This document shows, one piece after another, positions 1 through 64,000 of a DNA stretch of 64,000 bases (position 1 is its first letter; every line of letters starts with the position of its first letter). Source of the DNA: Streptomyces dangxiongensis (GTDB lineage: Bacteria > Actinomycetota > Actinomycetes > Streptomycetales > Streptomycetaceae); assembly GCF_003675325.1 (NCBI RefSeq), contig NZ_CP033073.1:3658001-3722000 (forward strand), read 5' to 3'. The notes below the pieces were generated by a model. The model was not told where the DNA came from. It worked only from the letters and a program-made list of their open reading frames with translations, and did not search any database. The translations under genes were made by a program, and so were the position numbers.

Positions 1-773
1 ACCTTCGCGTCGTAGGAGCGGCCCTCACCGCCTATCTGCACGCTCGGCGCGTCCACGCCCCCGACGACGTGCGCGTTGGTCATCACCCGGCGGTCGGCGA
101 ACACGAAGCCGGTGCCCTCCAGGACCTTGCCGCAGCTCTGGGCCGTGCCGGTGACCTTGACGATGGAACGCTGGGCCTCGGAGGCGACCGGGCTGCGCGC
201 GAGGGCCGGGTCCGGCGGCTGTACGTCCTTGATCGGCTCGTTGGCGAACGGGCTGAAGACCTGCGGGAAGCCGTTCTGGGCGAGCACGGAGGAGAAGTCC
301 GCGAACCAGGTGTCGGCCTGCGTCGGCAGCGCCCGGGACACGCCGAGGAGCACCTTGGAGCCTCGGACCTCCTTGCCGAGCGTCGGCAGGGTCGTCCCGG
401 CGAGCGCGGAGCCGATCAGCCAGGCGACCAGCAGCATCGCGACGACGTTGACCAGCGCTCCACCGGTGGCGTCCAGGGCGCGCGCCGGTGACCAGGTGAT
501 CTGCCGGCGCAGCTTGTTGCCGAGGTGGGTGGTCAGCGCCTGGCCGACGGAGGCGCAGACGATGACGACGACCACGGCGACGACGGCGGCGGTCGTGCCG
601 ACGTCCCTCTTCTCCGTCACGGCGTCCCAGATGAGGGGCAGCGAGTACACGGCGACGAGGCCACCGCCCAGGAAGCCGATCACCGACAGGACGCCGACGA
701 CGAAGCCCTGACGGTAGCCCACCACCGCGAACCACACGGCCGCGACCAGCAACAGGATGTCCAGCACGTTCAC
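1..773 (-). CDS. MarP-like membrane serine protease (3' end outside window)
   Basis: Partial gene, C-terminus beyond the window. Translating from GTG at 773 gives an N-terminal CvpA/colicin-V-production-like region with about four hydrophobic segments (beginning VNVLDILLLVAAVWFAVVGY). A linker follows, then the start of a trypsin-like protease domain with the motif VMTNAHVVGG, which supplies the catalytic His. This layout matches the MarP acid-resistance protease family of actinobacteria, which is membrane anchored with an extracytoplasmic protease domain. The catalytic Ser lies outside the window. It is transcribed in the same direction as the downstream-lying NUDIX and nth genes but separated from them by 115 bp. 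A GTG two codons later is an alternative start. Confidence 0.85.
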   Translation of the reverse strand, partial: MNVLDILLLVAAVWFAVVGYRQGFVVGVLSVIGFLGGGLVAVYSLPLIWDAVTEKRDVGTTAAVVAVVVVIVCASVGQALTTHLGNKLRRQITWSPARALDATGGALVNVVAMLLVAWLIGSALAGTTLPTLGKEVRGSKVLLGVSRALPTQADTWFADFSSVLAQNGFPQVFSPFANEPIKDVQPPDPALARSPVASEAQRSIVKVTGTAQSCGKVLEGTGFVFADRRVMTNAHVVGGVDAPSVQIGGEGRSYDAK

Positions 774-888
774 CGCTTCAGGCCTCGCCTACTCACTCCG
801 GTCCCCGCGGCCCGGCCGGGGGTCCGGCACGCCGCGCAGTGGCTGAGGGACACGGCGTCCCCGGAAGACACAGCACGGGATCACCCTG

Positions 889-1641
889 TCATGCGCGCCA
901 GTCGAGCGGGACCTGCTTCTCCCGGTCCCAGGGGCGCTCCCAGCCCGCGTAGTGCAGCAGGCGGTCGATCACTCCGGCCGTGAAGCCCCAGACGAGGGCC
1001 GATTCGACCAGGAATGCCGGACCGCGGTGGCCGCTGGGGTGCACCGCGGTGGCACGGTTGACGGGGTCCGTGAGATCCGCCACGGGCACGGTGAAGACCC
1101 GCGCGGTCTCGTTCGGGTCGACCACGCCGACCGGGCTGGGCTCGCGCCACCAGCCGAGCACCGGGGCGACGACGAAGCCGCTGACCGGGATGTACAGCCG
1201 GGGCAGCACGCCGAAGAGCTGCACACCGGACGGGTCGAGCCCGGTCTCCTCCTCGGCCTCGCGCAGCGCGGCCCGCAGGGGTCCCTCGCCGTGCGGGTCG
1301 CCGTCCTGCGGGTCCAGCGCGCCGCCCGGGAAGGACGGCTGGCCGGCGTGCGAGCGCAGCGAGCCCGCGCGCTCCATGAGCAGCAGCTCGGGGCCGCGCT
1401 CGCCCTCGCCGAACAGGATCAGCACGGCCGACTGCCGTCCCGAGCCGTTCTCCGGCGGCAGGAAGCGGCTCAGCTGGAGCGGCCGGACCGTCTCGGCGGC
1501 ACGCGCCACGGGATCCAGCCAGTCCGGCAGCCCCTCCTCGCTGAGCGCCACCGCACCGCCCTGCGTGTCACTGGCCTTCATCGCCACCCCCCGTCGCTCT
1601 GCCCCCTCCAACGCCCGAGGGGCCCGGGATCGTTCCGTCAC
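889..1641 (-). CDS. NUDIX hydrolase, CoA pyrophosphatase (NudL) type
   Basis: 250 residues from GTG 1641. The CoA-pyrophosphatase signature LRSHAGQPSFPGG (residues 95-107) leads into a Nudix box ending REAEEETGL (127-135), the pattern of the NudL/NUDT7-8 group that cleaves CoA to 3',5'-ADP and phosphopantetheine. GTG 1641 overlaps the repaired nth stop by 4 bp (GTGA), suggesting translational coupling. An in-frame ATG at 1581 has a G-rich Shine-Dalgarno-like stretch just upstream, and the first 20 codons are less GC3-biased than the rest, so the true start could be 1581. The substrate is inferred from family motifs only. Confidence 0.85.
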   Translation of the reverse strand: MTERSRAPRALEGAERRGVAMKASDTQGGAVALSEEGLPDWLDPVARAAETVRPLQLSRFLPPENGSGRQSAVLILFGEGERGPELLLMERAGSLRSHAGQPSFPGGALDPQDGDPHGEGPLRAALREAEEETGLDPSGVQLFGVLPRLYIPVSGFVVAPVLGWWREPSPVGVVDPNETARVFTVPVADLTDPVNRATAVHPSGHRGPAFLVESALVWGFTAGVIDRLLHYAGWERPWDREKQVPLDWRA

Positions 1642-2706
1642 GCGGCCCCCAGCGGCGGCGCCGGCCTGCCGCCCGCGTCCAGGTAGGCCTGCGGGGGCTT
1701 GAGCCGCTGGCCGGGGAAGCCGCCCTTCTCGTACTTCAGCAGCTTCGTCGCCTTCTCGGGATCGGTCTCGCCCTCACCGTAGGCCCGGGCAGAGCGGCGC
1801 GACGGGGCAGGCACCGCAGGCGGGCTTGCGGGCGTGGCAGATGCGGCGGCCGTGCCAGATGACGTGGTGGGACAGGTCGGTCCAGTCGGACTTCGGGAAG
1901 AGCGCGCCGATGGCGGCCTCGATCTTGTCGGGATCGGTCTCGTCGGTCCACCGCCAGCGCCGGACCAGCCGCTGGAAATGCGTGTCCACGGTGATCCCGG
2001 GCCGGCCGAACGCGTTGCCGAGGACGACGAAGGCCGTCTTGCGGCCCACTCCCGGCAGCTTGACCAGGTCCTCCAGCCTGCCGGGCACCTCACCGCCGAA
2101 GTCCTCGGCGAGGGCCTTGGAGAGCCCTATCACCGACCTGGTCTTGGCCCGGAAGAAACCGCAGGGGCGCAGGATCTCCTCGACCTCCTCCGGGTTGGCG
2201 GCGGCGAGGTCCTCCGGGGTGGGGTACTTCGCGAAGAGCGCCGGGGTCGTCTGGTTGACCCGCAGGTCGGTGGTCTGGGCCGACAGCACGGTGGCGACGA
2301 GCAACTGGAAGGGACTCTCGAAGTCCAGCTCCGGGTGGGCGTACGGGTACACCTCGGCCAGCTCGCGGTTGATGCGGCGGGCGCGGCGGACCAGGGCGGT
2401 ACGGGACTCGCCACCGGCCGGTGGCCCTCCGGCGGGGACGGTCCTCTCCACGGCCGCCTTCTGGGCGGGCTTCTTCCCGCTCACCGCATTCTCGACGGGC
2501 TTCTTCCCGCTCGTCGCCTTCTTGGCGGCCTTCTTGGCGACCTTCTTCGCGGTCTTCTTGGCGGGCGCGGCCTTCTCCACGACGTCGACAACCTTTTTAG
2601 TCGATTTGTCTGTTTTATTACTTTCTTCGGGGACCTGTTCGCCCACGGCGGAATCCCGACGTACAACCACCCGCCCAGCCCCCTCGGCCTGTGCTCTCAC
2701 CGGCAA
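1638..2706 (-). CDS. nth: Endonuclease III, with a +1 frameshift near the 3' end
   Basis: DNA glycosylase/AP lyase of base-excision repair for oxidised pyrimidines. The helix-hairpin-helix LPGVGRKTA carries the catalytic Lys (residue 223 counting from 2706), the catalytic Asp is in TVDTH (241), and the 4Fe-4S ligands are C290-X6-C297-X2-C300-X5-C306. A Lys/Ala-rich N-terminal extension precedes the domain. As written, the frame stops at 1774 right after the last cluster Cys. The adjacent frame continues with a tail ([20 protein letters not shown] and on) to a TGA at 1638, which overlaps the NUDIX start by GTGA. One surplus base in CCCGGG near 1786-1790 explains both facts (1069 nt minus 1 is a multiple of 3). 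The start is uncertain: TTG 2706, or GTG codons such as the one at 2580. Confidence 0.88.
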
Positions 2707-2919
2707 TTTGGATACCCGGCCAGCCTAGAGCCCGGCATCATGATCCGCTCCGGACCCGGCGTACCGGCCCCCGATTGGACCCCTGACGCTTACCCCGGGA
2801 CACGTGTGCGGCATCCTTGTGACAGATCACACTGTTTGGACCGTCCGGCAAAACGGGGAACACGGTCCCCTGGCACGCGGGGAGCACCATCCCCTGAGCA
2901 GGTCGACAAGGAGAAACTC
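2707..2919. promoter_or_regulatory. Divergent nth-crp intergenic region with Crp-like dyad at 2818-2831
   Basis: This 213 bp spacer must hold the promoters of nth and crp. At 2818-2831 lies TGTGACAGATCACA, a perfect 5-bp inverted repeat (TGTGA/TCACA) with a 4-base centre, about 90 bp upstream of the crp start. Half sites equal those of the CRP family, but the classical centre is 6 bases, so autoregulation by Crp is an inference. Confidence 0.4.
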
Positions 2920-3594
2920 GTGGACGACGTTCTGCGGCGCAACCCGCTCTTCGCGGCACTCGACGACGAGCAGGCCGCGGAGCTTCGCGCCTCCATGAGT
3001 GAGGTGACCCTCGCTCGCGGCGACTCGCTGTTCCACGAGGGCGACCCCGGAGACCGGCTGTACGTGGTCACCGAGGGCAAGGTGAAGCTGCACCGCACCT
3101 CCCCCGACGGCCGCGAGAACATGCTCGCCGTCGTCGGACCCGGTGAGCTGATCGGCGAACTGTCGCTCTTCGACCCCGGCCCCCGTACGGCAACGGCGAC
3201 CGCGCTGACCGAGGTCAAGCTGCTCGGCCTCGGGCACGGTGACCTCCAGCCCTGGCTGAACGCCCGCCCGGAGGTGGCCGGCGCCCTGCTGCGCGCCGTC
3301 GCCCGCCGGCTGCGCAAGACCAACGACGCGATGTCCGACCTGGTCTTCTCGGACGTGCCCGGCCGCGTGGCGCGGGCCCTGCTGGACCTCTCCCGCCGCT
3401 TCGGCGTGCAGTCCGAGGAGGGCATCCACGTCGTCCACGACCTGACCCAGGAGGAGCTGGCCCAGCTGGTCGGCGCCTCCCGCGAGACCGTGAACAAGGC
3501 CCTGGCCGACTTCGCCCAGCGCGGGTGGCTGCGCCTGGAGGCGCGGGCCGTCATCCTGCTGGACGTCGAGCGGCTGGCCAAGAGGTCCCGCTGA
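2920..3594 (+). CDS. crp: Crp/Fnr-family cAMP receptor protein
   Basis: 224 residues from GTG 2920, preceded by AAGGAG with 6-base spacing. Residues about 1-120 form the cyclic-nucleotide-binding fold (LFHEGDPGDRLYVVTEGKVK, then GELIGELSLFDPGPRTATATA, the phosphate-binding cassette). Residues about 150-224 form the Crp winged helix, with recognition helix GASRETVNKALADF. It closely matches what I remember of S. coelicolor Crp (SCO3571), which controls germination, growth and antibiotic production. It is divergent from nth, as in other streptomycetes. A longer open frame runs upstream through antisense nth, but the ribosome site and homology fix the start here. Confidence 0.96.
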   Translation: MDDVLRRNPLFAALDDEQAAELRASMSEVTLARGDSLFHEGDPGDRLYVVTEGKVKLHRTSPDGRENMLAVVGPGELIGELSLFDPGPRTATATALTEVKLLGLGHGDLQPWLNARPEVAGALLRAVARRLRKTNDAMSDLVFSDVPGRVARALLDLSRRFGVQSEEGIHVVHDLTQEELAQLVGASRETVNKALADFAQRGWLRLEARAVILLDVERLAKRSR

Positions 3595-3614
3595 CGCCGG
3601 TTGCACCACGGCCC

Positions 3615-3644
3615 GGGGCCCGGCTGCACGCGCAGCCGGGCCCC
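3615..3644. terminator. Bidirectional terminator between crp and the MBL gene
   Basis: Perfect 13-bp stem GGGGCCCGGCTGC / GCAGCCGGGCCCC (3615-3627 and 3632-3644) with a 4-base loop, sitting between convergent stop codons at 3594 and 3654. Confidence 0.85.
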
Positions 3645-3653
3645 GCGGCCTGA

Positions 3654-4484
3654 CTAGATCAGCCCGTGCTCGCTGAGGTAGTCCAGCTGGGCCCGCACCG
3701 ACAGCTCCGCCGCCGGCCACAGCGAGCGGTCCACGTCGGCGTACACGTGGGCGACGACCTCGGCCGGGGCGCGGTGGCCGTTCTCGACCGCTGTCTCCAC
3801 CTGCGCGAGCCGGTGGGCGCGGTGGGCCAGGTAGAACTCGACGGCGCCCTGGGCGTCGTCCAGGACCGGCCCGTGGCCCGGCAGGACGGTGCGCACGCCG
3901 TCGTCCACCGTCAGGGCCCGCAGCCGCCGCAGGGAGTCCAGGTAGTCGCCGAGCCGTCCGTCGGGGTGTGCCACGAGCGTCGTACCGCGGCCGAGGACGG
4001 TGTCGCCCGTCAGCACGGCCCGGTCGGCCGGTAGATGGAAGGACAGCGAGTCCGCGGTGTGCCCGGGGGTCGGTACGACGCGCAGCTCCAGGCCCCCGGT
4101 GGTGACCACGTCGCCGGCGGCCAGGCCCTCGTCGCCGAGCCGCAGCGCCGGATCCAGGGCACGCACGCGCGTACCGGTCAGCTCGGCGAAACGGACGGCG
4201 CCCTCGGCGTGGTCGGGGTGGCCGTGGGTGAGCAGGGTCAGGGCTATGCGCTTGCCGGCCTTCTCGGCGGTGTCCAAGACGTTGCGCAGATGGCCGTCGT
4301 CCAGCGGGCCCGGGTCGATCACCACGGCGAGGTCGGAGTCGGGCTCGGCGACGATCCAGGTGTTGGTGCCGTCCAGGGTCATCGCAGAGGCGTTGGGCGC
4401 GAGGACGTTGACGGCCCGTTCGGTGGCGGGGCCGGAGAGGACCCCGCCGCGGGGCTGGCCCGGCAGGGCGGCTGCGTCGGTCAT
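3654..4484 (-). CDS. Metallo-beta-lactamase-fold hydrolase
   Basis: 276 residues, near the usual length of glyoxalase-II/LACTB2-like enzymes. The metal-binding signature THGHPDH is at residues 86-92, and later conserved blocks include PTPGHTADS (third metal His), TGDTVLG (bridging Asp) and LPGHG. These define a dinuclear zinc hydrolase of the MBL superfamily; the substrate (thioester, RNA or lactone) cannot be read from the sequence. ATG 4484 overlaps the stop of the upstream NUDIX gene by ATGA, so the two are translated as a coupled pair. Convergent with crp. Confidence 0.9.
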   Translation of the reverse strand: MTDAAALPGQPRGGVLSGPATERAVNVLAPNASAMTLDGTNTWIVAEPDSDLAVVIDPGPLDDGHLRNVLDTAEKAGKRIALTLLTHGHPDHAEGAVRFAELTGTRVRALDPALRLGDEGLAAGDVVTTGGLELRVVPTPGHTADSLSFHLPADRAVLTGDTVLGRGTTLVAHPDGRLGDYLDSLRRLRALTVDDGVRTVLPGHGPVLDDAQGAVEFYLAHRAHRLAQVETAVENGHRAPAEVVAHVYADVDRSLWPAAELSVRAQLDYLSEHGLI

Positions 4485-5539
4485 GCGGGGCCTCCACCGG
4501 TCTTCTCAGCGGTCACCGTCTCGGTGGCCGTCGCAGCGGTCTTCTCAGCGGACGGCGCCTCGGAATCCGTCGCAGCGCTCTTCTCTGCGGACGGCGTCTC
4601 GGCAGCGGTCATGGCGGTCTTCTCGGCGAACGTCTCACTCGTCGTCCTGAGGGCCGCCTCAGCGGGCGTCCCAGCCGTCGTCGCGGCGGTCGGGACGTGT
4701 TTGGTGAACTCGTCGTGCCCGGGCCAGGAGAGGACGATCTCGCCGTCTCGCAGGCGGGCCCGGGCCAGGACCGGGGTCATGTCGCGCGCGGGAGCGGCGG
4801 CGAGCGCCTCGGCGGCGGTGGCGTACGGCAGCAGCTGGCGCAGGGTGGCGATGGTGGGCGGCATCATCAGCAGCTCGCCCCTGTCGTACCCGGCGGCGGC
4901 CTCCTCCGGGCGGATCCACACCGTGCGGTCGGCCTCCGTGGAGGCGTTCCGGGTGCGCTGCCCCTCGGGGAGGACGGCCACGAAGAACCACGTGTCGTAG
5001 CGGCGGGCCTCGAACTCCGGGGTGATCCAGCGGGTCCAGGCACCCAGCAGGTCCGAGCGCAGCACCAGGCCGCGCCGGTCGAGGAACTCGGCGAAGGACA
5101 GCTCACGCGCGACCAGGGCCGCGCGGTCGGCCTCCCAGTCGTCGCCGGTGGTGTCGCCGACGACCGAGTCCGGGCCGGGCCCGGCGAGGAGCACGCCGGC
5201 CTCCTCGTAGGTCTCGCGGACAGCCGCGCACACGACGGCCTGGGCGCCCGCCTCGTCGATGCCGAGCCGTTCCGCCCACCACGCGCGCGTGGGTCCCGCC
5301 CAGCGGACCCGGCGGTCGTCGTCGCGCGGGTCGACACCGCCGCCGGGATACGCGTACGCGCCTCCGGCGAAGGCCATGGAGGCGCGTCTGCGCAGCATGT
5401 GGACGGCCGGACCGGCGACGGTGTCCCGCAGGAGCAGCACCGTGGCCGCGCGCCGGGGGGACACCGGGGTGAGAGTGCCGTCCGCGAGGGCGCGGATGCG
5501 GTCCGGCCACTCCGGGGGGTACCACTGACCGTTCGCCAT
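4481..5539 (-). CDS. NUDIX hydrolase, NUDT19-like, with repeat-rich C-terminal tail
   Basis: 352 residues. The Nudix box is split: PGGGVD at residues 65-70 and RETYEEAGVLL at 108-118 are separated by about 40 residues. This resembles the insertion within the Nudix box of NUDT19/RP2p-type acyl-CoA hydrolases. The catalytic core ends near residue 290. The last 50 or so residues are an Ala/Glu/Thr/Lys-rich tail of 13-residue repeats around AEKTAATA (see repeat at 4498-4630), low complexity and probably disordered. It is coupled by ATGA to the MBL-fold gene. CoA-ester specificity is inferred from box architecture. Confidence 0.85.
   Translation of the reverse strand: MANGQWYPPEWPDRIRALADGTLTPVSPRRAATVLLLRDTVAGPAVHMLRRRASMAFAGGAYAYPGGGVDPRDDDRRVRWAGPTRAWWAERLGIDEAGAQAVVCAAVRETYEEAGVLLAGPGPDSVVGDTTGDDWEADRAALVARELSFAEFLDRRGLVLRSDLLGAWTRWITPEFEARRYDTWFFVAVLPEGQRTRNASTEADRTVWIRPEEAAAGYDRGELLMMPPTIATLRQLLPYATAAEALAAAPARDMTPVLARARLRDGEIVLSWPGHDEFTKHVPTAATTAGTPAEAALRTTSETFAEKTAMTAAETPSAEKSAATDSEAPSAEKTAATATETVTAEKTGGGPA
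4498..4630. repeat. 39-bp in-frame tandem repeat in the NUDIX gene
   Basis: Units beginning CGGTCTTCTC (or CGCTCTTCTC) start at 4498, 4537, 4576 and 4615, exactly 39 bp apart, giving three degenerate units and a partial fourth. Each encodes 13 residues, so copy-number change keeps the reading frame. Confidence 0.8.
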
Positions 5540-5606
5540 GGCCGGAGGCTATCCCGTGCAGGGCGAATGTTCGAGAGGTACCGAGGTCAGCGACGCCTCG
5601 GCGGGA

Positions 5607-6071
5607 TCACTGGGCCAGCTCGACCTGGATCTCGACCTCGACCGGCGCGTCCAGCGGCAACACCGCGACCCCGACGGCGCTGCGGGCGTGCACGCCCTTG
5701 TCACCGAGGACCTCGCCGAGCAGCTCGCTGGCACCGTTGACGACACCGGGCTGCCCGGTGAAGTCGGACGCCGAGGCGACGAAGCCGACGACCTTCACCA
5801 CGCGCGCGATGCGGTCCAGGTCGCCTGCGACGGACTTCACGGCGGCCAGGGCGTTCAGCGCACACGTACGGGCCAGCTCCTTGGCCTCCTCCGGCGTGAC
5901 CTCGGCGCCCACCTTGCCGGTGACCGGCAGTTTGCCCTGGACCATCGGAAGCTGGCCGGAGGTGTACACGTACACACCGGACTGCACGGCCGGCTGGTAC
6001 GCGGCCAGCGGCGGTACGACGTCCGGCAGGGTCAGTCCCAGTTCGGCCAGCCTGGCCTCGACCGCGCTCAC
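5607..6071 (-). CDS. RidA/YjgF-family protein
   Basis: 154 residues from GTG 6071, which overlaps the DUF4177 stop by GTGA. The family motif YTSGQLPMVQGKLPVTGKVG at residues 44-63 and the C-terminal run ending DAPVEVEIQVELAQ are typical of the larger actinobacterial RidA relatives. Canonical RidA hydrolyses reactive enamine/imine intermediates of PLP enzymes. The conserved Arg of classical RidA appears replaced here (the stretch near LDAPVEVEIQ), so catalytic activity is uncertain. The open frame extends upstream to 6221, but that part runs through the DUF4177 gene out of frame. Confidence 0.85.
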   Translation of the reverse strand: MSAVEARLAELGLTLPDVVPPLAAYQPAVQSGVYVYTSGQLPMVQGKLPVTGKVGAEVTPEEAKELARTCALNALAAVKSVAGDLDRIARVVKVVGFVASASDFTGQPGVVNGASELLGEVLGDKGVHARSAVGVAVLPLDAPVEVEIQVELAQ

Positions 6072-6229
6072 GCCTGCTTCTCCCGCTTCAGGTAGGCCAC
6101 GAGCTGTTCCGGATTGTTCGGCCCGGGCACGACCTGGACGAGCTCCCAGCCGTCCTCGCCCCAGGTGTCCAGAATCTGCTTCGTGGCATGGACGAGCAGC
6201 GGCACGGTTGCGTATTCCCACTTGGTCAT
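6068..6229 (-). CDS. DUF4177-type small protein
   Basis: 53 residues from ATG 6229 (MTKWEYATVPLLVHATKQIL...). The pattern WEY(A)TVP...ILDTWGEDGWELVQVVPG is the DUF4177 hallmark: a small alpha/beta protein of unknown role widely found beside RidA in Streptomyces. It is translationally coupled to the RidA gene through GTGA. A longer frame to 6280 exists, but the upstream residues (MDNGGPAPPG...) do not look coding. Confidence 0.85.
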   Translation of the reverse strand: MTKWEYATVPLLVHATKQILDTWGEDGWELVQVVPGPNNPEQLVAYLKREKQA

Positions 6230-6311
6230 GGGGCCGACTGTAGCCGCTGTGCCGGGAGGGGCCGGACCTCCGTTATCCACAGCCTCCCGCGTGCTCGTCG
6301 ACCGGACTGGT

Positions 6312-6317
6312 TAGGCT
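6312..6317 (+). promoter_or_regulatory. Candidate -10 element (TAGGCT) of the ATPase operon
   Basis: TAGGCT lies 7 bases before GTG 6325. A transcript would begin at or next to the start codon, and there is no Shine-Dalgarno sequence, so leaderless translation is likely. The PBP gene has the same arrangement at 9762. Confidence 0.45.
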
Positions 6318-6324
6318 CGAGGAC

Positions 6325-7302
6325 GTGAGCAGGCTCCAGGTCGTCAGCGGCAAGGGCGGGACCGGAAAGACGACGGTCGCCGCAGCCCTCGCGCTGGCCC
6401 TCGCGACCGAGGGGAAGCGGACGCTTCTCGTGGAGGTCGAGGGCCGGCAGGGCATCGCACAGCTCTTCGAGACGGAGGCGTTGCCGTATGAGGAGCGCAA
6501 GATCGCGGTCGCTCCGGGTGGCGGGGAGGTGTACGCCCTCGCCATGGACCCGGAACTGGCCCTTCTGGACTACCTCCAGATGTTCTACAAGCTGGGCGGG
6601 GCCGGCAGAGCCCTGAAGAAGCTCGGCGCCATCGACTTCGCCACCACCATCGCCCCCGGCATCAGGGACGTCCTGCTGACCGGCAAGGCGTGCGAGGCGG
6701 TGCGCCGCAAGGACAAGAGCGGACGGTTCGTCTACGACTACGTCGTCATGGACGCCCCGCCGACCGGCCGCATCACCCGCTTCTTGAACGTCAACGACGA
6801 GGTGGCGGGTCTCGCCAAGATCGGCCCGATACACAATCAGGCACAGGCGGTCATGAGGGTGCTGAAGTCGCCGGAGACGGCGGTGCACCTGGTGACGCTG
6901 CTGGAGGAGATGCCGGTCCAGGAGACCGCCGACGGCATCGCCGAACTGCGCGCGGCACGGTTGCCGGTGGGCCGGGTCATCGTGAACATGGTCCGGCCGC
7001 AGGTGTTGGACGCGAACGACCTGGAACTCGTACGGGACGTGGAGCGTTCATCGGTTGCGCGGGCGCTCTCTGCCGCCGGTCTGGGCGGGGCCCGGCGGGG
7101 CGGGAACGCCGAGAGGCTGGTGGGCCCGCTGCTGGCCCAGGCCGCGGAGTACGCCGAGCGGTACGCGCTGGAGCAGGAGCAGCGCGCGGCCCTCGGCGAG
7201 CTGGGTCTGCCGCTGGACGAACTGCCGCTGCTCGCCGAGGGCATGGACCTGGCGGGCCTGTACGAACTCGCCACCGAGCTGCGGAAGCAGGGGTTGTCAT
7301 GA
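6325..7302 (+). CDS. ArsA/Get3-like P-loop ATPase, first of pair
   Basis: 325 residues. The deviant Walker A KGGTGKTT (residues 10-17, including the signature Lys) and the later YDYVVMDAPPTGR switch region place it in the SIMIBI ArsA/Get3/MinD class. It lacks the arsenite-binding Cys pattern of true ArsA, so resistance to arsenite should not be assumed. GTG 6325 is probably leaderless. ATGA overlap (7299-7302) with the next ATPase indicates a co-expressed pair, likely functioning as a heterodimer. This pair directly upstream of wblA is a conserved Streptomyces arrangement (SCO3577-SCO3578, from memory); its role is not established. Confidence 0.9.
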   Translation: MSRLQVVSGKGGTGKTTVAAALALALATEGKRTLLVEVEGRQGIAQLFETEALPYEERKIAVAPGGGEVYALAMDPELALLDYLQMFYKLGGAGRALKKLGAIDFATTIAPGIRDVLLTGKACEAVRRKDKSGRFVYDYVVMDAPPTGRITRFLNVNDEVAGLAKIGPIHNQAQAVMRVLKSPETAVHLVTLLEEMPVQETADGIAELRAARLPVGRVIVNMVRPQVLDANDLELVRDVERSSVARALSAAGLGGARRGGNAERLVGPLLAQAAEYAERYALEQEQRAALGELGLPLDELPLLAEGMDLAGLYELATELRKQGLS

Positions 7303-8645
7303 GTCCGGATCCGGCCGAGGCACGGGGGGCCGCCGAGGCGGTGGACACCGGCCGCCCTCTCTCCCCCGCGCGCGTGCTCCACGTCGATCCGTTGCTGGAC
7401 GACCCGAAGACCCGGATCGTGGTGTGCTGCGGCTCGGGCGGTGTGGGCAAGACGACGACCGCGGCGGCCCTCGGACTGCGGGCCGCCGAGCGGGGCCGCA
7501 AGGTGGTCGTCCTGACCATCGACCCGGCCAGACGGCTGGCCCAGTCGATGGGCATCGACTCGCTCGACAACGTGCCGCGCCGGGTGAAGGGCACGGAGGG
7601 CGACGGCGAGCTGCACGCCATGATGCTCGACATGAAGCGCACCTTCGACGAGGTCGTGGAGGCGCACGCCGACTCCGAGCGGGCCGCCGCGATTCTCGCG
7701 AATCCCTTCTACCAGTCGCTCTCGGCGGGCTTCGCGGGCACGCAGGAGTACATGGCGATGGAGAAGCTGGGCCAGCTACGGGCGAAGGACGAGTGGGACC
7801 TGATCGTCGTGGACACCCCGCCGTCCCGTTCGGCGCTGGACTTCCTGGACGCGCCCAAGCGGCTGGGTTCCTTCCTGGACGGCCGTCTCATCCGCCTGCT
7901 GACCGCGCCCGCCAAGCTGGGCGGGCGCGCGGGCATGAAGTTCCTGAACGTCGGCATGTCGATGATGACCGGCACACTGGGCAAGCTGCTGGGCGGCCAG
8001 CTACTGAAGGACGTCCAGACCTTCGTGGCCGCGATGGACACCACCTTCGGCGGGTTCCGTACGCGCGCGGACGCCACCTACAAGCTGCTCCAGGCACCTG
8101 GCACGGCGTTCCTGGTGGTGGCGGCCCCGGAGCGGGACGCGCTGCGCGAGGCCGCGTACTTCGTGGAGCGGCTGGCCGCGGAGCACATGCCCCTGGTCGG
8201 CCTGGTGCTCAACCGGGTCCACGGCAGCGGGGCCGGCGGCCTGTCGGCCGAGCGGGCGCTGGCCGCCGCGGAAAATCTTGAGGACGCCCGCATTGTGGAT
8301 CAGGGGGACGGGAAAGCTGGACTTCGTAACTCTCCCGACCCGTACGGCAGTTCACCATCTCCCGCATCCGAGACCGCAGCCGCCGTCCCGGCCGCTGCCG
8401 CCGAGGAAGGCTCCCCCGCCGACGCGGAATGCTCCGTAGACCAACTCACCGCGGCCCTGCTGAGGCTGCACGCCGAGCGCATCCAGCTACTCTCGCGCGA
8501 GCAGCGCACGAGGGACCGTTTCGCCGCCCGCCACCCCGAGGTGGCGGTGGTGGAAGTGCCCGCACTGCCCGGCGACGTCCACGACCTCACGGGCCTGAGG
8601 GCCATCGGCGACCGGCTGGCGAACGGGCGGCCGGGACACCCGTAG
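7299..8645 (+). CDS. ArsA/Get3-like P-loop ATPase, second of pair
   Basis: 448 residues from ATG 7299. The deviant Walker A GSGGVGKTT is at residues 45-53, a switch-I-like block TIDPARRLAQSMG follows, and DLIVVDTPPSRSALDFLDAP is the Walker B/switch II region. The C-terminal part after about residue 330 is less conserved and ends with a helical, charged segment (LHAERIQLLSREQRTRDRFA). Coupled to the preceding ATPase. Family knowledge suggests ATP-driven handling of a client protein or regulator; no direct evidence for metal transport is visible. Confidence 0.9.
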   Translation: MSPDPAEARGAAEAVDTGRPLSPARVLHVDPLLDDPKTRIVVCCGSGGVGKTTTAAALGLRAAERGRKVVVLTIDPARRLAQSMGIDSLDNVPRRVKGTEGDGELHAMMLDMKRTFDEVVEAHADSERAAAILANPFYQSLSAGFAGTQEYMAMEKLGQLRAKDEWDLIVVDTPPSRSALDFLDAPKRLGSFLDGRLIRLLTAPAKLGGRAGMKFLNVGMSMMTGTLGKLLGGQLLKDVQTFVAAMDTTFGGFRTRADATYKLLQAPGTAFLVVAAPERDALREAAYFVERLAAEHMPLVGLVLNRVHGSGAGGLSAERALAAAENLEDARIVDQGDGKAGLRNSPDPYGSSPSPASETAAAVPAAAAEEGSPADAECSVDQLTAALLRLHAERIQLLSREQRTRDRFAARHPEVAVVEVPALPGDVHDLTGLRAIGDRLANGRPGHP

Positions 8646-8944
8646 GCACGCACGCCGCGCCCACGGCACGCATGGCATGGCATGGCAGGCGCATGTGAGC
8701 GGCGGTCACCGGCACCCCGCCGGCCCGGCGCACGAGCAGCGGTTTTCACCGGCGAGGGGCACCGGCACAAATGCGAGGGCACCGGCGCAAGTGCGACGGT
8801 CGCAGGCGCCGTACGCGGCGGACGTCAGTCCCTGCGCGACGGGCGTCGACGCACAGGTGTGCGGCGCACGCGGGCGCACGGATGGTTCGCCGGGAGGGGC
8901 CTGCCAGAACGGTGCGCTCCGAATGGTGTGCCCGGGGGATGCCG
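8646..8944. other. Intergenic region, convergent ATPase/wblA
   Basis: No gene seen. It contains short direct repeats: GGCAT repeated around 8671-8690 and CACCGGC(A/G)CAA(A/G)TGCGA twice near 8759-8800. No strong terminator hairpin was recognised. Confidence 0.5.
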
Positions 8945-9283
8945 TCAGCTCACCGCCGCATAGTTCTCGTAGATCTCGTCGCTGTCGAGGGACACGATCC
9001 CGACGCCTCGCTCGTACTCCGAGCGGGCGGTCTCCAGCAGCCTGCGCCAGGATGTCACAGTGGGCCGCCGGCGCAGCAGTGCGCGGCGCTCCCGCTCCGT
9101 CATGCCTCCCCACACGCCGAACTCCACACGGTTGTCCAGCGCGTCCGCCAAGCACTCCGTGCGCACCGGGCACCCGGTGCACACCGCCTTGGCCCTGTTC
9201 TGCGCTGCTCCCTGAACGAACAGTTCATCCGGATCAGTAGTGCGGCAGGCAGCCTGCGCACTCCAGTCGGTTACCCAGCCCAT
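8945..9283 (-). CDS. wblA: WhiB-like regulator WblA
   Basis: 112 residues from ATG 9283 (MGWVTDWSAQAACRTTDPDE). The Wbl iron-sulfur ligands are C13, C35, C38 and C44, followed by the beta-turn GVWGG (56-60) and a basic C-terminal block (TERERRALLRRRPTV) that contacts DNA or SigA. The sequence corresponds to WblA (SCO3579), an Fe-S-dependent global regulator that promotes sporulation and represses antibiotic production in Streptomyces. Position between the ATPase pair and a class A PBP is the conserved location. An in-frame GTG at 9340 would add 19 residues (VNMPLPPWG...); I prefer 9283 because it gives the known length. Confidence 0.95.
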   Translation of the reverse strand: MGWVTDWSAQAACRTTDPDELFVQGAAQNRAKAVCTGCPVRTECLADALDNRVEFGVWGGMTERERRALLRRRPTVTSWRRLLETARSEYERGVGIVSLDSDEIYENYAAVS

Positions 9284-9761
9284 ACCGGCGCCGTCCTCTC
9301 CCGAATCGAGGCTCCCCCACGGCGGCAGCGGCATATTCACCGCCGCCAGTTGAGGACGTTACGGAAGGTCGACACAGCGCAACACCCCCTTCGGGCCCAA
9401 TCTTGGATGGCCCGAACGGACTATGGGTAAGCGGCAGATCACCCGCGGGAGTGAGCTGGCGACAAGCGCGACCATCCCGGCAAACCGGGACGGCTGCGGT
9501 GCGCCACATCGGGCACCAGGTGACACAGGAGGCGGATTCGGGCGCGCAAGGCCCGGAAAACGGGCACGCGCCCCGGTTGTTCCGGGCTACGACCGGAACG
9601 ATTCGGGGTCGCCGGACGTAGTACGTACGTGACCGCATCGCTGTGACAGTCGAGAGCAGCTTAGGCCAACGCCTGCATGCGTGTCCGGCGAACGGGAACG
9701 CGTACATCCCGCTTCGCCGTGCCGACACGGTCGCTCCTTAGGAACGCTCAACAGTACGGAT
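9284..9761. promoter_or_regulatory. Long wblA upstream region with several dyads
   Basis: About 480 bp without a convincing gene, between divergent wblA and the PBP gene. Perfect inverted repeats: TTCGGGCC/GGCCCGAA (9390-9397, 9409-9416, 11-base spacer), GCCCG/CGGGC (9551-9565 region) and GTTCCGG/CCGGAAC (9579-9585, 9593-9599). Streptomyces wblA is under complex developmental control, so these are plausible operator or 5'-UTR structures; the proteins that bind are unknown from sequence alone. Confidence 0.55.
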
Positions 9762-9767
9762 TAGGCT
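9762..9767 (+). promoter_or_regulatory. Candidate -10 element (TAGGCT) of the PBP gene
   Basis: TAGGCT ends 6 bases before ATG 9774 and no Shine-Dalgarno sequence is present, so a leaderless transcript is likely, as proposed for 6325. Confidence 0.4.
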
Positions 9768-9773
9768 GCCCCC

Positions 9774-12131
9774 ATGCCAAAGAAGCGCTCGGGTGGCGGT
9801 CTGTCGCCAACGCAGCAGGCCGCCAAGTTCCTCGGTGTCAGTGTGCTCGCCGGAGCCGTGCTGGCGGGCATCGCGCTGCCCGCGGCCGGCGCGCTGGGCC
9901 TCGCGGCCAAGGGATCGGTGCAGAGCTTCGACGAGATCCCGGCCAACCTCAAGAGTCCCCAGCTAAGTCAGCGCACGACCATCCTGGACAACCGGGGCAA
10001 ACAGATCGCGACCGTCTACTCCCGCGACCGTACGGTGGTCGACCTCAAGGACATCTCGCCGTACATGCAGAAGGCGATCGTCGCGATCGAGGACTCGCGC
10101 TTCTACCAGCACGGCGCGGTCGACCTCAAGGGTGTGCTGCGCGCCATGAACAAGAACGCGCAGAGCGGCGGGGTCGCCCAGGGTGCCTCCACGCTCACCC
10201 AGCAGCTGGTGAAGAACTACTTCATCGAGGAGGCCGGTGACGACCCGACGAAGGTCGCCGAGGCCACCCAGCAGACCCTGGGCCGCAAGATCCGCGAGCT
10301 GAAGTACGCCATCCAGATCGAGGACAAGCTCGGCAAGAAGAAGATCCTCGAGAACTACCTGAACATCACCTTCTTCGGCGAGCAGGCCTACGGCGTCGAG
10401 GCCGCCGCCCAGCGCTACTTCTCCAAGCACGCCAAGAACCTGAACCTCCAGGAGTCGGCCCTCCTGGCCGGCATCGTGCAGTCACCGAGCCGCTACGACC
10501 CGGTGAACGACGAGGCCGAGGCCGCCAAGCGCCGCAACACCGTGCTCCAGCGGATGGCGGAGGTCGGCGACATCTCCCAGAAGGAGGCCGACGAGGCCAA
10601 GGAGAAGCCGGTCGAGCTGGACCCCAGTCACCCCAAGAACGGCTGCATCACCGCCGTGAAGGGCGCCGGTTTCTTCTGTGACTACGTCCGTCAGATCCTC
10701 CTCACCGACAAGTCCTTCGGCAGGACGAGGGAAGCGCGGTCGAAGCTCTGGAACCGGGGCGGCCTGACGATCCGTACGACGCTCGACCCGCAGGCCCAGC
10801 GCTCCGTGCAGGCGTCCCTCAAGGACCACGTCTACGAGAGCGACTCCGTGGCCACCGCCGCGACCGTCGTGGAGCCCGGCACCGGCAAGATCCTCGCGAT
10901 GGGCCAGTCCCGTCCGTACGGCGTCAACACCAAGAACCACGAGACGACGATCAACCTCTCCGTGAACCAGGGCATGGGCGGCGGCGCCGGCTACCAGCCC
11001 GGTTCCACGTTCAAGCCGATCGTCGCCGCGGCGGCCATCGAGGGCGGGAAGCCCCCGACGCAGGAGTACTCGTCGCCGTACGAGATGGCGTACCCCAGCC
11101 CGGTGTCCGCGTGCGACGGCAAAACTTGGCACGACGACCCGAGCCGGCCCACGAAGCTGACCAACGAGAACGAGTCGGAGCACGGCCCGTACGGCATGAA
11201 GGAGGCGACCGCCAAGTCGGTCAACACCTACTACGTGCAGTTGATCAGCGACATCGGCATCTGCCCGGTGATCAATATGGCCCACAGGATGGGCGTGCAG
11301 CGCGCGGACGGCCGCAAGGTCCAGCAGGCGCCCTCCATCGCGCTCGGCACCCAGGAGATGTCCCCGCTGACGATGGCGAACGCGTACGCCACCTTCGCCG
11401 CGCGCGGGATGTACTGCACGCCGGTCGCCATCGACTCGATCACCCAGAAGGTGGGCAGCGAGCAGAAGTCCCTGGAGGTGCCGAGGTCGACCTGCTCGCG
11501 GGCGATGTCGGAGAACACCGCCGACACGGTGAGCACGCTCCTCAAGGGCGTGGTCGAGGACGGCACGGGCCAGGAGGCCGGTCTCGGCAGCCGCCCGAGC
11601 GCGGGCAAGACGGGTACGACGGACGAGCGCTACGCGGCCTGGTTCGTCGGCTACACCCCGAACATGGCCGGCGCGGTCTGGGTCGGCGACCCGCAGCACA
11701 AGCGCCGGATGGTCGACATCACCATCGGCGGTGTCCCGCACGCCAAGGTCTACGGCGGTGAGGTGCCCGGCCCGATCTGGCGCGACATGATGTCCGGCGC
11801 CCTGGACGGCAAGCCCGCACCGGACTTCCATCTGATCGACATCCCCGACGACACCCACAACGGGGGTGATCAGGGAAAAGGGGACGGGAGGACGGACGAC
11901 GGCAACAACGGGGACAACGGGACCGCGACGGGGCAGGTGACCGGCGGGCTGATCGGCGGTCTGACGGACGGGGGCACGACCGCCGGGGGCACGACGGGTG
12001 ACCAGAGCACCGGCGGCATCGGCGGCACCCTGCCGACACCGACGTTCTCCCTCCCCGGCAACTTCTTCGAGGGCCAGACGAACGGCGGCAACAACGGCCA
12101 CGGCAACGGAAACGGCGGCCGCCGGGGCTAG
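9774..12131 (+). CDS. Class A penicillin-binding protein (GT51 + transpeptidase)
   Basis: 785 residues. A membrane anchor lies at about 20-45. The glycosyltransferase-51 motifs EDSRFYQHGAVD (106-117) and GASTLTQQLVKN (137-148) supply the catalytic Glu residues. The transpeptidase has S411TFK, SVN (482-484) and KTGT (612-615). A Gly/Asn/Thr-rich tail of about 110 residues (after 675) is low complexity. The enzyme polymerises lipid II and cross-links peptidoglycan outside the membrane. Located divergently from wblA as in other streptomycetes. A strong terminator follows the stop codon. All active-site motifs are intact. Confidence 0.95.
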   Translation: MPKKRSGGGLSPTQQAAKFLGVSVLAGAVLAGIALPAAGALGLAAKGSVQSFDEIPANLKSPQLSQRTTILDNRGKQIATVYSRDRTVVDLKDISPYMQKAIVAIEDSRFYQHGAVDLKGVLRAMNKNAQSGGVAQGASTLTQQLVKNYFIEEAGDDPTKVAEATQQTLGRKIRELKYAIQIEDKLGKKKILENYLNITFFGEQAYGVEAAAQRYFSKHAKNLNLQESALLAGIVQSPSRYDPVNDEAEAAKRRNTVLQRMAEVGDISQKEADEAKEKPVELDPSHPKNGCITAVKGAGFFCDYVRQILLTDKSFGRTREARSKLWNRGGLTIRTTLDPQAQRSVQASLKDHVYESDSVATAATVVEPGTGKILAMGQSRPYGVNTKNHETTINLSVNQGMGGGAGYQPGSTFKPIVAAAAIEGGKPPTQEYSSPYEMAYPSPVSACDGKTWHDDPSRPTKLTNENESEHGPYGMKEATAKSVNTYYVQLISDIGICPVINMAHRMGVQRADGRKVQQAPSIALGTQEMSPLTMANAYATFAARGMYCTPVAIDSITQKVGSEQKSLEVPRSTCSRAMSENTADTVSTLLKGVVEDGTGQEAGLGSRPSAGKTGTTDERYAAWFVGYTPNMAGAVWVGDPQHKRRMVDITIGGVPHAKVYGGEVPGPIWRDMMSGALDGKPAPDFHLIDIPDDTHNGGDQGKGDGRTDDGNNGDNGTATGQVTGGLIGGLTDGGTTAGGTTGDQSTGGIGGTLPTPTFSLPGNFFEGQTNGGNNGHGNGNGGRRG

Positions 12132-12179
12132 CCGCGGCGCGCGACACGACCGCGACACGAGCGCCCGAAACGAGCGCTT

Positions 12180-12229
12180 CACGACCGCGAGGCCGCACCG
12201 GTGTCCCCGGGTGCGGCCTCGCGGTCGTG
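12180..12229. terminator. 20-bp perfect hairpin after the PBP gene
   Basis: Arms 12180-12199 (CACGACCGCGAGGCCGCACC) and 12210-12229 pair perfectly around a 10-base loop, 48 bp after the PBP stop. It is one of the strongest hairpins in the window; no T-tract follows, as usual in streptomycetes. Confidence 0.85.
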
Positions 12230-12282
12230 AAGTCGAAGGGTCGGGGGTCGGGCAGCGCGGCAGCGGCTCGGCCCTGGGACAG

Positions 12283-12373
12283 CCATCTCTCGCGGCTCAA
12301 CCATCCCTTGCGACTCGACCCTGGGGCAGCGATTTCCCGCGACTCCGCCCTCGACAACGATTTCCCGCGACTC
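12283..12373. repeat. Degenerate direct repeats in the PBP-yqeY spacer
   Basis: CGATTTCCCGCGACTC occurs at 12330-12345 and 12358-12373 (28 bp apart), with looser copies near 12283 and 12301 (CCATCTCTCGCGGCTC, CCATCCCTTGCGACTC). No gene is seen in this spacer (12132-12407). Confidence 0.6.
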
Positions 12374-12407
12374 AGCCCAGGGGCAGCCGCGCCCCATAGC
12401 TCATGGC

Positions 12408-12875
12408 TCAGCCCTGGAGCCGGCGCTTCACCGCGGCGGCGACCCGGCCGCCCTCGGCCAGACCGGCCACCTTCGGGTTCACGATCTTCATGACGGCGCC
12501 CATGGCCCGCGGCCCCTCGGCGCCGGCCGCCTTCGCCTCCTCCACGGCGTGGGCGACGATGGTGTCCAGCTCGTCGTCGGACAGCTGCTTGGGCAGATAC
12601 CCGGCGAGCACCTCGCCCTCCGCCTTCTCCCGCTCGGCCTGCTCGGCACGGCCGCCCTGCGCGAAGGCCTCCGCGGCCTCACGGCGCTTCTTCGCCTCAC
12701 GGGCGATCACCTTGAGCACCTCGTCGTCCGAAAGCTCGCGCTTCTCCTCGCCCGCGACCTCCTCCTTGGTGATCGCGGTGAGCGTCAGCCGGAGCGTCGA
12801 GGAGCGCAGCTCGTCGCGCCCCTTGATCGCGGCGTTGAGGTCGTCGTGCAGCTTCGACTTGAGCGTGGTGGTCAT
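12408..12875 (-). CDS. GatB/YqeY domain protein
   Basis: 155 residues, the full length of the stand-alone YqeY family. It is helical and charged, starting MTTTLKSKLHDDLNAAIKGRD, with the family motif LAGYLPKQLSDDELDTIV and the C-terminal MGAVMKIVNPKVAGLAEGGRVAAAVKRRL. YqeY resembles the tRNA-binding tail of the GatB amidotransferase subunit; its cellular role is not established. Single gene, convergent with the PBP gene and divergent from the metallophosphoesterase, the same order as SCO3580-3582. Confidence 0.92.
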   Translation of the reverse strand: MTTTLKSKLHDDLNAAIKGRDELRSSTLRLTLTAITKEEVAGEEKRELSDDEVLKVIAREAKKRREAAEAFAQGGRAEQAEREKAEGEVLAGYLPKQLSDDELDTIVAHAVEEAKAAGAEGPRAMGAVMKIVNPKVAGLAEGGRVAAAVKRRLQG

Positions 12876-12969
12876 GGGCCCGATTGTCGCAGGTGCCCGG
12901 CCCGGTACGCCCGCTCATTTATCCGGTGGCCGGTCTCGCCCCGGCCAACCGGTCTGACACGATGGGGAC

Positions 12970-13896
12970 ATGCGCGCGCGATACGGAATCCCCCTGGGCA
13001 TCGTGGCGGCCGGCTCCGCCGGTCTGCTGTATGCGGCGGGCTTCGAGGCCCGGTCCTTCCGCCTGCGACGGGTCACCGTCCCGGTCCTGCCCCCGGGCAT
13101 GCGCCCCCTGCGCGTCCTCCAGGTCTCCGACATCCACATGGTCGGCGGCCAGCGCAAGAAGCAGCGCTGGCTGCGGTCACTGGCCGGCCTGCGCCCCGAC
13201 TTCGTGATCAACACGGGCGACAACCTGTCGGATCCCGAGGGCGTCCCCGAGGTCCTGGACGCGCTGGGCCCCCTGATGGAGTTCCCGGGCGCGTACGTCT
13301 TCGGGTCCAACGACTACTACGGCCCCAAGCTGCGCAACCCCGCCCGCTACCTGCTGGAGAAGACCAACGGACGCCACGGGCTGAACGGCAACGCGCCTGC
13401 GGTGGGCGTCATCCACAACCCCTGGGAGGACCTGCGGGACGGTTTCGACGAGGCGGGCTGGCTCAACCTGACGAACACGCGGGGCGTCCTGAAGATCGAG
13501 GGCGTCTCCATCGAGCTGACCGGCCTGGACGACCCCCACATCAAGCGCGACCGGTACGCCCGGGTGGCGGGCGGCCCGTCGGGGACGTACGACTTCGCCC
13601 TCGGCGTGGTCCACGCCCCGTACCTGCGGGTCCTGGACGCGTTCACGGCGGACGCCTACCCCCTGGTCCTGGCCGGCCACACCCACGGCGGCCAGCTCTG
13701 CATCCCCTTCTACGGCGCCCTGGTCACCAACTGCGACCTGGACACGGACCGCGTGAAGGGCCTCTCCACCCACACGGCCGAGGGCCGCACGTCCTACCTC
13801 CACGTCTCAGCAGGCTGCGGCACCAACCGCTACACCCCGGTCCGCTTCGCCTGCCCCCCGGAGGCGACACTGCTGACGCTGGTGGGCAGGGAGTAG
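12970..13896 (+). CDS. Metallophosphoesterase (YkuE/calcineurin-like)
   Basis: 308 residues. An N-terminal hydrophobic stretch (about 6-25) may anchor it to the membrane. Metal-binding motifs appear in order: D54-IH56, GDN (83-85), GSNDYYG (112-118, the GNHE-equivalent with Asn-Asp) and GHTHGG with a terminal TNRYTPVRF block. This is the membrane-associated phosphoesterase type that includes YkuE and LpxH relatives; the substrate is unknown. ATG 12970 is preceded by GGGGAC at 12962-12967. Confidence 0.9.
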   Translation: MRARYGIPLGIVAAGSAGLLYAAGFEARSFRLRRVTVPVLPPGMRPLRVLQVSDIHMVGGQRKKQRWLRSLAGLRPDFVINTGDNLSDPEGVPEVLDALGPLMEFPGAYVFGSNDYYGPKLRNPARYLLEKTNGRHGLNGNAPAVGVIHNPWEDLRDGFDEAGWLNLTNTRGVLKIEGVSIELTGLDDPHIKRDRYARVAGGPSGTYDFALGVVHAPYLRVLDAFTADAYPLVLAGHTHGGQLCIPFYGALVTNCDLDTDRVKGLSTHTAEGRTSYLHVSAGCGTNRYTPVRFACPPEATLLTLVGRE

Positions 13897-14141
13897 GACG
13901 CACCGGGCGGAGAGGCGGCCGTAGCCCACCGGGCGAGCCCCTTGCGGCACCGGGCGGAGGCATCGACGCCATGGGCCCGCCTGGAGGTACGCACCTCGCG
14001 CGTCCCTCCAGGCGGTCGCACGGCAGGACGCGCCTCGCGCGTCCGGCGGGAATCGGCAACGCCGGGGAAGGCGACAGCGGCCGTAACCCACCCGGCCCAG
14101 TCCGCCTCGCCGTTCCCCTCCCCCGCTCCTAGCGTGAGGGC
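13897..14141. other. Spacer with hairpin at 13978-14014
   Basis: No gene seen. CGCCTGGAGG / CCTCCAGGCG (13978-13987 and 14005-14014) form a 10-bp stem with a 17-base loop, a possible terminator for the metallophosphoesterase. Near-identical short blocks (GCGGCCGTA(G/A)CCCACC, CCTCGCGCGTCC) are each present twice. Confidence 0.5.
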
Positions 14142-14901
14142 ATGACCGCCCCGATACCCAGGGACATCCCGGACCTGCCCGCGATCCCGGGCCCGCCCCT
14201 GCTACTGCCCGCCCCGGTCCCGGCCACGGCGGTGGTGGCCCCGGTCCGCCGCCCCCAGGTCGCGGTGTTCCGCCTCGTCATCGCCGTGGCGGCGGCCGGC
14301 GGTGTCGCGCTGGAAGCCCTGCTGAGCACCCCGGCCCACAGCCTGAGCTACTTCAGCGTCCAGGCCAACGTCCTGCTGGCCGTGGTGATGCTCCTGTCGG
14401 CGCGCAGAGCCTGGCGGGGCCGCCGCCCCGCTGCCCTCCGCGGTAACAGGCGCCGCGCTCCTCTACATCCTGACCGCGGCGCTGGTCCACCACCTGCTCC
14501 TGGCCCACACGACGCCCCCGTTCTCCATGACCGGCGCGACGACGGCCCCGGAACGCTGGCACGCCCAGTGGGCGGTACTACAGGTCCTCCACACGGTGAT
14601 CCCGGCGGCAGTCCTGCTGGACTGGCTCCTGCTCACCCCCGCGGCCCGCCTGCACCTGCGCCAGACCGCGTCCTGGCTCCTCTACCCCCTGGCCTACCTG
14701 GTCTTCTCCTTCATCCGAGCGGCGTCCCTCCCACCCTCCCACCCGGCCCGCTACCTCTACCCCTTCCTGGACGCAGCCGCCCACGGCTACCGCAGCACCC
14801 TGGCCAACGCCCTCCTCCTGGGCCTCGCGATCTACACCCTGGCCGCCCTCCTCGTGGCCCTGGACCACACCCGCCCCACCCCGGTCCGCCACCGCTGCTG
14901 A
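14142..14901 (+). CDS. Pr6Pr-family membrane protein, +1 frameshift
   Basis: The N-terminal half reads from ATG 14142 through hydrophobic FRLVIAVAAAGGVALEALLS and SYFSVQANVLLAVVMLL to about 14428. The frame one base on then continues LPSAVTGAALLYILTAALVH, HTVIPAAVLLDWLL and YPLAYLVFSFIRA to a TGA at 14901. Together these give the six-segment layout of the FAR-17a/AIG1-like Pr6Pr membrane family, including the typical HTVxPxxxxxDW block. A single surplus C in the CCCC near 14427-14430 accounts for the break (760 nt minus 1 is divisible by 3; 252 residues). Function of the family in bacteria is unknown. Confidence 0.75.
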
Positions 14902-14966
14902 ACCGGATTTCGCCTACAGCCACCGGTGGGCTAAAGTAAACGTCGTCGCCGCGAGAGCAGCGACAT

Positions 14967-15040
14967 CGGGGTGTAGCGCAGCTTGGCAGCGCGCTTCGTT
15001 CGGGACGAAGAGGTCGTGGGTTCAAATCCCGCCACCCCGA
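14967..15040 (+). tRNA. tRNA-Pro (CGG)
   Basis: 74 bases fold as a cloverleaf. Acceptor CGGGGTG/CACCCCG, D arm GCGC/GCGC, anticodon stem CTTCG/CGAAG around loop TTCGGGA (anticodon CGG), T arm GTGGG/CCCGC with TTCAAAT. CCA is not encoded. Everything upstream is core order; everything for the next roughly 16 kb looks accessory. Confidence 0.95.
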
Positions 15041-15047
15041 CGCTGGT

Positions 15048-15083
15048 CAGAGGCCCATTCACGTGATCGTGAATGGGCCTCTG
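15048..15083. terminator. Terminator after tRNA-Pro
   Basis: Perfect 16-bp stem CAGAGGCCCATTCACG / CGTGAATGGGCCTCTG (15048-15063, 15068-15083) with loop TGAT, 8 bases after the tRNA. Confidence 0.85.
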
Positions 15084-15433
15084 TCATGCGTACAGCAGTG
15101 GAGTACAGCGACCCGGCGAAGGACCTGCATCGCGATCCGGTGGTAGGAGAACGACGCTTCCTGGAGAAGGTGCGGGTCCACGGACTCAGCGAGGAGCCGC
15201 GGAAGGCCCGGCGGCGGCCGGACATGTCTGCGGCCAGTGCGTACTGCCTGGTCGGGCAACGACCGTCCGTCTCAGTTTCCGTCTCGTTCAGCCGGACCGT
15301 CGGCGTTCAGTCGGGACCCGACGGGCTGCCCGGCTGAACGGGCGAACGGGCGAACGGGCGAACGGGCGTGAACGCTAGGTTACGGACACCTCGGCACGCA
15401 CGCCGGGTTCAGCTTCGGGTTCACGCCGACCTA
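15084..15433. other. Spacer between tRNA-Pro and IS element
   Basis: No recognisable gene; a short open frame (15086-15337) has no family resemblance. GAACGGGC is repeated four times head to tail at 15336-15367. The right end reaches the CTAG target site of the IS. Confidence 0.5.
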
Positions 15434-16349
15434 GAGCGTGTCTCTATGGTGGGCTCATCAGTTGATCGGATGTACCTGTCCGATCAGTGATCACTGATGC
15501 GATGTGGGACCGGATCGAGCCGCTGATGCCGGCCGATCCGGTTCGCGGACGGCGGTGGGCCGACCACCGCCGCACGCTCGAGGCCATCGCGTGGAAGTAC
15601 CGCACCAACTCCCCCTGGCGGGACCTGCCCGACGAGCTGGGCTCGTTCCAGACCGCCCACAAACGGCTGATCAGGTGGGCCGACGACGGCACCTGGGAGA
15701 AGATCCTCACCGCCGTCCTCGCGGCAGCGGACGCCGTCGACGACATCGGCTGGACCGTGTCGGTGGACTCCACCGCCGTCCGGGCCCACCAGCACGCCGC
15801 CGGAGCACTCAAAAAGGGTCCGAAGGCCGCGACGAGCCGGCCGACCACGCACTCGGGTGCTCCCGCGGCGGGCTGAGCACCAAGGTTCACCTCGCCGCGG
15901 ACAGCCACGCGCGGCGCCCTTAGCTCTGGCCGTCACAGCCGGCCAGGCCGGCGACGCGCCCACCTTCGAGACGGTCATGGCCCGCATCCGGGTGCCGAGA
16001 ACCGGCCCCGGCCGGCCCCGGACCCGCCCCACCATGGTCCTGGCCGACCGCGCCTACTCATCCCGCGCGATCCGCGCTCACCTGCGCCGCCGACAGATCC
16101 GCGCGGTCATCCCGCAGCCTTCGGACCAGACCGGCCACCGTCTGCGACGGGGCAGCCAAGGCGGGCGCCCGCCCGGCTTCGACGCGGACGCCTACAAGCA
16201 GCGCAACACCGTCGAGCGGTGCATCAACCGCCTCAAACAGTGGCACGGCCTGGCCACACGATGCGACAAACTCGCCATCGCCTACCAGGCCGCACTCCAC
16301 CTAGCCGCCATCCTCATCTGGACACTACGCTGACCAAAGAGACAGAACC
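15434..16349 (+). mobile_element. IS5-family (IS427-like) insertion sequence, damaged
   Basis: About 916 bp bounded by CTAG on both sides (15431-15434 and 16349-16352), the YTAR-type target duplication expected for this group. Imperfect terminal repeats: AGCGTGTCTCTATGGT on the left against GTTCTGTCTCTTTGGT (reverse complement of the right end). It carries one transposase gene spread over several frames. The left end matches the relic at 20261-20338. Confidence 0.85.
15487..16333 (+). pseudogene. IS5-family DDE transposase, programmed -1 site plus inactivating indel
   Basis: The first frame (15487 on) has the N-terminal DUF4096-like domain and the first catalytic Asp in SVDSTAVRAHQHAAG. At 15810-15816 the slippery CAAAAAG allows a -1 shift into a frame reading GRDEPADHALGCSRGGLSTK. 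That frame then hits TAG near 15921. A third frame continues LALAVTAGQAGDAP, the second Asp in LADRAYSSRAIRAH, and the catalytic Glu in NTVERCINRLKQWHGLA to 16333. The first shift fits the translational frameshifting known in this IS group. The second needs a 2-base excess (or 1-base loss) near 15913-15920, so this copy should not make active transposase. The repaired protein would be 281 residues. Confidence 0.85.
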
Positions 16350-16372
16350 TAGTCGGCCTTCCCAGAGGTTCG

Positions 16373-16816
16373 TCAGCCGAGCCAGGCGAGTGGGTCTTCC
16401 TCGTCCTCTCCGGATTCCCGGACCGTCGTAAAGGTGACAGGGACTCCCAGCTCAGCAAGACCTGCGAGAACGTCTGGCGAGATGTAAAGCCCCGAGCCTG
16501 ACTCGGTAACGCCTGCTACGTCGACCTTCACCGCTTTTCCCGCCTCCCTGAGGGCGTCCAGCGCCGGCTTGCGGGGGCTGAGGATTCTCACAAGTTCCGC
16601 GGCCTGCCCGTCGGCGCCTTCCGAGTGCCGCTCGTCGACGGTGAGCGTGGCCCAACCGGGACCTGAGTAGATGCCCACGCCCTCAGAAGAGGAGATTACT
16701 TCGCTGTCGACGAGTTGAGACTCGATAAGCCAGGAGACAGAGTTCGCTTCCTGACCCGATACGACCAAGGACACGCTTAGGTCATTCCAGGACTTCACTA
16801 TCGCAGCAGACTCCAT
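16373..16816 (-). CDS. DUF4279-like putative immunity protein 2
   Basis: 147 residues. The N-terminus SWNDLSVSLVVSGQEANSVS and the C-terminus LAGLAELGVPVTFTTVRES share the layout of the neighbouring DUF4279-like protein: a beta-rich start, a middle helix and a closing hydrophobic strand after a Leu-rich helix. The last gene of the toxin operon, 15 bp after its paralog. In polymorphic-toxin loci small acidic proteins in this position usually neutralise the upstream effector; that role is inferred from position. Base composition is clearly lower in GC than flanking core genes, consistent with horizontal origin. Confidence 0.65.
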   Translation of the reverse strand: MESAAIVKSWNDLSVSLVVSGQEANSVSWLIESQLVDSEVISSSEGVGIYSGPGWATLTVDERHSEGADGQAAELVRILSPRKPALDALREAGKAVKVDVAGVTESGSGLYISPDVLAGLAELGVPVTFTTVRESGEDEEDPLAWLG

Positions 16817-16831
16817 TCCGTGATCCCCCTC

Positions 16832-17245
16832 TCAGCGTTCGTTCATATTGGCTGCGACCCTGAGCGGGAAGCCCAGAAGGGCGATTCGTTTGATGTCTTC
16901 CGAACGGAGGGCAAGGGTGGAATCGTTCCCGGAGAATCCGAACAGGTTGACGGTCACTTCATATCCCTGTTCCGCGAGCTGCCTGAGTTCAACCCGCTTC
17001 CGTTCCGCGATGGTAAGGATATTGTCCAACTGTTCGTGGAAGCCACGACTGGTGCGCTCGTCGCAACTGATCCTCCACTGCCCATCGATCTCGCCCGGGC
17101 GGTCCCATTTGCCGGGCCCCGGATCGCGCACACCTGTGGGCTCGATATCAAGGAACGACGTGATCTCTTCGTGGCGGAGATCTCTTCCCTTGATGACAAG
17201 CGACACCTCTGTCAACACCCAGTGGCGCTTCTCGATCACAGTCAT
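16832..17245 (-). CDS. DUF4279-like putative immunity protein 1
   Basis: 137 residues. TEVSLVIKGRDLRHEEITSF followed by LDIEPTGVRDPG and GQWRISCDE matches the DUF4279 pattern (strand, ITxxLxxxPT, then a W-containing strand); the C-terminus is IKRIALLGFPLRVAANM. It begins 28 bp after the toxin gene stop (17274) on the same strand. GC content is low for this genome. Inferred to protect against the toxin encoded just upstream; alternatively an orphan remnant of an immunity array. Confidence 0.7.
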   Translation of the reverse strand: MTVIEKRHWVLTEVSLVIKGRDLRHEEITSFLDIEPTGVRDPGPGKWDRPGEIDGQWRISCDERTSRGFHEQLDNILTIAERKRVELRQLAEQGYEVTVNLFGFSGNDSTLALRSEDIKRIALLGFPLRVAANMNER

Positions 17246-17273
17246 ACCTAACTCCTCAAAGGTTCAAGTCATC

Positions 17274-18939
17274 CTACTTGATCTCACGACAGGCTGCCCA
17301 GTGAACATTTCCCATGCCGGGCTTCAGCAGCTCTCCCAGCTGCGCCCTCTGACCCACGGTCGTCGAATCCTCGAACACACTGAAACCGCCACCACCCGAT
17401 GAAACGGGAGGCGCCAATGTGTAATTTGGAACTCGGTCGCCCGCATGGAATGTCTCCGAATATCCTCCTGGGTACACGCCGCGCTCGACGGTCAGGCCGT
17501 TGAGGCCGGGAAGCTGGTCGCCGTGTTGCACGTAGAAAGAAATCGAGGTGCCCTCCGGAACCACGGTCTCACCGGCTCCGGATTCAATGTAGCCATGGCC
17601 TGCGAAGACTTTTCTCTCCATCTGGGCGGCCACCGGAAAGCACCCGATCCGCATAGTACCGGCCATCAGTGTCCGGCCACTTCTTGTTCACGATTTGCGG
17701 GTTGGAGTCGCGCAGCGCCTGCATGACGTCGGCGCGTTCGGGCATGGGGTCCCCGGAACCTCTGGCGGTTTGACGTTCGAGGCCCTCCCGCACTCCGCGT
17801 TGCGCCGCCGATTCCAAGCCCTCCTTGGTCGCCATGCGCAGTCCGCCGCGGGCGAGTCCGGCGCCTTTGGTGCCGATGAGTTCGGGGATTAGGCGGCCGA
17901 TGAACTCGGATGGGTCCTTTTTGAAGCCGTCGACGGCTGCCTGGACAACCCGTTCAGGATGCGAGGCAGTGGAGACGAGGCCGGCCAGCGTCATGTTGAC
18001 GTTCTGGAGGTAGGCGGCCGGGTGGGTGATGTTGTACGGGTCGGTGGGGTTGAGGCCGCGGACGAAGTTGAGCAGTCCGGCCGTGCCCTTGAGTGCGCCG
18101 CCGACGACATGCGTGAGTTCGGTGTTGGCGGCCTGGTAACCGTCCGAGAAGTCCTTGCCCAGTCGCTCCAGGGGCGGTGGTTCGGCGGGAGCGTGCGCGA
18201 GGGCCGCCTTCACCTTGCCCTGCGCCGCGGAGGCGGCCGTGTTGCGCTGTTTACGGGCCTCGGCGAGCTTCTCGGCGGCCGCCTTGACGTCGGCCTTGCC
18301 GGGGTCCTTGAACGGCTCAGGTTCAGGGCCCGGGTCCTCACGCGCCTTGATCTTGGCGTTGTAGGCGTCGACCTTCTTGTTGTACGCGTCGACCGCGTCC
18401 TTGGACGCCTTGACGCCCTTCTTGTAGAGCTCCACGGCCTCCTTGGCCTGACCTTGTGCCCACTTGACGGTATCCGCGTACGACTCCAGCGCCTTCGCCG
18501 CCGCGTCGCACGCCTCAGACGCCCGTGCCCACTCGGCGGGGTGTACGCCGAACTTCTTCCGGAACGCGTCACCGCCGTCGCCCTGCCAACCGGAGGAGTC
18601 GACCTTCCTCAGCCCGGTACTCACCTTGTCGAAGGCTCCGTGGAAGTCCTTCAGGTGCCTGGCACTCTCGCGAATCCTGTCCGGATTGCCGTGGACGAGC
18701 TCGTTGGCCTCCTCCGTCTGACCGAGTTGCTGCTCGCCGGGGGTGGCGCCCAGGTCCGAGGCGACCTCGTCGCCCCAGTCCTCCACACTGTCGGCCCAAT
18801 CGTGCGCACCGACCTTGTCCAGGCCTTCGCCCACTTTGTCCGTGGCCCAGTCGACGCCCTCACCGAGCTTCTTCTTGCCCGCGTCGTAGAGGTCCTCCGC
18901 GCCGCCCAGAAGCGAGTTGGTGAGGTCTCCGAGTCCCAT
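17274..18939 (-). CDS. T7SS-signal polymorphic toxin-like protein with C-terminal Stv-like domain, +1 frameshift
   Basis: From ATG 18939 the first frame gives an N-terminal acidic leader (MGLGDLTNSLLGGAEDLYDA), then a helical WXG100-like T7SS signal region with SSGWQGDGGDAFRKKF. A long coiled-coil segment (YKKGVKASKDAVDAYNKK) and a linker follow. The frame stops at 17584. The neighbouring frame continues KVFAGHGYIESGAGETVVPE, VQHGDQLPGLNGL, RVPNYTLAPP and HWAACREIK to 17274, which resembles the putative adhesin Stv domain. One extra A in GAGAAAAGTC near 17606-17610 joins them into 554 residues. Start overlaps the preceding stop (TGATG). Likely exported by a type VII system; the activity of the Stv domain is unproven. 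Confidence 0.75.
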
Positions 18940-19598
18940 CAGCCTTCAGCGCCCGGTTGCTCGGCCGCCTTGGCCCGCTCCTCAGGAGAGGGACCGAAGG
19001 TGTCGTCCAGGAAATGGCCGTACTCCTGGTCCGACATGCCGAGCGCGTCGTGCAGATTCTCGGGGTTGAGGCCCAGCGGGCCGACCGTGTGCGAGGTCAT
19101 CACGTCCCGGCCGGTGTCCTTCCATGCCTGTCCGCTGTTGGCCAGCGCCTTGTCGAAGGACTCCTTGCTGTAGTCCACGTTGCCGCCGTAGGGACCGGAC
19201 TTCGCGATGTCAGCCCCAGCCCATCTTCTCCACGTCCTCCTCGGAGGCGTACGGATTACCGATGGCCGAGTTGGTGACGACCTTGAAGCTGCCCTCGATG
19301 TACTGATCGGTCTCGTAGTACGTGCCCGCCGACAGACCCGTCTCTCGGCGAACCCGTTGCCCTCGTTGATCAGGGATCGCACGCCCCACTCCCAGCGCTC
19401 GCAGAACGACTTGAACTCACCCGTCAACCCCTCGTGGCCGAGTTCGAGCCCGGTCAGGGCGATGTCGGAGAACCCGCGCCCGGCCCCGGCCTCGCCCACC
19501 ATGCCCAGCTCCTTCAACTCGCCAAGGGCCTCCGTCAGGCCTTTTGCGATCAGAGCGAGCCCATCCGCTTTGAGGTTCTTGCCCCCACCGCTGGTCAT
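18939..19598 (-). CDS. T7SS-associated protein with two compensating frameshifts
   Basis: From ATG 19598 (MTSGGGKNLKADGLALIAKG) the N-terminal half reads well to NEGNGFAE. About 40 residues are then out of frame; the correct frame there reads TGLSAGTYYETDQYIEGSFK and ends KMGW. The original frame resumes with ADIAKSGPYGGNVDYSKESF to the stop at 18939. A 1-base loss near 19340 and an extra G in the GGGG near 19216 explain this, giving 219 residues. It sits between the SseB-like gene (ATGA overlap) and the T7SS toxin (TGATG overlap), an operon order repeated in many Streptomyces T7SS loci. Function unknown, probably an effector partner. Confidence 0.7.
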   Translation of the reverse strand: MTSGGGKNLKADGLALIAKGLTEALGELKELGMVGEAGAGRGFSDIALTGLELGHEGLTGEFKSFCERWEWGVRSLINEGNGFAERRVCRRARTTRPISTSRAASRSSPTRPSVIRTPPRRTWRRWAGADIAKSGPYGGNVDYSKESFDKALANSGQAWKDTGRDVMTSHTVGPLGLNPENLHDALGMSDQEYGHFLDDTFGPSPEERAKAAEQPGAEG

Positions 19599-20125
19599 GC
19601 CACTTCCCCCGTCTCGAAGTCCACCGCCGCTTCGTCGGGTACGACGCCTCGCACCGGTGGGAACACCATCCCGTCCGGCCCGTCCGCACAGTCCAGCGCC
19701 ACCCCACAGGGCACTCCGGCGGCCGGGACCGCCACATCCAGCAGCCGCGCCCCCAGGATCGTCTGATACGTCCACTCCCGGGCGAACTCGCCCCGCGCCT
19801 GTGCGTAACGCGCGAGCGCCTGCCCATCGGAGAAAGCCAGGATGAACCGCACGCCGTTCAAATCGGCGGTCAACAACCCCCGCTCATGGTCCGGGCGGTC
19901 CGCCTCGCCCAGCGGCACCAATACCGCCGTACGCCGGAACTTGTCCAGCAACTCCGCGAACCGCTTCCTGCCCGCGTCCGCTTCGGGATCCCCGGCAGCC
20001 GGCTGCGGGGCCGGCTCAGCCGGTGCCGGGACGTCCATGTCCACGTAATCGGACAGGCGGGATCTCGGTTTGTGCGAGTTTGCCGTACTGTCTTCCCCGT
20101 GGTGAAACATGGTCGCCATCATCAC
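19595..20125 (-). CDS. SseB-family protein of the T7SS module
   Basis: 176 residues. After a Pro/Ala linker the SseB N-terminal-like domain runs from about residue 55: RKRFAELLDKFRRTAVLVPL, LNGVRFILAFSDGQALARYA and a terminal block MVFPPVRGVVPDEAAVD. SseB-like proteins head many actinobacterial type VII effector operons; their role is not known, possibly chaperoning. The stop overlaps the next ATG (ATGA). ATG 20125 is the first of several Met codons (MMMATM), so the start could be a few codons later. Confidence 0.75.
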   Translation of the reverse strand: MMMATMFHHGEDSTANSHKPRSRLSDYVDMDVPAPAEPAPQPAAGDPEADAGRKRFAELLDKFRRTAVLVPLGEADRPDHERGLLTADLNGVRFILAFSDGQALARYAQARGEFAREWTYQTILGARLLDVAVPAAGVPCGVALDCADGPDGMVFPPVRGVVPDEAAVDFETGEVA

Positions 20126-20260
20126 ATCGGCGCGTCGGCGGAGACAACGACGGGTTACGAGGCCCCGATTCCCCGCCCTTACACACCGGGCGACGGGTCA
20201 ACGAGCCATGATCGAGAGCGAAGCTCCTCATGGTCAGGTCCGTGCCACGCGGCAGTCTGG

Positions 20261-20338
20261 ACGTGTCTCTTTGATGGGTTGCCCAGTTGATCGGATGCGT
20301 CTGTCCGTTCGCTGATCACTGATGTGGTGTGGGATCGC
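20261..20338 (+). mobile_element. Relic left end of an IS5-family element
   Basis: ACGTGTCTCTTTGATGGG, then CAGTTGATCGGATG, CTGTCCG and GATCACTGATG...GTGGGA, align in order and spacing with the left 75 bases of the complete IS at 15434. The copy is diverged and stops abruptly at about 20338, where it abuts a toxin gene fragment. Nothing of the transposase core or the right end is present. Confidence 0.75.
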
Positions 20339-20446
20339 GAACGTGCGCCAGGCCTTCGCCGCGTCCCGCAGTTTGCCGGAGTCGGCCTCCGGCCACCCCA
20401 GGCCCAGCTTGTACAGGATGTGGCGAGCTCTGCCCTCAACGCTCAC
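20339..20446 (-). pseudogene. 5' stub of a polymorphic toxin gene
   Basis: From GTG 20446 about 36 codons read ARHILYKLGLGWPEADSGKL and then AAKAWRTFA before running into the IS relic. The GxxWPxxDxxxLRDxAxAWRxFA pattern is the N-terminal WXG100-like signal of very large Streptomyces T7SS/RHS-type toxins. The rest of the gene is missing, apparently lost by IS insertion and deletion. A remnant, not expected to be functional. Confidence 0.6.
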
Positions 20447-20510
20447 CGGCACGCGCGTGTCGCATGTCCCGTCGGTGGCTCCGGGGGTGGAGCCACCGGC
20501 GGGGTGGGGG

Positions 20511-20981
20511 TCAGTCCTCGTCGGGGTCGAGGACCCGGCCCTTGAGTTTGACGGGGTTCGCGGCGCCCACGCGGAGTTCGCCGTCGGTGTAGCGGCCCGG
20601 TGTCGCGCCGTCCGTGGCGGTGACCTGGGCCGCGTAGCCGATGCACTCCTGGTTGGTGGAGAGGTACGGGTTGTGGGTGAAGGACAGGGTGCGGCCCTGG
20701 TTGCCCAGGGTGCCCTGGGTGGTCTGCATGTTGCCCTTGGCCTGAAGGGTGTTGACATCGTGGTAGGCCCAGGACAGCCAGCCCGTGAAGACGAAGCCCG
20801 TGGGGGCCTTGAGGGTGAAGGTGATGTCGCCGGGGTTCACCGGGTCGGGGACGGTGCTGAGGACGCCGAAGCTGAGGTGGGCCGGGACTCCTCCCGGGGC
20901 GTCCTCGACGATGCCCTGCTGGAGGATGTACAGCTTGTTCTCGGACCCCGGTTGGACGGGGGCGTGGGTCTGCGTGGCCAT
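20511..20981 (-). CDS. Small beta-rich protein with APTGF/PGRYTDG domain (copy 1)
   Basis: 156 residues from ATG 20981, preceded by GAAGGG. Unknown family. The body reads IVEDAPGG, then FTLKAPTGFVFTGWLSWAYH, GRTLSFTHNPYLST, GATPGRYTDGELRVG and VKLKGRVLDPDED at the C-terminus. These blocks recur in the same order in the protein at 27097 and in the C-terminal part of the NHL protein at 24785. No signal peptide or membrane segment; predicted alternating strands suggest a beta-sandwich. Last gene of the 24548-to-20511 operon, 116 bp after the preceding gene. Function not known. Confidence 0.75.
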   Translation of the reverse strand: MATQTHAPVQPGSENKLYILQQGIVEDAPGGVPAHLSFGVLSTVPDPVNPGDITFTLKAPTGFVFTGWLSWAYHDVNTLQAKGNMQTTQGTLGNQGRTLSFTHNPYLSTNQECIGYAAQVTATDGATPGRYTDGELRVGAANPVKLKGRVLDPDED

Positions 20982-21097
20982 GGGTTTTTCCCTTCTGTGG
21001 ATGGGTGTGTCCGCTTGGGCGGATCCGCCGGTGGCGGGCTCGGGGGGCGCGGGCAGCTCCGCTCGTGACCTGTGGGGGGCGAGACGGGCGCCACGCG

Positions 21098-21821
21098 TCA
21101 GGCGGAGGGGGCGTCCTCGGAGGGCGTCTCCTCGGAGGGGGTCTCCTCGGAAGGGGCGTGGTCGGACAGGAGCGGGCCCAGGACCGCGAGGGTGCCGAGG
21201 ATGACGTCCTCGTAGAGGTAGAACCCCGCCTCCAGGGGCGGTGGTTCGGGGGCGGTGGTCCGGGTGGGGGACGGCGGGGGTGTGGTGGTGTGTTCGGTGT
21301 CGTCCTCCGCTCCGGCCCCGGGGGGCGGACGTGCCGAGGAGGTCGGTGAGGTCCTGTGCGGCGCCCAGGAAGGCGGTGCGGGCGGTGGTGGCCAGCACGC
21401 GCAGGGGAAGGTCGAGGGCGGCGGCGGTGCGCTGGCCGGGGACGGCTCTCGTCGCGGCCGGGGCCTCGGAGGTGGCGGCGGCCAGCCACTGGACCGGGAA
21501 GGTGGCGGCGGAGACGATCCGCTCGGCGGGCAGCACGGGCGGGGGGTCGCCGTCGACCATCAGGTCCTCCCACTCCATCAGGTCGAACAGGAACTGGCCG
21601 CCCTTGTAGAGGGGCCAGGGCCGGACCGTGTCGAGGAGCAGCCGGGCGCGGTCGGGGGTGTCGCGGCGCAGCGCCACGCCGTGCCGGGCCAGGGTGCACA
21701 GGCACTGCCGCAGCGAGCCGTTGATCTGGCCGAGGAAGGCGAAGGCCCGGTGGTCGGTGGGGGTGAGCGGGCCGGTGGGGGTGGGGTCGGCCGTCGGGTG
21801 GGTGCTCGTGGTGGGGTTCAC
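21098..21821 (-). CDS. Unknown helical protein, +1 frameshift near the 3' third
   Basis: GTG 21821 overlaps the polyprenyl synthase stop (GTGA). The N-terminal part is Thr/Pro rich, then HRAFAFLGQINGSLRQCLCT, WPLYKGGQFLFDLMEWEDLM and a helical run ending AAQDLTDLLG. The next frame continues AEDDTEHTTTPPPSP, a Pro-rich linker, EAGFYLYEDVILGTLAVLGP and a repetitive acidic tail (PSEETPSEETPSED) to TGA at 21098. A surplus base in the C6G4 run near 21322-21331 explains the break; the repaired length is 240 residues. I recognise no family. Tight coupling to the polyprenyl synthase suggests a shared pathway or complex. Confidence 0.65.
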
Positions 21822-23470
21822 AGTGGCCTCGAGGTGACGTAGTGGGCGATCTGCCGCAGCACGGCTTTGCCTTCGTTCTCGGGGATGACCTGGAGGTCTT
21901 CTTCGAAGCGGGCGATGCCTTCAGCGGCGAGCCGGTCGGCGAGTGCGGTGGCGTACTCGATGGAGCCGTGCCGGCGCATGGCGGCGAGGAGTTCCTCGGC
22001 GTGCTGCTGGGTCTTGTCGGTACGGCGCTGCCGCAGGACGTCGAGGAGGCGGGGGCGCTCGTAGGCGTGCGCGGTGCGGAACAGATGGATCAGCATCACC
22101 GTGCGCTTGCCTTCGAGCAGGTCACCGAGGGGTTCCTTGCCGTAGAGGGCCTCCTCGCCGACCAGGTTCAGGATGTCGTCCTGGATCTGGAAGGCGATGC
22201 CGATCAGGCGGAACGCCTCGTCGAACCGGCCCAGTACGGCCGGGTCGGTCACGCCGGCGCAGACGGCGCCGATGCGGCACGGGCTGATGCAGGTGTACCA
22301 GCCGGTCTTCTTGGTGCTCATCGTGAAGTAGGCGTCGTCGGCCTCGGGGACGACTTCGTGGCGGATCCAGCCCAGTTCCATGGCCTGGCCCTCGATGGAC
22401 TCCCGGCACATGTGGACCGCCTCGCGGATGAGGCCGAGGGTGCGGGCGAGGCCGAGCGTCTCGAGGTTGGACAGGACGGCGTCGACGGCGAGCAGGTTCA
22501 GCCCGTCGCCGACGTTGACCGCCAGGCCCAGCCCGTGTTCCTCGTGCATGGTGGGCATGCCGCGCCGGTGCGTGGACTCGTCGGCGATGTCGTCGTGGAC
22601 GAGGAAGCCGTTGTGGAACAGCTCCAGTGCGGCGGCGGCGCGTACGGCGTCGTCGGGGCGTCCGCCGAACGCTGCGCACGCGGCGATGGTCAGGGTGGGC
22701 CGCAGGCCCTTGCCCTGGCGGGCGGGGTAGGAGCGCATCAGGTCGTACAGCTCGGCACGCGGCTCACGGTCCGGCAGCAGCCGTTCGATCTCCTCGCCGG
22801 TGCGGGCCCGGCACCGGCGCATGGTCTCCATCAGGTCCGCGTCGCGGACGGTGTCCTCCAGCGTCCAACTGGTGCTGGTGCGGCCGTCCCAGAGCATGCG
22901 CGGCGCCCGTACGGTGGTGTCGCCGACCAGTACGAGGGGTGCGGGGGCGTCCTCGGGAGCGCGCCGGGCGAGGAAGTCCAGCGCCGTCCAGTCGACCGGG
23001 TCGGCGGCCGGCTCCGGGGCGGCGGGGGCCGCGCTGCCCCACAGTTGTGGGGCCTGTTCGCGGTAGGCGCCCCAGAGTTCCTGCATGCTGCGCAGGCCCG
23101 CCGCGCGCTGGGACAGCAGTGTGAAGGCCCGCCACACGGCGAGGGTGTCGTCCTGGGAGCCGCGGACGTCGAGGCTGTCGGACAGCACCTGGTCGACGGG
23201 CGGGCGCTGGAGGTCGAACAGCAGGTTCATCGCCCGGTTGTCGAAGGCGACCTCGACGTCGGGATCCGGGCAGCGGTCCTGGTGTACGACGAGACGGCTG
23301 TGCCGCGCGGTGAGCGTGGCGTGGCTGCCGTCGTCGAAGTGCAGGCCGAGCCGGATGCCGCGCAGGTGGTCGGCGGCGGCGGCGAGGACGGCCGGGGCCC
23401 GGTCGGACAGGGCGGCCACGGTCTCGTCCAGCAGGCCGGCACCGGTGAGAGCGGGGGCGGTCTCAGTCAT
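21818..23470 (-). CDS. SCP2-like domain fused to polyprenyl diphosphate synthase
   Basis: 550 residues from ATG 23470, overlapping the upstream stop by 8 bp. Residues about 35-125 resemble an SCP2 sterol-carrier fold (GIRLGLHFDDGSHATLTARH, then DQVLSDSLDVRG). Residues about 215-550 are a trans-isoprenyl diphosphate synthase with KGLRP (254-258), the first Asp-rich motif DDIAD (293-297), GQAMELGW (361-368) and the second motif DDILN (431-435), where the last Asp is Asn. It should condense IPP with allylic diphosphates, product chain length unknown. The fused lipid-binding-like domain is unusual. Neighbours suggest a terpenoid-related role. Confidence 0.85.
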   Translation of the reverse strand: MTETAPALTGAGLLDETVAALSDRAPAVLAAAADHLRGIRLGLHFDDGSHATLTARHSRLVVHQDRCPDPDVEVAFDNRAMNLLFDLQRPPVDQVLSDSLDVRGSQDDTLAVWRAFTLLSQRAAGLRSMQELWGAYREQAPQLWGSAAPAAPEPAADPVDWTALDFLARRAPEDAPAPLVLVGDTTVRAPRMLWDGRTSTSWTLEDTVRDADLMETMRRCRARTGEEIERLLPDREPRAELYDLMRSYPARQGKGLRPTLTIAACAAFGGRPDDAVRAAAALELFHNGFLVHDDIADESTHRRGMPTMHEEHGLGLAVNVGDGLNLLAVDAVLSNLETLGLARTLGLIREAVHMCRESIEGQAMELGWIRHEVVPEADDAYFTMSTKKTGWYTCISPCRIGAVCAGVTDPAVLGRFDEAFRLIGIAFQIQDDILNLVGEEALYGKEPLGDLLEGKRTVMLIHLFRTAHAYERPRLLDVLRQRRTDKTQQHAEELLAAMRRHGSIEYATALADRLAAEGIARFEEDLQVIPENEGKAVLRQIAHYVTSRPL

Positions 23471-24548
23471 GGGCGCCCCCGGCGAACTCCACGATGCCCT
23501 CGGCACGGAAGGCGATAGGGCGTCCGCCGACCCGGCCCTCCACGGTGAACGGGCCGAGGGTCTCGTGCACGCTGAACGGGTGCAGGCTCGTCTCCGACGG
23601 GTTGGCGATCCGGCCCGCCGTGTGCGAGCGGAAGTCCAGGACGAGACAGTCGTCGCCGAGCCGGGCGGTGATCAGCAGCCGGCCGGGCACCGCGGCCGTC
23701 GGCGGGGTGCCCAGCGTGTCCGCCAGCGGCGGCACCATCGCCACGCGGTCGCGGTCCAGGCTGCCGCTGACCGCGACCCGCAGGTTGCGGCGGGGGAAGT
23801 GACGGATCACGCGCCCCTGACTCCACAGCATCACCGACCCGTTGGCCGCGTCCGCCGGGCGCTCGGGCTGGATCAGGGTGAAGACCACCGCCGACGGCGG
23901 GGCCGCGTCGGCCGGCCCGGACGGGTCGTTGACGAATCCGAACACCCAGCCGCCGAGCGTGGGCCAGGACCAGCGACCGCGTACCCGTTCGTGGTAGCCC
24001 AGCAGGTCCGTCTCCGTGACCGTGCCGTCGCCGTGCCGCAGAGTGCCGGTTCCCAGGACCCCGGGCTCCGACTGCCACCGCAGGTGCTCGTCGTCGCCGA
24101 ACGGCGCGCACTGCGAGGTGCAGGGCCTGCTGGTGCGGGTCAGCCGTACGTCGGCCGCGGGCGCCGCCGACCGGGCCGCCACCCGGAACGCGCCGGGCCG
24201 GCCGTGCGGATGCGGCCACCGGAAGGCCGACCACGGCAGTTCGGGCTGGTCGGCGTTGAACTGTGTCGCGCTCCAGCCGTGCCCCTCCGCGTGGACGAGC
24301 AGGATCGCCATGTGCTGTCCCTCGGCCGCCGTGCCGGTGCCGCTGCGCCGCCCGGTGGCCGGAGCGCCCGGGTCGGCGTAGACCTGGCCGGTGGCGGATC
24401 CCAGGACGGACAGGTTGGCGATCAGTGCCTGCCGGCCGCACCGGGACAGGAAGGCGTAGTGCAGCCACTTCCGGTCGAGTGGATGCGCGAGCGGGGCGTG
24501 CGGGAAGGGACCCGGGGGCCCGAGCCTGGGAAGGGTGGGCGTGGACAC
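23463..24548 (-). CDS. CrtC/AttH-like (lipocalin-type) protein
   Basis: 361 residues from GTG 24548. It reads DRKWLHYAFLSRCGRQALIA, SATGQVYAD, WSATQFNAD, WSWPTLGGWVFGFVNDPSG, then VVFTLIQPE and VSVHE-like blocks near the end (LHPFSVHETLGPFTVEGRVG). Two consecutive beta-barrel-like halves and Trp-rich motifs recall the carotenoid 1,2-hydratase (CrtC), AttH and tocopherol-cyclase superfamily, enzymes that act on isoprenoids. The match is by pattern only and should be treated as tentative. First gene of a four-gene operon with a polyprenyl synthase. ATG 24572 is an alternative start; the promoter (next entry) favours a leaderless GTG. Confidence 0.55.
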   Translation of the reverse strand: MSTPTLPRLGPPGPFPHAPLAHPLDRKWLHYAFLSRCGRQALIANLSVLGSATGQVYADPGAPATGRRSGTGTAAEGQHMAILLVHAEGHGWSATQFNADQPELPWSAFRWPHPHGRPGAFRVAARSAAPAADVRLTRTSRPCTSQCAPFGDDEHLRWQSEPGVLGTGTLRHGDGTVTETDLLGYHERVRGRWSWPTLGGWVFGFVNDPSGPADAAPPSAVVFTLIQPERPADAANGSVMLWSQGRVIRHFPRRNLRVAVSGSLDRDRVAMVPPLADTLGTPPTAAVPGRLLITARLGDDCLVLDFRSHTAGRIANPSETSLHPFSVHETLGPFTVEGRVGGRPIAFRAEGIVEFAGGAHD

Positions 24549-24555
24549 GTTTCGA

Positions 24556-24594
24556 ACGCTAACGCACTGCATCCGTAATGTCGCAATCTGCGAC
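24556..24594 (-). promoter_or_regulatory. Candidate promoter with operator-like palindrome
   Basis: On the minus strand TAGCGT (-10 like) ends 7 bases before GTG 24548. TTGCGA (-35 like) lies 19 bases further up and forms the right half of GTCGCAGATTGCGAC (24580-24594), a perfect 6-bp dyad with a 3-base centre. A regulator bound there would cover the -35 element. Confidence 0.4.
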
Positions 24595-24702
24595 CTTCGA
24601 GCGGGTGAGCTGGGAGCAGAGAAACGTTTACTTCCGTATTGGGGGTTTGGGGCCGTCACCGTCGCAAGCGCCGCGCGGCGGGCGGCCGGGTCCCGGCCAC
24701 CC

Positions 24703-24743
24703 GTGAGCCGTCTGTGGCGGACGGGCCGCCACAGACGGCTCAC
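24703..24743. terminator. Terminator of the NHL gene
   Basis: Perfect 18-bp stem GTGAGCCGTCTGTGGCGG / CCGCCACAGACGGCTCAC (24703-24720, 24726-24743) with a 5-base loop, 42 bp past the NHL-gene stop and just ahead of the promoter of the next operon. Confidence 0.85.
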
Positions 24744-24784
24744 GGTCTCGTACGTGCCCCCGCGTTTCCTCGCTTCCGCCGGTG

Positions 24785-26444
24785 CTACTCGTCGTCCGCC
24801 AGCACGCTCGCCTTCAGGCGCACCTCGGGCCGGCCCGAGATCACCGCCCGGCCGTCGGTGTACCGGCCCGGCTCGGCGTCGGCCAGGGCCCGGATGCCGA
24901 GCGTGTAGACCAGGGCCGCCGCCGGATGCTCCCGGGTGTTCAGCCGGGGTTCGTCCGTGACGGCCAGCGATCTGCCGTCGTCCCGCACGGTCGCCGTCGG
25001 TGCCCCCGCCAGGGAGCACCGTGCGATCCTCGCGGTAATACGCGCTGGTCGCCCGGCCGTCGAAGACGAAGCCCGTCGGGGCCCTGAAGTGGTGCTCCAC
25101 CCGTCCCGGGGTCCACGGATCGGCGGACGAGACCCGTACGTGGAGCAACTCGTCGCCGCCTCGGGGGACTTCGACACCGACCTCCTGACGCACCAGCAGC
25201 CGTGCGGGCGGGGCGGACGGGGCCGGTGGGGGAGCTGGTGTGGGCTGCGGGTTGTGCTGAGGCTCCGGTTCCTCCGCCCCGGAAGAGGTGGCCGGGGTGG
25301 TGGTGAGGGGGAGCGCGACGATCCGGTGGTGGAAGTTGTCCGCCACGAGCAGCCGGTGGCCGGCCGGGTCCATGGCGAGACCGCACGGATAGGCCAGCGC
25401 CGTGCCGACGACCGTATCGGCTGTACCGGTCGTGTCGGGGGTGCCGGTCGTGTCGGCCGTGGCAGCGGTGCCCCTGCTCCCCACCTCACCGGCCGCCGGA
25501 TCGCGCCCCGCGGTCCCCGCGGGCCCCGCGACGACCCTGGCGGCTCCGTCGGCCAGCCGCCACACCCGGTGCGCGTTCATGTCGGCGACGTAGACCGCCC
25601 CTTGGCCGTCGACCGCCACCGCGCACGGTGCGTTCCAGTCGACGGCCGTGGCATCGGTGCCGGCGTCGGTGCCCGCACCCGTCGGCCCCGCCAGTATCCG
25701 GAGCGTCCCGTCCGTGCCCAGCAGCAGCACCCGGCGGCCCGCCGGGTCGGCGATGTACAGTCGCCCGGCCGCGTCGACCGCGAGGCCCGCCGGCAGGAAC
25801 GTCTCGCCGGCGTGGGCCGTACCGGGGCCACCGGACCGTCCGGATGCCGCGACGACCGTGCTGATGACGCCGTCGTCGCCGATCCTGCGCACCCTGCGAC
25901 CGCCCGCCTCGCCGATGTACAGCGATCCGGTGCCGTCGACGGCCACGGCGCAGGGGGCGTCCAGCCGGGCCCGGTCGGCGGGGCCGCCGTCGCCGTTCCC
26001 GTCGTCGCCATCGCCGCCGTCTCGGGAGCCGTCCCCCGCGACGGTGTCGATGACACCCGACGGGTCGATCCGGCGGATCCGGTGGTTCGTCTCGTCGGCG
26101 ACGAGGACGCCTCCGTCCGGGGCGACCGCCAGGGCGGCCGGGAAGCCCAGGCGGGCCCGCGTCGCGTCCGCGCCGTCCCCGGCGAAACCCCGCAGCCCGT
26201 CACCGGCGACCGTGGTGAGCGTGCCGGAGCCGTCGATCCGGCGTACCCGGTGGTTGGCGTGGTCGGCGACGAAGACCGCACCGCCGCACACGGCCACGGC
26301 CGCGGGAAAGGCGAGCTGTCCTGCCGGTGCGGGCCCGCCGTCCCCGGAGAATCCGGCGGTGCCGTTCCCCGCGACGGTGCCCAGCGGGCCGTCCGCGTCC
26401 GGAGCCGCCCGCTCGTCCGGGCGGGCCGGGGCCCCGGCCGTCAT
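24785..26444 (-). CDS. NHL-repeat propeller protein with APTGF/PGRYTDG domain (copy 2), +1 frameshift
   Basis: From ATG 26444 about six NHL repeats run to residue 370: each has a GTVAGNG/GDG...FP.A(V/L)AV...VADxxNHR(V/I)RRI pattern, e.g. FVADHANHRVRRIDGSG and LVADETNHRIRRIDPSG. A Pro-rich linker (EPEPQHNPQPTPAPPPAP) leads to the shared domain with HHFRAPTGFVFDG, then in the next frame DDGRSLAVTDEPRLNT, AEPGRYTDGRAVISG and LKASVLADDE. One extra G in the GGGGG near 25007-25013 splits it; the repaired length is 552 residues. NHL propellers bind proteins or RNA; no signal peptide is visible. Partner and function unknown. Confidence 0.8.
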
Positions 26445-26524
26445 GCCGTCACCACCCGGCACGGGCGCGGTGTGGCCCCGGTGGCGTCCGCCCCCTTCCA
26501 CTTCCACGGCCTCGTCTCCCGCAT
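26441..26524 (-). CDS. Possible 27-residue peptide coupled to the NHL gene
   Basis: ATG 26524 has a strong Shine-Dalgarno sequence (GAAGGAG, 7 bases upstream). The frame reads MRETRPWKWKGADATGATPR and ends with TGA overlapping the NHL start codon (ATGA). It is Trp/Lys/Arg rich at its N-terminus with one Cys. It may be a leader peptide that controls translation of the NHL gene or a real small protein. The same frame is open further upstream, so part of the evidence is the ribosome site rather than the frame itself. Confidence 0.4.
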   Translation of the reverse strand: MRETRPWKWKGADATGATPRPCRVVTA

Positions 26525-27096
26525 GTCGGTCTCCTTCCGAGCCGTCGTTGGCACTCCCCTGCATACCGGCCGGACCGGTCCCGCGGGAGCGGCGCGACCG
26601 AGCGCTCCACCCGCACGAGGGAGCGGCCGCGGGCGGCGGGCGGCAACGGGGTCCACCGGAGTGGGCGGTGAGCGGGGGCGGCGGGCATCAGGGGGCGCCT
26701 GCGCCTCCGGTGCGGCTCGGGGCCGTCGCGGTTCGTACGCCCGCACTCCCCCGTCGCACTCCCGCGTGCCTCAAGTCCACTCGAACAAGTGACGCAGAAT
26801 CGATCCGGCATTCTCGAACGGCGGAACGGCGGCATACCGCCCGCGGAGCCGGGCTAACGATTCCCCCGAGACGGCCCGGTGCGTGCCGTGATGCCCGCGC
26901 GAACGCCCCGCCCGAAGCCGCGGGCGGCGTCCTGCCTCACGTCCTCTGCCTTCCGGACGCCGCTCCCCATGGCGTCCCGCAACTGGTGGACCACGCGCCG
27001 TGCGGTGCGGCGGGCACCGCCCGCCGTCCGGGGCTCCCGCACCGGACGTCCCCCTTCGTCACATGCTTCGATCACAGTCCCAGGAGGAACGCGGAG
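26525..27096. promoter_or_regulatory. Divergent spacer NHL gene / 27097 gene
   Basis: 572 bp without a convincing gene; it must contain promoters for both directions. The least GC-rich part is about 26765-26830, a likely promoter zone. No dyad or known operator was recognised. Confidence 0.4.
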
Positions 27097-27708
27097 ATGA
27101 CCACCGACGTGCAGGCCAAGAAGGAAGCCTATAAGCGGGGCGAGGAGCAGGGCCGCGCCGACGCTCTCGCCGGGCGGCCCTACGCCGACCCGCCGCGAGA
27201 CGGTGCGCGCGGCGAGAAGGACCAGTACGCGAACGGTTACGACTGGGGTTACGAACAGGGACGCGCGCAGAAGCTTGACCTGGTCATCTGGCAGGAGGGC
27301 GGCGTCGAGGACGCCCCCGGGGGCCTCGGCACCACCGTCAACGTCTGTGTGCGCACGCCGAACTGGAGCGAGACGGTCGACGCCGGTGAACGCGAGCACG
27401 TCTTCACCGCGCCCACCGGGTTCCGCTGGAACGGGGTGGTGGGCGCCCAGTACAAGCGCATGGACCAGACGACGCGGGGCAACCTGCCCCCTGTCCGGGC
27501 CGAGGTCAGCCAGGACGGGCGCACGCTGACCTTCACCTACCACGTGCACCTGAACACGACCGGCGACGACAAGGACTGCCTCGTCTACACCTGCGGCCTG
27601 GAGGCCGCCGACGGCGCCACGCCCGGCCGCCGCACCGACGGCGTCGCCCAGATCGGCACCGCGCCGCCGGCCAAGCTCAAGGCCGAGGTCATCGAGGACG
27701 AGGACTGA
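27097..27708 (+). CDS. Protein with charged N-terminus and APTGF/PGRxTDG domain (copy 3)
   Basis: 203 residues from ATG 27097, with AGGAGG 9 bases upstream. Residues 1-60 are polar and helical with two similar YxxGxEQGR motifs (AYKRGEEQGRADALAGRPYA and YDWGYEQGRAQ). The rest is the shared domain: GGVEDAPGG, HVFTAPTGFRWNGVVGAQYK, DGRTLTFTYHVHLNT, ADGATPGRRTDGVAQIG and AKLKAEVIEDED. Most similar to copy 1 at 20511 in the VEDAPGG and DED ends. Followed after 47 bp by the lamin-tail-domain gene on the same strand. Unknown function; no export signal. Confidence 0.8.
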   Translation: MTTDVQAKKEAYKRGEEQGRADALAGRPYADPPRDGARGEKDQYANGYDWGYEQGRAQKLDLVIWQEGGVEDAPGGLGTTVNVCVRTPNWSETVDAGEREHVFTAPTGFRWNGVVGAQYKRMDQTTRGNLPPVRAEVSQDGRTLTFTYHVHLNTTGDDKDCLVYTCGLEAADGATPGRRTDGVAQIGTAPPAKLKAEVIEDED

Positions 27709-27755
27709 GGGCGAGGACCGAGGACCGAGGACCACGAGAGCAGGAAGCAGACATC

Positions 27756-28622
27756 ATGACCACCGTCGTCACCTCCGGCGTCTTTCCCTCCACCACTCCG
27801 GCCGTCTCACCGCTCGACGGCCTGGGCACCGCGGACATCAGGTGGGGCAGCAACAACTCCCAGAGCGGCTACCAGTTCCGCGGGGCGGCCGCGGACGTCC
27901 AGCTCGACGGCACCGAGTTCGTCATCGGCACCTTCGTGCACCGCAACGTCCCCACGAACGTCACCCCGAGCGTGTTCGACGTCCACCTGACCATCAACGT
28001 CATGTTCGAGGACGGCAGCACCACCGACCTGAGCTTCAGCTTCCACCACAACGAGACACCCAACACGACCAACTCCAGCCCCGCGGACGACGATCTGGTC
28101 GACCTCCAGACCTTCGTGCACCCGCAGCCGGTCACGATCGACGGCAAGCAGTACCGGGCGGTCCTGAGCGGGTTCAAGCGGGGCGGTCAGATCGTCCAGC
28201 AGTTCCGCAGCCCCGAGGGCGGCATCAACTTCGCCGAGGTGGTCTGCGCGTTCGCGTTCGACGAGCCCGACGTGGTCATCTCCGGTCTGCGATACCAGGG
28301 CACCGGACCGGCGCAGGCCGACGAGTACGTCGAGATCCACAACAAGGGCGGCGCGCCGCAGGACCTGACCGGCTGGGCCGTGCAGTGCAAGCCCACCGGG
28401 TATTCCTTCCCCTTCCCCCCGGGGACGGTGATCCAGCCCGGCCAGCGCTACCGGGTCTACACGAACGAGACCCACCAGCAGTACGGCGGGTTCTCCTTCA
28501 ACTCCTCCGGGGAGGTCTGGCGGGACCAGGGCGGCATCGCCCGCCTCGTCGCGGACGACGGCTTCGTCGTGGACCAGCACCCGTACCTCGACAAGGGGTT
28601 CAACAAGTCCGGAACGCCGTAG
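27756..28622 (+). CDS. Choice-of-anchor-K-like plus lamin tail domain protein
   Basis: 288 residues from ATG 27756. Residues about 20-170 read IRWGSNNSQSGYQFRGAAAD, EFVIGTFVHRNVPTN and VFDVHLTINVMFEDGS, the pattern of the choice-of-anchor K domain. Residues about 178-285 form a lamin-tail domain: VVISGLRYQGTGPAQADEYV, EIHNKGGAPQDLTGWAV, PPGTVIQPGQRYRVYTNE and VWRDQGGIARL. No signal peptide or membrane anchor is seen, although related domains are usually on secreted proteins. Co-directional with copy 3 of the unknown domain, probably one operon. Confidence 0.8.
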   Translation: MTTVVTSGVFPSTTPAVSPLDGLGTADIRWGSNNSQSGYQFRGAAADVQLDGTEFVIGTFVHRNVPTNVTPSVFDVHLTINVMFEDGSTTDLSFSFHHNETPNTTNSSPADDDLVDLQTFVHPQPVTIDGKQYRAVLSGFKRGGQIVQQFRSPEGGINFAEVVCAFAFDEPDVVISGLRYQGTGPAQADEYVEIHNKGGAPQDLTGWAVQCKPTGYSFPFPPGTVIQPGQRYRVYTNETHQQYGGFSFNSSGEVWRDQGGIARLVADDGFVVDQHPYLDKGFNKSGTP

Positions 28623-28629
28623 GGAACGG

Positions 28630-28959
28630 TCACGGCAGGGGCCCGGGTCGCCGGGGAAGTGTGCCGCCCCCGGCATGAGTTCCCGGCCGGGGGCGGTGGT
28701 GCACGGGGTCGAGGTGACCGCCGGGGCCCGTACTGCCGGTGGCGGAGGGGCTCTCGTCCCGGGGATCCGCCGTGACGTACGCCGGCCCGGGCACGGCGGC
28801 AGGTGGCGCCGCCAAGGGAGCGGAGGGGGACGCGCCGGCGCCGGGGGAGACCTCGGCGCCGGCCTGCCGGGTGCCCCGGCCGGTCCTGGCGCGGGTCAGG
28901 ACCGGCCGGGGCAGCCAGCGGAACCAGGGCCAGGCCATGACGATCGCCAGCGGCATCAT
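28630..28959 (-). CDS. Possible small membrane protein
   Basis: About 109 residues if started at ATG 28959: MMPLAIVMAWPWFRWLPRPV gives one hydrophobic segment, followed by an Ala/Pro/Gly-rich polar tail. The 530-bp gap between the lamin-tail gene and nadE has no other candidate. Third codon positions are GC-rich in the first half, but the tail looks non-specific, so this may be chance. No family recognised. Confidence 0.25.
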   Translation of the reverse strand: MMPLAIVMAWPWFRWLPRPVLTRARTGRGTRQAGAEVSPGAGASPSAPLAAPPAAVPGPAYVTADPRDESPSATGSTGPGGHLDPVHHRPRPGTHAGGGTLPRRPGPLP

Positions 28960-29088
28960 CAGCCAGGTCAGGATCCCGGGAGCGGATGCGCGCGTCGGAG
29001 CGGATGATGCCGAGGCAGCGCTCCTCGGCCCCTCTACCGGCGCCCCCCCGGGTGGTGATCCGCGGTGGGGTGGCCGTGCAGCGGGAAT

Positions 29089-29094
29089 TAGGCT
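29089..29094 (+). promoter_or_regulatory. Candidate -10 element (TAGGCT) of nadE
   Basis: TAGGCT inside a locally AT-richer stretch (GGGAATTAGGCTTTTGG). It would start transcription near 29100, leaving a 5' leader of about 50 bases before the TTG start with its GAGGGATG ribosome site. Confidence 0.4.
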
Positions 29095-29152
29095 TTTGGT
29101 GTTGGAGCAACGCTTCGCCGCTGCGGTCTGTTCAGTCACGAGGGATGTCCCG

Positions 29153-31204
29153 TTGAACTTCTGGTCGATCTATCAGCACGGTTTCGCGCGTGTCGCCGCG
29201 TGTACGGGCCACACCGTCATCGCCGACCCGCGGGCCAACGCCGAGGCGGTACTGCGGCAGGCGCGCCGGTGCGCGGACGAGGGCGTCGCCGTCGCCGTCT
29301 TCCCGGAGCTGGGCCTGTGCGGGTACTCCATAGAGGACCTGCTGCTCCAGGACGCGCTGCTGGACCAGGTCGAGGCGGGGCTCGCGACGGTCGTGGCCGG
29401 GTCGGCGGAGCTGCTGCCGGTGCTGGTGGTCGGCGCCCCGCTGCGGCATCGCAACCGGATCTACAACTGCGCGGTGCTCGTGCACCGCGGGCGGATCCTC
29501 GGTGTCGTCCCGAAGTCGTACCCGCCGACCTACCGGGAGTTCTACGAGCGCCGGCAGCTCGCCGACGGGCATGACGAGCGGGGCGGGACGATCCGCGTCG
29601 GGGGCGCGTCCGTGCCGTTCGGGGTGGATCTGCTGTTCGCCGCCGAGGACGTGCCCGGGCTGGTGCTGCACACGGAGATCTGCGAGGACATGTGGGTGCC
29701 GGTGCCGCCGAGCGCGGAGGCCGCGCTCGCCGGTGCGACCGTGCTGCTCAACCTGTCCGGCAGCCCGATCACCATCGGACGGGCCGAGGACCGCAAGCTG
29801 CTGTGCCGCTCGGCGTCCTCCCGCTGCCTCGCCGCGTACGTGTACGCCGCGGCCGGACTGGGCGAGTCCACCACCGACCTGTCCTGGGACGGACAGACCA
29901 TGATCTTCGAGAACGGGGTGCTGCTGGCCGAGACCGACCGGTTCCCGCTCGACGAGCAGTACGCGGTGGCCGACGTGGACCTCGACCTGCTGCGCCAGGA
30001 GCGGCAGCGGATGGGCACCTTCGACGACAACCGCCGGACCCACGGGGCACGGACCGGCGATTTCCGGACGGTCGAATTCCGGTTGGAGCCGCCGGTCACC
30101 GACCTCGGGCTGCGGCGGCGCGTCGAGCGGTTCCCGTTCGTACCGGCCGACCCCGAGCGGCTCGCCCTGGACTGCTACGAGGCCTACAACATCCAGGTCG
30201 CCGGGCTCCAGCAGCGGCTGGCGGCGATCGGCGGCCCCAAGGTCGTCATCGGGGTGTCGGGCGGCCTCGACTCCACGCACGCGCTGATCGTCGCCGCCCG
30301 GGCGATGGACCGTGCGGGCCGGCCGCGCAGCGACATCCTGGCCTTCACCCTGCCCGGCTTCGCGACCAGCGACCACACCAAGGACAACGCCCACACGCTG
30401 ATGCGGGCGCTCGGCGTCACCGCGGCCGAACTGGACATCACGCCGACCGCGCGGCTGATGCTCCGGGAGATCGGCCACCCCTTCGCCTCCGGCGAGCCGC
30501 TGTACGACGTGACCTTCGAGAACGTGCAGGCCGGGCTGCGCACGGACTACCTGTTCCGGCTGGCCAACCAGCGCGGCGGCATCGTGCTGGGCACCGGCGA
30601 CCTCTCCGAGCTGGCGCTCGGCTGGTCCACGTACGGCGTCGGCGACCAGATGAGCCACTACAACGTCAACTCCGGCGTCCCGAAGACCTTCATCCAGCAC
30701 CTGATCCGCTGGGTGATCGGCAGTGGCCAGTTCGACGAGGAGACCGGCGCGGTGCTGGCCGCGATCCTGGATACGGAGATCAGCCCGGAGCTGGTCCCGG
30801 GCGAGGAGATGCAGTCGACCGAGTCCAGGATCGGACCGTACGCGCTGCACGACTTCACCCTCTTCCAGGTGCTGCGCTACGGCCTGAGGCCCTCCAAGAT
30901 CGCCTTCCTGGCCTGGCACGCCTGGCACGACCCGGAGTCCGGCGCCTGGCCGCCCGGCTTCCCCGAGGCCAAGCGGGTCGCGTACGACCTGGCGGAGATC
31001 CGGCACTGGCTGGAGGTGTTCTGCCGCCGCTTCTTCGCGTTCTCGCAGTTCAAGCGCTCGGCCATGCCGAACGGGCCGAAGGTCTCGGCGGGCGGCTCCC
31101 TCTCCCCGCGCGGTGACTGGCGGGCCCCGTCCGACGGCAACGCCGAGGCGTGGCTGCGGGATCTGGACCGCTTCGACTTCGACAGCGCGGGGGCCGGCCG
31201 GTAG
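29153..31204 (+). CDS. nadE: Glutamine-dependent NAD+ synthetase
   Basis: 683 residues from TTG 29153 ([18 protein letters not shown]). The N-terminal nitrilase-type glutaminase has E52 ([10 protein letters not shown]), K121 ([16 protein letters not shown]) and C177 (HTEICEDMW), equivalent to the triad of the M. tuberculosis enzyme, which it resembles throughout. The C-terminal ATP pyrophosphatase domain has [11 protein letters not shown] and the [20 protein letters not shown] region. It converts deamido-NAD to NAD using glutamine-derived ammonia channelled between domains. The frame is open upstream of the start, but homology and the ribosome site support 29153. Position beside the unknown-domain cluster may be coincidental. 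Confidence 0.95.
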
Positions 31205-31258
31205 GCGGAGGGACACCTCGGACGCGGGGCCGGCCGGTGGGGGGGCGGCGGGGGCCGT

Positions 31259-31969
31259 TCAGGTGTTCCAGGTCTCGTCGTACGGGTCGTGCGGGGCCGG
31301 GACCGGCCGTGCCGCGGTGACGCGCAGGTACGGGACCGGGCCGCCGTTGACCGGGTCGTGGATCAGGCGGGGGGTGTACGTGCCCGTCACCTCCAGCCAG
31401 GCGTCCGGCCGCAGGACCGGCGGCAGGGCCCCGGTGAGGGCGATCTTCACCGGCTGGGCGTCCGCCGCGCAGCAGTTCAGGGCCATGCGGACCAGGTAGG
31501 GCCGGCCCGCGCTGTCCAGCGCGAGGAAGCCGGTGACGCGGACCGCGCGGCCGTGCAGCGAGCGGCCGTGACCGTAGGCCGCGCGGGAGGCGTAGTCCAC
31601 CAAGGACAGCGGGACCGGATCGCCGGCGGGCAGCGGGCCGTAGGCGTACGACTTCTGCAGGGCCGTGCCGGAGCGCAGGGCGCTGTAGGAGCCGAGGGCC
31701 GGCGGGGCGATGAGGATCAGGGCGAGGAGCGGGAGCAGCAGCAGCCAGGCGACGCGGGGCTCGGGGTGCGCGTCGGCCCGGGTCCGCCGGTGGCGGCGGC
31801 GCTCGTACCAGGCCGTCGCCAGCGCCACCGCGATCAGCACCGCGCCCGAGGCCAGCAGCAGCGGGCGCAGGCCCGCCTTGACGTAGCGCAGATACAGGTC
31901 GGTGACGCCCGCGTGCAGCAGGGCCGCGCCGAGCAGGAACAGGACGGCCGCCTGGGCCTGGCGGTTCAC
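31259..31969 (-). CDS. TIGR03943-family (YcgQ-like) permease partner
   Basis: 236 residues from GTG 31969, which overlaps the permease stop by GTGA. Two or three N-terminal hydrophobic segments (AAVLFLLGAALLHAGVTDLY, LLLASGAVLIAVALATAWY, LLLLPLLALILIAPPALG) precede an extracytoplasmic DUF1980-type domain with LNCCAADAQPVKIALTG, a possible metal-thiol site. These two-gene modules (YcgR permease plus YcgQ) are found in many Gram-positive bacteria and have been linked to zinc homeostasis; that role is not shown here. No Zur-like box was recognised upstream. Confidence 0.85.
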   Translation of the reverse strand: MNRQAQAAVLFLLGAALLHAGVTDLYLRYVKAGLRPLLLASGAVLIAVALATAWYERRRHRRTRADAHPEPRVAWLLLLPLLALILIAPPALGSYSALRSGTALQKSYAYGPLPAGDPVPLSLVDYASRAAYGHGRSLHGRAVRVTGFLALDSAGRPYLVRMALNCCAADAQPVKIALTGALPPVLRPDAWLEVTGTYTPRLIHDPVNGGPVPYLRVTAARPVPAPHDPYDETWNT

Positions 31970-32985
31970 AGCAGCACCGCCCCGGTCAGTACGGCGCCGA
32001 TGACGGCCAGCGCGAAGGTGGCGGGGGCGAAGCGCAGGGCGAACGTACGGCCGAAGGTGCCGGCCTGCATCGCGAACAGCTTGAGGTCGATCATCGGGCC
32101 CACCACCAGGAACACCAGCTTGGCCGTCGGCGAGAACTGGGTGAGCGACGCCGCGACGAACGCGTCCGCCTCCGAGCAGATGGACAGCAGGACGGCCAGG
32201 ACGGCCAGAGCGAGCACCGAGACCAGGGGGTTGCCCGCGGCCTCGCGCAGCCAGGTCGCCGGCACGGCCGCCTTCAGCGTGGCCGCGGCCGTCGCGCCGA
32301 GCACCAGGAACCCGCCGGCGTGCATGACGTCGTGCCGGACCGCACCCCAGAACGCCTCGCCCCGGGTGGCGCCCTCGTGCGTGCCGTGGGCCGGCGGGCG
32401 CAGCCAGTCCGTGCGGCCGAGCCGCTGCCAGAGCCAGCCCATCGCGCAGGCCACCAGCAGGCTCGCCGCGAACCGGGCGACGACCATCTCCGGGTGCCCG
32501 GGGAAGGCGATGGCCGTGGCGGTCAGCACGACCGGGTTGATCGCGGGCGCGGAGAGGAGGAAGGCGAGCGCGGCGGCGGGGGTCACGCCCCGGCGGACCA
32601 GGGCACCCGCCACCGGCACCGACGCGCACTCGCAGCCCGGCAGGACCGCGCCCGCGAGCCCCGCCACGGGGATCGCCAGGGCGGGACGGCGGGGCAGGGC
32701 GCGCGCGAAGAAGGACGCCGGGACGAACACCGCGATCGCCGCCGACAGCAGCACGCCGAGGACCAGGAACGGCAGCGCCTGGACGGTCACGGCCACGAAC
32801 ACCGTCATCCAGCTCTGCATCAGCGGGGTGCCGAGCAGGCCGCGGATCGGGGACTGGGCGAGGACGGCCCCCAGCAGGATCAGCGTCAGCAGCAGCGGGG
32901 AGCTGAGCCGCCGGCCCTCGTGGTCCGGCGGCGGCCCGGGACGGTCGACGTCCGCGCCGGGCGGGGCGTCTTCGGTGATGGCCAC
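31966..32985 (-). CDS. DUF318/YcgR-like permease
   Basis: 339 residues from GTG 32985, with GGAGG 8-9 bases upstream. About eight membrane segments; the family motif PGCECASVPVAGALVRRGV lies after the third segment, and LSAPAINPVV and SICSEADAFVAASL are the other conserved loops. Paired Cys in PGCEC and SEAD suggests metal or thiol chemistry. Coupled to the TIGR03943 gene. A longer frame to 33141 lies within the divergent channel gene and lacks membrane or family signal, so 32985 is chosen. Confidence 0.88.
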   Translation of the reverse strand: MAITEDAPPGADVDRPGPPPDHEGRRLSSPLLLTLILLGAVLAQSPIRGLLGTPLMQSWMTVFVAVTVQALPFLVLGVLLSAAIAVFVPASFFARALPRRPALAIPVAGLAGAVLPGCECASVPVAGALVRRGVTPAAALAFLLSAPAINPVVLTATAIAFPGHPEMVVARFAASLLVACAMGWLWQRLGRTDWLRPPAHGTHEGATRGEAFWGAVRHDVMHAGGFLVLGATAAATLKAAVPATWLREAAGNPLVSVLALAVLAVLLSICSEADAFVAASLTQFSPTAKLVFLVVGPMIDLKLFAMQAGTFGRTFALRFAPATFALAVIGAVLTGAVLL

Positions 32986-33095
32986 GGGTGTTCCCTCCGG
33001 CTGCTGCTCTGCCTCCCCCTCGGTACGCGCATCCCCGCACGGGTGTTCAGGGCATTGCTGGAACCACTCAACTCCTTGGGGCAGTCTTTCCCCTT

Positions 33096-35006
33096 GTGGC
33101 GAGCGTTCCGTATCAAGGGGGGCCGGGTCTCCCGGCGGCACACATGGTGGTGTGCGGTGACGACGGGCTCGCGCACCGGCTGGCCGCCGAGTTGCGCGGG
33201 GTCTACGGCGAGCAGGTCACCCTCGTGGTGCCGCCGAACGAACGCACCGTCCGGCCCCCGGTGGTCGGACGGGCCCGAGCCGCTTCGGCGGCCCTGTTCG
33301 ACCGCATGGTCAGTGCCGCGGTGGGCTCCGTGGGCCGGACCGGCGGGGCGGGGCAGCCCGCCGGCCCCGCCGCCGGACACCGCCCGGACGCCGAGGGCGT
33401 GCTGGAGGCCTTCGAACTGACGGAGGCGGTGCTCGCGGAGGCCGGGGTGGCCCGCGCCACCGCCCTGGCCCTCGTGTACGACGACGACGAGACCAACATC
33501 CGTGCCGCGCTGACCGCCCGCCGGCTCAACCCGCGGCTGCGGCTCGTCCTGCGGCTCTACAACCGGCGGTTGGGCCAGCACGTCGAGGAACTCCTGGACC
33601 AGGCAGCCGCGTTGGCCGCCACCGGCGACGCGGACGGGAGGCTGGCGGGCGCGGGCGGCAGGAACGGCGGCCTGGAGGCCTCCACCACCGTGCTGTCCGA
33701 CGCCGACACCGCCGCGCCCGCGCTGGCCGCCACCGCCGTCGCCGGCACCAGCAAGGTCGTCCAGGCCGAGGGTCTGCTGCTGCGGGCCGTGGAACGGCCG
33801 TTGTCCGCGGAGGGACCGGACGCCGACTCCGGGCTGTGCACCCTGGCCCTGCTGTCGGGCGGGGACCGGGCCGGTACCGACGGACCGGACGGCGGCGGCG
33901 AGCAGCAGCCCCGGCTGCTGCCCGACGACGAGGAGGTCCGGCAGGCCGCCGGCCGGCAGGCGGTGGTGCTGGAACAGGTGTCCGTCACGGGCGGCACGGA
34001 CCCCGCCACGCCCGCCCGCGGCGTGACCGGCGTACCGCCGCTCGCCTCGCTGTTCTCCCGCCGGCTGCGCTGGTCCCTGGCCGGTCTGGTGGGATGCGTC
34101 GTGGCGCTCGCCGTCGCCCTGTGGCTGGTGACCGGCATCCATCCGCTGCGGGCTTTCTACGTCACCCTCCTCGACCTCTTCGCCATCGACGAGCCGGCCC
34201 TGCGCGCACCCCTGGGCCGGCAGCTCCTCCAACTCCTCTCCGCCTTCGTCGGGTTGCTGCTCCTACCGCTGCTGCTGGCCGCCGCGCTGGAGGCGTTCGG
34301 CACCTTCCGCACGGCCTCCACCCTGCGCAAGCCGCCCCGGGGTCTCGGCGGGCACGTGGTGCTGCTGGGGCTCGGCAAGATCGGCACCCGGGTGCTGACC
34401 CGGCTGCGGGAACTGAACGTCCCCGTGGTGTGCGTCGAGGCCGACCCGGAGGCACGGGGGCTCGCCACCGCGCGCCGGCTGCGGGTGCCGGTGGTGCTCG
34501 GCGACGTCACCCAGGAAGGCGTCCTGGAAGCCGCCAAGATCCACCGGGCGCAGGCGCTGCTCGCGGTGACCAGCGCGGACACCACCAACCTGGAGGCGGC
34601 GCTGTACGCGCGGACCGTACGGCCCGACCTGCGCGTCGTCCTGCGGCTGTACGACGACGACTTCGCCACCGCGGTGTACCGCACCCTGCGGGCCGCCTAC
34701 CCGCAGGCGCTGACCCGGAGCCGGAGCGTCACCCACCTGGCCGCACCCGCGTTCGCGGGGGCGATGCTCGGACGGCAGGTGCTCGGGGCCGTCGCCGTGG
34801 AGCGCAGGGTGCTGCTGTTCGCCGCCGTCGACGTGGACGGGCATCCCCAGTTGGAGGGGCGGACTGTGCGGGAGGCGTTCCGGGCCGGGTCCTGGCGGGT
34901 GCTGGCGCTGCTGGGGCGGGCCGGCACGCCGTCCGGGCATGTGCTGGAGAAGGGGGACCGGGTGGTGGTCGCCGCCACCCGCCGGGGACTCGCGGAACTA
35001 CGGTGA
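33096..35006 (+). CDS. Two-RCK (TrkA-N) ion-channel-like membrane protein
   Basis: 636 residues from GTG 33096 (or 620 from ATG 33144). First RCK_N-like Rossmann domain from PAAHMVVCGDDGLAHRLAAE. Two membrane segments with a pore-like loop sit centrally (RWSLAGLVGCVVALAVALWL and LLSAFVGLLLLPLLLAAALE). A second RCK_N domain carries GHVVLLGLGKIGTRVLTRLR and TSADTTNLEAALYARTVRP. The layout resembles CASTOR/POLLUX-type and bacterial RCK channels. Ion specificity is not evident; no TVGYG filter is seen, so a regulatory or non-K+ role is possible. Confidence 0.8.
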   Translation: MASVPYQGGPGLPAAHMVVCGDDGLAHRLAAELRGVYGEQVTLVVPPNERTVRPPVVGRARAASAALFDRMVSAAVGSVGRTGGAGQPAGPAAGHRPDAEGVLEAFELTEAVLAEAGVARATALALVYDDDETNIRAALTARRLNPRLRLVLRLYNRRLGQHVEELLDQAAALAATGDADGRLAGAGGRNGGLEASTTVLSDADTAAPALAATAVAGTSKVVQAEGLLLRAVERPLSAEGPDADSGLCTLALLSGGDRAGTDGPDGGGEQQPRLLPDDEEVRQAAGRQAVVLEQVSVTGGTDPATPARGVTGVPPLASLFSRRLRWSLAGLVGCVVALAVALWLVTGIHPLRAFYVTLLDLFAIDEPALRAPLGRQLLQLLSAFVGLLLLPLLLAAALEAFGTFRTASTLRKPPRGLGGHVVLLGLGKIGTRVLTRLRELNVPVVCVEADPEARGLATARRLRVPVVLGDVTQEGVLEAAKIHRAQALLAVTSADTTNLEAALYARTVRPDLRVVLRLYDDDFATAVYRTLRAAYPQALTRSRSVTHLAAPAFAGAMLGRQVLGAVAVERRVLLFAAVDVDGHPQLEGRTVREAFRAGSWRVLALLGRAGTPSGHVLEKGDRVVVAATRRGLAELR

Positions 35007-35261
35007 GCCCCCGCCGGCGGGCCGGGCGGCGCGGCCTGCGCTCACCCGTCCCCGGCTCCCCGGCCCCGTTCCTGTCCTCGGCCCCGACCCCGGCCCCGGC
35101 CCCGGCTCCCCGGCCTTCGTCCGACCCGGACGTCGGCCCGGGCACCGGCCTTCGTCCGCCCGGCCTTCGGCCCCAATCCCTCGTCCCCGGCCTTCGCTCC
35201 CGCACCCGGCCCGGCCGCCCACCCGGCCGAGCGGCGGGCAGTCGGGTGGGCGGAAGGTGCG
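35007..35261. other. Convergent spacer, repeat-rich
   Basis: No gene seen. Built of short GC-rich repeats (CCCCGGC runs, CCGGCCTTCG(T/G/C)CC at least four times). No clean terminator hairpin was identified. Confidence 0.5.
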
Positions 35262-37079
35262 TTACGGCGTCAGGTGCCGCTGCGCGAAGTCCAGTTCCAG
35301 CCGCACCTGCTTGATCCGCTCCTCCACCACCAGGGAGCCGTGCCCCGCGTCGTACCGGTACACCTCGTGGGCCGCGCCGCGCGTCTCCAGTCGCTTGACG
35401 TAGTTGTCGATCTGGCGGATCGGGCAGCGTGGGTCGTTGACGCCCGCCGAGATGTAGACCGGGGCCTTGACCTGGTCGACGTAGGTCAGCGGGGAGGACG
35501 CCTCGAAGCGGTCCGGGACCTCCTCCGGGGTGCCGCCCAGCAGGGTGCGGTCCATCGCCTTCAGGGCCTCCATCTCGTCGTGGTACGCGGTGACGTAGTC
35601 CGCGACCGGCACCACCGCGATGCCCACCGCCCAGGCGTCGGGCTGGGTGCCGAGGCCGAGCAGGGTGAGATAGCCGCCCCAGGAGGCGCCGGTGAGGACG
35701 AGGCGGGCCGGGTCGGCGAGGCCGGAGGAGACCGCCCACTCGCGCACCGCCGCCACGTCCTCCAGCTCGATCAGGCCGACCCGGTGCTTGAGGGCGTCGG
35801 TCCACGCGCGGCCGTAGCCGGTGGAGCCGCGGTAGTTGACCCGGACGACCGCGTAGCCGTGGTCGACCCAGGCGGCCGGGCCCGCCGCGAAGGAGTCGCT
35901 GTCGTGCCAGGTCGGGCCGCCGTGCAGGTCGAAGACCGTGGGCAGCGGGCCCGTGGCGCCGGCCGGCTTCTGGATCAGGGCGTGGATGCGGCCGCCCGGG
36001 CCCTCCACCCACGCGTCCTCCACGGTCACCGACGGCGGGCACGCCATGCCCGGCGGGTCCAGCACGACCCCGCCGGCCGTGGACCGCACCACCGGCGGCT
36101 CGGCGGCCGAGGACCACAGGTACTCCACGCTGCCGTCGGGGCGGGCCGTCGCGCCGGAGACCGTGCCGGGCGGGGTGGGGATGCGGGTCAGCCCGCGGGA
36201 CGCCAGGTCGTACCGGAACAGCTCGCTGCGGGCCTCGAAGCCGTGCGCGACGAGCAGGGCCGAGCCGTCCGGGTACCACTCGGCGCTGACGTCGCCGGGC
36301 AGGTCCAGGGCCAGGTCCGTCTCCTCGCCCGTCGCCACGTCCCAGACGAGCGGCTCCCAGCGGCCCCGGCGCTGGTGCCCGACGAGCAGCCGGGTGTCGC
36401 CGTCGACCGGGGCGAAGCCCAGGACCTCCAGGCCCAGTTCCTCGGTGCCGCCCCGGGTGTCGTCCAGCTCGGCGACCGTCGTGCCGTCCGGGCGCAGGAC
36501 GCGCAGCGCCGCGTGCATGGCGTCGCCGTGCTCGGTGTGCTCGACGGCGATGAGGGAGCCGTCGCGGGAGAGGTCGCCGACGCCCGCCGACTCGCGGTGC
36601 CGGTAGATCTCGACCGGTTCCCCGCCCTCACGGGCCAGGTGGACCGTCGTGCCGTCCTCGTCCGTGGAGCGGCCGACGACCGCCGTGCGGCCGTCCCGGG
36701 ACAGGGCCAGGCCGGCCGGGTAGGAAGGGTCGAGACCGGGCACGGCCGGTTCGTCGGGGCCGCCCGTGAAGGGCTGGCGGCGCCAGATCCCGAACTCGTC
36801 GCCGTCCTTGTCGTCGAACCACCAGATCCACGTGCCGTCCGGGGAGAGGACGCCGTCCGTCGTGCCGTTCGGCCGGTCCGTCGCCTGCCGCTGCCCGCCC
36901 GTCGCGCGGTCCCACGCGTACAGCTCGTACGTCCCCGTCGCGTTCGACACGAACAGGGAGCGGTCCGGCGCGTCCTCCGCCCAGTCGGGCAGCGACACGC
37001 GCGGTGCCCGGAACCGCTTCTCCCAGTCCGGCATGTCCGTCGTGTCCGGCGTCCTGCTCTCACTCATCGCCCCAGTCAT
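35262..37079 (-). CDS. S9-family prolyl oligopeptidase-like peptidase
   Basis: 605 residues from ATG 37079 (ATG 37067 also possible). The N-terminal beta-propeller of WD40-like repeats (TYELYAWDRATGGQRQATD, SPDGTWIWWFDDKDGDEFG and further repeats) covers residues about 40-340. The C-terminal alpha/beta hydrolase has FDLHGGPTWH (oxyanion), the nucleophile in GASWGGYLTL, Asp in GVNDPRCPI and His in DAGHGSL. An intracellular peptidase cutting short peptides, possibly acylaminoacyl peptidase-like. No signal peptide. Divergent from the SURF1 gene. Confidence 0.92.
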   Translation of the reverse strand: MTGAMSESRTPDTTDMPDWEKRFRAPRVSLPDWAEDAPDRSLFVSNATGTYELYAWDRATGGQRQATDRPNGTTDGVLSPDGTWIWWFDDKDGDEFGIWRRQPFTGGPDEPAVPGLDPSYPAGLALSRDGRTAVVGRSTDEDGTTVHLAREGGEPVEIYRHRESAGVGDLSRDGSLIAVEHTEHGDAMHAALRVLRPDGTTVAELDDTRGGTEELGLEVLGFAPVDGDTRLLVGHQRRGRWEPLVWDVATGEETDLALDLPGDVSAEWYPDGSALLVAHGFEARSELFRYDLASRGLTRIPTPPGTVSGATARPDGSVEYLWSSAAEPPVVRSTAGGVVLDPPGMACPPSVTVEDAWVEGPGGRIHALIQKPAGATGPLPTVFDLHGGPTWHDSDSFAAGPAAWVDHGYAVVRVNYRGSTGYGRAWTDALKHRVGLIELEDVAAVREWAVSSGLADPARLVLTGASWGGYLTLLGLGTQPDAWAVGIAVVPVADYVTAYHDEMEALKAMDRTLLGGTPEEVPDRFEASSPLTYVDQVKAPVYISAGVNDPRCPIRQIDNYVKRLETRGAAHEVYRYDAGHGSLVVEERIKQVRLELDFAQRHLTP

Positions 37080-37249
37080 GCGCCCATACTGCCTGGTCGC
37101 GACGACATGTGGGCGCCGGGTGCACCCAGCCTGTGGACAACTTCCGGCCGTGGACGTCCCGGCGCCTCCGCGACCGCCCCGGGGGCCGGAGCGCCCGGAC
37201 GCGGACATGAGGCGACCCGCGGCCGAGGCACCGGGGCGGGCGCCGTACC

Positions 37250-38047
37250 GTGGAGGGCGTGTACCGGTTTCTGCTGACACCCCGCTGGTGGGGCATCAAC
37301 GTCTTCGTGCTGCTCGCCATCCCGTTCTGCGTCTTCATGGGGTCGTGGCAGCTGGGCCGGTTCGAGGACCGGGTCCAGGACCACCGTGCGGTGACCGAGC
37401 AGGTCGCGTCCGGCCGACATGAGGCCGCGCGTCCGCTGGCCGCGATGCTGCCCGTCGACAAGAGCACGGCGGGACGGCGGGTCGGCGCGAGCGGGCGGTA
37501 CGGCAAGCAGTTGCTGGTGCCGGGGCGGGAGCTGGACGGCAGGAGCGGTTTCTATGTCCTCACCCTGCTGCGGACCGGCTCCGGCAAGGCGCTGCCCGTG
37601 GTGCGGGGGTGGCTGCCGGGTACGGCGGACCCCGCGAAGGCGCCAGCGCCGCCCCGGGGCGAGGTGACCGTCACCGGGGCGTTGCAGGCGTCCGAGACGC
37701 CCGGGAGCAACGGGGTCGGCGCGCAGGGCGGGCTGCCGGCGGGGCAGACCGGGATGATCAGCTCTGCGGCTCTGGTGAACCTGGTGCCGTACCGGCTGTA
37801 CGACGCGTGGGTCACGCTGGACCGCGGTGACGCGGGGATGAAGGCGGTGCCCGCGAGCGCGCCGGACGGTACGGGGCTGGACCTGAAGGCGTTCCAGAAC
37901 CTCGGTTACACCGGGGAGTGGTTCGTCTTCGCGGGGTTCGTGGTGTTCATGTGGTTCCGGTTGCTGCGGCGCGAGGTGGAGGCCCAGCGGGACGCCGAGC
38001 TGGGCCTGGTGACCGAGGAACACCCGGCACCGGTGACCAGCGGCTGA
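37250..38047 (+). CDS. SURF1 family cytochrome oxidase biogenesis protein
   Basis: 265 residues from GTG 37250 (GTG 37259 alternative). Membrane segment 1 at about 14-32 (INVFVLLAIPFCVFMGSWQL) is followed by the SURF1 motif GxWQLGRFE, the conserved VVRGWLP and PYRLYDAWVTLD of the extracytoplasmic domain, and membrane segment 2 near the C-terminus (GEWFVFAGFVVFMWFRLLRR). SURF1 assists heme insertion into cytochrome c oxidase. Single gene here. Confidence 0.92.
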   Translation: MEGVYRFLLTPRWWGINVFVLLAIPFCVFMGSWQLGRFEDRVQDHRAVTEQVASGRHEAARPLAAMLPVDKSTAGRRVGASGRYGKQLLVPGRELDGRSGFYVLTLLRTGSGKALPVVRGWLPGTADPAKAPAPPRGEVTVTGALQASETPGSNGVGAQGGLPAGQTGMISSAALVNLVPYRLYDAWVTLDRGDAGMKAVPASAPDGTGLDLKAFQNLGYTGEWFVFAGFVVFMWFRLLRREVEAQRDAELGLVTEEHPAPVTSG

Positions 38048-38191
38048 CGGACACCGGGACGGGTGCCCGGCAGCAGCAGGTGCCGGGCCGGAGCGGCTGA
38101 CCGACGCCGGGACGGGTGCCGGGCAGGGGCGGGAACGCCCGCCGCCCGTGCTCGGGGTGCCGTCGTGGCCGGCCGTTCCGCCCGCCGCGCG

Positions 38192-39451
38192 TCACGCCCC
38201 GGCCAGCACCCCGGTGTAGTAGACCGTCCCTGCGCACGCCCCGGACACCGTCGCCGTGGCCGTCGGGGAACCCGGTGCCGCCGTGTGGGTCACCAGGATG
38301 CTGCCCTCGGCCGTGCCGTCCTCGGTGACGAGCTGGGGGGTGGTGCCCACCGAGGTGCCGGGGTCGGTCGTCCCGCCGGCGGCGCCCGCGTCCTGGGTCG
38401 GCGTCGGATCCGGCGTGGGCTCGCCCGTGTCGGTGCCGCCGGTGCCGCTGTCGCCGCCGGTGGTGGGGCAGGTCTCCGAGGGCACGAAGGCGAACTTCTC
38501 CTCGTACGCCGCGCCGGGCTGGAGGATCAGCCCGGAGACCTCCAGGGACGGGTCGGGCAGGGCGGCCGCCGCGTCCCCGGCCACATGCCGGGCGGAGGTG
38601 GTCTTGGCCGGGTCGGCGGCGCCCTGCGCCAGGGACGTGACGGTGCCCGGACCGCCGAGCGTGCAGGCGGTGCCGGAGACGTTGGTGACGCGGAAGACGC
38701 CGTAGACGACCCCCGTCGTGTCGGGCGCGTCGGCGGTGCCGGTGGCGGAGCCCAGTTGGGCCGCCGTACACAGGGCAACGCCCGGGGTGGCGGTGGCCGG
38801 GGGGTTGACGCCGCCGGTGGAACCGCCGCCGGTGCGTGGGCCCTTGGTCTTCTCGCCGTGCTTGCCGGGCGCCTTGCCGGGCTCGGCCGTCGCGCCGCCG
38901 GCTTCCTTCCTGCCGCCCTTGTCGCCGCCCTTGTCCTTGCTCCGGCCGGTGCCGCCCTGCGCCTGCGAGGACTGGCCGGCCATGGCGGTGTTGGGATCGG
39001 AGCCGCCGGCGTACGAGACGTGGACGAGGGCGGGGATCGCGGTGCCGATGAACAGGGCCGCCGCGGCCACGCCGACCACGGCCTGCCGCTTGCGGGCGCG
39101 CCGCGCGGGCACGGCCCGGCGCAGGTGGTCCAGGGTGCCGGTGCTCGGTTCGATGTCGTCGACCGCCGAGTGCAGCAGCCGGCGCAGGGCCAGTTCGTCG
39201 GAGCCCGGCGCGTCCGGTCCTTCGGGTCCGTCGGGTCCGTCGGCGGGCCCGTCGGGACGGGGGCCGGACCCCTCGGGGCCCTTGTCTTCGGGGCCGTGGT
39301 TCACAGTTCCGTTCCCAGCGTGCGATGGCGTGTGCTGTTGCCCGTGCCGTTGTGTCGGCTCGTGCCAGGCGTAGGGCTCGTGACGTTCATGGGAGTGACG
39401 TTCGTGGGAGTGACCGTCATGCGGTTCGCCCCCTTCGGCGTGGTCGGTCAT
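38192..39451 (-). CDS. His-rich single-pass membrane protein, putative anti-sigma partner
   Basis: 419 residues from ATG 39451, overlapping the sigma-factor stop by ATGA. A His-rich cytoplasmic N-terminus (about 12 His in the first 45 residues, e.g. HSHERHSHERHEPYAWHEP), an acidic linker, then ELALRRLLHSAVDDIEPS, which resembles the start of a short anti-sigma domain. One membrane segment (about 122-145, QAVVGVAAAALFIGTAIPAL) precedes a Gly/Lys-rich stalk and an outer domain with six Cys. Coupling to a SigE-family sigma gene strongly suggests it regulates that sigma; His clusters hint at metal sensing, which is inference. Confidence 0.75.
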   Translation of the reverse strand: MTDHAEGGEPHDGHSHERHSHERHEPYAWHEPTQRHGQQHTPSHAGNGTVNHGPEDKGPEGSGPRPDGPADGPDGPEGPDAPGSDELALRRLLHSAVDDIEPSTGTLDHLRRAVPARRARKRQAVVGVAAAALFIGTAIPALVHVSYAGGSDPNTAMAGQSSQAQGGTGRSKDKGGDKGGRKEAGGATAEPGKAPGKHGEKTKGPRTGGGSTGGVNPPATATPGVALCTAAQLGSATGTADAPDTTGVVYGVFRVTNVSGTACTLGGPGTVTSLAQGAADPAKTTSARHVAGDAAAALPDPSLEVSGLILQPGAAYEEKFAFVPSETCPTTGGDSGTGGTDTGEPTPDPTPTQDAGAAGGTTDPGTSVGTTPQLVTEDGTAEGSILVTHTAAPGSPTATATVSGACAGTVYYTGVLAGA

Positions 39452-40131
39452 GCCGATGCCTCCATGGCCACCCGCAGCGCGGCGACGCCCCGCGAGCCAT
39501 AGGCCTTGACCGAGCCCAGGGATATGCCGAGGGTCTCGGCGACCTGGACCTCGGTCATGTCCGCGAAGTAGCGCAGCACGAGCACCTCGCGCTGGCGGCG
39601 CTGGAGCCCCTTCATCGCCTTGATGAGGTCACGGCGCTCCAGTTGGTCGAAGGCGCCCTCCTCCGCGCTCGCCATGTCGGGCATCGGCTTGGAGAGCAGC
39701 TTCAGGCCGAGGATGCGCCGGCGCAGTGTGGACCGGGAGAGGTTGACGACCGTCTGGCGCAGGTAGGCCAGGGTCTTCTCGGGGTCGCGGACGCGTTTGC
39801 GGGCGGAGTGGACGCGGATGAAGGCCTCCTGGACGACGTCCTCGCAGGAGGCGGTGTCGTCGAGGAGGAGAGCGGCGAGGCCGAGCAGGGAGCGGTAGTG
39901 CGCCCGGTAGGTCTCGGTGAGGTGATCGACGGTCGTGCCGGCGGCCACGGTCGCCGGGGCGGTCCCGGTCTCCTCGGCGCCGTCACGCTGACTGGGTATG
40001 CGGGCCGGCCGCGCTGCGGGCATGGGCGCGATCACCGGCATGCCGCCGGGCGTGCGGGGCCTGAGCGCCGCACGGGGCGGCCGCAGGGCCGTGCCGGTGC
40101 GGGCCACACTGAGTTCGAGTACCTCTGCCAC
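39448..40131 (-). CDS. SigE-family (SACE_1649-like) RNA polymerase sigma factor
   Basis: 227 residues from GTG 40131. After a 65-residue basic Pro/Ala leader come region 2 (YRSLLGLAALLLDDTASCED, VVQEAFIRVHSARKRV) and region 4 (QRRQREVLVLRYFADMTEVQ, VAETLGISLGSVKAYGSRG), the extracytoplasmic-function layout. Followed with ATGA overlap by its likely membrane regulator. Corresponds to SCO3613 from memory. Target promoters cannot be read from the window. Two dyads 120-160 bp upstream (40252-40287) could regulate it. Confidence 0.92.
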   Translation of the reverse strand: MAEVLELSVARTGTALRPPRAALRPRTPGGMPVIAPMPAARPARIPSQRDGAEETGTAPATVAAGTTVDHLTETYRAHYRSLLGLAALLLDDTASCEDVVQEAFIRVHSARKRVRDPEKTLAYLRQTVVNLSRSTLRRRILGLKLLSKPMPDMASAEEGAFDQLERRDLIKAMKGLQRRQREVLVLRYFADMTEVQVAETLGISLGSVKAYGSRGVAALRVAMEASA

Positions 40132-40251
40132 GCCAGTTGGACACGCTCCCCCCCTCGGAGGTTGTACGTGCCGGGCGTCACATGTGCGACAACCGACGGT
40201 GCCTCAAGTGCCGTCATGCGACCCGCTCTTCCCTTATGTCCCATATGAACG

Positions 40252-40287
40252 GGCGTCCCCACGCCCCGACCACGGCGTCCCCACGCC
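40252..40287. repeat. Duplicated dyad GGCGTCCCCACGCC upstream of the sigma gene
   Basis: The 14-bp palindrome (arms GGCGT/ACGCC, centre CCCC) occurs at 40252-40265 and 40274-40287, 22 bp apart, about two helical turns. It lies in the spacer between asd and the sigma gene, so operator function is plausible. Confidence 0.5.
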
Positions 40288-40330
40288 AGGATCATCACGC
40301 CCCCAGGTCCCGCAAGGGTGACCGCAAAGA

Positions 40331-40363
40331 CGCTCCCCGCCCTCCGTACGGTTGCGGGGAGCG
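40331..40363. terminator. Terminator of ask-asd
   Basis: CGCTCCCCGC / GCGGGGAGCG (40331-40340, 40354-40363) form a 10-bp stem with a 13-base loop, about 95 bp past the asd stop. Confidence 0.7.
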
Positions 40364-40457
40364 GGGAGGCAAATCCTCTGTCGCGAGGAGAGACCGGTTC
40401 AGGTGGTCAAGACCATGTACCCGGCCACACTTCGCACACAGATCCTACGCAGCGGGG

Positions 40458-41525
40458 CTAACCGCGGCCGGGCGGCTCCGCCGCGATCAGCTCCGCGATC
40501 TGCACCGCGTTGAGCGCGGAGCCCTTGCGCAGGTTGTCGCCGCACACGAAGAGTTCGAGCGCGGTCGGGTCGTCCAGGGCCCGCCGGACCCGGCCCACCC
40601 AGGTCGGATCCGTGCCCACCACGTCGGCGGGCGTGGGGAACTCGCCGGCCTCCGGGTCGTCGCAGAGCACGACACCGGGCGCGGTGGCGAGGATCTCGCG
40701 GGCACCGTCGACGCCGACCTCGCGCTGGAAGCGGGCGTGGACGGTCAGCGAGTGCGTGGTGACCACCGGCACTCGCACACAGGTCACGGCGACCGGCAGC
40801 CGCGGCAGTCCGAGGATCTTGCGGGACTCGTCGCGGATCTCCATCTCCTCCGACGACCAGCCGTCCTCCCGCAGCGATCCGGCCCACGGGACGACGTTGA
40901 GCGCGACCGGCTCCGGGAACGGCCCGGTGCCGTCCCCGACGGCCCGCCGTACGTCCCCCGGCTTGGTGCCCAGTTCGGTGCCGGCCACCAGGGAAAGCTG
41001 GGCCCGCAGCGTCTCCACCCCGGCCCGCCCGGCCCCGCTCACCGCCTGGTACGACGACACCACCAGCTCGCGCAGCCCGAACTCGGCGTGCAGCGCGCCC
41101 AGGGCGACGATCATCGTCAGGGTCGTACAACCGGGGCCGGCGACGATCCCGCGCGGACGGGACCGCACGGTGTGCGGGTTGACCTCGGGTACGGCCAGGG
41201 GCACGTCCGGGTCCATGCGGAAGGCGCCGGAGTTGTCGACGACGACCGCACCACGCGCGGCGGCGACCGGTGCCCACACGGCGGCGACCTCGTCGGGGAC
41301 GTCGAACAGCGCGACGCCGACCCCGTCGAAGGCGTCCTCCGACAGGGCCGTCACCTCGGTCTCCGTTCCGCGCACGGCCAGCTTGCGGCCGGCCGAGCGC
41401 GGGGAGGCGATCAGTCGGATCTCACCCCAGATGTCCGCCCGCTGGGACAGGATCTGGAGCATGACCGTGCCGACGGCCCCGGTCGCTCCCACGACCGCGA
41501 GCGTCGGCTTGCCGGTCAGCGCCAT
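40458..41525 (-). CDS. asd: Aspartate-semialdehyde dehydrogenase
   Basis: 355 residues. The N-terminal Rossmann motif AVVGATGAVG (10-19) binds NADP. The catalytic Cys is in AGPGCTTLTM, the conserved QAVSGAGRAG and the His in VTTHSLTVHARF complete the active site. It reduces aspartyl phosphate to aspartate semialdehyde for lysine/diaminopimelate, threonine and methionine. ATG overlaps the ask stop (TGATG), the usual ask-asd operon of actinobacteria. Followed by a hairpin terminator. Confidence 0.96.
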   Translation of the reverse strand: MALTGKPTLAVVGATGAVGTVMLQILSQRADIWGEIRLIASPRSAGRKLAVRGTETEVTALSEDAFDGVGVALFDVPDEVAAVWAPVAAARGAVVVDNSGAFRMDPDVPLAVPEVNPHTVRSRPRGIVAGPGCTTLTMIVALGALHAEFGLRELVVSSYQAVSGAGRAGVETLRAQLSLVAGTELGTKPGDVRRAVGDGTGPFPEPVALNVVPWAGSLREDGWSSEEMEIRDESRKILGLPRLPVAVTCVRVPVVTTHSLTVHARFQREVGVDGAREILATAPGVVLCDDPEAGEFPTPADVVGTDPTWVGRVRRALDDPTALELFVCGDNLRKGSALNAVQIAELIAAEPPGRG

Positions 41526-42796
41526 CAGCGGCCGGTGCCTCCGTAGACGACGGCCTCGTCGGTGTCGGAGTCGAGCCCGAAGGCGGTGTGCACGGCGCGG
41601 ACGGCCTCCGCCACGTCGTCGGCGCGGGTGACGACCGAGATGCGGATCTCGGAGGTCGAGATCAGCTCGATGTTCACACCGGCGTTGCTCAGCGCCTCGA
41701 AGAAGGAGGCGGTGACACCCGGGTTGGTCTTCATGCCGGCGCCGACCAGGGAGATCTTGCCGATCTGGTCGTCGTAGCGCAGCGAGTCGAAACCGATGCC
41801 GGAGCGGTTGCGCTCCAGCGCGTCGATGGCCTTGCGGCCCTCTGTCTTCGGCAGCGTGAAGGAGATGTCCGTCAGGCCCGTGGAGGCGGCGGACACGTTC
41901 TGCACGACCATGTCGAGGTTGATGGCGGCGTCGGCGATGGTCCGGAAGATGGCGGCGGCCTCACCCGGCTTGTCCGGCACACCGACGACCGTGATCTTGG
42001 CCTCGGAGGTGTCGTGCGCGACACCGGAGATGATGGCCTGCTCCACCTGCTTGTCCCCAATCGGCTCACTGCTGACCCACGTGCCCTGGAGTCCGCTGAA
42101 GCTGGACCGGACGTGGATCGGGATGTTGTAGCGGCGGGCGTACTCCACACAGCGGTGGAGCAGCACCTTGGAGCCGGAGGCCGCCAGCTCCAGCATGTCC
42201 TCGAAGGAGATCCAGTCGATCTTCTTCGCCTTCTTCACGACGCGCGGGTCGGCGGTGAACACGCCGTCGACGTCGGTGTAGATCTCGCAGACCTCGGCGT
42301 CGAGCGCGGCGGCGAGCGCCACGGCCGTCGTGTCGGACCCACCGCGGCCCAGCGTGGTGATGTCCTTCTTGTCCTGGCTCACGCCCTGGAAACCGGCGAC
42401 GATCGCGATGTTGCCCTCGTCCAGCGCGGTGCGGATCCGGCCCGGGGTGACGTCGATGATCCGGGCCTTGTTGTGGACCGAGTCGGTGATGACACCCGCC
42501 TGGCTGCCGGTGAAGGACTGCGCCTCGTGGCCCAGGTTTTTGATCGCCATCGCCAGCAGGGCCATGGAGATCCGCTCTCCGGCGGTCAGCAGCATGTCGA
42601 ACTCCCGGCCGGCAGGCATCGGAGACACCTGCTCGGCGAGATCGATCAGCTCGTCCGTCGTGTCGCCCATCGCGGAAACGACGACGACAACCTGGTTGCC
42701 GTTCTTCTTCGCTTCCACGATCCGCTTGGCGACGCGCTTGATGCCCTCGGCATCGGCTACGGAGGAGCCTCCGTACTTCTGCACGACAAGGCCCAC
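41525..42796 (-). CDS. ask: Aspartokinase
   Basis: 423 residues from GTG 42796, with GAGGAG five bases upstream. The kinase signature [20 protein letters not shown] opens the protein; FTAGERIS-equivalent [15 protein letters not shown] and [20 protein letters not shown] line the active site. Two C-terminal ACT domains follow from about residue 265 ([18 protein letters not shown] and [20 protein letters not shown]), the site of lysine/threonine feedback. Phosphorylates aspartate. Actinobacterial ask genes often make a second, smaller subunit from an internal start; I did not identify that start. Confidence 0.96.
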
Positions 42797-42959
42797 GTGC
42801 GCTCCTCGCTCGGTTCGTTTGTGTCGGCTCAGTTTACCGAGCGTCCGTATCCCACCACCGTTCTCCCGCATGGTGAGACGCCGGACGCCCGCCACCGCAC
42901 CTGCCCGGCGTGCCGCCCGGCACTCGGAACGTGCCCGGGCTCACAGCCGCGCCGGACGG

Positions 42960-43622
42960 CTACGTCGTCGGACGCATGCCCAGCGGATCGCCGATCTCCT
43001 GGGCCATCACCCGGCCCGCCTCGAACTCCAGCGTCTCGTCGCCGAGGTTCGCCTGGTCGGTGTCGAGGCCGTCCAGCTCCTCCAGGGGCTGGTTCAGGCG
43101 GACGTGGATCAGGACGGACTGGAGGGCGCGCAGCACCGCGGAGGCCATCGGTCCCCAGTTGGAGAAGTACGAGAACTGCCACCACCACAGCGCCTCGGTG
43201 GTGCGCCCCGCGCGGTAGTGGACCATCCCGTGCCGCAGGTCGGTGATGATGTCCGCGAGGTCGTCGGAGATCCGGCCGGGCACCGGCGCCTTGCGGGGCT
43301 CGTACGGGTCGAAGACCTCGGAGTAGACGTCGACGGGGTCCAGGAGGCGGGCGAAGTTCTCGCGGATGCCGTCCACGTCCGGTTCGGGCCCCGGGTCGGG
43401 CTCGTAGCGGTCGTCGGGGACGATGTCCTCGTGGGCGCCCAGCCGGCCGCCGGCCAGCAGGAGCTGGGAGACCTCAAGGAGGAGGAAGGGCACCGTCGAG
43501 CCGGGTTCGTCGCCCTTCGCCACCTCCGTGACGGCCACCAGGAAGCTCTCGACCTGGTCCGCGATCTGGACCACGAAGTCGTCCGGGTTCTGCGCCGAGG
43601 CGTGCAGTGTGGCGTCAGACAT
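42960..43622 (-). CDS. DUF5063 domain protein
   Basis: 220 residues, typical length. Helical, acidic, with the family pattern [36 protein letters not shown] [20 protein letters not shown] and [20 protein letters not shown]. No membrane segment and no catalytic motif visible. Its ATG (43622) overlaps the end of recR by 8 bp, so it belongs to the recR transcription unit. Function unknown; conserved next to recR in streptomycetes. Confidence 0.85.
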
Positions 43623-44214
43623 CTAGGAGTCGTCTCCCCTCGAAGGCGCGGCCGAGGGTCACCTCGTCCGCGTATTCCAGGTCGCCACCCACCGGGAGGC
43701 CGCTGGCCAGGCCGGTGACCTTCAGGCCCATGGGCTTGATCATGCGGGCAAGGTACGTCGCCGTGGCCTCGCCCTCCAGATTGGGGTCCGTGGCAAGGAT
43801 CAGTTCCGTGACCGTCCCGTCGGCCAACCGCGCGAGAAGTTCTCGTATACGCAGGTCATCGGGACCGACACCCTCGATCGGGCTGATCGCGCCCCCGAGC
43901 ACGTGGTAGCGGCCCCGGAACTCGCGGGTGCGCTCGATCGCGACGACGTCCTTCGGCTCCTCCACCACACAGATGACGGAGAGGTCGCGACGCGCGTCAC
44001 GGCAGATGTTGCACAGCTCCTCCTGCGCCACGTTGCCGCACGTCGCGCAGAAGCGGACCTTCGCCTTCACTTCCAGGAGCGTCTGCGCGAGCCGCTTCAC
44101 GTCGGCCGGCTCCGCCTGGAGGATGTGGAAGGCGATCCGCTGCGCGCTCTTGGGACCGACGCCGGGCAGCCGCCCCAGTTCGTCGATGAGGTCCTGGACC
44201 ACGCCTTCGTACAA
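43615..44214 (-). CDS. recR: Recombination mediator RecR
   Basis: 199 residues, the standard length, from TTG 44214 with GGAAAGG upstream. An N-terminal helix-hairpin-helix ([20 protein letters not shown]), a four-Cys zinc finger ([16 protein letters not shown]), a Toprim domain ([17 protein letters not shown]) and a C-terminal Walker-B-like block ([32 protein letters not shown]) are all intact. Acts with RecO and RecF to load RecA at gaps. Downstream of ybaB as in most bacteria, with DUF5063 overlapping its end. Confidence 0.97.
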
Positions 44215-44287
44215 CGGACTGCCTTTCCTGGAGACCTTTCGGTACGTACGGTAGTCGGCACCCGCCTTCGCGCGGAAGGCGGCGGGG

Positions 44288-44629
44288 TCAGAACGGCAGG
44301 CCCGGGATGCCGCTGCCGCCGCCCAGCCCCTGCGCCAGCGGGCCGAGCTTCTGCTGCTGGAGCGACTGCGCGTTCTCGTTGGCCGCCTGTACGGCCGCCA
44401 CGACCAGGTCGGCGAGGGTCTCGGTGTCCTCCGGGTCCACCGCCTTCGGGTCGATCCGCAGCGCGCGCAGCTCCCCGGAACCGGTCACGGTGGCCCGCAC
44501 CAGACCGCCACCGGCCTGCCCGTCGACCTCCGTGTTCGCGAGTTCCTCCTGCGCCTGCTGGAGGTCCTGCTGCATCTTCTGGGCCTGCTGGAGCAACTGC
44601 TGCATGTTGGGCTGGCCACCGGGGATCAC
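44288..44629 (-). CDS. YbaB/EbfC nucleoid-associated protein
   Basis: 113 residues from GTG 44629, with GAGGAG six bases upstream. A Gln-rich coiled coil ([20 protein letters not shown]) is followed by the YbaB core ([40 protein letters not shown]) and a Gly-rich end. Dimeric DNA-binding protein, usually cotranscribed with recR. The frame is open up to 44812, but that part has no ribosome site or family signal. Confidence 0.93.
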
Positions 44630-44894
44630 GATCAGCTCCTCGCCGTCTTCTCCGACGTCCTTCTCGACGTCTTCTTTCTCCGTCGTGACTGAGCCTACGT
44701 GGTCCACGCGACCATCGCCCCGCCACTCTTTCGAGTGAGAACTACGGGAGTCCTCTACCTGATCAAGACGCACTTCCGGGCGGAAAAGCCGGGGAAGCCC
44801 CCTCCCCGCCACCCGTCGGACGATAGGAAGGTGGCCGCGCGTCGGCAGGGCATGTCACGCTATGTGACCGGTCGTGATCAGTTGGGAGTGCCGG

Positions 44895-45644
44895 GTGGGT
44901 CAGCCGGAGATGCAGCCCGAGGGTCCGCCTCAGGACGGGCGGGGCGAGGGCGCGGCCGGGCTGCGGCCGGGCGACCTGACCGGGCGGGCCTTCCCGCTCG
45001 GGGACTGGGCGGAACCCGCCGAACGGCTGGACGAGCTGTACCGGTGGGTGGAGGGCCGGGCGCTGGAGACGGCCGCGTGGTACCTGCGGGACCGGGTCCG
45101 CAAGCGGCGCGGGGCGCGGGTGCTGCGGACGGGCACGGCGGCCGGGGCCGTGGTGGGGGCGGCGCTGCCCCTGCTCGACCTCACCGGGGTGGCCGGCGGG
45201 ATCGCCCCCTGGGGCTGTCTGGCCCTGCTGCTCGCGGCCTCCTGCGCCGGGGTCGACCGGTTCTTCGGGGTCACGTCGGGCTGGATGAGGGACGTGGCGA
45301 CCGCGCAGGCGGTGCAGCGGCGGCTCCAGTCGCTCCAGTTCGACTGGGCGTCGGAGTCCGTGCGGGAGGTGCTGGGACCGGCGGAGGGGACGGCGAGCGA
45401 GGCGGCCGAGCGGTGCCTGTCGGTGCTGCGGCGGTTCTCCGAGGACGTCACCGAGCTGGTGCGCACGGAGACGACCGACTGGATGGTGGAGTTCCGCACG
45501 GGTTCGGTACCGCTGGGGATCCAGACGGCGGTGACGTCGGTGCCGCGGCAGGAGACCGGGGGTCCCGGCGGCCGTTTCCCCCTGCCGCCGGCGAACGGCA
45601 GCCGGCCCAACATGCCCAGACAGCGCCCACCCGAGCCGCGCTAG
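44895..45644 (+). CDS. SLATT-domain two-membrane-segment protein
   Basis: 249 residues from GTG 44895. ELYRWVEGRALETAAWYLRD and RKRRGARVLRTG are followed by two membrane segments (about 95-140: AAGAVVGAALPLLDL and GCLALLLAASCAGVDRFFG), then SGWMRDVATAQAVQRRLQSL and QFDWASESV. This is the SLATT pattern (predicted pore-forming effector domain first described beside SMODS nucleotidyltransferases and SLOG proteins). Here it stands alone in a core-looking locus with no sensor partner nearby. The C-terminus is polar. Function is unproven. Confidence 0.75.
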   Translation: MGQPEMQPEGPPQDGRGEGAAGLRPGDLTGRAFPLGDWAEPAERLDELYRWVEGRALETAAWYLRDRVRKRRGARVLRTGTAAGAVVGAALPLLDLTGVAGGIAPWGCLALLLAASCAGVDRFFGVTSGWMRDVATAQAVQRRLQSLQFDWASESVREVLGPAEGTASEAAERCLSVLRRFSEDVTELVRTETTDWMVEFRTGSVPLGIQTAVTSVPRQETGGPGGRFPLPPANGSRPNMPRQRPPEPR

Positions 45645-45717
45645 GCACCCCGCTCCCGAGGCGCACCGCGCCGGGCATCACGCCCTCTCACCGCCCCGGC
45701 CGCGGAGCCCGCCCCGG

Positions 45718-47793
45718 TCACTCCTTGCCGTACGTCAGGCTTTCCCCGCCGTTCGCCTTGGACCGCTCCAGGCGTCCGTCCGGCAGCAGGGTGACCTCGG
45801 TGGCCTCGCCGGGCGAGCAGGAGGAGGCGGGCGCACCGCTGGTGACGGTGGAGGGCCCGATCTCCAGCGGCCCGCCGGCACCGGGCTCCGCGGCGAGCGT
45901 GCCCTCGAAGACGCAGTGGTACGTCCCGCCGCCGTCGGTGGGTCCGTCCGCGACCAGCGACAGCACGGCGTCGCCCACCGCGCCCTGCCGGATGGTGAGT
46001 TCGCGGGTGTGGGAGCCGTCGGCGTTGCCGATGGTCGTCCGCCAGGAGCCCAGGTAGGCGTCCGGGACCGCCCCCGCCGTGGAGGTGGACGCCGAGGGCG
46101 CCGAGGTGGCCGGCGTGGGGGCCCCTGAGGTGGCCGGGGGCGCGGACGTGACGGTGGGGACGGGGCCGGCCGTGCCCCCCTTGCCGTCGGTACCGCTGCC
46201 GTTCTTCATCAGCGCGTACACCGTGCCGCCCGCGCCCAGCGCGACGACCAGGGCGACCACGACGAGCAGCGCGGTGGACCGCCCGCTGCGCCGCTCCGTC
46301 TCCCCCGGCACCCCGACGGCCGTCGGCCCGTACGGCGGGGTGTGGCCGAGCCCGTCGGCGTACGGGTTGTACGGCTGGGGCGCCCCGCCCCAGGCCCCGG
46401 CGCCGGACTGGTGCGGGTACCCGTAGGCGGCGGGCCCGGGGTGCCGCTGCGGGGGCTGCTGGGAGCGCTGCTGCGGATACTGCGGCGGGTACTGCTGGGG
46501 GTGCTCCTGCCGGCGGTGCTGCTGCGGGGGGTGCGCGGGCCCGTACGCGCCGGGTACGGGCCCGAAGCCGGGCGGCGCCGGCGGCGTGCCGGGCGGTGGC
46601 TTCGGGGCGGAGACGGCGGTGGGCAGATGTCCGGCACCCCCGCCGGGCACCGGTCCACCGGGCGGTACCGGCACGCCGTCGGACACGGCGGCGTGCTCGG
46701 GCGACGCACCGGCACCCACGGAGGGCGCCCGGCCACCGTCGGCACGCCCGTCGGGTGCCCCCGCTGCCCGCGGGGGCGGCGCCAGGGGGAAACCGTCCGC
46801 CGCCGTTCCCGGACCCGTGCCCACGCCACCCGCACCCGCGTCGGACGACGAGGGTCCCGGGCCGCCTTCCGGGCTCTCCACCTCCAGCAGCCGCACGGCG
46901 TGCCGTCCTAGCTGCGCGACCAGCGAACCGGGCAGCCAGGGGTCCCGGGACCGTCCGTCGGCCACCGTGTCGTGAGCCCCGGTCCGCTCCAGGATCGCGT
47001 CCAGCGAGGGCCGGGCCCCCGGGTCCTTGCGCAGGCAGTCCCGGACCAGGTCGGCGATCCCCTCCGGCACGCCTGTCAGGTCCGGCTCCTCCTGGGCGAT
47101 CCGGAACATCAGCGCGTGCACCCCGCTGTCGGCGCTCCCGAAGGGCAGCGCCCCGGTCGCCGCGTAGGCCAGCACGGACCCGAGGCAGAACACGTCGCAC
47201 GCCGGCGTGATCCGGTCCCCGCGCACCTGCTCGGGCGCCATGAACCCGGGCGACCCGACGAGCGACCCGGTCCGGGTCAGCCCCTCCCCGGCGGCGGTGG
47301 CCGTCTCCAGGGCCCGCGCGATGCCGAAGTCGATCACGCGCGGTCCGTCGATGGTCACGAGCACGTTCGACGGCTTCAGGTCCCGGTGCACGATCCCCGC
47401 CGCGTGGATGTCCTTCAGCGCGTGCGCGAGCCCCGCCGCCAGGATGCGCACCGACCGCTCGGGCAGCGCCCCGTGGTCGTGCCCGACGACCTGCTGGAGG
47501 CTCGGCCCGGCCACGTACCCGGTCGCCACCCACGGCACGGGCGCCTCGGTGTCCGCGTCCAGCACGGGCGCGGTCCAGTACCCGCCTACCCGCCGCGCAG
47601 CCCGCACCTCCTGGCGGAACCGTGCCCGGAACTCCTCCTGCTCGGCCAGTTCGGCACGGACGAGTTTCACGGCGACGGTGCGTCCCCGCTCCGACCGGGC
47701 CAGATACACGTGCCCCATGCCGCCCGCGCCGAGCCGCGCCAGCAGCCGGTAGGACCCGATCCCCTGGGGGTCCCCCGGTCCCAGCTTCTCCAT
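45718..47793 (-). CDS. Membrane Ser/Thr protein kinase (PknB type)
   Basis: 691 residues from ATG 47793. The kinase domain covers residues about 14-270: LGAGGMGHVYLAR (P-loop), VAVKLV (Lys), HRDLKPSNV (catalytic loop), DFGIA and GSPGFMAPEQ. A long Pro/Gln/Gly-rich linker of about 230 residues leads to one membrane segment (LLVVVALVVALGAGGTVYAL, about residue 520) and an extracytoplasmic domain with AYLGSWRTTIGNADGSHTRE and two Cys. A typical sensor kinase of the Hanks family; the ligand is unknown. Divergent from the aminotransferase gene. The upstream open frame to 48063 is excluded because it runs through the 9-bp repeat. Confidence 0.92.
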   Translation of the reverse strand: MEKLGPGDPQGIGSYRLLARLGAGGMGHVYLARSERGRTVAVKLVRAELAEQEEFRARFRQEVRAARRVGGYWTAPVLDADTEAPVPWVATGYVAGPSLQQVVGHDHGALPERSVRILAAGLAHALKDIHAAGIVHRDLKPSNVLVTIDGPRVIDFGIARALETATAAGEGLTRTGSLVGSPGFMAPEQVRGDRITPACDVFCLGSVLAYAATGALPFGSADSGVHALMFRIAQEEPDLTGVPEGIADLVRDCLRKDPGARPSLDAILERTGAHDTVADGRSRDPWLPGSLVAQLGRHAVRLLEVESPEGGPGPSSSDAGAGGVGTGPGTAADGFPLAPPPRAAGAPDGRADGGRAPSVGAGASPEHAAVSDGVPVPPGGPVPGGGAGHLPTAVSAPKPPPGTPPAPPGFGPVPGAYGPAHPPQQHRRQEHPQQYPPQYPQQRSQQPPQRHPGPAAYGYPHQSGAGAWGGAPQPYNPYADGLGHTPPYGPTAVGVPGETERRSGRSTALLVVVALVVALGAGGTVYALMKNGSGTDGKGGTAGPVPTVTSAPPATSGAPTPATSAPSASTSTAGAVPDAYLGSWRTTIGNADGSHTRELTIRQGAVGDAVLSLVADGPTDGGGTYHCVFEGTLAAEPGAGGPLEIGPSTVTSGAPASSCSPGEATEVTLLPDGRLERSKANGGESLTYGKE

Positions 47794-47893
47794 CCCCGCG
47801 CCGCCCTTCCCCCCATAGGTCGCAACAGCCCGAGAATAGTGCGGAGGGTGCGGCGGCGGGCGCGGGCCGCTGTCTACGGTTGCGTAACAGGCT

Positions 47894-47956
47894 CGTCCGG
47901 GCCGTCCGGGCCGTCCGGGCCGTCCGGGCCGTCCGGGCCGTCCGGGCCGTCCGCGG
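47894..47956. repeat. 9-bp tandem repeat CGTCCGGGC
   Basis: Six perfect head-to-tail copies (47894-47947) plus a partial seventh, in the divergent spacer between the kinase and aminotransferase genes. No gene is seen in the spacer (47794-48061). Confidence 0.9.
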
Positions 47957-48061
47957 CCCCGCCACCGGCCCGGCCTGTCGACAACCTGTCGCGAATTGCC
48001 CTTGTCCACGGAACAGGACGCCGATACCCCTTCCGCATCGCGGACATTTACCCTCGGCCGC

Positions 48062-49417
48062 ATGACCCCTCAGCCCCGCCCCGACGCCGGCGCCGCAGTG
48101 AAGGCCGCGGACCGCGCGCACGTCTTCCACTCCTGGTCCGCCCAGGACCTCATCGACCCGCTCGCCGTCGCCGGCGCCGAGGGGTCGTACTTCTGGGACT
48201 ACGACGGCACGCGCTACCTGGACTTCACCAGCGGACTCGTCTTCACCAACATCGGCTACCAGCACCCGGAGGTCGTCGCGGCGATCCAGGAGCAGGCCGC
48301 GAGGATGACGACCTTCGCGCCCGCGTTCGCCGTCGAGGCCCGCTCGGAGGCGGCCCGGCTGATCGCCGAGCGGACCCCCGGCGACCTGGACAGGATCTTC
48401 TTCACCAACGGCGGCGCGGACGCCGTCGAGCACGCGGTGCGCATGGCCCGGCTGCACACGGGCCGCCCGAAGGTGCTCTCCGCCTACCGCTCGTACCACG
48501 GTGGCACCCAGCAGGCCGTCAACCTCACCGGCGACCCGCGCCGCTGGGCCTCCGACAGCGGCAGCGCCGGTGTCGTCCACTTCTGGGCGCCGTTCCTCTA
48601 CCGCTCCCGCTTCTACGCCGAGAGCGAGGAGCAGGAGTGCGCGCGGGCGCTGGAGCACCTGGAGACGACCATTCGCTTCGAGGGGCCCGCCTCCATCGCC
48701 GCGATCGTCCTGGAGAGCGTCCCCGGCACCGCCGGGATCATGGTCCCGCCGCCCGGCTATCTGGCCGGGGTCCGCGAGCTGTGCGACACGTACGGGATCG
48801 TCTTCGTCCTGGACGAGGTCATGTCCGGGTTCGGCCGGACCGGCGAGTGGTTCGGGGCCGACCTGGCCGGTGTCGTACCCGAGCTCATGACCTTCGCCAA
48901 GGGGGTGAACTCGGGTTACGTCCCGCTCGGCGGTGTGGCCATCTCGCAGCGGATCGCCGAGACCTTCGGCAAGCGCCCCTACCCCGGCGGCCTCACCTAC
49001 TCCGGTCACCCGCTGGCCTGCGCCGCCGCCGTCGCCACGATCGGCGTGATGGCGCGCGAGGGCGTGGTCGAGAACGCGCGGCACCTCGGCGGGACGGTCG
49101 TCGGCCCCGCCCTCGCCGCGCTGGCGGCCCGGCACCCGAGCGTCGGCGAGGTGCGCGGCGTCGGCATGTTCTGGGCGCTGGAGCTGGTGCGGAACCGGGA
49201 GACCCGCGAGCCGCTGGTGCCGTACAACGCGACCGGCGAGGCCAACGCCCCGATGGCCGCGTTCGCAGCCGCCGCCAAGCGGCACGGCCTGTGGCCGTTC
49301 GTGAACATGAACCGCACGCATGTCGTGCCGCCCTGCAACGTGACCGAGGCCGAGCTGAAGGAGGGCCTGGCCGCGCTCGACGCCGCGCTGAGCGTGGCCG
49401 ACGAGTACACGGTGTGA
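48062..49417 (+). CDS. Class III PLP-dependent aminotransferase
   Basis: 451 residues from ATG 48062. FTNGGADAVEHAVRMARLHT, YRSYHGGTQQAVNLTG, the cofactor Asp in VFVLDEVMSGFGRTGEWF and the Schiff-base Lys in MTFAKGVNSGYVPLGG mark a fold-type I omega-amino-acid aminotransferase. The whole family length is present. The substrate is likely a terminal amine or beta-amino acid donor but cannot be specified. The next gene, a GntR regulator, is 163 bp downstream and may control it. Confidence 0.92.
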   Translation: MTPQPRPDAGAAVKAADRAHVFHSWSAQDLIDPLAVAGAEGSYFWDYDGTRYLDFTSGLVFTNIGYQHPEVVAAIQEQAARMTTFAPAFAVEARSEAARLIAERTPGDLDRIFFTNGGADAVEHAVRMARLHTGRPKVLSAYRSYHGGTQQAVNLTGDPRRWASDSGSAGVVHFWAPFLYRSRFYAESEEQECARALEHLETTIRFEGPASIAAIVLESVPGTAGIMVPPPGYLAGVRELCDTYGIVFVLDEVMSGFGRTGEWFGADLAGVVPELMTFAKGVNSGYVPLGGVAISQRIAETFGKRPYPGGLTYSGHPLACAAAVATIGVMAREGVVENARHLGGTVVGPALAALAARHPSVGEVRGVGMFWALELVRNRETREPLVPYNATGEANAPMAAFAAAAKRHGLWPFVNMNRTHVVPPCNVTEAELKEGLAALDAALSVADEYTV

Positions 49418-49492
49418 CGCCGGGCCGCCGTGCCGCCGTGAACGGGGGGTGACGGCACCGAGGCTGCCGCCGGGCGGGTCCGAACGCGTAAG

Positions 49493-49552
49493 GTGACGTG
49501 CTCGTAAGTGATACGTACGCGCGTCGATCGCGTATGCGTACGAGTACGTCAC
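49493..49552. promoter_or_regulatory. Extended dyad upstream of the GntR gene
   Basis: GTGACGTGCTCGT (49493-49505) and ACGAGTACGTCAC (49540-49552) are inverted with one mismatch in 13. Between them lies a second GTACGC...GCGTAC dyad (about 49515-49541). Such nested palindromes next to a GntR gene are typical autoregulatory operators. Confidence 0.55.
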
Positions 49553-49580
49553 CCCGGACCTGTGAGGAGAGGCACGGACC

Positions 49581-50276
49581 ATGCCCGGTACCGGCGCCGT
49601 GACGCGCAGCACCCTGCGCCAGCAGATCGCGGACGCGCTGCGGGACGAGGTGCTGGCGGGGCGGCTGCGCCCGGGCCGGGCGTTCACCGTCAAGGAGATC
49701 GCCGACCAGTACGGCGTCTCCGCCACCCCCGTCCGCGAGGCGCTGGTCGACCTGTCGGCGCAGGGCATCCTGGAGGCTGACCAGCATCGCGGTTTCCGCG
49801 TGCCGGAGTACTCGCTCACCGACCACCGGAACATGATCGAGGCCCGCAGCCTGGTCACCGACGGCATGTTCCAGGCCCTCGTCGCGGACCACCCCGCCTT
49901 CCGCACCCCGCCGGACGACCCCCGCACGGCCGCCGCCCTGGCCACCGTGCGCCGCCGCGGCGAGGAGGCCCAGCGGGCCGCGACCGCCGGGGACCTCACG
50001 GTCCTCGTCGGCTACGACCTGCGGTTCTGGCGTGAGCTGAGCGCCCTGTTCGGCAACCCCTACCTCGGTGACTTCCTGCACCGCCTGCGGGTGCGCTCCT
50101 GGGTCTGCGCGGTGCAGCACCTGCTCCGCCTCCCCGACCTGCGCGGCCGGCTCTGGGCCGGGCACACCGATCTGGTCGACGCGCTGGCCCGGCGCGAGGC
50201 CGGGGCCGCCCGCGCGATCGTGGCCGCCTCGAACGCCCACGCGCTGGCACTGCTGGAACGCCTGGCCGACGGGTAG
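49581..50276 (+). CDS. GntR-family (FCD) transcriptional regulator
   Basis: 231 residues from ATG 49581, with GAGGAGAGG upstream. N-terminal winged helix: LRQQIADALRDEVLAGRLRP, FTVKEIADQYGVSATPVREA and LVDLSAQGILEADQHRGFRV. The C-terminal helical FCD-type ligand domain includes DHRNMIEARSLV, DLRFWRELSALFGN and HTDLVDALARREAGAARAIV, though fewer metal-binding His than average are visible. Probably controls itself and perhaps the preceding aminotransferase through the dyad at 49493-49552. The ligand is unknown. Confidence 0.9.
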   Translation: MPGTGAVTRSTLRQQIADALRDEVLAGRLRPGRAFTVKEIADQYGVSATPVREALVDLSAQGILEADQHRGFRVPEYSLTDHRNMIEARSLVTDGMFQALVADHPAFRTPPDDPRTAAALATVRRRGEEAQRAATAGDLTVLVGYDLRFWRELSALFGNPYLGDFLHRLRVRSWVCAVQHLLRLPDLRGRLWAGHTDLVDALARREAGAARAIVAASNAHALALLERLADG

Positions 50277-50383
50277 GTGACCGGTACGGCCAGCGGGGGA
50301 ACCGCCCCGGGGCCGGACGCACTACCCTGCCCTGACCACCTGCTGTCGTGCGTGACCCGCGCTGCCGATGCGAGGAGCCTCTT

Positions 50384-51037
50384 TTGGCCTGTGACCTGTG
50401 GCTGGTGCCGCTCGTGGACGTCTTGTGCCACACCCCGGACAACCCTTTCGCCGAGGAACTCGCGCAGTACAACAAGGCGTTGGCCGAGTCCGGCCTGCCG
50501 CCGGTGCCGGTGTACCAGTACATGCCGGGTCTGTCCGGCGACGTCGCCCCGGTCGCCGGATTCGACTACGACGCCCTGCACTTCCTGCGCCGCGCCCACC
50601 TGCTCCAGGTCTGCGGCCTGCCGGTGACCCCGGTGGGACGAACTGGGCGGCGACTACGAGCAGTTGCTGGAGATGTTCGAGACGACCGCGCAGCAGTCGC
50701 ACCTGGTCTGGCACTACGACCACGCGGGCGCGTACGTCCCCGTGGACTTCCCGCACCCGCTGTCCAATGACGAACTCCTCGCGGGCGGCGGGCCGCTGGG
50801 CAGCTCCCAGACCCTCCTGCGCGAACTCCAGCACGTCGCCCCGGTCATCGGCATCGACCCGGCGAACCCGCCGGCGCCGCCCACCCCGCCGGCCGGCCCG
50901 ACGGAACTGGAGGAGAGCCGGCCGTCCCCGCCCCCTACGACCCCAGCCCCTTCGCCCGCGAACGCCACGTCTGGCTGGGCCTGCACGCGGCGGCGACCCG
51001 CTCACTGGCACAGGGCTCGATGATCGTGTTCAGTTGA
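50384..51037 (+). CDS. Conserved protein of unknown function, two compensating frameshifts
   Basis: From TTG 50384 (GAGGAG upstream) the first frame reads ACDLWLVPLVDVLCHTPDNP to CGLPVTPV. A surplus G near 50636 shifts to the frame DELGGDYEQLLEMFETTAQQ, SHLVWHYDHAGAYVPVDFPH and LGSSQTLLRELQHVAPVIGI. Near 50920 a base appears lost, and a third frame ends APYDPSPFARERHVWLGLHA and LAQGSMIVFS at TGA 51037. The total (654 nt) is a multiple of 3, 217 residues. The consistency of the pieces suggests one intact gene in the living cell. No family function known; conserved near purA in streptomycetes. Confidence 0.7.
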
Positions 51038-51101
51038 GGCACGCCACCCGGGGCGCGGCGCCCCTGCCCACGGCGGCGGCTCCGACCGCGCCGGCGGGCC
51101 G

Positions 51102-51329
51102 TCACGGCCGCAGGCCGGGTACGCGGCCGATGAGGTGGATCACCGGGGGCCACAGCACCCCGCTCGCCATCAGCAGCGCGGGACCGAGGTGCACCGGGCA
51201 CACCGGCAGGGGCGGCCTGTCGTGGCGGGCGATCTCGAAGACGGCGGGGTCGGAGCAGTCCGTGCCGCCGGCCCGGTGGCCCTCACCGCCGTACGGGCCC
51301 CGGCATCGTGCGTTCCGGTGGACGCCCAT
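51102..51329 (-). CDS. Small conserved hypothetical protein
   Basis: 75 residues from ATG 51329 (MGVHRNARCRGPYGGEGHRA). It has four Cys in two loose pairs and an EIARHDRPPLPVCPVHLGPA block, then a hydrophobic stretch (LLMASGVLWPPVIHLIG) that could lie at the membrane. It sits between the gene at 50384 and purA on the purA strand but after the purA terminator, so it is a separate unit. Zinc-ribbon-like spacing is possible; function unknown. Confidence 0.6.
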   Translation of the reverse strand: MGVHRNARCRGPYGGEGHRAGGTDCSDPAVFEIARHDRPPLPVCPVHLGPALLMASGVLWPPVIHLIGRVPGLRP

Positions 51330-51359
51330 ATGTCGATTGTGCACCGTGCACCACATGGC

Positions 51360-51403
51360 AGCGCCCGCCGGTCGCGCCCCGGAGGGACGGAACGGCGGGC
51401 GCT
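51360..51403. terminator. Terminator of purA
   Basis: AGCGCCCGCCG / CGGCGGGCGCT (51360-51370, 51393-51403) form an 11-bp stem with a 22-base loop, starting 13 bp after the purA stop. Confidence 0.7.
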
Positions 51404-51415
51404 GTCGTGAGGTGG

Positions 51416-52699
51416 CTAGAGGAACGAGTTGATCTCGATCGTCTCGTCACGGCCCGGGCCCACGCCGATCGCGGAGATCGGGGCGCCGGACATCTCCTCC
51501 AGCGCCTTGACGTAGTTCTGGGCGTTCTTGGGCAGGTCGGAGAAGGACTTCGCCCCGGTGATGTCCTCGGACCAGCCCGGCAGGTTCTCGTAGACCGGCT
51601 TCGCGTGGTGGAAGTCGGTCTGGGAGTACGGCAGCTCCTCGACGCGCCTGCCGTCGATCTCGTACGCCACGCAGACCGGGATCTGCTCCCAGCCGGTCAG
51701 GACGTCCAGCTTGGTGAGGAAGAAGTCGGTCAGGCCGTTGACGCGGGTCGCGTAGCGGGCGATGACCGCGTCGAACCAGCCGCAGCGGCGGTCACGGCCG
51801 GTGGTGACGCCCCGCTCGCCGCCGATGCGGCGCAGCGCCTCACCGTCCGCGTCGAACAGCTCCGTGGGGAACGGGCCGGCGCCGACGCGGGTCGTGTAGG
51901 CCTTGAGGATGCCGATCACCCGGCTGATCTTCGTCGGGCCCACGCCGGCACCGGTGCAGGCGCCGCCCGCGGTCGGGTTGGAGGAGGTGACGAAGGGATA
52001 CGTGCCGTGGTCGATGTCCAGGAGGGTGCCCTGGCCGCCCTCGAACAGGACGACCTTGTCGTCCTCCAGCGCCTGGTTCAGCACCAGGACGGTGTCGGCG
52101 ACGTACGGCGCGAGCTTCTGCGCGTACGTCAGCAGCTCCTCGACGACCTGGTCGACGGCGATGGCCCGCCGGTTGTAGAGCTTGGTGAGGATCTGGTTCT
52201 TGACGTCGAGGGCCGCCTCCACCTTCTGGGTGAGGATCGACTCGTCGTACAGGTCCTGGACCCGGATGCCCACGCGGTTGATCTTGTCGGCGTAGGTCGG
52301 GCCGATGCCGCGGCCGGTGGTACCGATCTTGCGCTTGCCGAGGAAGCGTTCCGTCACCTTGTCGACGGTCACGTTGTACGGCGTGATGATGTGCGCGTTA
52401 CCGCTGATCAGGAGCTTGGACGTGTCAACGCCACGCTCGTTCAGACCGCTCAGCTCGGAGAGCAGGACCGACGGGTCGACGACGACACCGTTGCCGATGA
52501 CCGGCGTACAGCCGGGCGACAGGATTCCGGAAGGAAGGAGGTGCAGTGCGTACTTCTGGTCGCCGACGACCACCGTGTGGCCGGCGTTGTTGCCACCCTG
52601 GTATCGCACCACATAGTCGACGGAGCCACCGAGCAGGTCCGTCGCCTTTCCCTTGCCTTCGTCACCCCACTGAGCACCGAGCAGCACAAGTGCGGGCAC
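51416..52699 (-). CDS. purA: Adenylosuccinate synthetase
   Basis: 427 residues, full length. P-loop [20 protein letters not shown] near the N-terminus, the IMP-binding [19 protein letters not shown] region and the signature [16 protein letters not shown] are present. Catalyses the GTP-dependent joining of IMP and aspartate, the first committed step to AMP. Single gene with terminator; divergent from a diacylglycerol-kinase-like gene with a hairpin between them. Confidence 0.97.
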
Positions 52700-52825
52700 G
52701 CGCGTACACCCCTTCCGGGCGGGGCATGTCCAAGGTCGGGGGCGTGGGCGTAAGGTTCACCGCCGCGTGCCACAGCGACCGCCGTTGGTCGCCGACCGTC
52801 GGACCGGATGCCCCGGAATAGACGA

Positions 52826-52853
52826 AGCCCCTGGCGCAATAGCGCAAGGGGCT
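52826..52853. promoter_or_regulatory. Hairpin in the purA/DAGK-like spacer
   Basis: AGCCCCTGGCGC / GCGCAAGGGGCT (loop AATA) forms an 11-bp stem with one mismatch, 43 bp before GTG 52896. It may be a transcript structure or an operator for either gene. Confidence 0.4.
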
Positions 52854-52895
52854 CTTGCACAAAGATGCTACCCGAGGAAGCGAGGCAGGACCGAG

Positions 52896-53768
52896 GTGGC
52901 GACTTTCGCGACGTCCGATCAGCTGCTGGTGATCATCGATCCGGCGGCACGGCAGACGGACGGAGAGTCCGTGCGGATCGCGAAAGACGTGCTCAGCGCG
53001 GGTGCGGCGGCCAAGGTGTGTCTGCCGGAGGGGCCCGACGAATTCGCCCGCGCACTGGGCCGAAGGGGCTCGCGGCGGCCGGTGGTGATCGGCGACAGCC
53101 GGGCTCTGGTGCGGACCGTCGCCCTGCTGCACCGGCAGCGCGAGCTGGCCGGGTGCGCCCTGTCGGTGGTGCCGGTGGGCGACAGCACGCTCGCCGAGTC
53201 CCTCGGGGTGCCCGGCGGGACGGTGGCGGCGGCGCGGGCCGTGCTGGACGGCGCGGAACGGCGGCTGGACCTGCTGGTGGACGACAGTGACGGGGTGGTG
53301 CTGGGCGCGCTGGGCATTCCGCCGGCGCCGATGCGTGTGACCGCCGCCCAGCCGCTGCACGTCTCCGTGGGCCCGCCCTGGCTCCGCTCCCTGGTCCGCC
53401 CCCTGGCAGCGCGTCCGCTCCGTCTCTCCGCCGTGCCCTCCCCGGGGCCCACGCGGCTGCGGGTGGAGGTCGACGGCGAGACGGTCGTGGACCTGGACCA
53501 GCCGGTGGAGACGGTGTCGGTGGTCCCGGGCTCCCGCGGCGTGGCGGAGGTGGAGGTCCGCCCGCTGTCGGTGGGCGCGGCGGCGACTCCCCTGCTGACC
53601 TCCGGCCGCACGGTGACGGTCACCGGGGCGGACTTCCGCTACCGGGCGGACACGTCGGTGGCGGGGCCGGTACGGCGGCGGACCTGGCGGGTCCAGGAGG
53701 GGGCGTGGGGGCTGGTGCTGCCCCGCCACGCCCTCGCCGGCGGTCCGGCGGCGATAACCGACGTCTGA
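52896..53768 (+). CDS. Diacylglycerol kinase-like protein
   Basis: 290 residues from GTG 52896. Opens with DQLLVIIDPAARQTDGESVR, equivalent to the nucleotide-binding start of the DAGK catalytic domain, though the usual NPxSG is replaced by DPAAR. Later blocks such as VVIGDSRALVRTVALLHRQR replace the GGDGT motif, which I do not find, so lipid kinase activity is doubtful. The C-terminal beta-sandwich-like half (GPTRLRVEVDGETVVDLDQP) matches the family's second domain. A divergent neighbour of purA throughout Streptomyces. Confidence 0.7.
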   Translation: MATFATSDQLLVIIDPAARQTDGESVRIAKDVLSAGAAAKVCLPEGPDEFARALGRRGSRRPVVIGDSRALVRTVALLHRQRELAGCALSVVPVGDSTLAESLGVPGGTVAAARAVLDGAERRLDLLVDDSDGVVLGALGIPPAPMRVTAAQPLHVSVGPPWLRSLVRPLAARPLRLSAVPSPGPTRLRVEVDGETVVDLDQPVETVSVVPGSRGVAEVEVRPLSVGAAATPLLTSGRTVTVTGADFRYRADTSVAGPVRRRTWRVQEGAWGLVLPRHALAGGPAAITDV

Positions 53769-53818
53769 CCCCGCGCCGGCCCTCCCCGGCCCCGGCGCGC
53801 CGTGTCACGCGGGCCGGG

Positions 53819-55039
53819 TCAGCGGATCTCCACGCTCAGCCCCCGCAGACCCCGGATCACGAAGTTCGGGCTGCGTTCCGGTTCCGCCGCCAGGGCCAGC
53901 GTGGGGGCCTGCCGGAGCAGCGCCGACAGGGACGCGGCCAGCTCGATGCGGGCCAGCGGGGCGCCGATGCAGTAGTGGATGCCGGCGCTGAAGGAGATGT
54001 GCGGATTGTCCTCGCGGGTGAGATCCAGGCGGCCGGGGTCGGTGAAGACGGCCGGGTCGTGGTTGGCGGAGCCGAAGAGCATGGCGATCTCCGCGCCGCG
54101 GGGGATCGTGGTGCCGTCGATCTCGATGTCGTCCAGGACCCAGCGTTCGAAGAGCTGGAGCGGGGTGTCGTAGCGCAGCAGCTCCTCGACCGCGGCCGGG
54201 ACCAGGCTGTGGTCGGCGCGCAGGGCCGCCGCCTGGCCGGGGTTGCGGAACAGGGCCCACCAGCCGTTCACCGTGGCGTTGACCGTGGCCTCGTGGCCGG
54301 CGTTGAGCAGCAGGACCACCGTGGAGATCATCTCCTGCTCGGTGAGGCGCTCGCCCTCGTCGTGGGCCGCGATCAGCCCGGAGACCAGGTCCTGCCCCGG
54401 CTTCTCCCGGCGGGCCGCGATCAGTTCCCGCAAGTAGTCCGAGAACTCCGCCGACGCCCGTACCGCCCGCTGCGCCGTCTCCCGCGCCGGGTTCAGCTCG
54501 TACATCCCGCAGATGGCCGCCGACCAGGGGCGCAGCCGCCCCCGGTCCGCCTCCGGGATGCCCAGCATCTCGGCGATCACCGCGACCGGCAGCGGTTCCG
54601 CCACGTCCGTCAGCAGATCGCCGCCGCCCTCCCGGACGAGACCGGCGACCAGGTCGTCCGCCAGCCGGCGCACGTACGGCTCCAGCCGCTCCACCGTGCG
54701 CGGGGTGAACGCCTTCGACACCAGGCGCCTGATCCTGGTGTGGTCCGGCGGCTCCAGGTCGAGCATCCCGTGGTCGTTGAGGGTGTGGAACGGCTCGTGC
54801 TCCGGTGGCGGTGCGTTGCGGCCGAACTCCTCGTGCGAGAAACGGTGGCGGTAGGTGCGGCCGAGGCGGCGGTCGCGCAGCAGCGCCGAGACGTCCGTGT
54901 GGTGGGGGACCAGCCACTGGTCGGTCGGCTCGTACCGGATCACCCGGCCGCGCGCCCGCAGCTCCGCGTAGGCCGGGTACGGGTCCGCGACGAACGCCGG
55001 GTCCCAGGGGTCGAAAGCGAGGTCGGTGGGGCCTGCCAT
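53819..55039 (-). CDS. Cytochrome P450 (CYP107-like)
   Basis: 406 residues. I-helix LLNAGHEATVN (the acid-alcohol pair is Glu-Ala-Thr), K-helix EELLR, and the heme loop FSAGIHYCIGAPLAR with the Cys ligand are in the expected places. PPDHTRIRRLVSKAFTPR matches the C-helix. A soluble bacterial P450 using ferredoxin; no ferredoxin gene adjoins. Position equals SCO3636 (CYP107T1) as I recall it. The substrate is unknown. Confidence 0.93.
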   Translation of the reverse strand: MAGPTDLAFDPWDPAFVADPYPAYAELRARGRVIRYEPTDQWLVPHHTDVSALLRDRRLGRTYRHRFSHEEFGRNAPPPEHEPFHTLNDHGMLDLEPPDHTRIRRLVSKAFTPRTVERLEPYVRRLADDLVAGLVREGGGDLLTDVAEPLPVAVIAEMLGIPEADRGRLRPWSAAICGMYELNPARETAQRAVRASAEFSDYLRELIAARREKPGQDLVSGLIAAHDEGERLTEQEMISTVVLLLNAGHEATVNATVNGWWALFRNPGQAAALRADHSLVPAAVEELLRYDTPLQLFERWVLDDIEIDGTTIPRGAEIAMLFGSANHDPAVFTDPGRLDLTREDNPHISFSAGIHYCIGAPLARIELAASLSALLRQAPTLALAAEPERSPNFVIRGLRGLSVEIR

Positions 55040-55089
55040 GCGGGGACGCTAACGCGTGCAGCGGCGTCTGACCAGGGGCGACGTTTTCC

Positions 55090-55475
55090 GGCCAGCCGGA
55101 GCTTCGGGCCTCCGCCCGGGCGCGGCCTCCGCCCGGGCGCGGCCTCCGCCCGGGCGCGGCTTCCGCCCGGGCGCGGCCTCCGCCCGGGCGCGGCCTCCGG
55201 GCCAGGCGGGGCTTCCGGCCAGGGGGGAGCTCCGGGCCAGGCGGGGCTTCCGGCCAGCGGCCAGGCGGGGCCTTCGGCCAGCGGCCAGGCGCGGCTTCGG
55301 GCCAGGCGGGGCCTCCGGCCAGGGGGAGCTCCGGGGCAAGCGGAGCTTTCGGCCAGCGGCCAGGCGCGGCTTCGAGTCAGGCGGGGTCTCCGGCAGGCGC
55401 CGCCTCCGTCCGGGGGGAGCCTCCGGCAGGCGCGGTCTCGGGCAGGCGGGGCCTCCGGCCGGGCGGGGTGGTGGG
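55090..55475. repeat. GC-rich repeat tract, 17-bp units then degenerate units
   Basis: CCTCCGCCCGGGCGCGG recurs about five times at 17-bp spacing (about 55109-55200). Degenerate GGCCAGGCGGGGCTTCC-like units then continue to about 55475. No gene is supported in 55040-55509, although an open frame crosses it on each strand because the repeats lack stops. Confidence 0.8.
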
Positions 55476-55509
55476 GAGCGGAGCGGGCGGGCGGGCGGGG
55501 CGGGTCGCG

Positions 55510-56177
55510 TCAGCCGGGCGTCACCAGTCGCGCCTCGTACGCGAACACCGCCGCCTGGGTGCGGTCCCTGAGGCCGAGTTTCACCAGGACGCGGCTCACA
55601 TGGGTCTTGATCGTCGACTCCGCCACCACCAGCCGCTCGGCGATCTCCGCGTTGGACAGGCCCTGGGCGATCAGGACCAGAGCACCTCAGTCTCGCGTTC
55701 CGTCAGGTCCCCGTACGCCGCCCGCGCCGCCGGCATCAGACGCGGTGCCTCGGACAGCCGGGAGAACTCGGTGATCAGCCGTCTGGTGACCGTGGGCGCG
55801 AGGAGTGCCTCGCCGGACGCCACCACCCGGACGCCGTCGGCCAGCCGCCGGGCCGAGGCGTCCTTCAGGAGGAAGCCGGAGGCCCCCGCCCGCAGTGCCT
55901 GGTACACGTACTCGTCGAGGTCGAACGTGGTCAGCACGAGCACCTTCGCCGCCGCGTCCGCGGCCACGATCTCGCGGGTCGCCTCGATGCCGTTCAGCTC
56001 GGGCATGCGGATGTCCATCAGCACCACGTCCGGGGCGAGCCGCCGCACCTCGGCGACCGCCTCCCGGCCGTTGACGGCCTCGCCGACGACCTCGATGTCC
56101 GGCATCGCGTTCAGCAGGACCGAGAAGCCCTCGCGCACCATCATCTGGTCGTCGGCGACCAGTACGCGGATCGTCAT
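55510..56177 (-). CDS. NarL-type response regulator, 2-base frameshift
   Basis: From ATG 56177 the receiver domain is complete: [14 protein letters not shown] (acidic pocket), the phospho-Asp in [14 protein letters not shown], then [13 protein letters not shown] and LLKDA. At [10 protein letters not shown] the frame breaks; the next frame gives [20 protein letters not shown] and [20 protein letters not shown] to TGA 55510. An extra dinucleotide (AG on the plus strand, near 55678-55682) accounts for it; the repaired protein is 221 residues. ATGA overlap with the histidine kinase. Paralogous to the regulator at 57638. Confidence 0.85.
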
Positions 56178-57523
56178 GCCTCACCCTCGTTCACGGCCGC
56201 CGGCACCGGCAGGAACACCGTCACCTCGTATCCCCCGTCGGCCGTCGGGCCCGCCGTCATCTCGCCGTTCAGCATGGAGACGCGCTCCCGCATGCCCGTG
56301 ATGCCGTGTCCGGCGCCGGGCGAGGCCTTGACGAGGTGCGGGGCCGGCGGCGGGTCGTTGACGACGCGCAGGCCCAGGCCGCCGAGGACGTACGCGATCT
56401 CGACCCGCGCGTCCGCACCCGGCGCGTGCCGCAACGTGTTGCTCAGCGCCTCCTGCACGATCCGGTACGCCGACAGCTCCACGCCCTGCGGCAGTTCCCG
56501 CACCGCGCCGGTCACCGTCCGGGTCACGTCCGGCCCGGCCGCCCGGACGTTGGCGAGCAGCCCGTCCAGGTCGGCGAGGGTGGGCTGCGGGGCGTCCGGC
56601 GCCTCGTAGTCCTCCGCGCGGACGACGCCCAGCACCCGGCGCAGCTCGGTCAGGGCCGCCACCGCGTTCTCCCGGATGGTGACGAAGGCCTTCTCCAGCT
56701 CCGGCGGCGGGTTCTGGACCCGGTAGGGCGCGGCCTCCGCCTGGATGGCCACCACCGACATGTGATGGGCGACCACGTCGTGCAGCTCGCGGGCGATGGT
56801 CGTGCGCTCCTCCAGCAGCGTGCGCCGCGAACGCTCCGCCGCGGTGGCCGTCCGCTGCGCGGTCACCTCCCGCTGGGCCTGCCGGCGGATCTGCCGGACG
56901 GCTACGACCAGCAGGACCAACGCGGAGACCACCAGCATCGGGCCCACGTCGGTGCCGTCGTGCTCCCAGCCGAAGATGCCGTCGGTCCACACGCCGTACA
57001 GGCCGGTCAGCGCCCACATCCAGGCCGCCGTGCGCGGGCGGGTGCGGGCCGCCACGATCGTGAGCACCAGCAGATGGGACACGAAGCTGCCCGGCAGCCA
57101 GGGCCAGCTCCCCCATCTGCTGCTGCCGAGGACGTTGACGACGCCGGTCGCCGCGAGCGACAGCCAGAACGCGCCGACCGGGCGCACCAGCGTCAGCAGG
57201 ACCGGGGCCGCGGCGAGCAGTCCACCGAGGACGGACGGCCCGCCGACGGCCGTGTTCACCGCCCCGACGAGCAGCGCCACCAGCGCACCGGCCACCACCA
57301 GCGCGTGCGGTGTCCAGACCGCGTACGCCCGCGGCCGGCCCGACAGGTGGCGGGTCAGCGGGCCGTCCACGGCCGCGGAGGGCAGCGGACGGTAGGCGAA
57401 GGCGTCGCGGAACAGGTCCTGCCACAGCCCGCGCAGAGCGTCCACGACCAGCCGGAACTCCGGGCTGCGCGGCCTGCCGGACACGGACGGCCTCATCGGT
57501 TGCGTATACGTCGTCTCGGTCAC
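56174..57523 (-). CDS. Histidine kinase, HisKA_3 type
   Basis: 449 residues. Six hydrophobic segments in the first 200 residues (for example VVAGALVALLVGAVNTAVGG, SHLLVLTIVAARTRP), then HisKA_3 with the phospho-His in ARELHDVVAHHMSVVAIQAE. The HATPase_c domain has ELSAYRIVQEALSNTLRHAP (N box) and GAGHGITGMRERVSML (G box). A membrane sensor paired by ATGA overlap with the response regulator at 55510. The signal is unknown. A GTACTACGG box lies 72 bp upstream of the start. Confidence 0.93.
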   Translation of the reverse strand: MTETTYTQPMRPSVSGRPRSPEFRLVVDALRGLWQDLFRDAFAYRPLPSAAVDGPLTRHLSGRPRAYAVWTPHALVVAGALVALLVGAVNTAVGGPSVLGGLLAAAPVLLTLVRPVGAFWLSLAATGVVNVLGSSRWGSWPWLPGSFVSHLLVLTIVAARTRPRTAAWMWALTGLYGVWTDGIFGWEHDGTDVGPMLVVSALVLLVVAVRQIRRQAQREVTAQRTATAAERSRRTLLEERTTIARELHDVVAHHMSVVAIQAEAAPYRVQNPPPELEKAFVTIRENAVAALTELRRVLGVVRAEDYEAPDAPQPTLADLDGLLANVRAAGPDVTRTVTGAVRELPQGVELSAYRIVQEALSNTLRHAPGADARVEIAYVLGGLGLRVVNDPPPAPHLVKASPGAGHGITGMRERVSMLNGEMTAGPTADGGYEVTVFLPVPAAVNEGEA

Positions 57524-57594
57524 GAGAAGAACGGTAGGCGCGGGCGGGAGCGCGGTCGTCAGCAGTGAGGGGGGTTCTCGGGGGTCCGCCTGAA

Positions 57595-57603
57595 GTACTA
57601 CGG
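57595..57603. promoter_or_regulatory. GTACTACGG box upstream of the first histidine kinase
   Basis: GTACTACGG is also found upstream of the other two-component operon (62112-62120). Reverse reading is CCGTAGTAC. A shared operator for the NarL-type regulators is an inference. Confidence 0.35.
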
Positions 57604-57637
57604 AGGCCGGGAGCGGGGGCGGCAGGCCCGGCGTGGG

Positions 57638-58312
57638 TCAGTAGCCGGAGGGGCGGATCAGGCCGGACTCGTAGGCGAAGACCGCCGCCTGGGTGCGGTC
57701 CCTGAGCCCCAGCTTCACCAGGATCCGGCCCACGTGCGTCTTCACGGTCTGCTCGGCCACGACGAGCCGCCCGGCGATCTCCGCGTTCGACAGGCCCTGC
57801 GCGATCAGCGCCAGCACCTCCGTCTCCCGGTCGGTCAGTTCGCCCACGCGCTGCCTGAGCGGGGGCCGCGGGGAGCCGTCCAGCCGGGAGAACTCCGCTA
57901 TCAGCCGGCGCGTGATCCCCGGGGCGAGCAGGGCGTCGCCGGCCGCCACCACCCGCACCGCCTCGGCGAGCTGGTCGGCGGAGGCGTCCTTGAGCAGGAA
58001 ACCGGAGGCCCCCGCGCGCAGCGCCTCGTACACGTACTCGTCCAGGTCGAAGGTGGTCAGCATCAGGACCCTGATGCCCGGGTGGTCCGCGGTGATGCGG
58101 CGGGTCGCCTCGATGCCGCCGAGTTCGGGCATGCGGATGTCCATCAGGACCACGTCCGGGGACAGTTCGGCGACCCGGGCGATCGCGTCCCGGCCGTCCA
58201 CCGCCTGGCCGACCACCTCGATGTCCGGCTTCGTGTCGAGCAGCACGGTGAAGCCCTGCCGGACCATCTGCTGGTCGTCGGCGATGAGTACGCGGATGGA
58301 GCCGCTCGTCAT
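57638..58312 (-). CDS. NarL-type response regulator
   Basis: 224 residues from ATG 58312. Receiver domain: VLIADDQQMVRQGF, the phospho-Asp in [27 protein letters not shown] and LLKDA. LuxR-type helix-turn-helix: [40 protein letters not shown]. Very similar to the regulator at 55510, indicating a tandem duplication. Start overlaps the kinase stop (ATGA). It is the last gene of the 62000-to-57638 operon. Confidence 0.95.
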   Translation of the reverse strand: MTSGSIRVLIADDQQMVRQGFTVLLDTKPDIEVVGQAVDGRDAIARVAELSPDVVLMDIRMPELGGIEATRRITADHPGIRVLMLTTFDLDEYVYEALRAGASGFLLKDASADQLAEAVRVVAAGDALLAPGITRRLIAEFSRLDGSPRPPLRQRVGELTDRETEVLALIAQGLSNAEIAGRLVVAEQTVKTHVGRILVKLGLRDRTQAAVFAYESGLIRPSGY

Positions 58313-59712
58313 GCGGTCGGTTCTCCTGACGGGGACGGGGAGGGGATCGGGGCCGGGCCGGGCGGGGGCGCGGACGGCGTGCCGTCCCGGGGGAGGAAGG
58401 CCGCCACGGCGAAGCCGCCGGCCGGGGTTCCGGCCGCCGTGACGGTGCCGCCGAGCATCGCCGCCCGCTCCCGCATGCCGAGCAGCCCGTGCCCGGCGCC
58501 CGTGGAGGGCGGGCCGGGGTGCCGCGGACGGGAGTTGGTCACCGCCAGGCGCACCCCGCCCCGGAGGTGCGCGACCTCCACCCGCACCCGGGAGCCCGGC
58601 GCGTGCCGCAGGGCGTTGCTCAGCGCCTCCTGCACGATCCGGTACGCCGACAGCTCCACCCCCGGAGCGTAGGGCCGGACCTTGCCCGTCACCTCGCAGG
58701 TCACGTCCAGGCCCGCCGCGCGGGTGTTCTCGATCAGCGCGTCGAGCCGGTCGAGCGTGGGCTGGGGGGCGTGGGGCGCCGCCCCGTTGCCGGGGTGCCC
58801 CAGCCCGTACGGGTCCTCGGGGTTCTCCGAACGCAGCACGCCGAGCACCCGGCGCAGCTCGGTGAGCGCCTCCAGCGCGTTCTGCCGGATGCCCGCGAGG
58901 TTCTCGACCAGCTCCCGCGGCGGCCGCTCGACGAGGTGCGGGGCCACCTGCGCCTGGATGGAGATGACCGACATGTGGTGCGCGACCACGTCGTGCAGCT
59001 CCCGCGCGATGCGGTTGCGCTCCTCGAGCAAGGTGCGGCGGGCCCGTTCCCCGGCGGTGAGGGTGGTCTGCTCGACGAGCTGGGCGCGGGCCTCCCGACG
59101 GCCGCGCAGGGCGCTGCCCAGCACCACGACGACCGTGGACAGCACCACCGTGACGACCCCGGTGGACTGGTGGTGCGCCCCGCCCCACCCGGCCTCCAGG
59201 AGGTAGGTGAGCAGCGCGGTCAGGGCCAGCGCCTCGACCGCCGCCCGGGTCCGCACCCGCAGGGCGAGCAGCAGCAGGACGAGCAGGTGCGCGATGATGC
59301 CGGCCGCGGTCCAGGGCCAGGTGAACGCCACCCCGGACACGCTGCCCAGTTTCCCGTGGACCGCGACGGCACCCACCAGGGTCTTCGTCATGGACAGCCA
59401 CCAGCCCGCGACGGGCCGCCGCAGCGCGAGGACGACCGCGCAGCCCGACGCGAGAGCGACCAGGAAAGCCGGCCAGGCACCCAGGTGCCCGTTGTCCCTG
59501 AGCTGTGCCGCATCGCCGAGCGTGACCCCGAACGCGGCCAGGCACAGCAGGCCGTGCGGCAGCCAGCGCAGCCACACCGACAGGGGCAGCGGATCCGGCC
59601 GGACGGTCCACAGATCGGCACGCAGGTTCCGCGGCCAGCGCCGGATCCAGCCGGTGCGCACCACGGACACCCGGCGGCCCCCCGTTCCCCTCACGCGCCC
59701 CACCTTAGACAC
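58309..59712 (-). CDS. Histidine kinase, HisKA_3 type
   Basis: 467 residues from GTG 59712, overlapping the acyltransferase stop by 8 bp. About five membrane segments (LPHGLLCLAAFGVTLG, FLVALASGCAVVLAL, AAGIIAHLLVLLLLALRV), the phospho-His in ARELHDVVAHHMSVISIQAQ, N box ELSAYRIVQEALSNALRHAP and G box GAGHGLLGMRERAAML. Pro-rich C-terminus. Paralog of the kinase at 56174. The start could be some codons later (GTG codons within the first 20). Confidence 0.92.
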   Translation of the reverse strand: MSKVGRVRGTGGRRVSVVRTGWIRRWPRNLRADLWTVRPDPLPLSVWLRWLPHGLLCLAAFGVTLGDAAQLRDNGHLGAWPAFLVALASGCAVVLALRRPVAGWWLSMTKTLVGAVAVHGKLGSVSGVAFTWPWTAAGIIAHLLVLLLLALRVRTRAAVEALALTALLTYLLEAGWGGAHHQSTGVVTVVLSTVVVVLGSALRGRREARAQLVEQTTLTAGERARRTLLEERNRIARELHDVVAHHMSVISIQAQVAPHLVERPPRELVENLAGIRQNALEALTELRRVLGVLRSENPEDPYGLGHPGNGAAPHAPQPTLDRLDALIENTRAAGLDVTCEVTGKVRPYAPGVELSAYRIVQEALSNALRHAPGSRVRVEVAHLRGGVRLAVTNSRPRHPGPPSTGAGHGLLGMRERAAMLGGTVTAAGTPAGGFAVAAFLPRDGTPSAPPPGPAPIPSPSPSGEPTA

Positions 59713-60961
59713 GGCGCCCCACCCGCGCGGCCTCCCGGTCCGTGTCCCGGTGCACCCGCACCACCCGCGAGCGTCTCCGCGCGCCCGGCGTGCCCCGGCC
59801 CGGACGGGGGCGGCGGGCCCCTTCCTCCAGGGAGTGGAACGCGGTCCGGCACACGCCCAGGACCAGGGCGAAGACCGGGAGCCAGAGGAGCCGGGCCGCC
59901 ACCCAGGCGGCGCCGTCGGGCAGCGTGTGCAGGCCCGGCAGGCGACCGGCCGGGAGGGTGGCGACCGTCGTCACCAACAGCGCCGTCTGGTGCCACAGGA
60001 AGACCGTCATCGCGGACAGGTTGACCAGCGCGACCCCCGCCCACGCCGATGGGCGGCGCATCACCGAGCGCAGCCGGTCGCGCAGCAGCAGGGCCAGACC
60101 GCACTGGGCCACGCCGAAGGTGACGGCCGCCAGCGTCGGCGGGCCGAGGTTGGACACCGCGGCGCCCGGCACACCGACCATGGACGCGGGATAGCCCGCC
60201 CACAGGACGAGCGCGACCGTGGCCGCCGTACCGCCGAGCAGCAGGGTCCAGGCGGCGCGGCGGGTCACCGGCTCGCCGCGGGCCCAGGCCGCGCCCAGGG
60301 TGTACGGGACCAGCCAGCCCGCCGCCAGGTTCACCCAGCCCAGCCAGGACGGGCCGAGGTGCAGGCCGAAGCGGAGAACGTCCACGTGCAGGACGACGGC
60401 GAGCGGCCACAGCGGGTGGAGGCGGGCGACCAGCGGGGTGGCCGCCGTCAGGGTTACGAGGACCAGCAGGAACCACAGGGGTGACAGGGCCAGTTTCACC
60501 AGCGTGTGCAGCGTGACGAGGGAGGTGCCGCTCAGCAGCAGGACCGTCGCCGCCGCCGCCCACAGGCCGAGCAGCGCGGCGACCGGCCGGAGCAGTCGCG
60601 TCAGACGGGTGCGCAGCCAGACGCCGTACGGCACGCCGCGGGCGCGGGCCGAGACGAGGCCGCGGGTCGCCACATGGCCGCCGACCAGGAAGAACACGGC
60701 CAGCGTCTGGAACGCCCAGGAGAGGGGGGTCAGCCGCGGCAGGTGCTGCAGCGGGCTCGCCGTGTGCAGCGCGCCGTCCTCCGCGACCAGGGCGGTGACC
60801 AGCCAGTGGCCGAGAACGACACCGAGGATCGCGAAGGCCCGCAGGGCGTCCACCGCCCGGTCGCGGGAGGCGGGGGTGGCCGCGTCCACGCGCCGGGCAC
60901 CCCGGCGGATCGCGTGCAGCGCGCGGCGCGGGGCACGGGCGCGCGGGGCGGGCTCAGCCAC
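59705..60961 (-). CDS. Acyltransferase-3 family membrane protein
   Basis: 418 residues from GTG 60961. Opens RDRAVDALRAFAILGVVLGHWLV (the AT3 RxxxLDxLRxxAxxxVxxxH pattern, His in GHW), then about ten membrane segments, including VFFLVGGHVATRGLVSARARG and WLVPYTLGAAWARG. The AT3 family moves acyl groups onto exported sugars or cell-wall polymers. Overlaps the hydrolase stop and the kinase start by 8 bp each, so it is in one operon with the two-component system, which may respond to the same envelope signal. Confidence 0.88.
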   Translation of the reverse strand: MAEPAPRARAPRRALHAIRRGARRVDAATPASRDRAVDALRAFAILGVVLGHWLVTALVAEDGALHTASPLQHLPRLTPLSWAFQTLAVFFLVGGHVATRGLVSARARGVPYGVWLRTRLTRLLRPVAALLGLWAAAATVLLLSGTSLVTLHTLVKLALSPLWFLLVLVTLTAATPLVARLHPLWPLAVVLHVDVLRFGLHLGPSWLGWVNLAAGWLVPYTLGAAWARGEPVTRRAAWTLLLGGTAATVALVLWAGYPASMVGVPGAAVSNLGPPTLAAVTFGVAQCGLALLLRDRLRSVMRRPSAWAGVALVNLSAMTVFLWHQTALLVTTVATLPAGRLPGLHTLPDGAAWVAARLLWLPVFALVLGVCRTAFHSLEEGARRPRPGRGTPGARRRSRVVRVHRDTDREAARVGRRV

Positions 60962-62000
60962 GGGACACCTCCGGACCCCTGCCGAGGGTGATCCGGGCCA
61001 GGTTGGCGAGGGCGGCCGAGCCCGGGCGGAAGTAGCCGCTGTGGTCGGCGCCGGCCGCGTCGAAGACCCGGGCGCCGAAGGCGCGGGAGACCGGGTCGGT
61101 GCCGAAGCCGACGGTGGTGAACAGGAGGTCGGCGCGGACGTGCGGGACGTACGCCACCCAGTCGTCGCTGCCGCGGGCCGCCCAGACACGGGCGGGCGTG
61201 TGCAGGCCCGCGACCGTGTCGGCGCCGGTGCCGGGGCTGCCGACGAGGGCGATGTCGTCGACGTCCAGGCCCGTGGCGGCGCGGGCGCAGACCACCGAGC
61301 CGTAGGAGTGGCAGAGGAGGGCGACGCGGGTCCGGGCGGGGGTGAGGGCCCGCAGCCGTCGTACGAGCGCCCGCAGGCGGGGCGCCGCCCGGTCGGCGCG
61401 GTCCGGGGTCGCCACCGCCGTACCGATCGTCGCCGGGGTCCGGTAGCCGAGCCAGGCGACGACCGCGACGCGGGCGCCGGCGGGGGCGCGGTGCCCGAGG
61501 TCCGCGTACAGGGACGCCGCCGCCCGGTGGAAGCGGGCGTAGGTGTCCAGGGAGGTGTCCGAGCCGGGCACGAGGACCGCCACCCGGTCGGCGTGGACCA
61601 GGTCGCCGAGGACCTCCGTGGCCAGGCCCGGACCCCGGCCGTCGAAGGAGAGGAGCCGGCGGGTGGGGGCGGCCAGGGCCCGTTCGGCGCCGGCACGGTG
61701 TGTGTCCCCGTGCGCGGCGGCCATCCGGGCCGCCTCGGCGGCGTCGGCCCGGTTCGCCTCGTACGCGGACGGGAGGGCTGCCGGCGTGAGGCGGGTGAGG
61801 ACGGCGGGAGCCGGAGCGGGGATGTCCGGCCGGGCCGCCCCGGCGAGGGGGACGACGAGCCCGGCGGTGAGGAGCAGGGGGAGCAGAGCGCGCCGCCGGG
61901 CGCGGCGTGCTCCCGGGCGCGGGAGCGGTGCCGGTGGTCGGGGGACGCCGGTGGGATCCGGGACCGGCGGGCGCGGGACGTCGGTGTGGGGCTGCCCCAT
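60954..62000 (-). CDS. DUF1023-type alpha/beta hydrolase with N-terminal membrane segment
   Basis: 348 residues from ATG 62000. A basic Pro-rich N-terminus leads to a hydrophobic segment (RALLPLLLTAGLVVPLAGAA, about 37-56), a signal peptide or anchor. The hydrolase core shows VAVLVPGSDTSLDTYARFHR, the nucleophile in ALLCHSYGSVVC, and a late His in GADHSGYF. Actinobacterial DUF1023 proteins are alpha/beta hydrolases of unclear substrate. First gene of the operon containing the acyltransferase and the two-component system. Confidence 0.85.
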   Translation of the reverse strand: MGQPHTDVPRPPVPDPTGVPRPPAPLPRPGARRARRRALLPLLLTAGLVVPLAGAARPDIPAPAPAVLTRLTPAALPSAYEANRADAAEAARMAAAHGDTHRAGAERALAAPTRRLLSFDGRGPGLATEVLGDLVHADRVAVLVPGSDTSLDTYARFHRAAASLYADLGHRAPAGARVAVVAWLGYRTPATIGTAVATPDRADRAAPRLRALVRRLRALTPARTRVALLCHSYGSVVCARAATGLDVDDIALVGSPGTGADTVAGLHTPARVWAARGSDDWVAYVPHVRADLLFTTVGFGTDPVSRAFGARVFDAAGADHSGYFRPGSAALANLARITLGRGPEVSRG

Positions 62001-62098
62001 GGGTGGCTTCCTTTCGGGGCCCGGCCATCGGGCTTGTCCGAGAAGGAAGTTAGGAGGGGAGGACCGTCGTCGGCGTCCCGCCAGGGAGCTGTTCGGCG

Positions 62099-62120
62099 CC
62101 GTAGCTCTCAGGTACTACGG
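62099..62120. promoter_or_regulatory. Dyad CCGTAG-N10-CTACGG upstream of the hydrolase operon
   Basis: A perfect 6-bp inverted repeat with 22-bp overall length (62099-62104, 62115-62120) about 100 bp upstream of ATG 62000. It contains the GTACTACGG box also present at 57595. Confidence 0.4.
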
Positions 62121-62159
62121 GTATGACCGGGGCCGGCCCCTACGTGGGAAGCGGGTGTG

Positions 62160-63083
62160 TCACCAGGCGAGCTGGGCGATCTCCTCCGCCACCACCGCGC
62201 AGGCGTCCGCCGCCGGGTCGATCAGCGGGAAGTGGCCCACGTCAGCCAGGAGCGTCAGCCCGGCGACCTCGCCCGCCTTCGCCGCGGCCTCGGCGTACGA
62301 CTCGGCGACCGCCGGCGGCACCACCAGGTCCGCGCGGCCCTGGACCAGGGTCGTGGCGATGCCGGTCGGGAGGAGGAGGACGGGGTCCGCGTAGGCCCGG
62401 CGTTCCGCGAACACGGCGTTGCCGCCGAGGAGTTGCCGGGACGCGTGCCCGCAGACGCCGAGCTTCTCGGCCACCTCCAGGTCCGCGATCGGCGCGAGCG
62501 CGACGACTCCGCGCAGCGCCGCCGGCCCGCCGGTGCGCCAGGGGGCGTCCGCGGGGAGGACATGGCGGGCCGCCGCCCACAGGGCCAGGTGGCCGCCCGC
62601 CGAGTGGCCGGTGAGGACCGTACGGCCCGTGTCCGCCTGCGGGAGCGCCTCGTGGACCAGGGCGGGGAGGGCGTCCAGGGCCGCCGCGATGTCGTCGAGG
62701 GTGTCGGGCCAGCGGCCGGCGGGAGGCGTGTCCCCGTCCTCGGCATCCGGCTCGCGCGTCCCGGCGTCCTGTGCGGGGATCAGGGGCCGGCCACCGCGCC
62801 GGTACTCGACGTTGGCCACCGCGAAGCCCCGGCGGGCCAGGTGGTCCGCGAAGGGGGTGATGTGCCGGCGGTCGTAGCGGGCGCGCCAGGCACCCCCGTG
62901 CAGGACGACGACCAGGGGGGCCGGGGAGGCGGCGGACCCCGCGCCGGGGCGCGGGGCGTAGAAGTCGATCACCTGGTCGGGGTGGTCACCGTAGGCGGCC
63001 GTGACGTCGGGGTCGACCGCAGGGTGCGAGAAGGCCGACTCCTCTTCGGCGGCGGCGCGGGCTGCGGCGGCGTCGTCCGGCAT
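62160..63083 (-). CDS. Alpha/beta hydrolase, probable kynurenine formamidase-like
   Basis: 307 residues. The oxyanion motif VVLHGGAWRARYDRRH, the nucleophile in LTGHSAGGHLALWAAA and the late acid/His in QGRADLVVPP and DVGHFPLIDP form a complete HSL/BD-FAE-like active site. The HGGAW/GHSAGGH pattern is that of arylformamidases, and the next gene upstream in transcription is kynureninase, so hydrolysis of N-formylkynurenine is likely (inference from context and motif). Separated from kynureninase by 185 bp. Confidence 0.8.
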   Translation of the reverse strand: MPDDAAAARAAAEEESAFSHPAVDPDVTAAYGDHPDQVIDFYAPRPGAGSAASPAPLVVVLHGGAWRARYDRRHITPFADHLARRGFAVANVEYRRGGRPLIPAQDAGTREPDAEDGDTPPAGRWPDTLDDIAAALDALPALVHEALPQADTGRTVLTGHSAGGHLALWAAARHVLPADAPWRTGGPAALRGVVALAPIADLEVAEKLGVCGHASRQLLGGNAVFAERRAYADPVLLLPTGIATTLVQGRADLVVPPAVAESYAEAAAKAGEVAGLTLLADVGHFPLIDPAADACAVVAEEIAQLAW

Positions 63084-63268
63084 GCTCCAACCTCTCAGCG
63101 ACGGAACGGGATCGGCGGACCGGGCGGGGGCGGCCGGCCGTTGGCGGGGACGGTATCAGGCCGGTGACGTGCGGGGATACCGAGATGTCACGCCCGGTGA
63201 GGAGCACCCGGTGCGGTGGGGCGGGCCGGCCGGTGACGAGGTCCGGCCGTCCCGCCCCGTCCCGTTCC

Positions 63269-64000
63269 CTAGGCCAGCACCTCCGCCAGGATGCGCGCGG
63301 CCCGCTCGGTGTCCCGGAAGCCCACGTACAGCGGCGTGAACCCGAACCGGAGCACGTCGGGGTGGCGGAAGTCCCCGACGACCCCGCGCTCGACGAGGCG
63401 TTTCATGACCTCGCCGGCGTCCGGGCAGCGCAGGGCGATCTGACTGCCCCGCTCCTCGTGGCGTCCGGGTGTCACGCACTCCGTCCGCCCCGGCCCGGTG
63501 TACTCGGCCACGCACCGCAGGAAGAAGTCCGTCAGGGCGAGGGACTTCGCGCGGACCGCGGTGAGGGACACCCCGTCCCAGACCTCCAGGGCGGCCTCCA
63601 GGGCCAGCATGGAGAGGATGTCCGGCGTGCCGACCCGGCCGCGCGCAGCGCCAGGTGCCGGGGCGTAGGCCGGGCTCATGCCGAAGGGGTCGGCGTGGGA
63701 GTTCCAACCGGGCAGCGGGGAGTCGAAGCGGTCCTGGAGCGCGCCGCGCACGTACAGGTACGCCGGTGAACCCGGGCCGCCGTTCAGGTACTTGTAGGTG
63801 CAGCCGACCGCCAGGTCGACCCCGTGCTCGTCCAGGCCCACCGGCAGCGCGCCCGCGCTGTGGCACAGGTCCCAGACCGCGAGGGCGCCGGCGGCGTGGA
63901 CCGCGGCGGTGAGCCCGGGCAGGTCGTGCAGGCGGCCGGTGCGGTAGTCGACGTGGTTGAGCAGGACCGCCGCCGTACGGCCGCCGAGGAGCCCCGGCAC
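63269..64000 (-). CDS. kynU: Kynureninase (5' part outside window)
   Basis: The C-terminal 243 residues of the gene are in the window. They include the cofactor region VWDLCHSAGALPVGLDEHGV, the Schiff-base Lys in GCTYKYLNGGPGSPAYLYV, PLPGWNSHADPFGM and the closing DVLRFGFTPLYVGFRDTERA. Fold-type I PLP enzyme that cleaves kynurenine or 3-hydroxykynurenine to anthranilate or its hydroxy form plus alanine. With the formamidase-like gene it points to a tryptophan degradation locus that continues beyond the window. Confidence 0.93.
   Translation of the reverse strand: MPGLLGGRTAAVLLNHVDYRTGRLHDLPGLTAAVHAAGALAVWDLCHSAGALPVGLDEHGVDLAVGCTYKYLNGGPGSPAYLYVRGALQDRFDSPLPGWNSHADPFGMSPAYAPAPGAARGRVGTPDILSMLALEAALEVWDGVSLTAVRAKSLALTDFFLRCVAEYTGPGRTECVTPGRHEERGSQIALRCPDAGEVMKRLVERGVVGDFRHPDVLRFGFTPLYVGFRDTERAARILAEVLA

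What the first reader, a model, noticed from the sequence alone, without database searches (positions are those of the whole stretch)
20511..28622. Candidate undescribed system: three copies of an unknown domain around an isoprenoid operon
The proteins at 20511-20981, 24785-26444 (C-terminal part) and 27097-27708 share ordered blocks APTGF, a Y-containing strand, DGR/GRxL...LNT or LST, PGR(Y/R)TDG and a terminal LKA.V...DED. I cannot assign this roughly 130-residue domain to a known family. The copies are attached to different modules (alone, behind an NHL propeller, behind a charged helical N-terminus). They surround a polyprenyl synthase fusion, a CrtC/AttH-like protein and a lamin-tail protein. 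The clustering argues for one functional system.
Basis: partly seen in the sequence, partly recalled or inferred. Interest (0 to 1): 0.82.

Follow-up and report, generated by a model that had tools for sequence, protein, structure and literature searches.

The report
Ig-like domains beside isoprenoid operon
A Streptomyces-type gene cluster pairs enzymes that look able to make and modify an isoprenoid lipid with several proteins built on one uncatalogued, antibody-like (Ig-type) domain, and related bacteria keep the two sets side by side, although the domain also occurs elsewhere without the enzymes.

The parts
20511..20981 (-). Copy A: stand-alone X domain (156 aa)
   Evidence: ORF; found with C at E 2.4e-22; 74-92% identical orthologue beside the operon, or in L083 beside C/LTD, in the other complete clusters
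21101..21821 (-). Unknown protein ('Unk') overlapping the polyprenyl synthase stop; split by a frame change in the window
   Evidence: frame analysis and relatives; conserved next to the synthase; no Pfam hit for the relative in L080
21818..23473 (-). Polyprenyl (geranylgeranyl-type) diphosphate synthase with ~220-residue N-terminal extension
   Evidence: PF00348 E 6.5e-53; best solved match GGPP synthase 1wmw, E 6.4e-50; DDIAD and DDILN motifs; N-terminus unassigned, only a sub-threshold Alkyl_sulf_C match at E 0.1
23463..24548 (-). CrtC/AttH-fold protein, candidate prenyl-chain hydratase/cyclase/lyase
24785..26444 (-). Copy B: NHL propeller followed by X, interrupted by a frame change near 24990-25010
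   Evidence: PF01436 E 1.3e-25; X pieces; one frame in 11 of 11 complete relatives
27097..27708 (+). Copy C: ~60-residue charged N-terminus plus X
   Evidence: query; N-terminus has no Pfam match but its motif recurs in the diverged cluster L080
27756..28622 (+). choice-of-anchor K domain plus lamin-tail domain protein
   Evidence: NF038131 E 1.6e-34; PF00932 E 3.3e-18; next to C in the 12 complete clusters

Best explanation
X is an Ig-like beta-sandwich accessory domain, found so far in Streptomyces, Kitasatospora and Embleya, whose commonest home in my searches is the C-terminus of NHL-propeller proteins. In one Streptomyces lineage it was duplicated and reshuffled next to a small isoprenoid operon: alone (A), behind an NHL propeller (B), behind a charged N-terminus (C), or behind a lectin-like part plus DUF11. 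Proposed working: the synthase makes a short-chain prenyl diphosphate (inferred from family and Asp motifs); the CrtC/AttH-fold protein hydrates, cyclises or eliminates on that chain (inferred from fold and partner gene); the X proteins and the lamin-tail/choice-of-anchor protein are non-enzymatic binding or scaffold modules that carry, display or organise the product or the enzymes (inferred from a cohesin/adhesin-like fold and binding-type partners). Their N-termini do not look like signal peptides by eye, so they may act in the cytoplasm or leave by a non-classical route; this was not settled. Shown: homology, fold, conserved linkage. Inferred: product, binding role, location.
For: Linkage outlives rearrangement: L018 has the lectin/DUF11/X gene and A directly after Unk on the same strand; L083 has A moved beside C and LTD; L080 (CrtC 67%, GGPPS 73%, Unk 47% identical) still has a C-like X protein about 1.3 kb beyond Unk, on the other strand with one gene between. 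Co-occurrence in one 295-genome genus sample: X in 10, CrtC-like in 5 (two partial), both in 4; hypergeometric 3e-6, or 8e-5 without the window's genome, not corrected for shared ancestry. In an order sample 7 of 293 have CrtC-like, and X is in 5 of the 6 others, once weakly. A, B, C and lectin-type copies form one clade, local support 0.98. Fold. Enzymes. Overlapping CrtC, GGPPS and Unk frames suggest one transcript.
Against: Six of 10 X-positive genomes have no CrtC-like match, with all first-look candidates scored, and the window genome has an X pair away from any isoprenoid gene: X does not need the enzymes. Most clusters are close relatives (GGPPS mostly above 90% identical), so much of the synteny may be plain inheritance. 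The CrtC catalytic pattern HxW...YxD is in 0 of 30 family members. In L018 the NHL protein carries no X. The diverged C_L080 does not group with the C clade. The hydropathy test for signal peptides is weak: 0 of 78 Met-starting X proteins reach 1.9, but a possible TAT protein used for comparison scored only 1.64, some of the 78 are fragments, and the NHL part of B reaches 2.10 inside the propeller. The lectin match is below Pfam's cut-off. No partner, product or expression is known.
Confidence: 0.45

Rival explanations
1. Passenger model: X is an accessory domain common in Streptomyces; it duplicated locally beside the isoprenoid operon and is kept there by descent, with no shared function.
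For: 81 of the 85 X proteins listed carry the NHL model (that search started from an NHL-X-X protein, so it is biased towards such lengths), and in the six NHL-X genomes examined no CrtC-like gene was found and no such synthase within 20 kb. The second pair in the window's genome stands alone. One cluster, L049, has lost NHL-X and C and truncated CrtC and LTD while keeping GGPPS, Unk and A.
Against: Linkage persists in L080 at 67-73% enzyme identity and across rearrangements in L018 and L083; A, B, C and lectin-type X form a cluster-specific clade.
Confidence: 0.35
2. Two adjacent systems: the enzymes with Unk form one metabolic unit, while NHL-X, C, LTD and A form a separate Ig/lectin-type adhesive or coat system that happens to abut it.
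For: C and LTD are on the other strand from the operon; lamin-tail, choice-of-anchor K, DUF11, DUF642 and NHL are binding-type modules (the role is recalled); the lectin/DUF11/X plus A pair occurs without the enzymes at the 117 kb site.
Against: In L018 the lectin/DUF11/X gene and A lie in line directly after GGPPS and Unk on the same strand.
Confidence: 0.15
3. The X domain is itself catalytic (an Ig-fold enzyme in the manner of AvmM, titled as catalysing a macrocyclisation) and tailors the product.
For: AvmM 7fe0 is among the Foldseek hits, E 2.4e-4.
Against: TM only 0.42; BslA and a collagen-binding adhesin domain rank higher, and adhesin, cohesin and pilin domains fill most of the list. 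In the 23-member alignment the only invariant polar residues are Q7 and D122, besides A46, P47, G49, G82 and G123, which is thin for an active site.
Confidence: 0.05

Closest known systems
Cohesins, pilin and adhesin Ig-like domains (2vo8, 6kgc, 8wxd, 3irp) and TTHA1873 (7wrk)
   Different: 6-15% identity in these five; no Pfam match; sortase motif and dockerin were not searched for
DUF11 (PF01345) repeats
   Same: Lie next to X in the lectin/DUF11/X proteins
   Different: Profile comparison of X with those DUF11 stretches shows no relation (probability 0.8%)
NHL-X-X proteins of Streptomyces (e.g. P0139, P0150)
   Same: Same X domain, two copies
   Different: No CrtC-like gene in the six genomes with NHL-X proteins examined and no such synthase within 20 kb
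CrtC/AttH-fold enzymes: carotenoid 1,2-hydratase, kievitone hydratase, CghA/Fsa2/Phm7, 25-phosphosteroid lyase
   Different: 7-14% identity; CrtC's HxW...YxD set absent in 30 of 30
Short-chain trans-polyprenyl diphosphate synthases (GGPP synthase 1wmw; IdsA NF040698; family 2 encapsulin cargo NF041169)
   Same: PF00348 domain and both Asp-rich motifs
   Different: All 16 NCBIfam scores stay below their cut-offs; extra ~220-residue N-terminus

Membership tests
Trans-polyprenyl diphosphate synthase (PF00348) | Pfam model above gathering score | tested here: met
   180 bits against a cut-off of 27
Trans-polyprenyl diphosphate synthase (PF00348) | Two Asp-rich motifs | tested here: met
   DDIAD at residue 294 and DDILN at 432 of the translated stretch; the second has N in place of the last D
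Trans-polyprenyl diphosphate synthase (PF00348) | Known chain length or product | not testable with these tools
   No NCBIfam model reaches its cut-off
CrtC/AttH fold enzymes | CrtC/AttH fold | tested here: met
Carotenoid 1,2-hydratase CrtC (PF07143) | Pfam match | tested here: not met
   No Pfam family at E up to 1 for the window protein; for two relatives at E up to 10 only one unrelated weak match each
Carotenoid 1,2-hydratase CrtC (PF07143) | Catalytic HxW...YxD residues (PMC4717167) | tested here: not met
   0 of 30 aligned members with a 20-35 residue spacer; a looser HxxW...YxE pattern in 20 of 30
Ig-like beta-sandwich superfamily | Fold of X | tested here: met
Cohesin | Pfam sequence match | tested here: not met
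   No cohesin model among the 20 families that any of 23 members matched
Cohesin | Dockerin partner | not tested
   Not looked for
DUF11 | PF01345 match to X itself | tested here: not met
   Not among the families matched by the 23 members; hhalign against neighbouring DUF11 stretches 0.8%
SCP2-like lipid-binding domain (N-terminus of the synthase) | Family match | tested here: inconclusive
   Only Alkyl_sulf_C (a related fold, recalled) at E 0.1, below cut-off

The most novel reading that the evidence does not exclude
The X proteins build a leaderless, cohesin-like Ig scaffold (NHL propeller, lamin-tail, lectin-like and DUF11 modules as interchangeable arms) that houses or coats a dedicated isoprenoid pathway, i.e. 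a protein-scaffolded prenyl-lipid factory or carrier particle unlike known bacterial metabolons.
Probability: 0.1. Interest if true: 0.75.

Novelty: new variant of a known kind. Interest (0 to 1): 0.45.

Why it matters
It gives an uncatalogued domain family a fold, a first taxonomic range and a set of architectures; the source names of the 101 X proteins recovered follow their other parts (NHL repeat, SMP-30, PknD, leucine-rich repeat, TIGR01451 repeat) or say hypothetical, and none names X. It also marks a small isoprenoid operon with a CrtC/AttH-fold protein whose relatives at 50-55% identity reach a cyanobacterium, a Roseiflexaceae bacterium and a Rhodobacter, so the product could be sought by ordinary expression. 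If the X proteins do bind the enzymes or product, this would be an unusual Ig-type scaffold in bacteria.

Tried and rejected
Chance or composition as the source of the shared blocks: rejected. X as a known Pfam/NCBIfam family: none. X as DUF11: rejected. X in phages or plasmids: no match; CrtC-like in plasmids: none. A ribosome-modulation-factor-like N-terminus of C was considered from memory; no Pfam match, so not claimed. X against solved structures by sequence: best E 0.53. CrtC-like against PDB by sequence: nothing at E up to 10. CrtC-like profile in the class: only the window's own of 394 genomes; in the phylum two weak 29-31% matches besides the own, of 198. X in the phylum sample: own genome plus one weak match, E 4e-4, of 296. 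In all these samples only a few first-look candidates per genome were scored (at most 13 in 48, 6 in 73 and 89, 5 in 88), so the counts are lower bounds; all candidates were scored. The hydropathy test does not discriminate well and is not used as proof of missing signal peptides. Literature: searches returned no paper; others returned 2, 1 and 2. Only PMC4717167 was opened (abstract, section list and found passages); the other four were seen as listings with the start of the abstract. I do not claim that nothing is in print, only that these searches of open papers did not find it. A conserved non-coding block between B and C was seen but not tied to a regulator. Neighbours of the CrtC-like gene outside Streptomyces could not be read, because no loci with a close match outside the genus were returned.

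Full report
WHAT IS THERE. The window lies in an 8.16 Mb genome (G000:C2:3658001-3722000); its closest protein and DNA relatives are named Streptomyces, so I take it as Streptomyces. Copy B, read from 26444 to 24785 on the minus strand, is not one open frame: the NHL propeller and the first half of X are in one frame and the second half in another. The change sits in a run of G. In 11 of 11 other clusters where the whole NHL-X gene is held, both parts share one frame. The next unknown gene (21821 to about 21101) is split in the same way and in one frame in 12 of 12 relatives where both marker motifs were found. Two nearby broken frames at G/C runs suggest assembly errors rather than biology; I could not check reads.

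HOW FAR IT REACHES. Sixteen proteins found with copy C and 85 found with the tandem X region of an NHL-X-X protein (limited by length and to the 7997 best candidates) all contain X by a profile built from them; 67 of these 101 have two copies at a domain E of 0.01. Organism names given are Streptomyces, Kitasatospora and Embleya. Of the 85, 81 carry the NHL model; P0186 carries PF00362, P0210 PF02369 and PF09134, and P0142 and P0149 none (their N-terminal parts read like VWA, Ig and DUF642 modules, recalled). In a 295-genome sample of the genus 10 have X; in a 296-genome sample of the phylum the window's genome and one weak match. Six of those 10 genomes carry X on NHL proteins, have no CrtC-like match (all candidates scored) and no synthase of this type within the 20 kb examined.

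THE LINKAGE. I compared 16 clusters, counting the window and counting contigs held twice once: L009-L017, the WELS2 pair L008/L019, L018, L049, L080, L083 and L084. Twelve hold all seven genes (in WELS2 over two contigs). L014 lacks A at a contig end. L049 shows a deletion: a CrtC fragment abuts an LTD fragment and NHL-X and C are gone, while GGPPS, Unk and A remain. L018 has an NHL protein without X, then CrtC, GGPPS, Unk, the lectin/DUF11/X gene and A in line; the lectin match there is below Pfam's cut-off. L083 has A moved next to C and LTD. L080 (67% CrtC, 73% GGPPS, 47% Unk) has a C-like protein with the same N-terminal motif about 1.3 kb beyond Unk, on the other strand with one gene between, beside a DUF642 protein, and a BBE oxidase with a sub-threshold TAT match divergent from CrtC. 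In the genus sample CrtC-like occurs in 5 of 295 and X in 10 of 295, both in 4; hypergeometric 3e-6, or 8e-5 leaving out the window's genome. Two of the five CrtC matches are partial, one of them (G275) in a genome where no X was found, and relatedness is not corrected. In the order sample 7 of 293 have CrtC-like; of the six others, X is found in 5, in G713 weakly. In a tree of 87 X domains (28 of the 101 proteins plus cluster copies), A, B, C and the lectin-type copies form one clade (support 0.98), with C_L080 outside it.

HOW IT MOST LIKELY WORKS. Shown: homology, fold, conserved neighbourhood. Inferred: the synthase makes a prenyl diphosphate, the CrtC/AttH-fold protein modifies the chain, and X proteins with LTD act as binding or scaffold modules. 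The binding role rests on the fold and on the partners of X (NHL, DUF11, DUF642 neighbour, lamin-tail and choice-of-anchor neighbour), which are known as non-enzymatic modules (recalled). The N-termini do not look like signal peptides by eye, but my hydropathy test is not decisive: a possible TAT protein scored 1.64, within the range of the X proteins (maximum 1.78 of 78). I give this reading 0.45, the passenger model 0.35, two abutting systems 0.15 and a catalytic X 0.05.

NOVELTY. The fold is common; the sequence family is unnamed in the libraries searched. The cluster is a new combination of known kinds. It is worth a bench test because both halves are easily assayed.

Noticed in passing
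window 24990-25010 and ~21310: Two frame changes at G/C runs in neighbouring genes that are open in relatives; by eye other ORFs of the window (18939-19775 minus, 14142-14939 plus) also seem to change frame, which suggests assembly indels.
   Followed up: partly
L007:9979-12182: Second X locus of the same genome: lectin-like/DUF11/X protein followed by an A-type X protein, with a protein that reads like DUF11 repeats (15487-17265, not scanned) upstream and no GGPPS or CrtC hit within the 20 kb examined.
   Followed up: partly
L049:10992-11746: A CrtC C-terminal fragment directly abuts an LTD C-terminal fragment: a deletion has removed NHL-X and copy C.
   Followed up: no
L080:7821-15956: Diverged version of the cluster with a BBE-type FAD oxidase bearing a sub-threshold TAT match and a DUF642 coiled-coil protein.
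   Followed up: partly
window 26445-27096: Conserved non-coding block (around CACTCGAACAAGTGACGC) between copy B and copy C in the 12 clusters aligned; regulator unknown.
   Followed up: no
L043:5967-9451 and L044:8088-12667: Two NHL-X-X loci lie beside a gene that reads like a UDP-GlcNAc 2-epimerase (VGTRPEA motif, recalled; ORFs), a possible link of X to surface sugars.
   Followed up: no
window 17584-19775: Genes resembling a secreted polymorphic-toxin type locus (read from sequence, recalled, not tested) adjoin the cluster.
   Followed up: no
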